This document shows, piece by piece, positions 1 through 64,000 of a stretch of 64,000 nt of DNA (position 1 is its first letter; every line of letters begins with the position of its first letter). The translations under genes were made by a program, and so were the position numbers. Source of the stretch: Albula goreensis (Eukaryota > Chordata > Actinopteri > Albuliformes > Albulidae); the NCBI GenBank assembly GCA_022829145.1, contig CM040758.1:22562575-22626574 (forward strand). Reading direction: 5' to 3'. The notes below the pieces were generated by a model, which had not been told where the DNA came from, did not search any database, and saw nothing but the letters and a program-made list of their open reading frames with translations.

Positions 1-125
1 GCGGTCATTTATCCCCCAAAAATGTTTCAGTTCTGCTGTTTCCAACATGATTAAATATCTGATAAGCAGCACTGCATAGCATTGTGCACAGTCACTCATG
101 CATTCTACACAGCACTCCCTGACCA

Positions 126-139
126 GCGCCCCCTGCTGT
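126..139 (-). promoter_or_regulatory. CTCF-like motif, one mismatch
   Basis: Minus-strand ACAGCAGGGGGCGC differs from the CTCF core CCASYAGRKGGCRS at the first base only. It overlaps the acceptor region of sec24d exon a. Confidence 0.35.
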
Positions 140-145
140 CTGTAG

Positions 146-262
146 GCTGCAGAATGCAATGGCAAGCTGTTCATCTTCCACTCCGCCATGCCTACTGCTG
201 AGGCTCCTGGGAAACTGAAGAACAGGGACGACAGGAAGCTCATCAACACCGACAAAGAGAAG
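146..262 (+). CDS. sec24d: sec24d exon a (trunk domain)
   Basis: 117 nt, phase 0 at both ends, acceptor ctgtctgtag and donor gtgcgt. It encodes [12 protein letters not shown] and [17 protein letters not shown], a highly conserved block of the SEC24 trunk domain. A CTCF-like motif overlaps the acceptor region. Earlier exons of the gene are not in the window. Confidence 0.9.
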
Positions 263-3200
263 GTGCGTCACCGCTGCCCATCCTGAGGAAACAACAACAA
301 CAATCAAAGGTTCCACCTGAAGACATTCAGTCATCTTCAGATACCATCTTTTAGGCAGAGAGATAGACAGACAAGAATACAAATGAAAGGTATACGCAAC
401 GTGAGACCTCTAATTTGCAGTAACAGCAGTGATGTTTAAAGATGGCATGAACCTGTTTGAATTCATGTTATTTTACTCCAGTGGTCTTTAATTCTGGTCT
501 TAGGGGACCACGAATCAGACCCAGATAGCCAGATGAGGTGAGCTAACCATGTACGTGCCTGTTTCAGTTGGTCAGTAAGTGCTGAGTAATTATCTCAATA
601 GTCCACTGCCTTGTTAGGCTTTTTTCTTAACATGAAGTAGCTCAAAGGGCCTGCTGACCCAGAGTAAAAATTCCTGCATCTTTTTTCTGATTAGTTCCTC
701 CTCTAGTCCTACTGGAATATTGCATTTCTTTGGCATTTTTATGTGGGTGTAGAGACTTTGTAAACTGGGTTTACAGTAAGGAATTAAAAAAATGTAATCC
801 ATAAAAGAACCACTGACCACAAGATCCCTTGATCCTTTTAACGTTCTGTGAAACTCATGGTCTGTAAAGTAGCCATGTCGTCAGTTGCTGTGAAAATGAA
901 GATTCTTTGGGCGAACAAGCCAACTAATGACTCAAAAGCCGACCGATATATTATTTTCATATCATTAACATTTTTAAAACCTAATAAATGTGTAAAATAA
1001 TACGGTGAGGTAACTTCAACTTTTATTCGACTAAAGAACCAATGATATACATAGAACTATTTTGTTAAATGCATCATAAGTTTGATATGAATGATAAACA
1101 CTTGTAAAATAAGTCATAAAAACAAAACAGTGATCTCAATAAATAGAAAAGCACACTTGTAAATTTCAATAAATATTGTGCTGCCAATTTCTGAGCCGTA
1201 AATGATGTAATGCAGCATCAGGCCAACAAACAGGTAAAGCAAAAAAATAATCAACAGCTGCTTTTAACCCCGCCAGGATGAGTCCTGACAGTAATCTTAA
1301 AATCTTAGGGGCTAATGTAAAGCACACACATGTTGTATGGACAAGCTGTACAATGATAGTTAATACAGTGCATGGTAACTCCTGTATGAAGCACACATAC
1401 TGTATTGACACGCTGTATAGTGAAGGTAGATACAGTATTTTAAGGATGTCAGGTGTAAAACACATGTATGCTGTATGGATAAGTTGTGTAAGGATAGCTA
1501 AGATACTATAATATCCTCTGAACTCTTATAAAAACATACGCCCACAGACACATGCTGTAAGACTGCGGCAGGGATTGAATCAACATTTGTCCTTAGTTTT
1601 GGCTAACAATGAAATGCATGTGTTTATTTCTATCTTCAAAAAAAAGCAGTTTGATGATTTAAGCACTCATGGAAATGAACTTGCCGAAGCGTTTCTGTAT
1701 AGAGACAGCAGGACTCGCTAATGTCGTTGTTAGAAAAAGATAATGATAAATGTTGATTGAGTCCCAGAGCCCTGTCTCCTGTCTGTCTGCAGACGCTCTT
1801 CCAACCCCTGAAGGGTGTTTACGAGCAGCTGGTGCAGGACTGCATCTCCATCGGCTGCTGTGTGGACCTCTTCCTCTTCCCCAGCCAGTACGTGGATGTG
1901 GCCACCATGGGGTCCGTCTGCCTGCACACAGGGGGCTCCATTTACAAGTACAACAACTTCCAGGTACAGGCGGGGCCAGAGGGACACTAATGGAGTATTT
2001 CAGATAAATATGATCTGATTTATGAATTGCATATAGTGTTAATTATTGGGCCAAACAGGTCTTTTCAAGAATTTGTTTAGTATTTTGTGGTATACTCAGT
2101 AAGTTTGGTCCATCGGCATTAGGCACTATAAACAAAACAAATGACAGCAGGTAGGCAGCATGTATCATAGTAGTCCATGTGTTTATTACCGGTTTTTCAC
2201 ATGCAATCGGTACAAAAATAGCTTATTCTATGATTGATTTAAGAAAATACATACTGCCATGCACAGATAGGCTGAACAGTTATATGGTGTAGACTGTGCT
2301 GCCACCTAGAGGACAAACAGACACTTGCTTTTGTTACAGGTTTCGGTGGATGGGGACCATTTCCTTAGTGACCTGAGGAGAGATGTGGAGAAACCCATTG
2401 GATTTGATGCTATCATGCGAGTTCGGACCAGCACAGGTAATCAGCCTATTACATTGGTACATACAATGCGCTGTACTGGTATCCAGTTGCTGGTTTCTGC
2501 TGTGTTGTAATAATCAAGTGCCTAACTCATTATGTGAGGAATCAACACAAATTGTGCCCAAGGCCTAATTTTGTTGTGTATTTGAACGAGATTACAAAAA
2601 CCTGTAGACAGGAGTTTTATGTCCTGTCATGATGTATCTCAGCAAATCAAGATGGGAAATCCTGCATACAGGAATTAAAAGTCACAGCCTTTTTTCAGTT
2701 AGAAATTAATTTCTTCACAAAGTTCATCAAAAAATACAAACCAGTATCACACCCATAACCATGTGTTAGTTTTTTACAGCATTAGAAAAACAAACAAAAA
2801 ATCAAAGGAAAATTGAGTATTGAAATGACTCTGTCCACATAGACTTCAAAGAGCTGGCTCTAAGTTCACACATGGTAGTAAATTTAATAATGAAATAGTG
2901 TCATTCTTTGTTAGAAGATCAGTTAGGGTTTTCATATTTATTTATTATTTATTTATGTAACCAAACACAAACGTATCATGTGTTTTGTGTTGTGGTTTGT
3001 GCTCTTTATTTAGTTGTAATTTTGTTTAGCTGTTAAAGCTGTCCTTTTCCTTTGCCTTTGCAGGCTTCAGAGCCACAGACTTCTATGGGGCCATTTACAT
3101 GAACAACACGACGGATGTACAGATGGCCGCGGTGGACAGCGACAAAGCCATTGTGGTGGAGTTCAAGCACGATGACACGCTGACCGAGGAGACCGGAGCG

Positions 3201-3484
3201 TTGATACAGGTGCGGTGCTCCTACTCCGAGAGTTTAACCGAGTCACAAGGCTGCACATCTCCTCCTCTGCTACTCTCCATTGTCCAGTCAGCTGCCCCAG
3301 CTTGGCCTCTGCTTATCCACACCTAATACCACTGCTCCAGGGTCGCACTTTGCTGGGTTCAAGCCCTACCCCTAGATGGCACATCTATGAACACAACTAT
3401 TATGGTTTGCAGAAAAAAGATCTGAAAATGGAAGCGCATGTTCAAGGTCACGGAAAACTGCATTACAGTGAACTCACTGTGATT

Positions 3485-3576
<92 letters not shown>

Positions 3577-6500
3577 ACAGTGCGCCTTGCTGTATACAAG
3601 CGTTGGAGGACAGAGGCGTTTGCGGATCCACAACCTGGCCCTGAACTGCAGCTCACAGCTGGCTGACCTGTACAAGAGCTGCGAGACTGACGCACTCATC
3701 AACTTCTTCGCCAAATCCGGTAACGGAGTCTGGCCACGGCTGACCTTTCTCACAAATGCTGTTGTTGTAACTAACCTAAGGAAATATTTATTGAATGACC
3801 TTATTTATGAGATCTTATTACACCAAATAATTGGTGTGACATTCATTTGAAAACCCATAATTGTTAGATACCCCTGTGCATGCAAAGTTCATTTTGCAGT
3901 TTGGTGTGTAACTGTTGCAGCAACATAGCTGTCATGTTCTGCATGTGTGAAGTTGCCACACATAGTTGCCAACTGTGTGAATGATGTCAAATAGTTTTCA
4001 AATAAAGATGAAAGCAATAGCTTTAGGCAATGAAGTGTGTTTCGACAGTGACAACGTGGGTTTGCACAATTAAAGTAGAGCTTTGAATATTTTCCTACAC
4101 TGGTAATGGCACTTTGCTCAGACAATATATAAGGTGTGTTGTGTGAAGTGTGTAACTCGTCCTTCACTTAACGAGTTAGTTTGCCCAAAGCGGACCCTTC
4201 CCTCAAAGGCGTCCGCGCCAGAACGTTACACCAAAGTGTCAGCCGTTGGCTTGGTTTGAGCCTCGCCGACTCGCTCACTCAAACACGTGTTCGCCCCCCT
4301 TCCAGCATACCGTGCTATGGTCAACCAGCCCCTGAAGGCCGTGAGGGAGATCCTGGTCAGCCAGACGGCTCGCATGCTGGCCTGCTACAGGAAGCACTGC
4401 GCCAGCCCGTCCGCCGTCAGCCAGGTCAGATTTAAATACAGCGGTTATTAATATCTGCTTGCTTATTAGCTGCTATAATCCACTGTGATTTCCTCAGCTC
4501 ATATTTTATGATATGAAATAATATATCCCTAGTTGTGAAACAGCTGATAATTTACACCCATATTATACCGTAGTGTGAGCATTTTATTGAAGCTATTCGA
4601 ATTAAGTACGCGTGCGGTTACCTGGATATAGTGGTAATTCTGTAGATCAGTGTGTTATTTCCCAGTATGGGAAGACCAAATGCTCCTGTGCTCAGACAAC
4701 ATTACTCAAGTGACCTTAAAAATCATCCACCATCTATGTCCAACCTGACAGTGACCTCAGTCTGAAAAAGGCAGAAATCATTTTAAAGTGAAGTTTGTAG
4801 GTCAAGGCTCCAGTCATAGATATTATAATATTTTCATACTTGCTTGTTATGTCCTGCCAAACATGTGGCTTTATCAGGATGTGTACACTTAGCTGAGTGC
4901 CTGATTTCATTTTTTTTTAAATCCTTGTTTGGTCCTCATATGAGTGTCTGCAGTAAAGTAGTTATGCCATTATCAGTAAGCGTCCATCCAGCTGTCTGCC
5001 TCTCTGGTTTGCTTTGACAGCGAGGTCCTTATCTCTCTTCCCTTTTTATAGAGTTTTCCTTTTGTGGCTTTTTTAACGTTCCGTGGCCCTGTAAGGCCGG
5101 TTCCCAGAGACGGGCCACACAGGTCCAGACGTCTTAGCCATCATGCCCATAAACAGAGCATTCAGAGTCTGTGTGGGAATACCCAGGCCATTAAATTACA
5201 CTAACAAAGACCTGGTGGCTCTCTCGAGACTCAGGGAAGATACTCAGGTTACACATCACAAGGCAGCTGGCCTCACGTGTGTCATGAACAGTCTGAGCCT
5301 TGTGTTTGCAGGTTTGAGTCCTAAAGTCCTGAAGCAATTCACGGTGCATGGAGCAATTTATATGCGCCCCTTTGCAACACAGAATACTCATATTGATTAA
5401 GCTAAGTTATTGGTCTAAGTTAAATTTATTACAAGTACAATACAGTACATCAGCCCCGCATACATAGGCATAGAATGCAAGCTGTAAACATTGCTTTATT
5501 GTGTAGCAGTAAGTATTGTAAGTGCCTGTGTAATAAAATTCTATGTCCTCCTCTTCATCAGCTGATCCTGCCGGACGCTATGAAGGTGCTCCCTGTGTAC
5601 ATGAACAGTCTGCTGAAAAGCCCGGCCCTGGTCAGCAGCACGGACCTCTCCACGGACGACCGCGCCCTGCAGAGGATGACGGTCACCACCATGGGCGTGG
5701 AGGACACCCAGGTCCTCTTCTACCCCCGGCTCATCCCGCTGGTGAGGACACGGGGGCGCTGGGGTTCGCAGGCTGGGAGGGGGGTTTGGGATGGGGCAGC
5801 AATATTTTGTAATATCTTTTTTTAATCAATGGGCAATGAAGGAGAAAACGTTTTTTATGAGTAAGCTGGGACATACATGTTGTCATTCAGTTGTTGAGTG
5901 TTTCATAAGAAGGGACTACGTTTTGTTGAATTTGCCAATCAAATGGATAAAAGTACACCATATTTTCTATAAATGGGCATTAAGCTAAGTGGCTTCATAG
6001 TTAGCTGTTAGTGATACCTTCCTCACCTCCTGCCCCTCCACCTCCTTCCCCAAACACAGCTCAACATGGAGGCTTTTGGTGAGGGTTTGCCGGCGGCCGT
6101 GCGCTGCTCTGAAGAGCGTCTCTCTGAAGGAGGTCTGTTCCTGCTGGAGAACGGCGCCATCTCTTCCTGTGGCTTGGACAGGCCTGCCCCTCTGAGCTCA
6201 TCCAGAACCTGTTCAACGTTCCCTCCTTTGCCCACATCGGCCCAGATGTGGTGAGACACCGCCCCCTGGTGGCATTGTGTGCTTAATGTCCCAGAACTTT
6301 GGGAAACTGCATCTGGTTCACTTGTAGGAATTTATGTCATGGTTGGCTTTTAAATGAGCTTGTACATCATAACCTCTGCATCCCAAAATGCCAGAACTAC
6401 TGAACTTCCAATCACACCAAGTTTTAACCTGCATGTGTGTCACATACTTGAGAAAACATTAAAGATTTCACTTTTAAACTTACAGTTGATTAGTAACCAA

Positions 6501-7414
6501 AGCCAATCTCCCTAGTTCAATTGCTCAAGGGCCCAACAGTAGCTGGACTGCCAGACCAGTCTCACCTTAGCCACTAGGCTTATGCCCCCAACATTGTTCA
6601 ATTTATATTGACCACTCACATTATAGTTACAAATCAGACAAACAGACAGCTAGGTGATGATAGCACACAAATTAGGCTATGGTTAAATATCTTATATGAA
6701 ACCATGTGTCTGCAAATTAGTCCACTCTGAGGCTGTGGTTCAGACTTGAGAAAATCACAAATACAGTAAAGTGAGTTCAATTTATAGTCTGAACAGTTAT
6801 CTTGGTTATATTGATGTGTTCTTAGCTAAAAATATTGAAGGCTTTTGTTGAACAGTGATTTTGTCACAGTGAGTCCTGCATGAGTGAGTGAGAGTGAGTG
6901 AGTGAGTGAGTGAGTGAGTGAATGAATGAATGAATGAATGACTCTGTCCATCCATCCCACAGAAGTCTTTACCTGAGCTGGATAACCCTCAGTCTAAGAA
7001 GCTCTGGTCCATCATTGAGAGAATCAGGCAACAGAGGTGTCATTCCTTGAAGGTAAAACTGAGAAAATCTAGCAAAAAAACAAGCCTGCCTTCATTCTTC
7101 ACCCTCAAAGTGCAGCATCATGATAAACATGAATGCATTCCACCTGCCTGTCACAGTTTCATTGCCGTATGGTTTTACTTGAATAGCACAATGTTAAAAT
7201 ACGAAATGATTTCGCAAGATAAGCCTAAAGCAGACATAATATGTATGCACACCTTCCTCACGTGTTTTCCCAGCTCGTCATAGTGAAGCAGAAAGACCAG
7301 CAGGAAGTGCTGTTCCGACAGCACTTGGTGGAGGACAAGGGGCTGCATGGAGGCGCGTCTTACATGGACTTCCTGTGCTTTGTCCACCGAGAGATCCGAC
7401 AGCTGCTTTCCTAA
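146..7414 (+). CDS. sec24d: SEC24D-like COPII coat protein, C-terminal part (10 exons, frameshifted)
   Basis: SEC24 is the cargo-binding half of the Sec23/Sec24 inner COPII coat, which packs cargo into vesicles leaving the ER. Ten exons join in phase (146-262, 1793-1963, 2340-2436, 3064-3209, 3581-3719, 4306-4424, 5562-5741, 6060-6250, 6963-7052, 7274-7414), all with GT-AG borders. They give about 463 residues of a roughly 1030-residue family protein; the N-terminal half lies before the window. In order they cover the end of the trunk domain ([11 protein letters not shown]), the beta-sandwich ([19 protein letters not shown]), the helical domain ([35 protein letters not shown]) and the gelsolin-like domain ([32 protein letters not shown]), ending EIRQLLS. 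KYNNFQ, MNNTTDV and [21 protein letters not shown] favour SEC24D over SEC24C. A one-base deficit near 6156 breaks the frame, so the copy is damaged or misread there. Confidence 0.93.
1312..1512. repeat. degenerate tandem repeat, three copies of about 70 bp
   Basis: The string gtaa/atg(a)agcacacat...ctgtatgga(c/t)aag(c/t)tgt recurs near 1318, 1385 and 1454 with substitutions. It lies in the first sec24d intron of the window. Confidence 0.7.
1793..1963 (+). CDS. sec24d: sec24d exon b (trunk domain)
   Basis: 171 nt, 57 codons, phase 0 at both ends; acceptor tctgtctgcag, donor gtacag. It encodes [17 protein letters not shown], then [17 protein letters not shown], then [11 protein letters not shown], the end of the trunk domain fold. 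The string SVCLHTGG replaces the LVPQLTGG that I recall from human SEC24D. Confidence 0.92.
2340..2436 (+). CDS. sec24d: sec24d exon c
   Basis: 97 nt starting in phase 0 and ending one base into a Gly codon; acceptor ttgttacag, donor gtaatc. It encodes [19 protein letters not shown] and MRVRTSTG, the trunk to beta-sandwich junction. Confidence 0.92.
3064..3209 (+). CDS. sec24d: sec24d exon d (beta-sandwich)
   Basis: 146 nt that complete the split Gly codon and end in phase 0; acceptor tttgcag, donor gtgcgg. It encodes [37 protein letters not shown] and [11 protein letters not shown], a core part of the beta-sandwich domain. The wording is much closer to SEC24D than to SEC24C. Confidence 0.93.
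3491..3574. repeat. (GT)42 microsatellite abutting a splice acceptor
   Basis: Perfect 84-nt GT tract, followed only by ccacag before sec24d exon e. On the minus strand it makes Thr/His open frames that are artefacts. Confidence 0.97.
3581..3719 (+). CDS. sec24d: sec24d exon e (beta-sandwich/helical)
   Basis: 139 nt, starts in phase 0 and ends one base into an Ala codon; donor gtaacg. It encodes [20 protein letters not shown] and [20 protein letters not shown]. Its acceptor is unusual: (GT)42 is followed by only ccacag, so there is no normal pyrimidine tract. Confidence 0.93.
4306..4424 (+). CDS. sec24d: sec24d exon f (helical domain)
   Basis: 119 nt; its first two bases finish the split Ala codon and it ends in phase 0. 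Acceptor cccccttccag, donor gtcaga (a weak match). It encodes [20 protein letters not shown] and [20 protein letters not shown], helical-domain sequence. Confidence 0.92.
5562..5741 (+). CDS. sec24d: sec24d exon g (helical domain)
   Basis: 180 nt, 60 codons, phase 0 at both ends; acceptor ctcttcatcag, donor gtgagg. It encodes [20 protein letters not shown], then the acidic [19 protein letters not shown], then FYPRLIPL. Confidence 0.93.
6060..6250 (+). CDS. sec24d: sec24d exon h (gelsolin-like domain), carries a 1-nt frameshift
   Basis: The flanking exons require a multiple of three here, but the exon is 191 nt. The first frame reads [20 protein letters not shown] up to ENG at 6147-6155. The conserved continuation, [20 protein letters not shown] then [11 protein letters not shown], begins at 6158 in another frame, with two bases (6156-6157) where the family has one codon. 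Unrepaired, the last two bases (tg) join the a of the next exon to give TGA, so the end of the gelsolin-like domain would be lost. Acceptor cccaaacacag and donor gtgaga look normal. Confidence 0.9.
6259..6272 (-). promoter_or_regulatory. CTCF-like motif, exact core
   Basis: Minus-strand CCACCAGGGGGCGG fits the core CCASYAGRKGGCRS exactly. It starts 8 nt into the intron after sec24d exon h. Confidence 0.45.
6515..6595 (-). mobile_element. tRNA-derived SINE fragment
   Basis: Read on the minus strand, the end of the segment gives taagcctagtggctaagg, a tRNA A-box-like head. The rest (tgctcaagggcccaacagt on the plus strand) matches wording I recall from common fish SINEs. Truncated, inside a sec24d intron. 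Confidence 0.5.
6881..6940. repeat. (GAGT)n/(GAAT)n tetranucleotide tract
   Basis: About nine GAGT-type units, then five GAAT units, ending 22 nt before the acceptor of sec24d exon i. Confidence 0.92.
6963..7052 (+). CDS. sec24d: sec24d exon i
   Basis: 90 nt, 30 codons, phase 0 at both ends; donor gtaaaa. It encodes [20 protein letters not shown] and [10 protein letters not shown], after the gelsolin-like core. A (GAGT)n/(GAAT)n tract ends 22 nt before the exon. Confidence 0.88.
7274..7414 (+). CDS. sec24d: sec24d terminal exon with stop codon
   Basis: 141 nt, phase 0; acceptor cacgtgttttcccag. It encodes [20 protein letters not shown], then [20 protein letters not shown], then IRQLLS and TAA at 7412-7414. 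This is the conserved C-terminus of SEC24 proteins. Confidence 0.95.
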
Positions 7415-10400
7415 CCAAATAAGCAATAAGCTGCCCCGCACGACACCTCACAGACCCCAGAACCTGTGTAATGGACAGGGGTTTCATTCGGCACTGCCAG
7501 CATTTGCTGCTGGCAAGTCCCGACTTTAACTTTAGCTGTGGTTTCTTTCTGTTTCTGGAAGCAATATATTTCCTCTATTACATTCCCCTTATCACAGTAT
7601 TGCACTGGTTCTGTGATTAAGCATATCTCCTACCAAACAGTGGTTGTTTGGAGTTATTCTACTCCATATTCGACACCATACCAAATGACTTAATTGGTCC
7701 CTGCCTTCTGGAAACAGGATTTATTTCTGACTCAACACTGATCAGAGATCAGTGATGATTTAATTCAGCAACTAGGAAGGTGAGATTATAGGTTAGACAT
7801 TTGCAATGTAACCTGATCAGGGATCTGAGTTGTTGCAGACAGTGAGTGAGTGAGTGAGTGAGTCAGTGAGTGAGTCAGTGAGTAAGTGGATCAGATAAGT
7901 AGAGCTTCAGTTTGTTAATAGCATTGTTATAATTAACCAAACTGAGCAAGTAATGTCTCAGGATTTACTCAAAACAAGTGGTTTGTGAGGTGTGGTTCTC
8001 ACAGTTGAGTGCTGAGTGCAATGGAAGTCGAGTGCAATGGAAATAGCATTGGATGCCAATTATTTTACAATGAAAGAGGAAGTGATTCAGTAATCACACC
8101 TCTAAGCCTTAATTGTTGATAAAGGCCAATGCTATGTATATTGAAGTAATAGGACCAAGAGACTGAATCAAAATTATAAGTGGACTACAGTTGAATCTTT
8201 ATTGTTGTGCCTGTTGTACAGCTGGTTGAGTTTGATCAAACATTTAAACACCATGCCTGCCAACAACTGTTTTTCTCCCAGGTTTGTTCTTCATTTTTAT
8301 ACAATATCCCAAATTTCTAATGCTGCTTTTCCCCTTTAATTCCTGTGTTTACAAAAAACAATTTGATGAAATATGTCCTTCTGTGTTAGACATGGTTGCC
8401 AGATTGGACAAATCAATCTGAGTGTGTGAATCTCCTTCACACACAACATGCCATACACACTCTCTTCCATTCAGTCTGGCAACCCACTTAATGTTGACAG
8501 GTTTGAAACATTCTGTACATATATATAATTAAAAAAGCAAACACCAACAGGTCGATACATTTCGCTTGGAGGATAAAGCCATTGAGCTTTTTTGGCAAGA
8601 AGCAAATTCAAGACAGTTTGGATTTTAAAATATCTGTAACTTATTAAATAGCACATTCCAATACTAAATTATTATTAAGGTAGTAATATTTCTTACCTTG
8701 ACAGATCTTACATTTTTCCACTTTCGGCTTATCAGAAATCGTGATATATTAGCGTGATTTTGCACAATGGTGGAAGCCAAAAATGTTCTCCACTGTACCA
8801 CATCTTCCCTCTGACAAGACCTAGACCGTAAGTGTGCATTAATGGGCAACACCGATTCACAATTACAAAGGCAAATATTGGCTTGACTCTTTATAAGCAC
8901 AGAAGTTCTTAAACATATTAAAACATGATAACAGATGAAGGATTAAGATTAAAGAAAAGATTTTTCTTGTCAAACTGGATCTGTCTTATCAGTTACTTAT
9001 CCATGTGCACATAAAACAGTGTATAATGTGTCAAAAATACTGTAATTTCATAATGTTGGCCTGTCAGTGTTCTTGAATTTTCCCCTGTAACACTATCACA
9101 TGTACATTTGTTAACTTTGATTCAAACAAAACCTAATGTGTGTTTTGTCAAAAGTGATGTGTTACCTACCACCCACCCTCATAAATTACCTTTATGATGC
9201 AAATATTTAAAATGATTTAAATTATTATACAAATTCATGTGAGATAGAAGGTTTGTATACATGAATCTCAGGTAATGCATGTGTATAACATTTGTCTGGA
9301 TTTGATAAAACTGTTCTTCCAGCAGAATATGGCCAGTAAATACTGCTGTGGAGAACGTTTTTGATTGGACCTTGAGGGAAACTTCAAGGATGTGTGAAAG
9401 TATTGTATAATATATGTATTTTGAAGCATTTATATAACTATTTTTGATTAAACTCATGTTTCAATCAAGCTGTTTTTAGTCTCCTTTACCTGTCCAAATG
9501 ATTATTAATGAAAATTAAGCCATTTATACGTTTTAATTCAGCAGGTAAGACTCAAATTCAAGAAAGAAAACACCAATACTGTGCCTTCCATATCAATTGT
9601 GAGGTCACGTCCACGCTCAAAAATATGAGCAAAACCTTCAACCTGCAGAGGTCACTATTGTCAAGTGCAGCACCTTATTATTAATTCTCAAAGTTCTTAT
9701 ATACTAGCCTCAAAGATTCCATGAATCTGACCCAGCCTGATGCCAGAAATGTTCTGTAACCCACATTTATTACATCATCACCTCTAACAAGCTCAGCACA
9801 CCACATAATTTCTGCCATACTTCAAGTGACTAAGTGAGGATATGATTTCTGGGTTTTGGTATGATTTTTAACTGCATTTTGGGTTCAGCTAACAGTAGAT
9901 TCATAATTTCACCAGTACATCATGAATGTAAATGTATAATAGTAATTGCCAATGCTAAAATATCATTTGTCTCCTGTATTTGATGTTACAGTATTATTAG
10001 ACTTCCTTAGACAAAATCCTCGAGTAATCAGCGGGGGGGAAGGCAGTCTTTCTAACAAGTGGAAGAGGTTGAGTTATTACAAAGCTATATTGTACAGTGC
10101 TTGTGTTAAAGATATTAAATATAACCTTAAAATCACATTTGCTTGTCAAAAACACTCTTAATTATTCTGAACACAGTAATTTTATTTTGCATACTATAAT
10201 GACATGCATTTTTGGACGCAGTATAACCTAAGGAGAGGACTTTTTTGGACTCCCCACCTGTTAATTGGTTGAACCGAGTTTCGTCGGGAGTCTCATTAAG
10301 TCAATCTGAAATGCATTTCCAAACAGTACCAGTTAGGGGTAACAATTGTTATGACAGGCGTGCTTTTTTATCCTGTACTTAGAGCAATGAATGTTCTTTT

Positions 10401-12467
10401 CTTTATAGTCATTCACATTTTCACATTCTTTTCACATACTTGTAAGAGACCTGCAAAATCAGTGCAACTGATTTGAAATTTTTGTTTAATAACACCAATG
10501 AGAAAAAATGTAGTGCATCAATATCTATTTTTTGTTTGTTTGTTTTGGAGGGATTGAACTCATTACTGAGAATGGATTTTCCTGATTCCCCAAATCATGT
10601 GAACTGCACTGTACAAAACTTGATTGGTTATGATTTGATGTAAGTTTGTAACAGAATGTTGTTTCTTTCTGTTGAGTTACGGAGCTTGCAGCTGCTCATA
10701 TTGCTATCACATACATGCTACAGTCCAGAATGTCCCCTGTCCAGGAATCCCTGAAGGGTACACTCTCTCCTGATCTTTATCTCAGGGTAACTTCCCACAA
10801 TGCATCAGTACTCTCATAAGAGGCTGCAGTTGATACGTCATAATAGCAATTGCAGTACAAGCCAGTAGTTACTGGGTGTTGAAAGAGATATGGCTTCATT
10901 TTGTAGGACACTGTCACATAGAAATCTATGATAATGAGAAGTGGAGTCCCTATGCAGGAATGTATGTCTTTCACCACGCCATACAGCAAACAGATGTTGT
11001 CATATCTTTAATGATTCCTTCACAAGACAACAATAATAAAAAACACATACAGTACCATGTCCTTATGTCATGTCACAGATTACTGTACCTGGACTTTTTC
11101 AGCTCTGCAAATGTACAGTGTTAGTTTAATGAACAATTTAAAAAAAATGAAAAAATGAACCCAGTTTACCATGCTGTGACGACAGCAATTAAGACTGTAA
11201 ATAATGGACAATGAAACCGCAGCTATGCAAAAACATTTCAACAGTATACTAATGTCTCTTTAGAAGCATGATAGGATGCCATGTTGCAGATGCATTTGAG
11301 GTTAACACTACTGCATCTGTATGCTTCTGTTTCAACCAACACTCTTTAATATCCAGCACAACTTCAAATAAAGCGCAGTGTCTATGACGTGCCATTAGGT
11401 CACACTTACATCGGATACGCGACCTGTACTTTCAGAAAACCTGTTGTGCTCAAGAGCAAGACAATTTTGCACTGTGAAGTAGTAGTGATATAGCACATGT
11501 TATTGCGTGTGTGTCATACAGTACTCTGCACAAGCCATCAGAGAGCACTGGCATGTTCATGAATGCTTGATATAGCATGCTGACATTAGGGAATGAGCAC
11601 AATGCTTCATAAAGGGCTTATGGAGGGTACACTCGATGCATAGTGTCACCTGCAGTATTGTAATTGGCAAATAATTATACAAACCATCTTCCAGCGCCTA
11701 CGTTTCTTTTGCAATATTGTACACGTTTCTACTGTACAGGCATTTCTCAATCATTCTAAGGGAAGAATGTTCTCAAAGGGTGTAGACTTGACAAATTTAG
11801 ACATAATAAATAAAAATAAGGAGGCTGTGATGTGATAATTTGTGATGACATTTTAATCAAACAACTGGGCATAAGTGGGAGAATTTCAATCACAGAGGGG
11901 AGACAAACTAAATTAAGAACAGAAAATTGGCGATGTCACTGAACTTATAATTATAAGGATATTAAGTATTGTTGTCACTTGTCATAAATGATTTACCCAA
12001 AACTTACCCAGTGGGATTAAAGAGAACAATCTTCCTTAGACATTATTCTATAAAACAAAAACAGTGTGACATTGATAACATTGCATATGCAAAATAAGAC
12101 TTTTATATAATGTAAAACAATATGACAAGCCTTAGGGAAATCACAATGAGAACACAGTAAAAACAATAAATAAATAAATGCAAATTTATAATCAACAGTC
12201 CCCTTGTTTCTTTGTATTTAAAAACAGTACAGTTATTGACAAATGTTATCATTCTTCAAAGTTTCAAAAATGAAGCTTATTCTTAAAAAACATACCACAT
12301 ATTGTAGAATGGGAGCAGTCAAACAAGCATAGTCTGCATAAAACACTAAGAAATGTGCCCCCGCATGTGGTCGGTACCTTTCAATAAAGAGCTGAAGTTC
12401 CTGTGATGTACTGCCTGAACTGAAGGATGAGGGTGTGGCCGTCGTGGGACTCCAGATTAAGCCAGAG
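7415..12467. other. convergent gap between sec24d and kcnip4 (3' UTRs)
   Basis: About 5 kb of AT-rich sequence separates the two stop codons, which face each other. Both 3' UTRs must lie here. Candidate poly(A) signals are ATTAAA at 8528-8533 and 9447-9452 for the plus strand. For the minus strand they are AATAAA at 10181-10186 (read as TTTATT) and ATTAAA at 11852-11857 (read as TTTAAT); none is proven. A (GAGT)n tract lies at 7841-7886. The open frames here are short and show no recognisable protein. Confidence 0.6.
7841..7886. repeat. (GAGT)n tract
   Basis: GAGT units with two GTCA interruptions, about 430 nt after the sec24d stop codon, so probably in its 3' UTR. Confidence 0.9.
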
Positions 12468-12515
12468 TTATAAAACGTTCTCAAACAACTGCATGGATCT
12501 CATTATATTCTCATC
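12468..12515 (-). CDS. kcnip4: kcnip4 terminal exon with stop codon
   Basis: 48 nt; acceptor ccccctcag. It encodes [15 protein letters not shown] and TAA (read from tta at 12468-12470). The C-terminal helix matches KCNIP4 except that it ends in Leu instead of Ile. Confidence 0.95.
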   Translation of the reverse strand, partial: DENIMRSMQLFENVL

Positions 12516-15500
12516 CTGAGGGGGCAAAGAATGGCAGATGAATACGACATGGAAACATCAGTTAAACCAAAATAATAAATCACTGTCAAATGTGGATCGG
12601 TGATGCATCAAACTGAGCTGAAAGGCCAGCAGTGTCTGTAGATATGTGACAAGCAACAGGCACTAGAGAGGAACTACTCTCAATTTGGCCACCACCCCCT
12701 GGAAATGCACTTTCAGCTACCAATAACCCTTTAGCCTGAGCTAGCATGTTAGCAGCAGCACACCGGTCCACCAAATGTGATCTATAACACAGGTCATGGA
12801 AAATTCAGAGGCTTAATTGAACAAGTCAATTAAAAAAAAAAACATAAAATTTGAAAGCAAAATATCAGATTACTTGTACTAATGCTGGACTTCCTTCTCC
12901 ACACTTACAGAGATCAATACTACATAAGAAATCTGAATAAAGCACAGAGAGTACTCACTTTTTGGCAGCAGTCAATGAATTCATCTATGGTTACCACTCC
13001 ATCCTTGTTTTTGTCCATTTTCTAGTGAGAAGGTAACAGAAAGGATACGGGAAAAATGCATTTAGTATATACTTATGTAATGCCCAAATTCTGTTAACTA
13101 CTAGACCACAGAATGCCCTTTATTTTTAGCAATACATTTAGGAAGATTTTTTTTTTTTTTTACCTGGAAAACATGAAAGGCTGAATAAAGGAAGTGTAAG
13201 AAGTATAAGTGTAAGAAGAAAAAAAACAGCACTTGATCCAATTTATTTTCTCATGAATAATAACAAAGTGCTTTACACAGAACGCCAGCCCTTCTCCGAC
13301 CACAGCCAAAAACCGTTTGCCCAAAAGATGTGTCTTGCTACGTTAAATGCTGAGCCGTAATGAAAGGCAGTGTTACCTGGAAGAACAGCTCGACGTGCTG
13401 TCTGGGTGCTTCATCCTTCAGCATGGGGTATGTGCACCTCCCCATCATGTCATAGATGGCTCTCATGATGTCCAGCATTTCCTGAACAAATATATTCATC
13501 TTTTCAGTCTTATGATGTAATTAATTTCCCCTCCAAACACAAAAGCGTAGACCAAGTTTGTATGCCATGTTAAAACACAAAAGTACAAAGTTGATGGATA
13601 AACTGAAAATGATCATTTTGAGAGCACCTCTTTAAGTGAGCCTTACCTCTTTAGTTATGTATCCATCTTTGTTAATGTCATACAGATTGAAGGCCCAGTT
13701 CAGCTTCTCTTGCACTGAGCCCCGTAGCAGGATAGAGAGACCCATGACAAAGTCCTGCAACCATTACCACCAAGAGAAGCATTTGAAAATCTTTTTCATT
13801 TTCAAAAACATTTACTTAAAATATCGTGATATTGGCATGAACAGTACGATAAATAAACACAAGACTACAAAATCTATAAACATGGGTTCATAGACCAAAC
13901 ATTTATCTACCACCGTTATGGATTCTTCATTTGTTCTCCTGAAAGAACCTTTAAAGGTTCTGCTGAGATAGTAATGTCTCGAAGGGATAATGAGACACTG
14001 CATTAGTCCATTTTTCGTTGAGATATAATGTTAAGACAAACTTTTGAACATATGGGATAACGCTCAGATTCATGCAGTTGTTAACTGAAGAAATGCAAAA
14101 TAGTTTGAAATGAGCACAATGCAACTTGCTTAGCGCTTACCTCAAAACTCACAGAGCCATTGTGATCAGTGTCAAATGCGTTGAACAAAAAATGTGCATA
14201 CCTGGATGCATCTGGAAAAAATAAACAAACAATGATTTAACTGGGGTTAGGCAGTTATTTGTCTTCAGGGTCCAGTCAATCCAGCACAGGGCACAGCGCT
14301 ACCCTTCCAGAAAGTGTAGATTTACGTGATGTAATTTAGAGATTTTTTTTTTTTCGGTTTGTAGTTGATTGAATTGGCTGTTGAAATCTCATTACCCTTT
14401 CGAGCCAGATCGCTCCCCAAGGTCTGCTGTGTTTCACAAATAAAACAAACCACCACAGTCCAGACCTCTCTTATGCATATTTTCTCAAAAGAAGCAGAGA
14501 AAACATTGGCTACACCCCCTCCCCCAATTTTATTATTGGTGCTAACACCATGGGCCAACTGTAATTTAACCTTGCATATTGCTTATTTAGTGCATACTAT
14601 TAAGACAGTGTTCAGCATATATGCCTTTGATTAGCAGATGTGCAAGGCCCAGAGTGATACAGATTGTATGTCCTCTCTGTGTGCAGTAACAGCAAGGTGC
14701 TTTAATGGGGGTGACTGGGGGCAAATGACAAGCAACACAAAGTCCTGCAACGTGTGAATGTCATTATCTCTAATGTCGCTCAGATCAAACCGAGTATAAA
14801 GACGCACGCAGACAGTCGTCAGCAAGCTTCCATCACTGCTGACACATAATCATTTATTTCCTTGTAGCATTCTTAGGGGGATGACAGGCGAGAAGCCCAA
14901 AAGCGAAGAAGAATGGGACTTAATCTTAATTCGAGACATTGTATTTAACAATGCCCATGCTAACGTCCCTCCAGCAATGTCATTGTTTTAGGTCCTCCTA
15001 CTTTGTATCTATAAATGGAAACTTTTATTTAGAAATATTAAAAGCAAAAAAATTTTTGACTAGCACATCTGGGCAGTGTGAACACAGCCCATCAGTGAAC
15101 GGTAGAACTTCAAAGAATATTCTTTTCTGAGAACAGGTGTTTGCATGGCTCCATGATACGTAATGAGAGCGCACATTCAGATAGTTAAGTCATTTGTTCA
15201 TTAATATGGATCCCACAGGTAAACAACACAGACTGAACTGAACCATACAGATGTTAAAAGGCTACACAAGTCAATGTGAAGGTCATTAAAACATGTTTTT
15301 TTAAAGCGTGTCTAAAAGTCTCAGTTTTTGTATAAATGATAAAGCTTTTCCACAGTCACCTTTGACTACCTATACAGGGCGTTCACTCTTCAAACACTCT
15401 CAATTATTCAGATTAAAATGTCTGTCGCTGGAGACAGTCGTGCGGCCCACACCAAAAGAAAGCATCAAGTACATGAAATGGAAATTAGAGAGGCGCTAAC

Positions 15501-18500
15501 TCTGGGTCACATGTTTTAATTATATAAAGAATGCATTTACATTGGCGTTACCTCATTCTAACACCCCCATAAGTATATTTTTAAGGATAATACTTACCGC
15601 CCTGGGGGAAAAACTGAGCATAAATGCTCTTAAAGGTGTCTTCATTAACAACCCCGCTTGGACATTCCTGTATAACAGGAGACACAAAACACAGCAGAGT
15701 GCATCAGAACATGGTCTCCCTTGCATATTTTAAGCAGACAAGTTAATTAGGATAGAATCCACAAACGTCCAAATGTTTTACTTCAGAGGAAGCATTTTAT
15801 TAACCTAATAAGGAGTAACTGCAGCTGATAAAGAAATAGCATTCTCTGTGCAGCTGTTGGGAGTCCATTCTGACTTGTAGCCTATGTTTTATTTTTATTT
15901 TCTTTTTCATAAAACTCATTTTGGATGAAACAATGAAGTGAATTGAGAAAATAAATCTGCAAAGCAACTCTACAGCATTTCTTTATTTATGCTCCAAAGA
16001 CAAATAAGCATTATAAACTGAGCACATTGAAAGTAGCTCAACTTTTCATACAGAAATTAAATATCCATACAAAATGAATGCACTGACCATTACCATTTCA
16101 TAATGTTACCTTGCCACTGCATAAACATTCTAATAATGTCACAGCCAACATAAATTTTCATCGGTCAATAAAATGCAAAAGGAGTACCTCTTCAGCTGTC
16201 CAAAGTTACATTTTTCTTTTTCCTCCAACCCAAAGTAAATAAATGACATCATGAAATTCACAACCTGACAATGCTTTAAACTGATGGGTCTTTTCTGTGT
16301 ACTTTTTCCGCACTTGAATTGAACTATTGTGATTTCAGCCGCATCTATAGGCTGTCTCCTCTATGCTACCTTTTAGACCCAGCCCTTGCTATTTGTGTTG
16401 CGACTGCAGATGCAGCAGTCAACGTCCCTCCAGAGAGACCATGGAAGATGCAGCAACAAATGTAGCTTGCCACTATGTTTGCAAATTCCAAACTGGGAGA
16501 CAGGATGTGTGAAAAACAAACACATGTACAACACACTGTACACCTGCTGAATCCTGTTGAATAAAGAAAACGCATAAACAGACTTTAAGATCGTTTTGTT
16601 TGTGTGGTGGGAATTTTCAGGGAACGTTTTGCCTGTTCTGGTCCCTCTTATGTGAAGGGTGAGGATGAGGATGAGGAAGGTTCTGTGTGTACTTACGTTT
16701 TTGAAGCCTCTGTAGAGGATCTGTAGCTCTTTTTTCGTGAACTTGGTCTCCGCCTCCAGATGCTCCAGAGCCTCGGGACGATGGCGCACCATAGACTGCT
16801 CCAGCTCATCGTCCACGCTGTCTGTAACAGAGACCACAGTATGCACGCACTTAACAGCAAGATCATGCTTGTGTTTTCTGACTCTTATTATGCATGTGTG
16901 TTATTTTTGCAGACAGGTATTAAAATGCAGTGATTGCTTAGCCAATTTTCTGTGTTGCCAAAATCTTTTGAACCGCATTTGGAAAGGATAGATTTCTTCA
17001 GCCCTCAGTTTTTTTGGGGGTGCCTCACAGCCCAGTGAGCCCTCGCAAGAATCATCTATCAATAATATTCATCTTTTACTCAAAGCTGCGCTGACAGCAA
17101 GCTAAAGGCTTCTAGAGGTACTCTGTAATTTTGCAAAATGCAATAAGGCAATCTAATGCAGGTAAAGGGAGAACCTTAGAGCATCGTTCTGCAGCTGAAT
17201 TTTAATTCTGTCATGATGAAATGCATAAATGTTATACAGGAGGTAAATACAAGGCCATAAAAAGAGGCTCCCAAACACAGGAACATAAATGTCAGTTGCT
17301 TTGTCCCCATCATCATCTCAATTTTACGCCACGTAAGCCATGTTACAGTAAAAGAAATGCGATGCTTTTCAAGAGCATGCCGGACGAGAGCTCAAAGTCC
17401 CTCTGCTCTCATAAGAATTTCCTGAAACATTAAAGAATATGAGTCTCACCAAAGGAGTTTAGACTCCAGTTCTAAGTCTTCTTTTTCTTGGATGAAAAAA
17501 TACTCACAGAACCAACTTACAGAACCTAGAAGATGCAGATGGACAATACAAGGTTGTGAAAGAACAAATGCTAATACACAATTCCCAAGTATGAGTCCTT
17601 AAGTAACCTGGACCAGTCAGAACAGTCGTAATTACGAAGGTAAAGGGATCAAAACAAATCCAACCTCCAGCAGTTGAATGCTCTGACTGCAGAAATGCTT
17701 TGACATTTTAAATTCTCCAAAGCTATATCCAGCTATGGTCAATAGGATTAGAGTTAATTTACTGTTAGCAGGGAACGATAACGAACCCCCCCCCAAAAAA
17801 AAAAAAAAAAAAGAATTGAAATCTTGTACATTTTACAAGGGTACTTAAAGTGAGACTATTTGAGAATGGTCCATGTTCCAAAGGCAGCACAAAGTCATAG
17901 ACTATGTCTTAATGAATAATGCAAATTTAAAGGTTTGAAAATCTGTCAGCTTCATGACAAAACTGTAAATCACCAGTTGCTGGGTTTTTATAAAACACTA
18001 CCAATTCAATTTAGGAAACACTATCTAGACATTGCGATGACTCAGTGATTATGGGAACCGTTCAGACATCAACAGCAGGTCTGTCACCGTCTTATCATGT
18101 CAGCTCAGAACACCGATCAATTCCTCACCATGCACCTGGGTTAGGACCCCAGAGCTTGGTGAAATGCAGCCCTATGCATGACCTTTGTTTAAACCCTTAT
18201 GTGTTAATCATGTAAAACAGTAGGCTTGCTTTAAACCTCCTCTTTCTAAGGCCCATTAAACTCACAGCATCCATTATACCACACCACAAGTACCAATGCC
18301 TTTCAGCTGAGATGCACATCTCTGTGTCAGCTATTCATTAAAAATGCCCATAAACAGCAGGGCAGACTGTGAAGGAAAGGCCATTCGTAACTGATTCTCC
18401 TTTGTATTGAGGCTTTGTTTGATGTACCTTTAAGTATTTCGGAGCAAATAATTGCAATGATAACAAAAGCTCTGTGTCAGATTGAAATATTTCCATCAAC

Positions 18501-20157
18501 ACAATGTGACTGCAGCATGGTTTTATCTTTCACCCAGCTGTTTCAATAAAACCTTATTGTGTAATGTATAAAGTTTAAAGCCATCACAGATGCATTTGAG
18601 TAAAAAGTAATAAGCTGATAATGGGTGAACCATTTTAAAACTGGCAAGGTCACTTGTAGCAATCACCTATTCTCTGGTGCTTGCTGTCAATGCTCTTTAA
18701 TGTGATATTTTCATTCTCACTTGTTTTGGGTTTTTTCCCCTATTTCATTTTGCAGCATGTTGAAATTCCTTTCCCTCAGTTGACTGGAGAGTTATTTGGA
18801 GCACCTGTTGCTCAGGGTATGGAGACTGGCTCCTAATTGATAATTGGAACTAGCTTGGTCCATTTCCCCTTTGCCAATCAGGGTGTGACAACGCCCTTTC
18901 TTTTGGGCTTAAAAGATTTAGGGAATTGCACATGCAGGGTCATTCTGATCTTTCTTCTGCTCCCTATAGACAACATCATTATAACTCTCTTTAGCTTGAA
19001 ATGCTAGCCTTCGGGCTGTTATTGAGTATTCCTGGCTTTCATTTGTTCGTTTGGTTTGATTTAGGGTTATTGAGAACAATCTCTAGCCTTGTTTTGAGAG
19101 GGAGTTTAATTTTTCGCTTGCTAGCCTGCATTTGAGGCATTCATGCAAATCCTCCCGGTTTGCCTCGCATTGGCCTAACGTTTGCAGGCTTTTTATTTTG
19201 TTTTATTTTGTTTTTCGTTTATCTTTACATATATTGTAAAGATATATATACATATATCTTTACAGACATTTCTGTTCCCTTATACACCAATAAGGCATGT
19301 ATTAGTTGGTTATTGAAGAGGAATTTTTTCATTATTACTGATTGAGAAGTTATTTGACTATCAAAGTCAACTTATCCTCCATTATCCTTTTTTATTTTGT
19401 GTGGGTGGGAACTGGTTCTCGGGCTTCTTCCTGATCAGTTGAGGCTTGAGGGATTGGCACCACCAACTGATCATGCAAAACCATCAAATTTCAGGCTGGA
19501 TTTCAAATAAAGGGAAGGTTCTCTCCTTTTTTCTTTGTGTAAAGAGAAAATCTGCTTTTCAGAAAATGAACTCAACATTCACCAAAACATCCAAAGCTCT
19601 GATTGGTGAATTCCCCTTGAACACAATCATTTCAATGCAATGTATTCTATGCAGAGATGTATTACACATCAAACGTCATTCTGTATTAAGCAAAGCGATG
19701 CATCCAGGAAGGTCATGGTTCAGTTACAGGATCCACACTAGAAAACATAAACTCCAGATCATAATTGCAGAGGATCATAAGTAGATTCTCCAGCTGCCTA
19801 CAGAAACAGACAGCTGGAGGAGGGCACCTATTGCCAGAGAGGGAGCTCTGTGGCCTGCAAGTTCTGTAATGACAGTCATTTTCCAGATTGGCAAAAGCTG
19901 CAGCATTGAGTCATTTTCTTATTGCGATTCAATGTAGTAGAGCTCAGAGGGTCTGCCGATTTCATTCATAAACCCACCACATGCTAATCGAGGGAACAGA
20001 GAAGGAAAGAGGCAGAACTCGCTCCACGCACCAGCTAATGCGTTTATGGCTGTCGGGTGAGGAGAGAGCCTGGCGAGTCCAGCTTTAATGCCAGCTCCTC
20101 TGGTGCTCTGGGGGGAAGGCGAGGCCTGGAACTAAGACAGCGGTTAATGAAAACCAC

Positions 20158-20249
<92 letters not shown>

Positions 20250-23200
20250 TGTCTGTCTGTGTCTGTTTGTGTGTGTGTCTGTGTGAGATCAGCGATTATC
20301 GAAGTAATGTTTAACATTACACAGTCAAGACGAGTTAGCACTGGATTACTGGAAGACAGTCATGATCAAAGGCTTATTCAGTATATGGCATTATGGGGAC
20401 ATTTTTCCCCAAAGAGACTAGATCCATGTCGAGAAGATGAGAATGACAAAAAACACATCCAGCTCTATGCACAGTTATGTACATGATAGTGCAAAGTTTT
20501 TCAAAATGAGGAAATAAAGACTTCAACCACACACACAACAATGTAAGCCGTTTACAAATGAAGACCCATTCAACCTAAACCTTCATGTTCCACTTCTTTC
20601 TTCATGCAAACACATCTAGAGGTAGCCATGTCAACATAACAGACGTCTGTGTTGATGCCTGACAGCATATTTAATTTTCTGTGTTTTGTGCTCGATCACT
20701 GTAGAAGAACACAAAAATGAACTTCCCCACAGCTGAGGGGAGATGCAGTCAGACACAGTAATCAGTGGAAAGTCATTGGAGTGGAATGTTTCTCCAAACA
20801 TAAGTGACTAAAACCATGTTATCATAATCCATTGACCTCTTTGTTTAAATTCATGACATATTTCCTTTTGCAGTTGCTTATGCTGCTCTTGATGTCAGCA
20901 CAATATAAACGCACCAGCAAGTGGAGAGTGGAGAGAATGTGGAGTAGGTGGGGGCTTGCAAACGTTTTTTAGAAAAAAAATCAATCAAGTTGTGTATTCA
21001 GTTTGTCCAATGTATTGCTAATTCATCGGTTTCTGCACAGTTCCGCATGGGCAGCTGTCATATGTGCAGTGAATAAGATCAACAAATTCATATCTATGTT
21101 GCCCTCATGAATGAAACTTTTGCGTACACTCCCTCTCTCAGGCCTGAGCTGACCCCTGAACTCCACAGCTACACCTCACAGCTCTGTGAGATCTGAACTC
21201 TGTGTGACTCTGCTCTCCTCCCTCCCTCACACACGGTCTAGGCAGCCAGAACAAAGTGCAGCTGTACATTTGGAGCGAGTGCACTCAAACCCCTTTCACT
21301 GCGGTAATGAGTCTTAGAACTCAGTGTGTAACCGTTCAAAAATTACTTCAAAAAAATCAAACACTCGGGTCAGCCTATGCCACAGCTCCTGTTTAAACTG
21401 ATGCTGCTGTCGGACATGATTTTGTGATTGACATGCTTCCCCAAGATTCCCCGATAATCGTTAATTTTTACACGCATCAAAATCTTTAATATCCAAAGTA
21501 TCAGCATGAAATTCACTTCAATCAGTGAAGCACATACAGACAGAGCTATCACATTACTGTAAGTGCTATCAGGTAAAAATGATCGTCTGCAGAGGGTGTG
21601 ATACTTTTTATATTACCATGCTTTGTATAATAATAATCATATAATGGTAGTTTTTTTTTGCTATCTCTATTTGTAGATTGCCAGCTTGCCACTGGTCCCA
21701 TCACTGAGCTTCTGTGTGATGCAATGCAAGGCAATCCACGACAGAGAGTGAGAGAGAGTAAACAGTGGGCTCCATCTTCCACATCTGAGCAAATATGCAT
21801 TATTTACTGCCATTGCCTTCTCATGACTGTCTCGTATGTGCCCTCTGTTTTGTCGGATTTCAGCTTTAGCATTTTTTGTGCCATTCGTTTCGTACGCAAC
21901 TTTATTGGCTGCTCGTATTTCAGTGATTGCTGATCTACGGTCATGAGAGGAGATGACTGAGCCCATCTTGGCCCTTTATTTACCCACAGGCTAGAGAGGA
22001 AGGCATGCACCAATAACTTAAAGGATTAAAAGTGTAAAATATTCCAGGAGCAAAGTTTAATGTTTTAACATTTTTATGACATTTTGAAAAGGAACACCTG
22101 CTGAAATGTCCTAATCAATAAGTGAAATACAATGAAACTTAAACAGAAGCAAACACTGTGGTTTAAGAAGAAAAGTTGTTTCAGAGCTAGTACAGGTCAC
22201 AGAACAAGCTTGCATAAAAGAGCAAATAGTACCCAAATATGGAGACAGAGATTCCTTTGTGTGGCATCCGCCCATAGCTAATGTGAATGATTCACTCTCA
22301 CAGCTCGGAAACACAGGCCAATGTTTTTGAAGTGCAAAAGAAATAAAGATTAATTTTTATCTCTCTTTATGATAGTTACTGTGAGGGGCCAGAGGTGTCC
22401 TCTTATGTGAAGATGAAACACGAGCACAGAGGGCTTAAGACACTCATGGGAATCAGGCTTATGGGGGTGGGGGGGCCCTTTGATGTGAAACAGAAGGTGA
22501 GGAAATCTATCAAGCGCTATCGCTTTTGTCAATCGGAAAATGGACTGAATGAGGGTCCGCATCCGAGGCCGGGCACGAAGGCATGGCTCTGACATGAAAT
22601 ATTAGCGCCAGGTCTGTGAGACACCGAGCTCAGATTATTTTCCCGTCTGATTTCTCAGGTCCGCCGTGTTTCGGGTGCTGAGAGGCTTTCGCTTCCTCTT
22701 TCAAATCCCCGGGTTTTTTTTTTTTTTTTTTTTGAGGCTTTGATGAAAATGCAGACCTCAGCTCTATAGACAGAATGAATGGCAAAATCTAATGGGCCAG
22801 AGTCCAGTCATTAGAAAAATAAAAGAAAAACAGTTCCTTGGATGTTTTTTTTTTTAATTGGAGAACTTCTCTTAATGATTTGCAAGTGCCAAAATTACTA
22901 CAAGTAGAGCAACCATTCTGGGAATGAGCTATTCCAAATGGATGCTTCAGACTGAAGTACTCTGAGGTGGGTTTTTTTTTTGTGTACTGAATGCAAGTAC
23001 TGAGGCAAAGGATATTTGTACTTGCACGCTTTAGATCAAATTAAAAATCAAAATGTTGTAAATTTATGATGTATGTCACTGCTTTACAGAGAGGAAAGTC
23101 ACAAGAAGACACACTTACAGTCATCTCACCTGCTACCATATCAACCTGTACCATCAAACATGCAACCCTATCACCTTCTTATGTCAAACTGCTGTAACTA

Positions 23201-26200
23201 AGCAGGGCTATGCTTGGTTAGAGCATTTATCAGTATATACCAATAAAAATGATGTCAATGTTGCTGTTTCTGGTCCAGTGTGAACCAGCAGGGGGCGCCC
23301 TCTCCTCTGTACCAAACAATCCAGCACAGGCATCAGGACACTGGGCTATTGCCACTTTATCATGTCCTCCACTGTGCGACTGATAACCTACAGGTAAATG
23401 ATAAAAAAAAATCACAGCAAATTTTGTTTTACTTCAGAACAAGATTATCAGCTGAATACCTTTTAATTTTGTTCCAAGGCCCCAGTCTCTTGTGAGGGCC
23501 CTTTCATGGCCTCCATTATACTGCCTGATCACAAAGATACAAACTGACCTATAAATATAAGTACACCAGACAAATAGCCAGGCTAGGCCTTGCTGTATCA
23601 GTATTGAGTCTGACATTGTTGATTTCTGATGGTGACAGACTGATTAAGAGCAGATTGTCTCTGCGAGTGTCTTTGGACAACATTCCTTATCTGGCAGAAA
23701 AAATGGTGTGAAATTCTCCTGGCAAGGTGATTTAAGCTAATTAGAGAAGAGGTTTTGTGCAGTCACCACAGGAATGGAGCAGGAATAATGACTGTGCAGA
23801 ACGTTTGTATCAACAGCAAAGGAACTGAAGCCATCGTCTGGCAGTTAGTCTTTTCTAATTATGGTCTTTTCTATCACTACTAGTCATTAGGAAAGACTAA
23901 AACTGGTTCTAAAATAAATGTGGCATGTAGAAAATGTGCAATTAACCTTAAAGTCAGAATCACAAGTCCAACAATTTATTGTTCCCCTATCTTTGGGTAT
24001 GCTATTCTATTTGCCCACACTTACAGTGCATTGTAGTTACTGCTTCATAATTCATCTCCCATAATTAATTCCACAGGTAACTTTGTTGACCTTGCCCTGA
24101 AACTGTAAAACTTATCAGAGTTACTCAAGCTTCACTTCTTCTCAAGCTTCTTCTCTCTCATTACCCTTCAGTGCAAAAGCCCTCATAGTCAGTATGGCTC
24201 TTGGCTGTCCTTACAGGCCGTGGGGCAGCATTATAATGACTGTGATAAAAGTGTTCAGAAAGAGACAGAAGAGCCTTGGGGGAGACCGTCCTTGCTCTTC
24301 CCCAGCCTCTTATACTCCACAGACACATTAGAATAAATCTAACAACCTCTGTCCCTGTCAACGCATTTCTGACACAGATTACTATCAAATAATGTCCTGT
24401 CCCGCGTTATTACCCTCACTCCAGAAAAGTGAATTTGTTGCCAGGACACTTTATGGCAGATGGCAGCCCAATCGTGTCACTTTCAGAGTCCCGTCAAAGG
24501 TTAGGCAGCTGTTTGAGACAGAAATATAACTTACAGTAGGTTGGGAACAAAAGCAATTGCAAGTGTTATTTATGCATGAATGTGTTTCGACAGGTCACAC
24601 AGTTATTATGGCAGAGCTTTGCCCTTTCTTTAGTCTGTTCTTGTCTAAAACAAGATTTATATGGGGAGACCTTCACATAAGGTTTATTTAAAACACATGT
24701 GTAGTCAATATTAGTGTGGTTGTCTGATGAGCAGAATTAACCGAATGCAATCAATATATGCAATAGTAATACAATTTTAAGTGCCGTTTCAACCCTGATG
24801 CAAGCAATCTATGTTGCATAAAAGAACTACTGTTAGTCCCATTAAAACAAACACACAGTGGTCCTAACATACTACCAGATAATAGCCAACAGAAACTGAA
24901 TAATGTATAAGATGTTTTTTCCTTGCTCAGCTTGGGTCATTTTTCAAGGTACACCCAAAATTGGATGGAGGTTTTCATAGGACCTGGTGTACAGAGTTCT
25001 TGTAAATGAATACTGCATGCTTTGCAAAGGTTTGAATGCTTCTCCATTGCATCTTGTGTGCTAAAATAAGTCATGTTATTGGAGGGATATTTCACTGGAA
25101 TAAGATCACTTAATTGGGCTGGTAAAATGTGCTGATATTTTGACAGCATGTACAAGTAGTTCATAAAAACTGAAGTTTTTAACAAAAATCTTGAAAAAGA
25201 TGTGGGACACTTATTACTATGATATGTCAGAAAATGAAAGTTATTGTTATACAATATGGCTAAAAGATTTCTGCAAATTACTTGGTTAAAGCCTGCAGCC
25301 TTTCAATTTTGAGATTTATCAACAGTGACGGCAAACAATATAAAATGGTTAACAGAGCTGGAAGTTGTGGAATTATCTGGGCTTTCATGATACAGTCCGT
25401 TGTTCCATTTGTTTCATTTGAATTTCCTTTATTGTCAACAGCCACGCTTTCGTTAATTTTATTTAAATTTCATCCTCATAGAAACCTGTGGGAACATTTA
25501 ATGTGTTGAAGCCCCAATCATGCCGTAACCAGAAGTGTCCAGAAGTTTGCAGTGGTGAGAAACAGTTTAGTATGGGCCTGCCCTCACTGGGAAAAAGATA
25601 AGGCTTAAGTTCACGAGTCTTTTTGCTCTCTAGTGGCCTCTCCTGGACAGACAGGCACCTGCGCATGTGCAAACCAAATTTATCCTAACTTTGCCATCCT
25701 CCGACAACATGCATATGCAAAGAAGCAAGGGCTGCAGTGTGAGGCTAAGCAGTTCAGCTTAGTTCAGATGGGGAAAATGGGGAAAAACACCAAAAAAAAG
25801 GTATAACAGATATAAGAGAATGAGGCAACCACGTAGATATTATAATATAGTAATATTTTATATCTAATTTGTTACCAGTATGCTCTTTAAAATATAGTTT
25901 TTATATTACAAATTTTTCATTTTCAGAAGTATATTCATCTGTACCTTTTTTAATATTTTTGCCATTGCATGGTGAATAGATTGGTTAGTTAGTGGTGTCG
26001 TGTTCTCAGTGCTGTTTAGCACAATCCTGTGTGCTTACTCATCCTCCGTGATGGACGGCTGATTGCTCTTCATCTTTTTAATCTCTCTTGGTGTGATGAA
26101 ACTGCCCTGCCATGAGTGAGCCCTGCTGACCTGTCCACTGACCACAGTATGAGTGAGTGAGTGAGGCAGGCAGGGGGCAAAGCCGATTACATCACTCTAT

Positions 26201-29200
26201 TCCTTTCATTATCTATAAGCCCATGGAAATATGATAAGGAAAGCAATGACCTGTTATTTCATTTTCACACTTGTTAAAAAATGGTTGGAAAAATCATTCT
26301 AGCATCAAACTACAGGGTTTCTACTTTAATGTTTTTGTTTACTGACCAATAAATTGGCATGTGGAGATTAAATTTCAGATCATAATGTAATCTTCAGGCA
26401 CTGACAAAAACTTCATGAAATATCTTGGAGAAGAAGTGAGAAGGGGTAATTTACAAACATTTATATTGTCTTGCCTTTGCAGTGTGTAACAATTTACATT
26501 TAAAAAACAGACCTTTCAGTGTGGCTATTGCCCCAAATTAGGCAGATTATATTATAACACTGTCACATTCGTCTTAATTCAGCGTGTGGTGTGTGCACAA
26601 ATGGTGAAGCTATGTGTTGAATCATCATATCTTATGGATGATGAACCTGAATAATTAAATGACTGATTATTGACTTAAGTTTTATAAACCAGAATCAAAA
26701 ATGTTTTCTAATAGACTGAGAGCGAGCATTATTAGCACAATTATCACTAAATAACTCTTCCTGTCACTTTAAATACAAAAAAGATGCTACTCATCAGTCT
26801 GGTGACTCAACAGAATCATGTCGGACTGGCTATCACCCTCTCAATCGCATAGCTTATGCTTCAGTGAATTCAACAAGTACAAGCAGGGAAGGGACCCCTG
26901 TAAGGCTAAGACTACGAATAGACCACAGAGCGTAGGATCGAGCAGGGGTCGGACCTGGGCATGCTCACCTGCACGCCCCCCGCCGCCGCCCCGCCGCCCT
27001 TACCTTGTGAGAAGCTGATGAGCCCCAGCAGGTGGAGGAGCTTGAGGGAGGCGCACACGATCAGCACGATGCCCACGGTCTGCAGCCCTTCGATCTCCCA
27101 TGCCCCGTACGGCACGCCGCCACCGCCGCCGCCCCCACCCTCGCCCACGCCCCCCGACTCCGCGCTCCGGTTTCCCGTGTCCCGCTCCACGGCCGCGCCC
27201 GACTCGCAGCTCCCACAGAGACGGAAGAGGAGCCCACACCCCTCCCTGTGCCAAACAAAGAGCCTCCTCCTTCTCTGTTCTGTGAGACACGACCACCTGG
27301 AGCGTTCCAGCCTCCCTCCTCACAGGTGCCTCATAGGAAAAGTGGCGAGTTCCACCTCTCCAGGCTAGGGGGCGCTAGCACGGAGAAGGCAGTGCTGTGC
27401 TGCTTTAGCCCTGTAGTTGAGAGCCTCTGTGCTGAGCTGCAAGGAGCGAGAGTCCTGTATCTGTTAGGAGAGCACTCGCACCTTCACTAAAATACAGGGG
27501 GGGCTGAGACAAACCAGCCACACACCCACCCCTGCAAAGACACGAACACACACACCTACTCAGACCTGCACAACTGTAAATACACAATCATAAAGAAAAT
27601 ACATACACTTACACTTTACTCTCCCTCTTGCTCACATGACACACACACAGACACACATATTAAATACCTTCAGACATATATCAAATGAAAAGGTGTTTTA
27701 ATAGTTGCTTTAAATGCTTCTTCCAGCAAATAGATGAACAACTTGCTCTGTCTTTATACATCAACTGACAGTCAGCAGGTCTGCTCAAACCCAGAAGACC
27801 ACAGAAGAAAAAACACCCTTTTCTGAATGGCTGAACAATCACATATTCAACCAGACAAGTGAGCTAAAGCGTTTGATCCAAGGGCACATTTATCTAATCT
27901 TGGACAAATTTGCTTTTTATGACAGTCAATACTTTTCTATAGACAATCACATATTCAACCAGCAGCTAAAGCAAATGATTACTAATCTTGGACATTTGCT
28001 TTTTATAAATACTCCTTTAGATGCACTCAATTTATATAAAGAACTTTGTAACTTGGGTGAAAGAATTTATGTGGCCATGATAGATGTTCAACAAACCAAG
28101 AACACTCAACCCTGAATATACTTCCCTATAACATGGCTGTGCCTGACAAATTCTTTCAGAATAGCATTATAAGATTAAATAAAAGACATTGCAGCTCAAT
28201 GGAGTGATACAGAGCTGTGCACTCCACTGTAATTACAGCCCAGTGAGATCAGTGAGCAGCGCCCCCTGCTGGAGCTGAATTACATACAAAAATACACAAA
28301 TTAACAAGAACCAGCTCCTGTGCCAGAAATTGAAATAAGTGCATTAATTATTTCAGTCAGTATACTTTTGTGACTCTCCCAGCACAATGATCACTTCAAG
28401 TGTGCTCAATAGACAGGTTTAATGTATGTCTGAAAGGTCCTGGACCAAAATGCAGGCAGTGAATGATATCCCTAAATTAGTAGTACAGCAGTATTAATCA
28501 TTCGTCTCTGCATCATTGTAAATGTACAGGGAACCTGCACCATTGTGTTCTGGTTTAAATATCCATGGTGCCCTATGCCCCCACACCCTCTCTCAGTGCA
28601 GTTTGTGATAATGCTGTTTTACTACACCCTTCTGGTACTTTTCCATCCAGCACTTTACAGAACTGCAGCACCAACCCAGACCTTTAATCGTGACACCTAA
28701 AGGCAAAGATGGTATACTGCTCAGAATGGGCAAGAGGCTAAAAGGGGCAAAAAAGTGACGACTCAAAGCACAAAAAGTGATGACTTTATCGGAACGGCTT
28801 ATGACTGAACTCCAGCGAGGCGTCGGTAAGCAGAATGCAGGGCGCTCCAATCAGCAAAAACACAAAGTGTTAGCGATAGCATACCATCTAGAGCCATGAG
28901 TCAGGTAATATATACTGCCACTGCTTCATAACCACTAAACACCTTCATTATTCATCCTCATCATCATCATCCTCATCATAATTACATCTAAGCTATGGGA
29001 AGAAAGCAAAAAATGGGCACAGAAATGCCGCGACAATTCTGGCATTTATGAAGTTGCATCAGGTGCATTTTCCTGGTATACTTTGTGTCAGCCATTTTCC
29101 TTAGAAGGCGATGGTGATGTCAGTTGTTGCTAACGGTACAGAATGTTCTTCTTTCCTGTTCTTTACCGCATGTTAAGGTAATTTTTCTGCAGAAATGTGC

Positions 29201-32200
29201 AGCTTGCAGGTTGCCAATGCCCCTGTCCAAAGAGCATGACTCACCTGAGGCTGTGTAATCACATGCGATACCTGACACTGATAATATCCACAAGCATTGG
29301 CAAGGTATTATGCAGTTATGCTTGAGACGGCATCTTTCGCTTCCATTAAGGAGGAGTGCAAGTCACACAACACTGGGAGGCAAGCCTCACCTCAGACATT
29401 GGCCTAACGCTCTATCAAGTGACTCACATTGCTGTTTACATTCTTATTCACTGTCTGCATTAAATGGCAAATTTTATTTAACATAAAACGCATTTATTGC
29501 ACTATGAATGTACATAAATATACATATCAATTGCATATTGTAATATTACAAGTTTTGGTCTCAAATGTACAATAGAGGGAATCAAACTAGTGCCAGACTT
29601 ATTTATTTTTATTAAATTAATTTTAAAAATGCCAATGTCCTCACTGTCAATTAATTTAATGATCTGTTTCTAGTTAGCAGGGACACATCTGTATTCACAG
29701 CGGCAACCATTGATGTGGTGTTTGAAATATAGAATCACTACATGGCTGTGCAGTTGGATGTATGGAGTTAATAAATACATGCCTTTTTTGATTCATGATT
29801 CCTTATGGGTTATACAAGACAAGTTCCACTGTCAAGTGTTTATAAGGCATATTGCAAGGCCTACAATAATTATGTGCTTGTATCTGGCCCTTTTCCATTT
29901 GTCTGTGGTGAATAGCTCAGTAAAGCTCCATACCCTGAATAAAAACAGAACCAAAGACAAAGTTACAATTAAAAAATAAAAGTATTGAACACTTCTAATG
30001 GGGCACTGAATTCCTTCTCACAGTAGTACAGAAGGTGCAAGTACAGTGCAGAACAGTCCTTCAAATTACTTATTTTGGGCTGGGATACAAACAGCCTAGG
30101 GTTCATTGCTAACCTATTTGTATTCTGACACACTGCGCGATGAAGACCATATAACACAGGGTCAATAAACAGCACATTCCTTTTGAAATATTATCCTATT
30201 TTGTTTCGATGGGGAAAAAATGGTACAGTCGACAGTGAATTTATAACTGATACAGTGCATTCCGTTTAAAAAGGAAATAAAAAAATTTAAATAAACCATC
30301 ACATTTTTATTCCTCATATGCAGGCTTTAGGAGTCATCACTCACTGGAAACCAACCTACCCCTATACGAAAGACTTCACGCACACGCATGCACATGCACA
30401 CGCACAAACACACAAGCCTGTGAATTAATGTATAATTTTCCTCCCTCTTGGAAAAAAAAACATTGACACAGCACTATGGTGTTTCACCAGAGTTCTTCAT
30501 CAATGATTCTTGAGAACAAAGAGAGCACCGATAAAAAATGATAGTCAAAGAGATGTATGGCCACTTACTGAAAGACAGGGCATGGAAACCTTTCAGACAG
30601 TGCCTACTTGGCAGTCTCTGTCTGGCTTTCTCTCACTTCAGACACTTCGCATTTAAGGCAAACTGTTATTACTATAAATCAGCGATACGCTTCATCTTCT
30701 GCCATGATATATTTCTGCTGCAGGTAAATTCATTGACAGGCTTCTGTTGAAGATTGCTGATACATGTAACCCCATTTGGACCCTTCCCCAGTTCTGAGCT
30801 GAGAATCCACATTCCTGTGAAGAGGAAGTTACAATTTCTAAAATATGGAGGAGCAAGGCTTACTGTAAGCACCACATCCAAAAAAAGACCCATCCAACCA
30901 CCGTGTGAGATCTGAGACATCCTTTATTTCATGAAGGAGAGCACGCCCCCACCCTCCCATTCCAGGGAAACATATGGAGGGAGGGACACTGAGAGTTTGA
31001 CAGAGTATAAAAGCAATCATTTTACCACTTGAGTTTTGATGGTTTTCTGCATTATACTTTCAAGCATTCCATTGAACTGGGTGGTGCTTCAAAAAAAAAA
31101 TACTGTCAATTAAAGCCAAGCCATGTAATTTCTAACCAATAAGATGGCTCATCAACCAAAGCTACACTGAATCAGTACAGTTTCTAAACCATGGAGGAGC
31201 CATCTTTCGGCTCCAGGTACAAAATGAGCCCTTCAATCTCCTGTATGTGACCGGAAATGACTCCCAGATCAAGGTTACTCGAAAGCAGCCAATCAGCTTA
31301 TTCTTGGGGATGAGGGGCACTCACTGTGCCGATTTAAACATGGAAACCATAAAGGAAGCAGACAGTTAAAACTGTCTGGTGTGGGGCAGCCCCATTTCAG
31401 CCATCAGGCTAAAGGAGTCAGGCAGATATTTGTCGGAGGTAAGCACGGACTCAAATAGGGACGTAAGGAAAAGCGGTTTATTAGAAATAAGGGTAAAGTC
31501 CAGAATCCAAAAATCAATCATCAGGGACAGGCAGAGGGTCAAACCAGGTGTAGGACAGCTTTGTAGGATCTGATGACTAAGACTGGGTACACTTTAGTAA
31601 CTACGCAAGCATAAGATACGTTATATGCACATTTGAAATGAAAAGTATTGCTGCTAAGCAAAAAAGTATTAAAAAAATCAAAAAGCAACAAACAGAGCAA
31701 CCTAACCTTACCGGTACGAAACATGGGGTGAAAAATGACTGGACAGACCACAGAGATCTCAAACTCCTGTCCTGAAGGGCCAATGTGTGTCTTGGTGATT
31801 TGTATTTCAGAAACTAAATGCTTAATTTAAGTCAGTAACTGTCATGGGCTGAGGCAACTATTCCCAAGGTATAAACCGGGTGATTGATCGCATACATCGA
31901 TAGCCCAGGTTACAAAAAGGTCTGCGTACATCCAGTCCTGTCTACAGAGACTGTCATCCCTGACAAGGAGAAGAGTGTTTTAGTCAGCACACTTCACCAC
32001 TCAACAGCAGCTACCCTGGATCTGTGTCAGTAATGTAGTACAGTCCACAAAAAGAGAAAAGAAAGCTGGTTTGAACAGGATGTGTGTGTTAGCACACATC
32101 TTATTGAGCTGGTGCAGGATTTTGCATTTGGACTTTGGAAGAAAAATGACTTGTAAAATATTTAAAAAATAATAATAAAAAATGTATGTCCAAACTCAAT

Positions 32201-35200
32201 ATCAGCATTTCTGCTTTGAAGCTTTACTAAACAGCAGCATATCTGTTCCATGCAGCTGTGATCTTATTGATCCTAGATGCGTATCTCTGAATTTCATTAC
32301 TACTCAAGATTCTGCTGTGAATCCACATTGAAGTTTCCTATAACAGCAGGGCTACTTCATATGTAATCCAACTTTCAGAAAGAGAAAAGGGCACTTTATC
32401 AAACTCAAATCCATGAATACGGCATTGGGTAAAGTAAATAAATAAATCATTTATCATGACTGATTCCATGCGATCAAAAAAAGCAAATCACTCATACAGT
32501 GCAATACTTTGCGTTTCTTGTAACCGCTAATATTTTCTATAGCATGACAGACACTCTATATCAACTAAGATAAGATGGGGAAAATGAACAAAGGTTAATT
32601 GCTGAATTACCCTCCTGCTGAATTAGTGTCATTAATCACTATGGGAACAGAACAAAAGGGGGGGACATCTGTCACAAGATATATTCCTTAAAGTCACTCA
32701 TAAGTTCTCTTAATTGAATGCACCAGGTGTCTGCTGTTATGTAGCGGCTTCACCCGATCATCATGAGCTTCTAGCTTTTATTTGTCCCCATTATTTGTTT
32801 ATACAGATTGGGTATGTAAATACAGCATTTCAAAATAACTGTCCCACTCAAGGCAGTGTCCCCTTCAACCATTCCAGGTTAAAGTCAAGCAGTATATCAC
32901 AGTATCTAACACTGAGAAGCAGCAGCGGAAGTGAGTGCTGTTTTAAAAGGCTGAAGCTGCTTTCCTCTCAAAAGACCGAACAGCTTGGCCTTGGTTATGC
33001 TATCGGCTATCTGACTGACTGGCCCTAGAGCACATGGTGATAGTGAATTGACTTCCCTCAGATGCAACAGCACATATCAGAGCTGTTCGATCTGGCAGCT
33101 GCACATCTTTAGGTCAAAGACCAATTGGCAAATACAAACAAACCTTAATTGCACCAATCACATGGGGGCTCTTAACTCTCTCCTTAAATGCACCAATCAC
33201 ATGGGGGCTCTTAACTCTCTCCTTAAATGCACAAATAACACTCTCCTTAAATGCACCAATCACATGGGGGCTCTTAACCCTCTCCTTAAATGCACCAATG
33301 ACATGTAGGGGAAAGGGTAGGTAAAGGTGTGCCAACCAGGAAGAATTGGGAAACCTATGAAGTGCATGTGTCAAAAGAATTACTGGTACGCATTTAAAAA
33401 CAAATAACATGATTGTGTATTAATGATGTAAATGTAAATCATACAGCCAAATAAATGAAAAAATAAAGCAGCTAAAATTCTGTTCAATGCATAAACTGGC
33501 ACTTCTGTGATATATATAATAAATATAATAAAAACAACAACAAAACATCAATACACTAAAAGTTGACTAGACAGCCAGAAAAAGTGACAGTTGAAAACAT
33601 TTTTTATAGTATTAGGCAGAATGATGGATGCTTAAGAAATAAACTGAACTTAATTATATAGACATAAGCATAATTAGATGAATATTTTAAAATACATTAC
33701 CGTTGCTTTTTTACTTGTTTGTCGAAGAACATACCATTAGTAATTCTGTGTTTTTGTCAGGCTGAAGAAAAATGGTCTAATAAAGAAACATTAAACAAAT
33801 ACTTGGGAAAAGGCCAAAGGCAACACTGTGAAAGAAGGTCTAAAACATTTTCAATTCAAATGACAGGAGTTACTTAATATCAGACTATACAACATTATTT
33901 TTAAAAACATTAAGGTCATTTTAAAGTGATTATTGAATTTCAAATACCAAACTGAGCTTATGAAAAATATAATAATGTCAAAAGTTACTTACATTTTTAA
34001 ATGGAAAAATAAATAAATATGCTGGGCAAAGTAAATGAGCTGACAAGTCTAAGCACAGCTGAAGAACAAGATCAAACCCATGTAAGCAGAATCTAAACAT
34101 ACATAGAAGTACATACATATAATACATGCAGCATCGATCTGCATATCTGGTGCACTTTTTTGATCCTTAATGTTGTTGAGAAGGAAACATGTGGTCATTA
34201 GTAATCTGTATATAAAAATGATACATGAAAATCTTTGCTTTGGAGTTTGAAGCAGCCGAATGTGCAGGAGTCATACTTGAGACAACATGGCTGACCATGT
34301 TCCCGAGCTGACATGCTTGTGAACCCAGTATCATGCCTTGAAGAGACTGATTTTTCTCACATTTGTCCCTCTAAACCATGTGCCATTTGTGTCAGTGGTA
34401 TACTGCAAAGTTTCGCTGCAAACATTTCACTCTGAAAGAGGATAAAGACTCATGGAAGGAACTCATTGTTTCAAAAAATGGCTTGCTGCTTAGAGCAAAT
34501 CAATAAATTACACTATATATAGCTGGGAAACAGCATTGTCTGACATTTATATTGCTGCCATAACTCTTGCACTTCACTTTCCTCTTAGGAAACGGATGTA
34601 TAGAGACCCGAGTAAAAGAACAAAATGACCCTCGATAATATAGGGACACCTAACCTTGAAGGACATTTGGGCAAGGGCAACTTATACTTAAAAAAAAAGA
34701 CATTCAGCTAAAGGTAAGCTAAAAATGTAGAGCATGTTTGGTCATGTGATAAACATCATGGCATCTGTCTTTTTTATCAGATTTGTGCTTTTATGAATAT
34801 TTCATAATATCCCTAACGAGACCTGACCTGAGATCAGTTAATTGTCAGTTGTAATTAAAGTGAATGTAATTAAAGAGCTCATAAGACAGAAACCACCAAA
34901 CACATAATAAAATTCATTCATTAAAAACACAAAACCGATGTATAACATTGGATTCGAGGCAGGAGTCTGCAGGTCCTGATGTAACTCATGAGGTAGCTGA
35001 GAGGGCACTGACCCAATAAAGGAGCAGGGAACAGGAAGCAGAGAGAGGATAACACTGTCAGGATAACACATGCGTGGCAGTTTCTTAAGCTGTAGTGATT
35101 GACTGACTGAGTATCTGCAGTGATCACTACTGGTACTGTACCACTTTGGTTATCACTGCAGAAGTGTGACTGATCAAGGAGACAGGAGGCTACAAGACAT

Positions 35201-38200
35201 GTGAATACACACACACACACTCACGCATATGCACACACACGTACAGACACACAAACACACACGCACACACGCGTGGTTCGAAGGTAAGCACAATAAACAG
35301 GTGTAAAGTATTCATGCCATGTAATAAACACAGGGAACCTTATCAAAGTCAGTTTAGCAAGACCTGCACATTGATCTCAAATCACTTTGTGCTGAAAAAT
35401 ACACTTTAAAACAAAATTAAAAAACCACGGCGTGAACAAATTACAAAGATTTAAACAAATAAGGAACATACTACTGTGAAATGAATCCTGGAATTTCAGT
35501 AGTGAATGGAATGACTCCTCTGTATTACTCCTCTGCAGCACGGGAAATTTGATTTGAAACAAAAAGGGACCGGTTTACAGGAGAGTGAAAAATGAGCTCA
35601 TGAATGCAAAGCAGGCTCTTCCCAATGTAAATGTAGAGTAAAGAGACACTTATACCATCAGCCCCGACTTTCACAACACTGGGATGTGCACTGAGGGAAT
35701 GAACGTTCGGTCTTCAGTGAACTTCAACTTCAGGTTAACTATGACGAGTTCCCAGCTCCATTTCCAGCCTCATACAATCTAATGAATCCTACCAGGTTTT
35801 GAAATCATTTTTATTAAAGTATTATGAAAGGAGGCCCTAAAAAGTCTTATAAAGCAGTGTTTGATGTGACCAGTGGTCTGGTGTCAAACACAGCGACTGA
35901 ATAAATGTCTGGACATAGAATGGAATTCAGCCATGAATCCATCTCTGTAGAAGTGCACTTTTCAGAGGGATACCACAAAGTGAGATAGGATAAAATGACA
36001 GGTCTAAAAATAACAATGGTATTTGATGTATGGATAAACTGGAATGTTTCATTTTATATCCCGTACATAATTTCTGCATTTCCCCCATGCAGCAGTCATG
36101 CAGCAGTCATGCGTATGGAGGAATGTGCCAGGAGGGTTTAACAGCTGTACATCTGTACAGCTTTTAATGAACTTGTCAAACCTCCACTACTCATCTCCCC
36201 GTTGGCATCTCCGCACGTGTGTGTGACGCACCCTCTCTTTGGCACCTACAGCTGTGACACAGGGGGCCAGAACTGACAGAAGACCACACTTTAGATGTGA
36301 CTGCTGCTTCACTTCAGCCCCTTTTAAAGCTTGCAACTGTTAAAAAAAAAGAAATAAAAAAATATCTTATTCCCTGGAGTGGAGCAGAGATAGAATGGTT
36401 CTTTTAGGTTTTGATCTGGTCAGTACGTATAACATATTGTTTAAATCTTGAAACGGATCATCCAGGCCAGATTTGAATGAGTGGTGCTGGAACCATCACT
36501 TTAGGAAGAAGAACAGAATAACTACATGGAACGGTGGAATTTCAGAAAGGTAAAGGAGAACATGATCCATTTAAAGTAGCTCACTAGGAAATACATTCAA
36601 CTTGATTACACTTGCTTGTTGTTCACAAAACAGTCTTTTTAGGTGCTGCAGAACAAAGAAAACAAGGCTTCAGCCTCAAAATGAATTTAAGAAATGTAAG
36701 TAAACACAGGACTGTTTTTAGGACTGAAGACAGGCACAAAGTCGTTGTCTCATATGCGTATGCCTGCTCCATCGCCACTTGTCTGTGCCCATTACATTTG
36801 GGTCAAAATCAATGTGCCTCAGTGATTCAGAGCCATCTCCTTCACCCCCATTTGCAAAGTGTGATCGCGTCTGGGTTCGATCCGCACCCGATAATCTCAC
36901 ACAATGGCGGTGAATTATAACTCCAGTGTGAACCCCAATCACTCTCTGTCTGTCCCCTTCGTGGACACGCTTATTCTCAGAACTGCCACTTTTCTGACTG
37001 CCATCCTGGGAGAAAGTGGTATCTCACTCAATATCTGCTGCAGGTCCTTCCGCTGGTTCTGCTGCTTGCGTGTCCTTGAAACTGTAATGGAAAGTCCATT
37101 TTGTGCTATTGCCTCACCTTCGGTCTGCCTGCCCATCAGATGAAGGAGAATGAGGCTCATTCTTCCCAGTATGCACTTTCGAGGAATATACTATTCGACC
37201 AAACAGTCAGTTGCCTTGGCAGCCTGCTTACTCAGTCCCAGCCAATGATAGCCTATGATTTCCACGATGTCACAGACAGTGGACACGCTGCCACACTGAT
37301 CTGGATTCCCACACCATGGGGCTGGTCTGTGCAGATATCAATCCCACAACACCCTGCATAACGCATCACCTGACCCGAATTCAGCCACATTTCTGTTTCT
37401 GACCACAGCTCCCTGATAAAACTCAGTGTTCCCAAGTCTGGAGCGAAATGTATCATTTAGAAATGATTTAAAGAGCCCCAAAAACTCAACGCAAAAGGCC
37501 AGATGATGCAACCTTATCCTCGCGCAATGTTTTCAGAAATCAAATCATTCGTAAATTAAATAATGATCCAGTGAATATTACAATTCCCAATTTTTTTTTT
37601 CATTTTAACTTATTTTTTAGTGAAGTGCAGTGAAGTTCTTCTGTAGCGTTATGAAATTGAATGTGATACAGTCCTTTTATGTATTCATATGCTGGTAAGT
37701 CCCCTTAGGGGGGAATCCTCTGCTTCATTGTTACTGTATTGTCTATGCATACTCTCTATGAGAATATTTATTATCAAAAATCTGTGAGAATGATAACTAT
37801 TATCCTCAGTCTGTGTAATATCCTTCAGTTGAATATGTTTATGATTTTAATTAAAATATATAATAAAATATAATTAAACATAAGTGGAGCAAATGTTAAA
37901 GATCACTTTCAGCACTTTTAGCCCCAGAGGTATCTGCACGTCTGAAGTTAATTAAAAACAGTTATAATTGTTGAAAAGCTCATTATCCAGAACACCTGTG
38001 TAGATCTGGAAAATTATTGAGCTGTGACAAATAGTAGCTATTTTGTTTGTCATTATGAAGTGTTAAAGAGTGAGCCTCCCTGCAAAGCTAATTGTGTTAA
38101 TGTCATGTCAAAATCAAGAACTGGTTTTCAAGTACGAACTCAAGACAAACTAATCAGTGCCGTTCATTTCAACCCCCACCCCAGTGTCACTAAAGGCCAA

Positions 38201-40988
38201 CTGTGCCCTCCGGCAACAGCAATTACCTTTCCTAATTTCTCCATAGTTTTGCTGTATACAGTGTTGTTTCGTGAAATAAGACGTAAAAAGAGAAGCTAAG
38301 CTGACACCTTGCAGTGCATAGCGAGAGGAGTTAAGATTTCCTCACACTTCTCCAGGAGAATCTGCCCACTGTCTGAAGAGGATTTCCATGTTCCTGACAT
38401 TGTATTTATGTATTTAGTGCAGTTACTATACATATAGGCAAGACATAAATCCTTCTCTTCAGGTGAGACTGTCTGGATTAGACACTAACATAGTCATAGC
38501 AAGGAATGAATCCACAAAGTATGTGATGCCAGCCATTTTAAAAATATTTTCTTCTTTCTCCTGGATGAACAATGAAATCAGCTGAACTCTGGAAACCTCC
38601 CCTACAGAAAAAAACCTCTGATTTCCATGGTGCCTATCCTTCACTTTTTTTCCACACTGCAGATGCACCACCTATCACATATCATGTATGCCCTCAAAGG
38701 AAATGGATTCAACACATGTTCAGTTGATGAACTTCCAGTTTTCCTGATGGCCAGGGGAGGTCACTAGAGTTCACTAAAACAAAGACATTAACTGAATTAT
38801 CTACTCATTATTTTATCCAGGCAAGCTTGTGGCAGTTCTAGGCCTTGCTCATATGAACATTTAGACATAGACACTCATGTTGCAGTTGGGATTTGAACTC
38901 TAAGCTGCAAGATGCACAGGTGAGCTGCGGTTGTGTGTCTGGACTGTAAGCACCACCCAAAAACAATCTCAGATTTAAAAGCTGTTAAGTGAAGATCACA
39001 CATTACTGTACTCTTATATTATACGTAAGTGTGGTGTCTGTGATTCCACAGGAGATGAAACTCCAAACAGCCTCTGGCATCCACTGGAAACTGCTTACTC
39101 TTTTCTTTCTGAAGAGCGGCCGTAATCCAGTGTCTCCAGTTTCCTTGATATCATTTAACAAATAATTTCCATGCGGGTGGATAAAATTACACAGTGCGCC
39201 GTCCTCGCTCTGTCCTTCAGTCTAATTTTACGTTCTCAGACATTTCCTGGAATGCTAAACTATAACAGATTTCAAAACAGCTGATGCATCATTGTTTGCC
39301 ATTTAATTATGTCGTCTGGCGGTGTCAACATGCATGTCAGGAAGCATCCACCTGCTTCCAACATATGCCATGTCATTTGCACGTTTTCTAAGCATTCCAT
39401 ACGCATTTTAAGCACCGAAAGGGTATAAGCAAATGAAGGGTGTGCTGTATATACACGTATGTGACTTGTGTGCTCTGTGCTGTGGTGAAAACAGGGTAAC
39501 TACTTAACTCATAAGTAGTAACAAAGAAAAGCTCAGGAGTGAATGTAGGCAATCCCGCCATGTCTCAGCCCATGCGTGACATCATGAGATACAGTAACAC
39601 CAGTAAAGATGCCAATGAAAAAAACCAAATGCAATAATAAAGCCAAATGCAATTGTAGGGAATGCAATAATAAAGCCTGTAAACCAGTCCTCAAACCCGA
39701 CTAACACTGACAGATCATAATTTCACTGAAGGGAATAAAAGAACGTAATGGCCAATGAAGAGCCTGAGAGGGTACAGTATTACAGAGTTAACCTACTTTT
39801 TTAAGTGCAAGTACAAGTGCAAGTGCTGTCCTCCGTGGCCCAACAGCGTGAGTGCCAGGTTGCAAAGGTCAGGACTGAACAAGCAATGTCACTCTCCCTG
39901 CCTCCATTAAATGTGCGTGGAGACAATATCTGATGACAGCCCCACCAGCACTGATCCCCCACAGCTATACATTAAGTACAGCAGACCTTGAGAAAAGAGC
40001 ATTACTCTGTCCAGAGCTGAGATTGACTATCATCTTTGTTTCATGCAAAGAGGGAAAAGAGAGAACATTGCTACCATGTTATAAATAATAAGCGAGAGAC
40101 AAAGCACTGGGAATTTTGTGGAGTGATCTCCTAACCTGTTGATTCTACAGTCAGGGTTTGTTATTCCAAGATGTGTTGAAGCAAAAATTTACAGATAGTA
40201 AGGGATTTTATCTAGTGTGTTTCCATTCTCCAAATTAATGGTACTGATTTATAAACTAAAAATTATTTTTATATCCTTATGTATTATATAAAAAGTTTAG
40301 CCATTATGTCAAAGCCTACTCTTTTCATTTGCCTCTGCAAACAGCACTGCAGCTCCTCACATTTATGATTACACACCACATTTATGCAGAATATAATAAA
40401 GCACACAATATGAAAGACAGATATAGAGTTATGAATAAATAGTGTTTCATTATTTAAGTTCAGAGACTTGAGAGAATTATAAAAACCACAATAGAAAAAG
40501 AACAACGAAGGTGAAAAGTATAGACTTTAAATGTTTGAAATGGTGGACATGTTTATTTGTAGTTAAAGAACAAAAGACTAGAAAAGAACAATTGCTAAAC
40601 TTTGAAATGTGACCCCCTCTTTTAAACATTTAGCATCAAAGAGAAAGAATAAACAAAAACAGTTAAATTATTCAGGATTGTTTCTCTAATAAAGGTACTT
40701 TTTCCTTGTCCAAACCAGCACATACAGTTTAACATATTCATTTTGGATCTAACAGTGTTGTATATTAATCCTTGGTATTGCAGTTTTACCATAACAAGCG
40801 TACAGTTGTTTTGATTTTCAGCCAGCACAATTGCACAGGTAATTTGTTGGCTGTAATAACATTAAAGTTAAAAAGCCCCCTTCCTTACCATCAGTGATCC
40901 CCTCCAGAAACCCAAACTGTTCCAGAACCTTCACCACTACCGCGACCACCACCAGCACCGCGATCATCTCGAGCCCCTCGAAGTTCAT
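12468..40988 (-). CDS. kcnip4: Kv channel-interacting protein 4-like, KIS (KChIP4a) isoform
   Basis: KChIPs are neuronal calcium sensors that bind the N-terminus of Kv4 (A-type) potassium channels and control their surface delivery and gating. Eight exons (40889-40988, then the seven common exons from 16821 down to 12468) sum to 690 nt, giving 229 residues, the length I recall for mammalian KChIP4a. Residues 1-33 are the K-channel inactivation suppressor segment, with a hydrophobic run at about 8-24. The core has a degenerate EF1 (CPSG), EF2 loop 112-123 ending in Asp, and canonical EF3 148-159 ([12 protein letters not shown]) and EF4 196-207 ([12 protein letters not shown]). GRCTYP, APRQHVE and [14 protein letters not shown] favour KCNIP4 over KCNIP1, 2 and 3. 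No frameshift or missing splice site was found. Confidence 0.93.
12959..13021 (-). CDS. kcnip4: kcnip4 common exon 7 (EF4)
   Basis: 63 nt, 21 codons; acceptor tcactag, donor gtgagt. It encodes the peptide [15 protein letters not shown] followed by IDCCQK, with canonical EF4 loop [18 protein letters not shown] differs from the mammalian IESCQK and adds a cysteine. Confidence 0.95.
13377..13481 (-). CDS. kcnip4: kcnip4 common exon 6
   Basis: 105 nt, phase 0 at both ends; acceptor ttgttcag, donor gtaaca. It encodes [20 protein letters not shown] then [15 protein letters not shown], linking EF3 to EF4. CTYP and APRQHVE are the best discriminators for KCNIP4. Confidence 0.96.
13647..13754 (-). 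CDS. kcnip4: kcnip4 common exon 5 (EF3)
   Basis: 108 nt, phase 0 at both ends; acceptor ggttgcag, donor gtaagg. It encodes [25 protein letters not shown] and most of the EF3 loop [11 protein letters not shown], a canonical calcium site. Confidence 0.96.
14141..14211 (-). CDS. kcnip4: kcnip4 common exon 4 (EF2)
   Basis: 71 nt; acceptor tttttccag, donor gtaagc. It completes an Asp codon and encodes [12 protein letters not shown] followed by the EF2 loop [11 protein letters not shown] (its 12th residue, Asp, comes from the next exon). Asp instead of Glu at loop position 12 fits magnesium rather than calcium binding, as in other KChIPs. Confidence 0.95.
15598..15667 (-). CDS. kcnip4: kcnip4 common exon 3 (degenerate EF1)
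   Basis: 70 nt; acceptor ttatacag, donor gtaagt. It encodes [20 protein letters not shown] then PQG, and ends one base into the next codon. The CPSG turn is the non-binding first EF-hand typical of neuronal calcium sensors. Confidence 0.95.
16697..16821 (-). CDS. kcnip4: kcnip4 common exon 2
   Basis: 125 nt, the size typical of this KChIP exon; acceptor ttacag, donor gtaagt. With the split first codon it encodes [40 protein letters not shown] and KN. It is where the isoform-specific N-termini join the shared core. Confidence 0.95.
19221..19264. repeat. nested inverted repeats (hairpin)
   Basis: atctttaca at 19221 pairs with tgtaaagat at 19235, which in turn pairs with the copy ending at 19264. 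The larger palindrome at 19235-19264 has 13-bp arms around four bases. Confidence 0.85.
19432..19473. repeat. 10-bp inverted repeat with 22-nt loop
   Basis: tgatcagttg at 19432-19441 and its exact complement caactgatca at 19464-19473. Confidence 0.85.
20162..20286. repeat. (TG)n microsatellite with TCTG tail
   Basis: An uninterrupted TG tract to 20248, then interrupted CTGT/GTGT units to about 20286, inside a kcnip4 intron. Confidence 0.97.
23285..23298 (+). promoter_or_regulatory. CTCF-like motif, exact core
   Basis: CCAGCAGGGGGCGC fits the core exactly on the plus strand, inside the kcnip4 intron before the common exons. Confidence 0.5.
26960..27330. promoter_or_regulatory. GC-rich, CpG-dense segment over the kcnip4 27-kb first exon
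   Basis: The segment stands out from AT-rich surroundings by its CCG/GCC-type repeats and many CpG pairs. It covers the hydrophobic first exon and its upstream flank, as expected of a CpG-island promoter. Part of the GC comes from the polyglycine codons. Confidence 0.45.
27004..27190 (-). CDS. kcnip4: kcnip4 alternative first exon (hydrophobic N-terminus), no in-frame ATG
   Basis: Read on the minus strand, it encodes [20 protein letters not shown] then [12 protein letters not shown] and ends one base into a codon at donor gtaagg, the same phase as the KIS exon. I recall a mammalian KCNIP4 isoform with [20 protein letters not shown] at this place. The frame is open up to a TGA at 27320-27322 but has no ATG. 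The GTG at 27188-27190, taken here as the exon limit, is only one possible start. A second GTG, directly after the glycine run and five residues before the Trp, aligns with the mammalian Met. If translated from 27190 through the common exons the product would be 258 residues, with eight consecutive glycines near residue 21. It may use a non-AUG start, an upstream exon, or be untranslated. Confidence 0.75.
27836..28006. repeat. imperfect direct repeat, two copies of about 65-85 bp
   Basis: caatcacatattcaaccag at 27836 and 27944 is followed in each copy by agctaaagc and then ctaatcttggaca...tttgctttttat, with spacing differences. A local duplication in a kcnip4 intron. Confidence 0.85.
28259..28272 (-). 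promoter_or_regulatory. CTCF-like motif, exact core
   Basis: Minus-strand CCAGCAGGGGGCGC fits the core exactly, about 1 kb upstream of the 27-kb kcnip4 first exon. Confidence 0.5.
31430..31545. mobile_element. possible DNA-transposon fragment
   Basis: gcggtttattagaaataagg, gtaaagtccagaatcc and ggcagagggtcaaacca resemble terminal sequence of abundant non-autonomous fish DNA transposons as I remember them. No terminal inverted repeat was delimited. Confidence 0.25.
33150..33305. repeat. 39-bp minisatellite
   Basis: Units begin tgcaccaatcacatgggggc and end tctccttaaa. Copies lie at 33150-33188, 33189-33227, a truncated 33228-33251, 33252-33290 and a partial 33291-33305. The unit is a multiple of three, so an open frame of repeated 13-residue units ([13 protein letters not shown]) passes through it. 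Confidence 0.93.
35206..35275. repeat. imperfect CA-rich tract
   Basis: CA repeats with cgc, gta and aaa interruptions, in a kcnip4 intron. Confidence 0.8.
36805..36895 (+). mobile_element. tRNA-like B-box segment, possible SINE head
   Basis: gggttcgatccgcaccc near 36876 is a good tRNA B-box, and gtgcctcagtgattcag near 36810 resembles an A-box. No acceptor stem or cloverleaf could be built, so a tRNA gene is not claimed. Confidence 0.3.
40889..40988 (-). CDS. kcnip4: kcnip4 alternative first exon encoding the KIS segment
   Basis: The exon reads from ATG at 40986-40988 through 33 codons plus one base to donor gtaagg. The peptide starts [12 protein letters not shown], continues with a valine-rich run, and then [13 protein letters not shown]. 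It aligns end to end with the KChIP4a-specific N-terminus ([12 protein letters not shown] and LLEQFG in mammals). In mammals this segment abolishes fast Kv4 inactivation and anchors the protein in membranes. The phase-1 end matches the 125-nt common exon exactly. Confidence 0.93.
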
Positions 40989-41097
40989 GTTGAGTTAGGT
41001 CATGGTATTCTATGCCGAGAAAGGAGCTCTTTGGATGGTCTGTCTTAACATTAGCACGGGCAACATCTCACGATCGAGGAGACCGAGGAGAGGGAGA

Positions 41098-41098
41098 G

Positions 41099-41136
<38 letters not shown>
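41098..41136. repeat. (GA)n microsatellite near the KIS exon
   Basis: GA tract followed by a G-rich run, 110-150 nt upstream of the KIS ATG. Such TC/GA tracts are common near transcription starts. Confidence 0.9.
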
Positions 41137-41141
<5 letters not shown>

Positions 41142-41431
41142 GGAGAGGGTGGGGTGGGGTGGGGGTGGGGGAGAAGGAGACAGAGACGGAGAGGGAGGGA
41201 GAATGTCATGTCCTTCCCACCAAAGGCCAGAGGTGGCAGCGTGATAAACTTCTGACCTCCAGCAATCCATCGGCTTCTTATCTGTGCCTCCCACAAGGGC
41301 AGAAGGATGCCCTCGCTTGAAGGGGAATCAAATTCGCCACAGAAGATGGGGTGTGACGGCCCCACATCTAAAAAAAAAACACCCCATCCCTGTCCCTAAA
41401 CTGCTTGTGAGCCACTTGCTGAAGGAAATCC

Positions 41432-41445
41432 GTTGCCGGGGCAAC
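41432..41445. promoter_or_regulatory. RFX-type X-box palindrome
   Basis: GTTGCC-GG-GGCAAC is a perfect 6-bp inverted repeat with a 2-bp spacer, close to the RFX consensus GTTGCCATGGCAAC. It is about 450 nt upstream of the KIS-isoform ATG. Confidence 0.45.
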
Positions 41446-42573
41446 AGGACCTCCAACAAAGTGCAGCGCCAGTCTTTGTGAAGCGGTGGTGAGGAGCTGA
41501 GGGGGGAAAGTGGTCAGCACTTAGCCCGCCACGTGCCCAGTCACTCTGTACGACGCGTGTGCATGCCTGAAAGGGGGGACGAGGGCATCACTGAGGGACA
41601 CTGTCCAAAAAAACACACACACACACAATAGCACAGCCCTCCTTTCCACCTCACACCGTTTAGGAAGCGTGAGTCGCATGCTGAACCGATGGCAGAATTT
41701 ATTCCTGATTGTGCCCATTTACGTAGAGCCCTATTCTTCCCAGTCTGAAAAGCACAGTAATAACAGCGCTTTACAGGGTTCAGGCAACAATAGCTCCATC
41801 ACTGCCATTCTATCCAGAATAAAAACGCGATGCAGGTTTTTTAAAGACAATTTCATTACATTTTAAAAGCAAATGGTTCTCAGAAAAGCTAAATAAAGCC
41901 CTCTATGTAGTAATTCTCTCTGATTCACTTTAAAGAACAAAAATGCTGCTTGAAGCAACAGTATAGGAGATTTATGGAGTGTATTTTTTTTTCAATATCA
42001 CAATATAATTATCAATGTAAAAATTTAGTTAATGAAGCCAAGTAATCTGAAGAGGCACCATGGACTTTAAGGACCCACCCTGGTCATCTCATGATCAGCA
42101 CAGCAGGGGTTAACTTTGGCCGGCATGACTCATAACTCTTTGTCATGGTACAACTGACAGTTTTGTAGATTTTAAGCATTTAAAACTTCTGTCTATAATC
42201 GCACCGAATAACAAAAGTATCAAGCACCTATAGTTCTCATATTCGTATGAAGTTTAAGAACTGAATAGCGGAGCAGACTGACCCAATTTTTGAACGCAAG
42301 CCAAAAACAGCTGCATCTTAGTGCTCTCATATGAACATGATGAGGATCCAGTGACACTCACTGCAGCTTTGGAGAGAAAATTAATACAGGAAACACAATG
42401 GAGGGGCCCCACTCATGAAACCATACACCTCTATGGAGAACAAGAGCGAAAAAAAACCAATGTGTTCGCAATAAATGAAGATATATTACATAAGAGTCAG
42501 ATTGATATATAAGGTCCATTTGCCTAATTCTGCCTCCTCTTACTTTCTACATGACCATATGACCATTCCCCCC

Positions 42574-42598
42574 TACACACACACACACACACACACAC
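42574..42598. repeat. (AC)n microsatellite
   Basis: Short perfect AC tract of about 12 units. Confidence 0.9.
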
Positions 42599-44805
42599 AA
42601 ACTTAACACAGCAATAATTATGTTACACGTTCAATCTGATTCTTCAATTACCTCCTGATGAGTTCGCATTGCTCAGATTTAATTACATTATCAGACCTGC
42701 TCGTTTGCCACACCAGCAAGGCCAGCGCTGACCTGCCCACCTCCAGCATGACTGCTTGTCCACCTCCAGCATGCTGAACACAGTCAGGGGCTAAGCAACA
42801 CCCTCTGTCCCTAAACCTTCAATTCTGATCAAAATGGATACTCTCCTGCGCTGCATGCTGCCAAAATAAATGTCATGCTCTAAAGAAAACATTTGGAACA
42901 GAAGCAATCATATTCATTATATACTGATATTTCACAAATAAGAAAATCCACAGGTACAGCTGATAAATTAAGGATATGGATAGATAATCTACCACAATTA
43001 TCACATGATTATCATATTTCTAGTGAGACTAACAATTACATTGCAATGCTCCTGAAGGCTTCTAGAAACGTCTGTGAAATCACAGCATTGGCCTAATTTA
43101 CACAACTGAATGAAAACCGCAAGAGGGTGTCTGCGACTCCTCCGGTTGATTATTTCTGGGGACTTAATTATTGAGGACAGTTACAGCAATGATACTGGAC
43201 TACAATTAGAACTGGACACTGCAAGAGATATGGAGTAAAGACAAATGGAGATTTTAAAATTTGTACAGAATGAAAGTACTGTTTCACATTCATGCCCACA
43301 TTCTGTGGTAGGGCCAGCAGCCAAAACCAAAAGAGAAAATATAACATGCATACTATACTCTGCTGTGCCATGTGAACATAACCCTGTTTCACCCAATATG
43401 TAAAGACCTGGGGGTGGCATGTGTTTGGGAGAATAAGAGCTGTGTCTTTCTCAGGTGTTTGTTCACACCTTTCTACCTGTGCATTTTCCTGAGATGTGTT
43501 TACTGAGAGCATGGCAAACATGCAGTCCTATCCTCAGGATATCCGCTCACGAAAACGATGTCAAACTGCGAAACTGATTGGTGTAATTAAGCTTATGTGG
43601 GTAATTAGGGGCAGCACATGGTCACAACCCCTAGGGTTCAACATCCACCCTGAAGCAACGGACTGTGAGACTTCTCAAAATGTCACCAGTGAGATCATTC
43701 AGTCTCACAGGACCGGAGCAATTTACCCTCGTACTTATGCAAGAGTGCGTGAAAGTGACCTCCAAGGCCAGCCGTCTGTCCCATAGGGATTCAGACAGAA
43801 CAGGCCTGTTAAAACAGACGTTTCTGTGGTTAAACCTTAGAAGGTTTTGCAATGTTTATGAGGTAAGAGTTCCTGTTTATGAAGGACACAAGCAAAAAAA
43901 AAAAAATCTTGGAGGAGTGTGACAGGCAGATCTGCTCTCCCATGTGCCACCTATTCTTTGACTCTTGATTTTCCCTTTAAAATGCAATTACTGCGGAATT
44001 ACATTCTGTTACATCATTATATTTGATTATGTCTGTTAAGCTGCAATACAATAAATGAGGAGTATAATTATGACCAATACCTTTTTAAACATATAAGACA
44101 GCAAGCTACATAATAAAATACACTGTGTAAACAGTAAACCAAGCACCAAACTTATTTATTTATTTATTTATTTTACACGAGCAAGCGATGGAACAGTCTG
44201 TCACTGCTGTATCTTGCTTGTGTGAGAACAACCACTCTCTGTGAGGTCACCTCTTACCACGTTCATCTCAAAAGACTTATATTTGGTTGGTTAATTCACA
44301 GCTGAGGGGTAAAAAAATCCCAATGAAAATAAAGAGGTTATAATGAGGATACAGAGGAAGAAAGACAACTATAACAAGAGTCTGAATAAGGAACAGAGGA
44401 AGAGCAAGAGGAAGATGGAGGTGTCCACAGATATCACTTTTGTGTCTTATGATCTTAAACACGGGACCTTCTATGGTTTCAATTCCATGGCTGTGCGACA
44501 ACTTTATTGTACATTTTACACAAGATTAAATAATTTACTGAAAGACTGCAGTGTTCCTCTAGCATAAGAATGAACATGTACTTGGAGATATTGGTGACAA
44601 GATATTGATGGTAAAATAATAGTAAAATAGTCAACCTACATGTAGATCTGTGGTGAACCTTATTTACTGGATAATACTGGTGGGACAAGACGCGGTTTTG
44701 TTGAAATGGTTCGCAAGCTCTTTGAACACAAAGGTAGATGGCTAGTCTTTTCTCTACATCTATGTCTTAGGAAAGGTCAAGAGAAGGGGTAAGGTTGACA
44801 CTTAC

Positions 44806-44895
44806 CATGGCAACGACCTCAGGGGAGGGCTTGTGTTTGTCCATCGAAACTGGAGGGATATCAGTTGCCATTTTATTTGTGGCAGCTGGGCACAT
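44806..44895 (-). other. unassigned exon-like string with consensus donor
   Basis: A minus-strand frame starts at an ATG (44893-44895), runs 30 codons (MCPAATNKMATDI then PPVSMDKHKPSPEVVAM) and meets ATG|gtaagt at 44806. It ends in phase 0, so it cannot join the kcnip4 common exon, which needs phase 1. No family was recognised; chance is quite possible. Confidence 0.2.
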
Positions 44896-45714
44896 TCTAA
44901 ATATAGATTTGTGGTACAGAGTGTGTCTTACTAGTTCAGTCTAGACATGATGGAATGAGGAGAAGGAGACAATCCCAGAATCCTTCTCTTCAAGGGCCAC
45001 AGAGAACACCGATGCCATTTCTATTGTCCGGAGTGTGTATTGCAGTTCTACTGGATCACTTTCTCACGCAGGCATCATCTGAACAAATCTACCTGGATAA
45101 AACAATTATTGCGTTTTATATTACATATTGATTCCCTATTGGTTAGCTTCTGTGGTTGCTTATTCACTGACATACCTGGATCTTGAACATTTTGGAGAGA
45201 AATTCCAACAACTTTTTTTTGTATTATCACCTGTCCCTCACAGCAATTTCCTTCACCATGAGTGAACCATCACCTACCTATCACCATTTTGTATTTTTCA
45301 TATTGGCTTGAATGGCCACAGCAGGGAAACAGGAATATCGACATCCTTCTGTCTGTGGACAGGGACTATCCCAATCCTGGACCCCAACTTAAATGCATAA
45401 CAGTTTTCATATTTTTCACTTCATGCAAAACTGTCTATGCATACATTTTATTATTGCTGAAACTTGATGGCAGATATTTAGACTTCAGTTTCATTTCAAA
45501 CAATTTTTTCAATCATTGAAAAACTATTTCGCTCACTGCCATTCCTACTGATGCCTTCAGTTTCTGTAAACAATGCCATTTTAAACTGTTTATGTTAGTC
45601 TATTTATTACCATTGGACAGAAATATAACTTTTACAAACTTTGACTCAAATGGATTGAGAACAGCAGCAGTCAATCATTATGCCACTTCCACACTTCACC
45701 ATGAAAGAAAATTT

Positions 45715-45716
<2 letters not shown>

Positions 45717-45763
<47 letters not shown>
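45717..45763. repeat. (CA)23 microsatellite
   Basis: Perfect CA tract in the region upstream of kcnip4. Confidence 0.95.
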
Positions 45764-45766
<3 letters not shown>

Positions 45767-46130
45767 CCAGTCAGTCTCTCCCACCTTCTGCCTCTGTGGC
45801 TGGCTGATGGGAGCTGCGGGCAGGATTGCAGTGAAAGGGCGGCATGCCAGTCGTCAGTCTCGCATGGCGCATTGTTTGTCACTGTCAGACGGCCGCTGAT
45901 TGATGATGAAGCCAATTATCCCTGACATGCAGCAATTATCACCCATGTTTCTCAGTGTCAGCTAATTAGGAACCCGAATGAAAGAGGCCTACCAAAGGGC
46001 TGCGGAGACGTTCAGCTCCCTACTGGTTAAAAGTGTGACAGCGGGGCATACAGGAAGGCCTGGCTCACAGGGAGAAAGACGATGCCAAGAGTGCCTCAGG
46101 AACAAGGAAACGACATTCATGTTCCTGTAC

Positions 46131-46196
46131 ACACACGTGCGCACGCACACACATACACACGCGCACATACACACACACTCACACACACACACACGT
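46131..46196. repeat. imperfect CA-rich tract
   Basis: CA repeats interrupted by gtgcg, atac and gcgc steps; likely a decaying microsatellite. Confidence 0.85.
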
Positions 46197-48320
46197 GCCT
46201 GTACACCTGTCATTCCTCTTTCTCAGAGACTACTAAAATTCCCAAGCAGCTGCTGAATATCCAGATATATGCAGAGAACTTTGAAATTTGGCTCTTATCA
46301 AAAATAAATACAAATAATTAGATAAAATTACACATTTAAATTAAATACAGACATTGTACTTAGCCATGCTTTTTTTGTTTTCTATGTTAAATACACAAGC
46401 AACACTTGACTCTTGAGGTCTTAATTTGATTTCCATGACTCCTGTGTGATTGGCGCACCACTGTCCTTTGCCTACAGCAGGAGAAATAAGAACACCTATA
46501 AGATCACAGCTGCATTTTATATAAAACGTGTTCACTTAGAGCAGGACAAAGCGCAGAGCTGTTCACACAAAGTTCTCCCATTTGCTTGAGATTTCACCAC
46601 AATGCCCATGGGCCAATGGCTTTTAAACCCAACGCAATTCATTCCACTTCAATTTGATTTTGTTGTCACCACTGACAGATAATGGATTTGACCAATGGAA
46701 CTGGCTCTTAAATTCTGTCTTCGCTCTTCCCCTGCGCAGAAAAAAATCAGAACGACCCCTTTACCAGAAAACTGGCTTACTGACAGGCAGTGCAAATAAA
46801 TAGAGTAATTATGGCAAATACAAGTCTCTCAATATATCATAAAGCATGCAAAAGCCAGTAACCTGACCTTCACATGGCGCAGAGTAAAACACATGTTCAT
46901 GGCACTGCTGCAGTAGCACCAGCTGTGTCTGCAGCTCCAGATTCGTGAGGTCTCATTTGGCTGAACCCTGCTCAGGTAAGCCAGCTAAAATATGGATATA
47001 CTGTACATATTGTAATAGTTTTAAATGTAAAATAGAAAATCAAAAGGTTGGTCATTTTCCTTGTTTTCTCATTTACTCTTTACTCATCAGTACATTCCTA
47101 ATGAAATGGACCCTAAGGAACAAAAAAAAAAAAAAGACTCCTAACTGGACGATGACGATAAACATTTCCAATCAATGATAAACAGGAGCTCTGGCTAAAG
47201 TGAGCTGCTTTGTTGACCATTTCACCCATAATCTTTAATAATTCACTGTTTGGAAAATTGTGGTTGGAAGTATTCCAGACCCTTCCATCTCACTAGTGCC
47301 ATGAGCTTTTCCCTGTGTGTTGCCCTGAGTAAGGCATCGTTCCTGACATAAATGAATGGAAAGCCCCCAGTGTTTGAGTATTCTTCAGTGCCCAAAGCTC
47401 AACTCCAATATCCACAGCTGCTTCAGATTGTTTTCTCTCAGTAGTCTCGAGATGTTTTGAAATGGATTAGTTGTCATCACTGAAAGATCTCTTTGCAAAC
47501 TTTCTTTTTTGGGAGGTCTTAGTTAAAGTTTCCAGAGTTCATAAAAAGTCCAGTTATGATACGAGAGAGTGCCTCCTTGAGAAGACAAAAATTTCAGATG
47601 CACTTTTTTCGCTCAAGTGCCATATTTGCCAAATGTCTTTGACTGTTTACTTGTGTGCTTGCAAGTGTGTGAAAAAGCTTCTGTGAGGATGTGCATTTGA
47701 TTTTGTTGCCCCCTTGAGTGTATGTGCAGAACTGCAGTCAAAATTCTTGGTTTGCATGTAAATATCCACTATGGGTATGTCTCATGTTCAGCCAGTAGAG
47801 GGAGCTCTTGTTATGGACACACAGGTTCAGTAGGAGGAAGTCCTTCAGTCCTGACAGTGATACTTCTTCATTTAGCCATATGCAAAGTTATGAAGAGTCC
47901 TCTAGCATATCAGCTCTTCCATTATGAGAGTATGTACACCACACACTTATAGGAAAATGAGTCTTAATGGGTTTAAACTACTTTGAGGAACTTTCTGCAG
48001 GTAGATTGGATCTCACTGATTTTTTTTTTCTTTTTAATTATAACTATTATTTGGAACAATAAAACAACCATTTGTAAGAGAGAGATGACAATTAGTTCAG
48101 TCTTGCAATTCAAAACAGACCAAAATTTAATCCAATGTAAAATGTAAATTTATTATAATATGAGTGTAGAGAAATTAATTACTTAAAAACAACAGGTAGA
48201 CAGCGTAATGGTCCTAACACTCAACCTCTTTCTCCTTACCGTGTTGACCATACGCAGGTGATTAAATGCACTGTCTTGCTTGTAAGGTTTCCCTCATGAC
48301 ACAGAGTTCTCCAATTCTCA

Positions 48321-48334
48321 CCACCAGGGGGCAG
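48321..48334 (+). promoter_or_regulatory. CTCF-like motif, exact core
   Basis: CCACCAGGGGGCAG fits the core exactly on the plus strand, about 7 kb upstream of the KIS exon. Confidence 0.5.
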
Positions 48335-51062
48335 CACAGCTCATATCACATTTTTAGAGACAGATCTGGGTGCAGCTCGTGGCTAATTCTGATGGATACA
48401 ATCATCCTTTGTAATCTGAGTAATGCAATGAGCCTCAGTAATGTGTAATTATTATCAGCCTTGGTAATCCGTGACTAACTATCATCACAGTATCAGCTTG
48501 TCTTTTTAAAGCATCTAAACTATTATAATGATCTGGCAATCGCAGATAACATCAGACAAATATAACATACAACTTAACATTGCAGTGAACATTGCAGTCA
48601 CATGTTTTAAAACCAGTTTTCACTCTAGAAATCTTTTGATTTTTTTCCCCCGAATTTGAAGTGTTCACTCACATTTGGGAGGCACTACCTCTCTGTACTC
48701 GCCAGCCTGTGGCCAGGCTATGCAGTAGCTGCTCCCTTTAGGAGGCTCAGGGGGTCCACAGGTGCCCATTCATCCAGAGGAGTGATGCATTTTAATGTGA
48801 TCAGGAGTGTCTACCTGGTCAGGTGTGCACAGAGGGCCGTGAACACAAACCCCCTCCAGTGCTTCAATGGAAAAGTCGAACAGCTCAGTGCATGATCACA
48901 GTAGACCTCTAACAGAAGTAAAAAACCTGCTGCTTTTGTCTGACATACGTTTGGAGCCAAATGCCCCTCGGCAGATCTAGGATAAGGTTATCTTTTGCAT
49001 AATTACTTTAGTCATGCATAGTTCACAGTCACCAAGCCATCAACAAGTCTAATTCCACTTTAACGTAAGCACTCATAATTGTGTAAGAATTATGAAAGAG
49101 CAATGCATGGCTTGTGACACTAAAACTATGCAGGTTATGGCATGCATGGTATGAAAGGGAGAATCTCTAAAGAGACTGCAGAGGGAGGTAGTTTACACTA
49201 TAATAAAAATGGACATGTTTAGGTAAATTTGTCTGCCATACATTTTACCAATTGTACTATCAACTTTGGAAGAATTACAAGGTCAGCTCTGGGGTAAGAC
49301 TGATCCATTTGTTTGAGGACAATGTATCTGATATTTATTTAAATGCAGAAAATTATTTTCATTGTTTTTATTTGTGTCTGTCTTATTTTCAAAGCCCCTC
49401 GTTTTCAAACAAACACACCATGACAGCCCTGTCAAGGAAGAAAAGAGCAGGCTAACTTTTGCATCTTGAAATCTGACCATATTTCCATAAAGTTTTGTTG
49501 TCACAAAAACAACTGAATCACGATTTATGGATTTTCAATGTATCTAATGGCACCCAATGGAATCACACACCATATCGTACTCTGTCACTGATATTGGTAC
49601 ATGCATTTATACCCATTTAGGGCAAAGATTACACCTCTAATGAAACCCCGTAGCATTTCAGAGACGATAAACGATGCTCAATGGCTGTTCAGATGTGCAT
49701 CTTCAGGTTTGGACCATGACGTGCTAGTAAAGAATGATAGCACCAACAGATAGCTGGAAGGCCAGACGTGGGAAATATCTGTTCTACAAAACCATTACAT
49801 CAGCTCCCTCTTCATGTTGAGGTTATCAGTCTGTGCCAGGATGAATCATTAGAGTGCGGTTAAAATAAAAGAGAAAGCATAAACATGTAGTGACATGCCT
49901 GAAATGTGTTTTGCCTTCATTAGATTTCCAAGAAACATGCAGTAGGCTGAATTTGGTTACAAGAAATGGAAAACAGATGGAGTCTGTCAAGCCCTCATTA
50001 CTCAGGTAATGACCTTACCAGTTTAACCCTCAGCCTTGCCCTGCGTTCACTGTGTACACATATTATTCACAAGCTGGCCAACTTTCTGATTAATATCCCT
50101 TTATAGATTCTGTTACATTCGACAGGTACAAACAATAAATTTTCCATTCGACTTTCAGGTTCTCACTGAAACCCACAGCTAGTGGAACACAAGCATATCC
50201 TCACGTCAACAACAGGGCCTTCCCAGAATTTACTGGGTCAGAAGGTAGTTAAAGGTGAACGTATTGCCTCTTTGTTGTGGTCAGGGCGATGCGGATTGTA
50301 AGTGTTGTCCTCTTGCCGCTCTGAAGGATCTCTGGGAAGGAGAGGGTCCATGTGACAGGGGCAAGATGGAGAAGCTGCACTCAGTTCTGCACAAATTGCC
50401 AGCACCTCTCGTGATCATTTGAAACAGAAGCCTAATGGGGCTCCAGCTTTAAACCTGGCGGATGCTGACAGGGCATAATAAATCAACACAACACTCTTAT
50501 GGAAACAAATCATCTGGGAACTGTTTTTCAACAACGTCTACTTACTGTTGGGACCAAAATTAATTGTGCAGAAAAGAAAACATCCGAGGGTCATATTACC
50601 TTAAAGGGTAGCTTTACTGATAATGTATTGGCCTAGGCTCCTTATTAAATATAATATCTAGGAAGGCTATTAAACATTTACTGAAGGGCAAAACAGTAGC
50701 TCTGCTATAAGAGGTCTGCCAGACAAAGAGGAAAATATGGAGGAAACCGATAGCCGGGGAGTGAGTGAGTGAACTGGGAGGTGAAGAGTTTCCAACCAAT
50801 GACAAAAAAACAGAGCAGTGAAAAGGTTTATTCCTCTCTACAAAAAAAGAAAACATGGCTGAACTGCCAGGTGGGACTCATGAGAATAGCATTTGTAGCT
50901 TTCACATTGTGCATAAGTGTCAATTACATATCTCAAACTTCTTTCTGAATTGAATTTTTATATAGCGCTCTCTTTGCAGGCCTTACTTTGCCATTTACAT
51001 TTACTGCAGGTAGACATATGAGACTCAGACCAAATGATATATGGATTTTAACCCTTTGTTCA

Positions 51063-51114
51063 ACCAATCAGGAGTTAGGATGCTGTTTACCAATCAGGAG
51101 TTAGGATGCTGTTT
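51063..51114. repeat. 26-bp tandem duplication, two exact copies
   Basis: The unit accaatcaggagttaggatg plus ctgttt occurs twice in a row without a mismatch, which suggests a recent duplication. Confidence 0.93.
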
Positions 51115-54100
51115 GCACTCATAATCCTTCTTAGAGTAATGATGATCGGTTTTAACTGTTTCCATTTTCCTCTTTCTACGTAGTTTCTCCTTGTTTGGTG
51201 TATGCCGTCATGCTTTTTTAAATCACTGTTCCTTTTCACAAAATTAACATTTTTACTATTTCTGCGAGAAATACAGTTCAGGCACCAAATTTTTGGTTTC
51301 TTTCAAAATCTTTTCCATTTCTCATGCTACTATTGGCATATCATGAATTTACTAATTACTATTTTTATGGCAGAAACATATTGGTAATTAGTATTGACAT
51401 CTACATACCTGTTGACTCACTTTTTAATTGCCATTGGCATCTCCAAATACTCTGTTTTGTGATACTGACACAAACTGTTAATCAATACAAGCCTCACTCT
51501 AAATGGCAATTTGGTCAATAATCTTTTCTCAGTCACAAGGTCCAAGCTTCCCCTGGCTCTGCCATAATGCCACCCCCCATCTCACATGTTTTTGTCACTT
51601 CCCCTTCATCTAATATACCATTAGATATTTGCAGATTTGGTGATTGCATTTTAAAACCTCACATAAATAGGAGGTGGATTTTTTTTTTATTTTTGGATAC
51701 CCCACAGTGCAGGGAAATAAGACATTGAACTTCCCCTTTAATTTTATAACAATAGACGTTTTTTTCATGTCAGATGAATATGTTCAATGAATTTACAACC
51801 TAATACAAATGTCTTATTAAAAAAAAACATTTGCTCAGATGACATAACAGAGCTGAGCACCTTGTTCAACCAGTTTGACAGTGCTATTGAAAAAGCCTTA
51901 CTGAGTTTGCTAAGGCTTATAGGCCAACAGTTCTTAATATAACATATTTCCATTCTCTTCAGATGCAGTTTCACAACAGACAGATCGGCCAAAAGGTTGA
52001 CGGATGGATACATAGATTGAAAATAAAAGTATATACCTTACTTTATTATCTTCAATCGGGAAAATATAATTTACAATAAATAAACAAGTAGATAAATAAG
52101 AGGTATCCCTACAAAACAGTACTAGTAAATATGACCTTGGAAACCTTCAACACACTGAAAGCATGGAGCATAAATAGTTTCTGCATGTGTTGTGTTGTGT
52201 TTATTCTGTGGGACATGATTGCATCTCCCATATGGGCAAACTCAAACTCCCAGCAGAGCGGATGATCCACATCTATCAGTGTGTTTTATGCTTTTAAAGC
52301 CCTTTTCTTGAGTGCTGAGAGACCAATCTGCTGTTCCCTAATGACTTTACAGCTTATTGTTTTCCAGAGCCCGGGAGCACTTGCTGTCCTTGTGCCCTAT
52401 AAACCAAACCAAAAGAACGGTAAGTTAAAACCTCTCAGAAAAAGGGATTCAGAGGAAAGTGGCAAAGGACTTTGTCCATGTTAGCTTAGCTTCCATATTT
52501 CTTTTTTTTATGGAATAGCTGCTGATTTTGTTTTGCACAGGGTGTTAACAGATATGCCTGAGCAGAGAATACCATCAATCACCAACCCAAGCTACCTGCA
52601 TGCACCCTCCCCTGTTTGTCATTGAATAAATATGAGTATCTTAGACAGGTATTTTGGACTTAAATAGATTCAGCCGGGGGTATGATAGATCCGCCCTGTA
52701 CAGCAGGACTATAATGATGCTCTGAGGCGTTTAACAGGTTAACCCGGTCTGTCACATCCCATCTACAAAAGGGATAAACTGCCTGATTCTATTCTCATTT
52801 GTGTGGAGCTGGTCAGATAAGTGCACATGTAATGCATTTGACTCAACCGTTTCTTGTTTTAATAAACAGCAATCAAGCAATATCATGCTGAACAACACCA
52901 TCTACTTGGACCTATATGAATAATAAGCTATATGAATACTATATATTGTTGTGTTAGGCACAATAGACTGCCAGCACACCCTAATGCTCATATTCAGTTT
53001 TGGGGAGTATCTTCGTAGCAGCTCATCTAAACTGCTCACTTATGTACATTTCCTGACGCTTGGTGGTTGTTTAACTTATTTCAAAATGATGCAGCTTTTC
53101 AGGTAGCTAAAGCAACACATTGACTGTTGATTTAATAGTTGCTCAGATAGTTGACTGGCATGTACAGAGCTACAAATAAATACATATTTAAAGTTTATTT
53201 CCTAAAGTAAGCATTTAACACACATCACATCATATCTGGTAATATCTACATTTTATGTTAAAAATAACTGAAGCTTTGCCATGAAATGCATGGAGGTTTT
53301 ACCCACTAGATGAAAAATGAAAAGAAAACTCATTAAAATATACTACATAAATACAATGACCTTGTAATATTGCATTAAGATTGCAGGCCTAGTGGTGCAT
53401 ATTGTTCCCAAATGTGAGCTGGATCAGTAAGATATTCTGTCCATGATAACAATTTATTCTGATGAAAGTACTTTGTGAAGCCTTGATTACTATTCCATAG
53501 CAACAAAAGCATGCGTGTAGAGTGTAATGAAAAAAAACCCAATGGTAGCACTGGGTTTGTCAGAATATTAATTATTGCAAAACATTATTTTTTAGGTTGT
53601 TGTTGTGAATCAGTATATTGCACATCTTGGATATAAAACACATTTGGTTTATTTAGATCATCTGCTTTATCTGTTGTTTGATTGTCATGAATGCAATTAT
53701 TCGTTATTTTTCTGAGCATTGACCGTATAGCAGGCCAGATCCTATTATTACTGGAAATGCAATATATGCAATTTCAGTTATGATTTGTGTTTATGTATTT
53801 ACTGTGTTTAGCATAATTCACTTATAATACAGAAATAACTTCAGACTACAGCAGGTTCCCACGCTTTAAAATTCATGAAGGCTTACATTCTGCTGTATGG
53901 GTCTCGCAACGGAGCACAAAATGTATTAACTTATATGACACACACTCTCAAAAAATGTTTAAAGCTGAATTCTGCTGCTTCTGCAAAATGCCAGAATATC
54001 GTCAGACAGTGACATTTTCCCTGAAACGGGTTAATACAAAGTCTGTGCAAAGTCATGAACTTATTCATTTCAAATACACAGTCATTGTGCAGTCTGATGT

Positions 54101-57100
54101 AGCCTCCCTGCAGATGTCTAATTTAATCACTATTTAGTCACATGACTCTCCGGGGAATGGGGAGGGAGGGGGCATGCTATCTTTTGTTATCCATTTCTGC
54201 TGTCATTAATATGAGGGGTATACTATGTTGCTATCAGGTCATCTACGCTCTCTACCCTATTTATAGCCTGAAGCTACTTGAGTTTGCGAAGGGAATCCTC
54301 TCCCTGTTAAAACATTCATCGCTCTCTGTCCCTTCACCCTGTAACTGAACGCTTGTCATGCTAATAGTATCCCCTCATAACACATAACACCAGTGGGTCC
54401 TTTTTCCACATCAGTGGTGGAATGACAACAACAGCAACAGAAAAAGAGAGAGAGAGAGAGCAGATTGACAGATTGATAACCAGGACATCAGTGACAATAG
54501 ATCTCCTGTGACAATCCGACTGACTGCTTTCAAACCACAAGCAATACATGCATCACGATACAAATGTGAAATCTCGGTGAATGTAGGGGGGAATTGAAAC
54601 GATTAGCAGCCACGCAGATTACGGTAAACTTCAGCTGAAATAAGTTAACACCTAATATATTTTTCCATTTCCGAGGTCTGAAGGTAAAACTTCAGAAGCC
54701 ATGTGTGGTGCTGTACAATATGGCCCCGATATGTGTCCATTCTGGTGAGAGCGCATACTTAGGCAGTAGGTCAGGAGTAACCAGGCTCATATGCTGGGGA
54801 TTTTGCTCTTATTTAGTCATATGTCAGTGTGGACATAAAATGTAGTGACAGGCTGTGAAGACACCTAATAAGTAGAACCCAGTACATTTCAAGGAAGTTA
54901 CAGTTCATTTCATCTTAAAATTGGGCTTACCAGCCTCTATGCTATATGTGCCTCAGTCAAACACGAAGGCAAATATAGCACAATGATTAGTCAGAACTGA
55001 ATACAACACACATTCATCTGCCATGGGCGTGGAGATGACAGTCAGCAAACCTTGATGAGATATCATGTAAAACAGCCATTTGTGAGGCAATTACTATCAC
55101 ATTTATTATCACTGAGGTAAATTATTATAGAATAACAGCATCATGGTCTACTCCATAAAAACAGTATGTATTACTTTTCAGGCAACATATTTACCTGAAT
55201 TATGGACTGTGCTTAAAATGGTTTTGATAAAAATCTATTTAATATGCAACAAGAGAACTCCTGAGACAGTTGTGTAATATATGCATAATATATGAAGTTT
55301 CCACATTTTCAAAATGTCAGGAATCATGCATATTAATGATGAATTCCATGTCTGAAGTAGCTTGTGACACTTTTTTTTTTTTTTTAAATCCCCAAAGCCC
55401 CAATGACCTTTACAGTAATGCAGGAAAAGGCAACATTATGAGCGATTTTATCACTGCACAACTAATTAAATCATCTCAAAATGAGAATTACACAGAGGTC
55501 TAAAAACTGTATTCTGGAGATTTAATTTATAAAAAAAAAAACATAGCATCTCAACCTGTTGTACTGTAATTTGAATTGTAAAATATCCTGAGTTCACAGA
55601 GAGCCATGCCCTTCTATTGTGTATGCCAGTATGAGAGTAATGTTTATAACAATGATTTAAGCATAGAAAAACATGCATAAAACACACCCATTAATGAAAT
55701 TTCATGTTCTGTTTTAATGAGGAATAATATGGATCGGTGGCAAGGAGCTTTCTGCATAATTATGCAGAAATAAAATCCTTTTCCATATAATCCTTCAAAT
55801 TTCATGCCCAAATTATTCAATCACTAATTGACATATTGAGCCCAGATATTAGAAATATTATGCAGGAACTGCTGGGTGTATGGTGCTGTAACCTGCTCCT
55901 GCCATTATTTCAGCAGTTAGTGACAGGCAGTGCAGTCAGCCGGATCGCTTACAGGGTGTGACTGAAGGCCTTGGTCCATTAACTTCTTTGATCCATTAAG
56001 ACATCCATCATTTTTCATTTTTGAGTAATGAGTGACAATATACATAATGAAAAGGCAGAATCATAAGTCCCATGGAAATAAACTGGGGAAGCAGCTTGTG
56101 ATGTGACAAACAATACAGGAGCCTATCACAGGAGTCCAGCATGCAAGAAAAAAATTTGATTGGCTAGAATTACTACTTTGGATTTTACAAGGATACCTGC
56201 AGCACAACACAGCACAGCGTAAGCACCACTCAAAGTCCTGTCGTAATGCAATCGGGTTTCAACAACGTCACAGCAACATGAGTGAGAGATTACATGCCAA
56301 CTGGGATTCAATGCATAATTAATTTACAGCACACGCACGTCATTATCAATAAATATCCCAAGTGCTGTTGCTTTGAGTGGCTGCGCAATCAATACTTTAT
56401 GAGCCATATCCCCGGATTGATACTTCAGTCCTTGATTTGTATATATAATCAAAACCTAAACACATCTCATAATTTAATTAATTTAATTACTTTTTTTTTT
56501 ACTGTGGATATTTTCAAATTTTCAAATTACAAGAGAAAAAGATATGGAAAAACATATGAACTTTATTATGTTTACACTTTGTAATACTGAAGGACATTGA
56601 GGGTATGAAAGTAATGCATAGTAATGCAAGATTAGTTTCACTTAAACGTGTTTATCTTCAACATATTCATACACTAACAGTTATGAATCAGTTCTCTGGG
56701 CCTACAGCCTTTGATGGGCGATACAATGTTGTGCCAAGAATAGATACATCATTTGATTCTATGTTCAAACTGACTGCTGTGTATTTTTGGAACAAATTAA
56801 ATAATGATATTCTAAATACATTAACATTCTAGCACACTCACTGTCAGATCCAATATTGTTTATGCCATTTTTTACTTACACCTTTAAATATGACATGTAC
56901 CGTAATGGCAATGGCTAACATGGGGAAAGTACACACCACAGCTATCTATAATAAACATTTAAGAAGATTCATCGTGCATTGGGTAGCTCATACATGATTA
57001 TTTCTCATTTGTCCATCTGTATGTCTGGGAAATTACAAAAAGCATTCAGATGCAGTACTCTGTGTGAGATGCAACCTCCATTCCTGAAGACTATGAGCAA

Positions 57101-60100
57101 CAACTAAAGCCTTCAGCTGAAATGCTAATGGTTGGGGTACATGATCTTCTAATGTGCTTCAGATATCATTGGCTGCATTTCTCTGAGAGTGAGAAAAACT
57201 AAACAGCTCGGAAAGACTCTCTGAATGGAATACAGAACTCTAAATCTGGAAGTCGCAACGGTATTGATTGCAGACTTCTCGGATTTTGCAAACACACTGA
57301 AACCCGAGGCTGAAACCGATCGAGTTTTTTTTCGCTGTATTAGCCACTGTAGGTCGTCCACTTGACACTGTTGGCTTCCGTTTAAAGCCAGAGTGACACG
57401 CAGCGGCACAAGGATCAGTTTCGAAAACACAAGCAATCTGTACTAATGACCAGGGTGTCAAAACACCAAACACAAGTCTCACTCGCTGAAGTGTCCTGCT
57501 CCTACTCTCAATACTGCACAGCCTGTGGATCCGGGAAAAGCAGCAAGCAGTCACCCCACGCAATCCCATCATCCTTATTGATCCTCATCCTTGAAGTTCT
57601 GCTTTCAAAACTCATCAGGCTCTTCCTGAGGCTGCCTGAGCCCACTCTCCTGCACTATCTCGATAACCCATAACTCGACCAAACACCTGGACCTCAGCAG
57701 AGCACAAGAAAACATCTAAAGAACACCGCGTCATCCTGTAGATCCATAAGAAGAAGAACATTGATGCCTTTGGCTTGGGACCAGTGTCTACATCGTGTTG
57801 AGCCAGTCATGGCTTTTTGTTATTAGACAGCCAGGGGGTGAGGGTGGTTGTGCTTTAATCTGTCTTACCACTGCATATTGGATCAAAGGCCTCTACATTG
57901 TATATTCCACCTCCTACGCTTGTATAGAACATCAAACCTGATTTTCTTCACAAGTCATCGCACCTGCAAGTGTAAAAAAGTACAATAAAACCTAGTAAAA
58001 CCTTTAAATTCCACCTAGTTTTCTCTCCCCCGGCCAAACCTTTATTAGATCCATTTTTATATTTGTTTAATGGCAGCCTTTAGTAATTAGTAGTTCATTC
58101 CCACTGCTTTCACGGGGTAACGCTTGGGCCTTTGCTGATTCTCTCCTGGCTGTGTCTAAGCATATTTTTCACACATCCGTGCTGCTGTCAGATTACACCA
58201 TGGGAGTCTTTTTGCAGCCGTTCCTGGCCTCTTTCTCTGTATGAGAGTTGAATTGGGATACATTTAATCTGGTTTTATTTATTTATTTCATAGAATACTC
58301 AACAACAGAGAACTGAGGTTAACTCCTACTCTTATTGGCTTTCTATAACACTGTCAAATGGATAATCTCTATTTTTTCCCCCCTCAACAGATTTCCCATA
58401 TTGTACAGGTTGGGTGAGGGGTTTGGTGATGGCTGTCGCTTGTATAATATTGTAAGAGCATTTGCAAAACAGGCCGACAGTCCAGCTCCACACCAGCTTG
58501 AGCCAAGTCTTCCAGGTGAGGCACTAATCTCAGAATGTTACTGGAGAAGCTGGGATCGTCTGCCTTATTCGGCATCACCTACAGCATCCTGTACATCTAC
58601 TGAAAGGGGTGGAGGTGTTATGGAGGTATTATCCAGGTTGTATGCCTTGTAGAAATTATGAGAACAGAGAGTGTAGCAGCGACCCCTTCCAGAGCTTTAC
58701 AGAATGCTGTATCTGCCATGCTGAGCTAAAGGTGGAATTAAACTTATCAAGTGCTTATGCAGATGAAGGTTATTGCATTCTCCCCAGGCTTCCTGCAGGC
58801 GCTGCATTAATTCATGCCCTCTCCACACCTGGGCCATAGCTCTCTAAAACCATAAACAACCCTTCAAATCCTGGATTCTCACCTAAGGGGTCTTTAATAA
58901 CATATTGTTCAGTTAGAAAATTCCACCCATGCACACATCAAATTAAATAGACATAGATCTTTCTCCTCTGTTTTCCAGTTTTCAACTTTTACATGAAAAA
59001 ATTTAGGCCCAAAAACAAATCTGGCCCAACTAAAGAGCTGGATGACAGTAGGTTGTATGTTTTATTCCCAAGTGTGGCACTGTGAACCTTCAGCAAAGCA
59101 CTTTACAACCGTACATAAAATAATGTATGCCAAGTAATCTGCTGCCCAAGGTAAAGGTGTTTGCCGGGAAATAAAACTATTTGAAAACCAAGAATAACAC
59201 CCCCCCAGGTTTTTTGTGGGACAGAAGCTCAGTACTGTTGTGGGGTTGGGGGGTCTTATCTCTGTCTCCCCCAGCACTCCTGAATAATGAGATGTATTTC
59301 ATACTATACAGTCTGTGACAGGCACCATAAGAGATGACTGATTAGCCGGATTCATCGAGGGAAACCGCTGTGCCTGTGAATCACACCCTGCCGAGGTCAC
59401 TCCCGCTCCGAAAACATCCAGTGTCACGCTGACTTTCACACTCCTCTGGTTCTGGCCCGGGTCCAGTTCCTCAACACCCCACGGACTAGTTACCTCACCA
59501 TACAAGTTAAATCCTATTCCCATCTAGGCTAAAGTCTTCAGCCTGCTGTTTAAGTTTAAGCTACTTTTTTTTAAATTTCTTACAGGCAGGTTCAAATATG
59601 ACTTTTTTTTTTAATCAAGAAGCTGTGGAGAAGGCAAGTTCTATTGGGAGGTATTACAAAGGATGACAACACAATGACACATGGTGCGTAGAAGGTGATG
59701 TGGCCCTTTAACTCAACAGCAAGTAGCAAGGTGCTTTGTAGGAGCTCTTCTTCAGGGCAACGGTTCACCTTCATATTTTACTGCACATATTACCCATTTA
59801 TAAAACGGGATACGAATGGGTCCATGAGAAAAACAATATTCTCATGATTAATAAATGACTGGTAGACTCTCAGTATAAATCGTTATTTCCCATCATCCCA
59901 TTTTAAGTGGCACAGTTGTGAAATAGTTGCTTTGGGGAGCTGTTTGCTCCTCTCCAGAATTTTGTTCACTGAGACAATGTACTGTAAAATGTTTTCCAGT
60001 TCAGAGAGAGTGGAAATTACATTATGAAAGGATCTTATTGATTCGAAGGGTTCAGCCATGGTCATCTTGAACCTTCTGAGGGCTGAACAAGCCTTTGGCT

Positions 60101-61269
60101 CCACAGTGTCTTTCAGTTTTTTTTTTTTCTTTTTGACTGAAACTCTGAGCCATTTGATGCAGAAAGAATAAATGAATAAGTAGGCTGAACAGATAAAACA
60201 TTCATCATAAACTGAAATATATGAATATCCTTTCTACAGCTTTGGGAATTTATCATCACATTTAAACATTGTCCTGAAATTATTGTCGATAATTCTAAAC
60301 ACAGAAGACATTAAAGCTGATATATAAGAATTGATTTTCCACAGCCATTTCATATTTCATTGCTTCACGGTATTAGAATTTCTATGGATGACTGGTGCAT
60401 AAATGATTATAACCTGACAAAGCTAAGACTTATGAAGATTAATCTAGATATAATAAGGAGCTCTGGGGTGTAATATACACACAGGTCAATGCAGGCGATA
60501 ATGCTGAAAATGTACTGCTGTGTAATAAAATCACTTACTGCTCCCTTTTCTGCTAAAGATATTCCTACATAGTGAGCGTTTTGAGCCCTAAGCAAGATGA
60601 AAGCACCAAGAGAAAACTGAAAATACTAGGGTACAAAAAAAACAAACCTTGTAAAACAACCAACATCACAACTTGGGTGGTGCCAGTGAAGTGAAATGTG
60701 GTTTATAATGGTGTGTACTATGGTTGTTGTTTGTTTTTATTGTTGCCGCCTTTTAGCAGATGCTCCTTTCCAAGGTAAATTACAGTGCATAAGACAAGAT
60801 CTACAACAGAAAGGTGAGCTACAACTAAACATATCTGCAACCATCAAGACTGTACTATTATTGGAGTAACGATTCAGCGATTAGAATCATTGATCTGGGC
60901 CATATGTTTACTAAACAGCTTCAATCATTCAGATAAAACAGTGCAGGCCAATTTTAGGGAAAATAGTGCAAAGACTGACACGGAAGTCACAAACTGGGCA
61001 AATCCAAGGGGACCATCAAAGATCTGATAATATGCTATGACTGTCAACAGTGGCATACATTTGAGTTCAAGCCTAACTAAAAATGGCATCAGTTCAAACA
61101 GATTTGGATATCAGTAGCTAAATTGGGATGTTTATGGTAATGTCTGATGTGCTCTGATTCTGCTATGTGTGTTATATCCATGGCACAAGGTGAATCAGGT
61201 CACTTTCAATGAGGTGGACAAAATGGAAACAAAATGGTGGTAAGTGAAATGTCAAACGCCCTCTAATCT

Positions 61270-61690
61270 AAAGCAAAGTCAGGAGCCTCTGGGTGGCTTA
61301 AATTGTAGAACGAAGTGTGAGCCCAGGATTTGAGTGTCCAAAGTCCTAGACGCACCATTGCTTGCTATGGCTGGAGGTCCACATCGGCAAGGCAACAACT
61401 GGCCGACTAAAACTCAGTGGGGAACAATAGGGGGTGAGCCAGCTAGTTCATTTGGTCTGATGGTTTCTGGAGACCATGCCTGATCAGGCTGGGTGCCTGT
61501 TCTTGCACACACAAAATATGCTGGCCTCACAATCCTCCGATGTCACAGGTAGTGTGGGATTGGAAGAGCCTTTATAGTGTGTAAAGAGGGGAGGACCTGA
61601 GTCAGGGGAATCAGATGCTCATCCCTCCTCCTCCTGGAGGCGATCGGCAGGAGTGGCTGCTGTGGGCTGGGGTAGGGGAATTGGGTTTAA
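61270..61690 (+). mobile_element. SINE-like repeat
   Basis: gagcctctgggtggcttaaa and ggatttgag resemble degenerate A and B boxes of a tRNA head. They are followed by a body with ggtccacatcggcaaggcaa, ctggccgactaaaactcagt and ggtgagccagctag, wording I associate with fish tRNA-derived SINEs. Family not assigned. Confidence 0.4.
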
Positions 61691-64000
61691 AAGAGTAAAG
61701 TCTGAATCTCTGTTCACATCTCAGCTTCAGTTTTGTGACAGAAAATGTGCACTGACACATGAGTATGTTTAGCCTTTACGCTCAGGGGGCACAGCAGAGC
61801 GTCAGTATGAACAGCTGTGCCAGGAAGGGGGGTGTGGGGGGGCAGCCCCATCCCTGTCTCACAGCAGCTGCTACCACATTTGGAGACATTTTGCACAGTA
61901 ACATTTCTGACGATAGGGGAAAAATGATCCTGCAGACTCTACACACAGGCCTATTCTGCCCCAGCACATTATACAGATAATCAGCCCTTAATTCCCCGTT
62001 TCTAAAACCCAACTGCTCCTCTTTTATTAAAGCAACACCTTTCAAATGAACTCCTTTCACCGGGAATCCTGTCAAAGACGAATGTTGGGATTCGGGCTGA
62101 AAAATTTTGACAGAGCGTTCTTTCACAATAAATAGACTGATTTCAGTTTCCGCAGTGTGCGACATGAGGCAATTAGTTATTCTTAAAGTCATGAATAAAA
62201 CATTAATATAATATTGTTAAGAACATATTGGAGCAGATGGTCTGTATGAGTTGTTAGTGGGGGCCCTATTTATGTGCATTAATTACAGAAAAATATACAC
62301 AGAAGAACATTAAGGCAGGAACCCAACCAAATGCACTTACATTTCTTTAAGGGCATGTGCAATTCAGACAAAACAAATTTTGCATTACAACATACATTTC
62401 TTTCTGAATTTTTCATTTTATTTGACACAAGAATCATGTCCTTTGGAACGTGTTATTTTCTTTGTAAAACTGAACATATGAATATGCAGTCAAGTGAATG
62501 AAATCAATTAACGGCAGGTAGCCATTGTAGGTGGAGTTACTCTGTATGTAATTAAACATGTGGGGAAAGCAGGTGACAGCTTTGGCTCTAATTCAACACT
62601 ATTTTTAATTAAGGCTTCATCACCATCCCTCTTCCATCTGTGCAAAAAAACAAAATCAAAACCTTCATTATGAAATTTTTAGAGAATGACCTTCACAGCA
62701 TGCTAGTTTCTGTTTCTGCTGTATATTGCGTTTCCATTGTGTGCTCGTGCAGTTAAGTCTCAGTTCGATAGGCTTCATCTCCAAGCTTCATTACATAGTA
62801 ATGAGGTTAGGGTCATGATCTATTAAGTATTGACAAAAGCCACACAGCATGTAGGTACACACTTACAAGTCCAGGTCCTTGTAACACCACTGTTTCCATT
62901 CCCTATATTTCAGCAGCAACATACAAAAACCAGAGTCTGTACCACGCCTCACCTTTATAAATACACAGATGATTCTCTGTCCTAAATTGACTCTCATTCA
63001 CAAACATTAGCGCTAATGGGAAAACTGATTACATTTGCTGGAGGCCTTAATGGACAATGATTGGGGTTTGGTAGAGGTTTGGATCGGGAGCCTGACAGAA
63101 AAGGCAAAAACAAATTACTTCTGCGCTCCGACACGAGGGACAATGCCGAAGATGACAGATGCGTCTGACCGCCAGGAAACAGAAACAATCTGGCTTCGTT
63201 ACCGACATGATAATCATAAAATCATTTTGGTTCTCAGTTTTTCATTTTGCAAAAATGAAGCTCCAGTTCTCCCACGTTTATATTTTTCAGGTAATGCTTC
63301 TGTTGCAGTGTTCTCAGTCCTAAAAGGTACATAATATAAGTTCAAGGCTCTGCAGGCATACAGCACCCCTCCAAACCTCATAATGTTAAAACCTTCCTCA
63401 GAGCTCCACTGTGTGACTTGCCCCCTGAAATGGAACGGGCTGAGAGAGCTCATAAAGAGCCATGCGATCCACTGCCCTGTATGAAATATTCAGCACTTGG
63501 CCCAGAATATAGGCTTTCTGCTCTGCCGTAACCAGTGGACAACTGCAACATGAGCCTGTGGTGGCTGTCGGGAAACAAAAGAGCCCACGAAACAAAGATG
63601 GCTCCCGTCGCGGGAGTGGCATCCGAACTTGGCGAGCACCCCTGCCGATCCCGAGCTGACACTATCTAACCTCCCACCCCCACCCCTCCCAAATTAGAGA
63701 AACTGAGGAAGTAGTCAGGCTGAACATGTTCTTTCTCTCCATGTTTGTTATGGTGATCGCTACAAATTGGAGATGCTAGACTTGGCAGGTGCTTTGTACT
63801 TATCGCGGTGGGAAAACACCGGCCTTCAGAACAAAGCACCCTGACAGCATGAGCGTGCAGGGAAGAACCATGGCGAGAGGGAAGTCACATCGTCACGGGA
63901 ACGTGAATGAATTGATGTAGTTTAAAGTGGAGATGGTGAGATTGGGTAATGACTTGCACTCAGTCTACCAACAAGCATCAACATCCTGATCCCATAAACA

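Follow-up and report, generated by a model that had tools for sequence, protein, structure and literature searches.

A single-base frame shift in a gelsolin-like-domain exon of sec24d from Albula goreensis, probably a consensus error of the assembly

The window, a stretch of 64,000 nucleotides of the Albula goreensis assembly, begins inside sec24d, and one exon of that gene encodes conserved protein in two different frames. The question raised by this locus is whether the animal carries such a lesion or whether the fault lies in the assembled sequence. SEC24D is a COPII cargo adaptor with a role in protein export. The 3' half of its gene occupies the + strand over the first 7.4 kb of the window as ten coding exons (1384 coding nt); the zinc finger and the N-terminal region are upstream of the window. 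Nine of the ten exons have open frames, at 153-262 (110 nt), 1793-1963 (171 nt), 2340-2436 (97 nt), 3064-3209 (146 nt), 3581-3719 (139 nt), 4306-4424 (119 nt), 5562-5741 (180 nt), 6963-7052 (the penultimate exon, 90 nt) and 7274-7414 (the last coding exon, 141 nt, ending in TAA), the final two each being open in its own frame. The remaining exon, 6060-6250 (191 nt), holds much of the gelsolin-like domain. Splice sites are canonical, with AG before all ten exons and GT after the first nine, and the normal TAA is kept, in agreement with the sequence-only reading, which had described all the other exons as intact. A (TG)45 microsatellite (3484-3574) ends 6 nt before exon 3581-3719 and replaces the ordinary polypyrimidine tract of its acceptor. 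UG repeats next to an acceptor promote skipping of human CFTR exon 9; skipping of the 139-nt sec24d exon would shift the frame.

The identity of the gene was determined from the protein encoded by the last four exons, with X written at the shifted codon. It matched SEC24D with 257 bits, SEC24C with 215 bits and SEC24A/B with 68-72 bits (E-values of 6.4e-76 for SEC24D against 5.3e-63 for SEC24C), so the best match is SEC24D rather than one of its paralogues SEC24A, B or C, and the name sec24d given earlier to the gene is sustained. The C-terminal 198 residues of human SEC24D (PDB 3efo_B) align to these four exons without a gap, X standing for the shifted codon; the difference is that the window has two bases, not three, at that one codon of the gelsolin-like domain. 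In a tblastn search with the C-terminus of human SEC24D, nine of the ten exons were matched. The exception, 6963-7052, was identified through the match of the last-four-exon protein to SEC24D. For the seven exons that start at 153 to 5562, this human sequence was the only comparison, save that 5562-5741 was also part of the comparison with the PDB sequence of SEC24D.

Adjoining sec24d on the opposite strand is a kcnip4-like gene (12468-16821, - strand) with seven open exons, whose best PDB match is Kv channel-interacting protein 4 (393 bits, against 351 for KChIP2). A candidate first exon for it is found at about 27004-27091 on the - strand, where a segment of 29 residues is followed by a GT donor; the segment may be an alternative hydrophobic KChIP N-terminus, which it resembles. 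Elsewhere in the window there is a compound tandem repeat at 33143-33303, with periods of 39, 24 and 63 bp and 89-94% matches, to which no gene was assigned, and a perfect direct tandem duplication of 26 bp in two copies at 51063-51114. There were no Rfam matches at the gathering score and no tRNAs, and of 141 pattern matches to related DNA in prokaryote contigs none was confirmed, as expected for a vertebrate gene.

Exon 6060-6250 is preceded by AG and followed by GT, and its neighbours 5562-5741 and 6963-7052 join it at phase-0 boundaries. Its length should therefore be a multiple of three, which 191 is not. Translation of the first 96 nt (6060-6155) matches the PDB sequence of SEC24D with an E-value of 1.9e-5, up to chain residue 662, and translation of 6158-6250 in another frame matches it with an E-value of 3.5e-9, from residue 664. 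Exactly one SEC24D residue lies between the two matches, and in its place the window has the two bases 6156-6157. The Pfam Gelsolin profile (PF00626) is divided in the same way, positions 4-26 being matched in frame 0 and 28-52 in the other frame, so that no continuous frame runs through the domain, which is split at 6156-6157. With 15.6 and 16.9 bits, neither half-match reaches the curated cut-off of 21, and the halves joined by X together with the following two exons give 53.2 bits.

The position of the shift was examined by an ungapped scan in which every placement of one 2-nt step was scored with BLOSUM62 against human SEC24D and SEC24C. Against SEC24D the best placement is 6156-6157, with a score of 209 compared with 69 when no shift is allowed; against SEC24C the same placement is best, with 134 compared with 39. 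Adjacent placements score 8-9 lower against SEC24D, and against SEC24C from 2 lower (6159-6160) to 8 lower (6153-6154). Elsewhere on the + strand the highest score among 9030 overlapping windows of 191 nt is 5, and when the downstream bases were shuffled 2000 times the gain reached at most 57 (mean 13), against the 140 obtained through the shift. The frame shift at 6156-6157 is far beyond chance, and sec24d is here one base short of the family's codon count, at a single place only. The single-base frameshift proposed earlier for this 191-nt exon is thus present, the frames changing between 6155 and 6158, and the interval 6147-6165 given for it brackets the site.

Read as written, frame 0 continues past the shift for 31 unrelated residues, of which 3 are identical to SEC24D, and then meets a TGA made up of 6249-6250 and, across the exon junction, 6963. 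This is the junction stop that had been predicted, and it ends 89 nt upstream of the last exon junction, where about 90 nt had been estimated. By the usual rule, nonsense-mediated decay (NMD) follows when a stop precedes the last exon junction by more than about 50-55 nt; since 89 nt exceeds that distance, decay of the sec24d mRNA as written is to be expected, as the sequence-only reading had held. Counted from the exons, 108 codons are lost from the shifted codon onward. A truncation of nearly equal size is known from the zebrafish bulldog allele m757, sec24d Q931X, which lacks the last 99 amino acids and whose stop is slightly further downstream than the one in the window (PMC2860987). Four truncating alleles, m757 among them, have phenotypes that are practically the same, which the bulldog authors take to indicate a null, and the sec24d transcript is slightly reduced in bulldog mutants, a reduction that they attribute to NMD (PMC2860987). 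The allele m757 was induced with ENU as a point mutation and has been verified in animals, whereas here a shortage of one base is seen in one assembled sequence only. If the shift is real, the allele should be null by analogy, because the comparable m757 truncation is described as such.

It is scarcely credible that alternative splicing or -1 ribosomal frameshifting restores the frame at the RNA level. Skipping of the whole of exon 6060-6250 would be in frame, both neighbouring boundaries being of phase 0, but at the cost of a segment of 64 residues, and both frames are open from 6128 to 6250. The splice scan covered acceptors within the exon (6060-6249), donors at 6065-6329 and internal GT..AG removals of at least 31 nt, and none of these restores the conserved protein, so that rescue by alternative splicing was rejected. 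The acceptors that reach the downstream frame (6182, 6197 and 6206) cut away the first half of the exon and more. Among the GT donors that would give a multiple of three, use of 6098 would lose the greater part of the exon and 6278, 6287 and 6323 bring in a stop, and all 12 open GT..AG removals delete conserved residues. Acceptors in the upstream intron would meet a stop at 6125 if used in the downstream frame. Programmed -1 frameshifting depends on a slippery heptamer of the form XXXYYYZ. None is present in the two-frame overlap at 6128-6250, and the possibility was rejected for that reason; the sole heptamer of the exon, at 6083, lies before the overlap begins, and a ribosome slipping at that point would likewise run into a stop by 6125.

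The extent of conservation on either side of the shift bears on its age. Conserved columns were taken as those common to human SEC24D and SEC24C over the C-terminal 198 positions, the shifted codon being left out, and 82 of the 102 are kept over all four exons: 26/34 in exon 5562, 13/17 before the shift, 10/11 after it, 7/9 in exon 6963 and 26/31 in exon 7274. Identity to human SEC24D over the same segments is 37/59, 19/32, 21/31, 13/30 and 32/45, exon 6963 being the least conserved of the four. The G+C content of second codon positions is low on both sides of the shift, as in coding sequence (0.44 before and 0.35 after, each in its own frame), compared with 0.74 when reading continues in frame 0; third positions discriminate little (0.66 before, 0.74 after, and 0.65 in the continued frame 0). 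An unprocessed pseudogene or decaying duplicate would be marked by several lesions or by lost conservation, and neither was found, as there is one lesion in the 1384 coding nt and most conserved columns are kept. A processed pseudogene is ruled out by the presence of introns. A second copy of sec24d was sought in the window with tblastn, which gave only chance-level extra matches (E of at least 1.4), and with blastn of the ten exons, which returned the exons themselves and one match of 17 nt (E 0.08). The shift is recent or not real, since the nine other exons are open, conserved columns are kept and searches of the window gave no second copy.

Three causes had been offered in the sequence-only reading, a consensus error, a segregating loss-of-function allele and a decaying duplicate, with a leaning to error or recent change. 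That leaning is supported here, and long-standing decay is disfavoured by the conservation. Polyploid fish lineages carry duplicates, and one of two sec24d copies might have been newly freed from constraint in such a lineage, the other being elsewhere in the genome, which would be compatible with the window. We nevertheless consider this quite improbable, as the ten exons contain no other lesion of frame or splice site, conserved columns persist on both sides of the shift, the window itself yields no second copy, and the bulldog authors report that they found no sec24d duplicate in the zebrafish genome (PMC2860987). A recent, real loss-of-function allele, segregating or private to the sequenced animal and probably heterozygous, is unlikely. 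Its mRNA would be subject to NMD, and in any protein made the product of the last 108 codons, from the gelsolin-like and C-terminal region, would be replaced by the 31 unrelated residues. Such an allele would suit the unambiguous lesion in the sequence, the position of its stop, which ends 89 nt before the last junction, and the conservation elsewhere, which implies that any real lesion is recent. Against it, natural frameshifts in conserved, developmentally important genes, heterozygous ones included, occur less often per genome than consensus indels do in a typical draft assembly. Comparable truncations do exist in laboratory fish, and early compensation by sec24c has been reported in zebrafish, but homozygous truncation mutants there have skeletal defects, so that an allele of this kind should stay rare (PMC2860987). 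Among the titles and abstract openings listed for sec24d and for assembly errors, none reports this lesion, which is no proof of its absence.

These data cannot separate an error from a recent real allele. On balance the shift is probably a one-base consensus error of the assembly at the GGCGCC spot, and we infer that the base shortage had its origin in sequencing or assembly. A base would have been missed at this G+C-rich, CpG-containing site within the gelsolin-like-domain exon. In favour of an error, the lesion is isolated in an otherwise conserved gene, as would be typical of a consensus error; it is the only one in the 1384 nt of sec24d, and none is found in the 590 nt, including the stop, of the kcnip4-like gene. 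The protein remains conserved past the shift (identity and columns as given above), with splice sites and stop in place. Short indels are described as the commonest consensus error where vertebrate genomes were assembled from CLR long reads, unpolished CLR sequence is placed at Q30-35, and genes with frameshift base errors are given as fewer than 3% once the project goals, including Q40, are met (PMC8081667). False SNPs and indels are reported to correlate with higher GC content, and in older Sanger and Illumina assemblies false indels to be concentrated in the 5'-proximal parts of genes (PMC9516821). In the 1974 coding nt of sec24d and the kcnip4-like gene together, the number of errors of any kind expected is about 0.2 at Q40 and about 0.6 to 2 at Q30-35, and one indel in that length does not reveal the quality of the assembly.

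Several points weigh against an error. No base is repeated four or more times in succession at the site, where the longest runs are of two, so that this is not the most error-prone context. The GC-rich spot had been put forward as a context for error; it is indeed G+C-rich and CpG-containing, but it offers no homopolymer run, so only its base composition and CpG would favour miscalling. Counting from the 3' end, the shifted exon is the third, a position that fits the 5'-proximal pattern only in part (PMC9516821), and no lesion is seen in the remaining 1.8 kb of coding sequence that was examined, so that the assembly is not visibly error-ridden. The false frameshifts described in PCDH17 of the zebra finch and TLK1 of Anna's hummingbird are similar in being short indels in coding exons that arose as consensus errors (PMC9516821; PMC8081667). 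Those were demonstrated by a second assembly or by read coverage, whereas the present case is known from assembled sequence alone.

If the shift is a consensus error, the sec24d of the organism would be intact, no biology would follow, and the matter would be one of annotation only: a pipeline may call sec24d truncated or insert a false intron of 1-2 bp, as has been reported for PCDH17 in the zebra finch (PMC9516821). A real shift would make this a naturally occurring null of a gene on which the secretion of cartilage matrix depends. A natural segregating null, tolerated in heterozygotes or buffered by sec24c, is unlikely; it would correspond in the wild to the bulldog and vbi mutants of the laboratory, and would allow tolerance of, or compensation for, the loss of a COPII adaptor to be studied in an animal.
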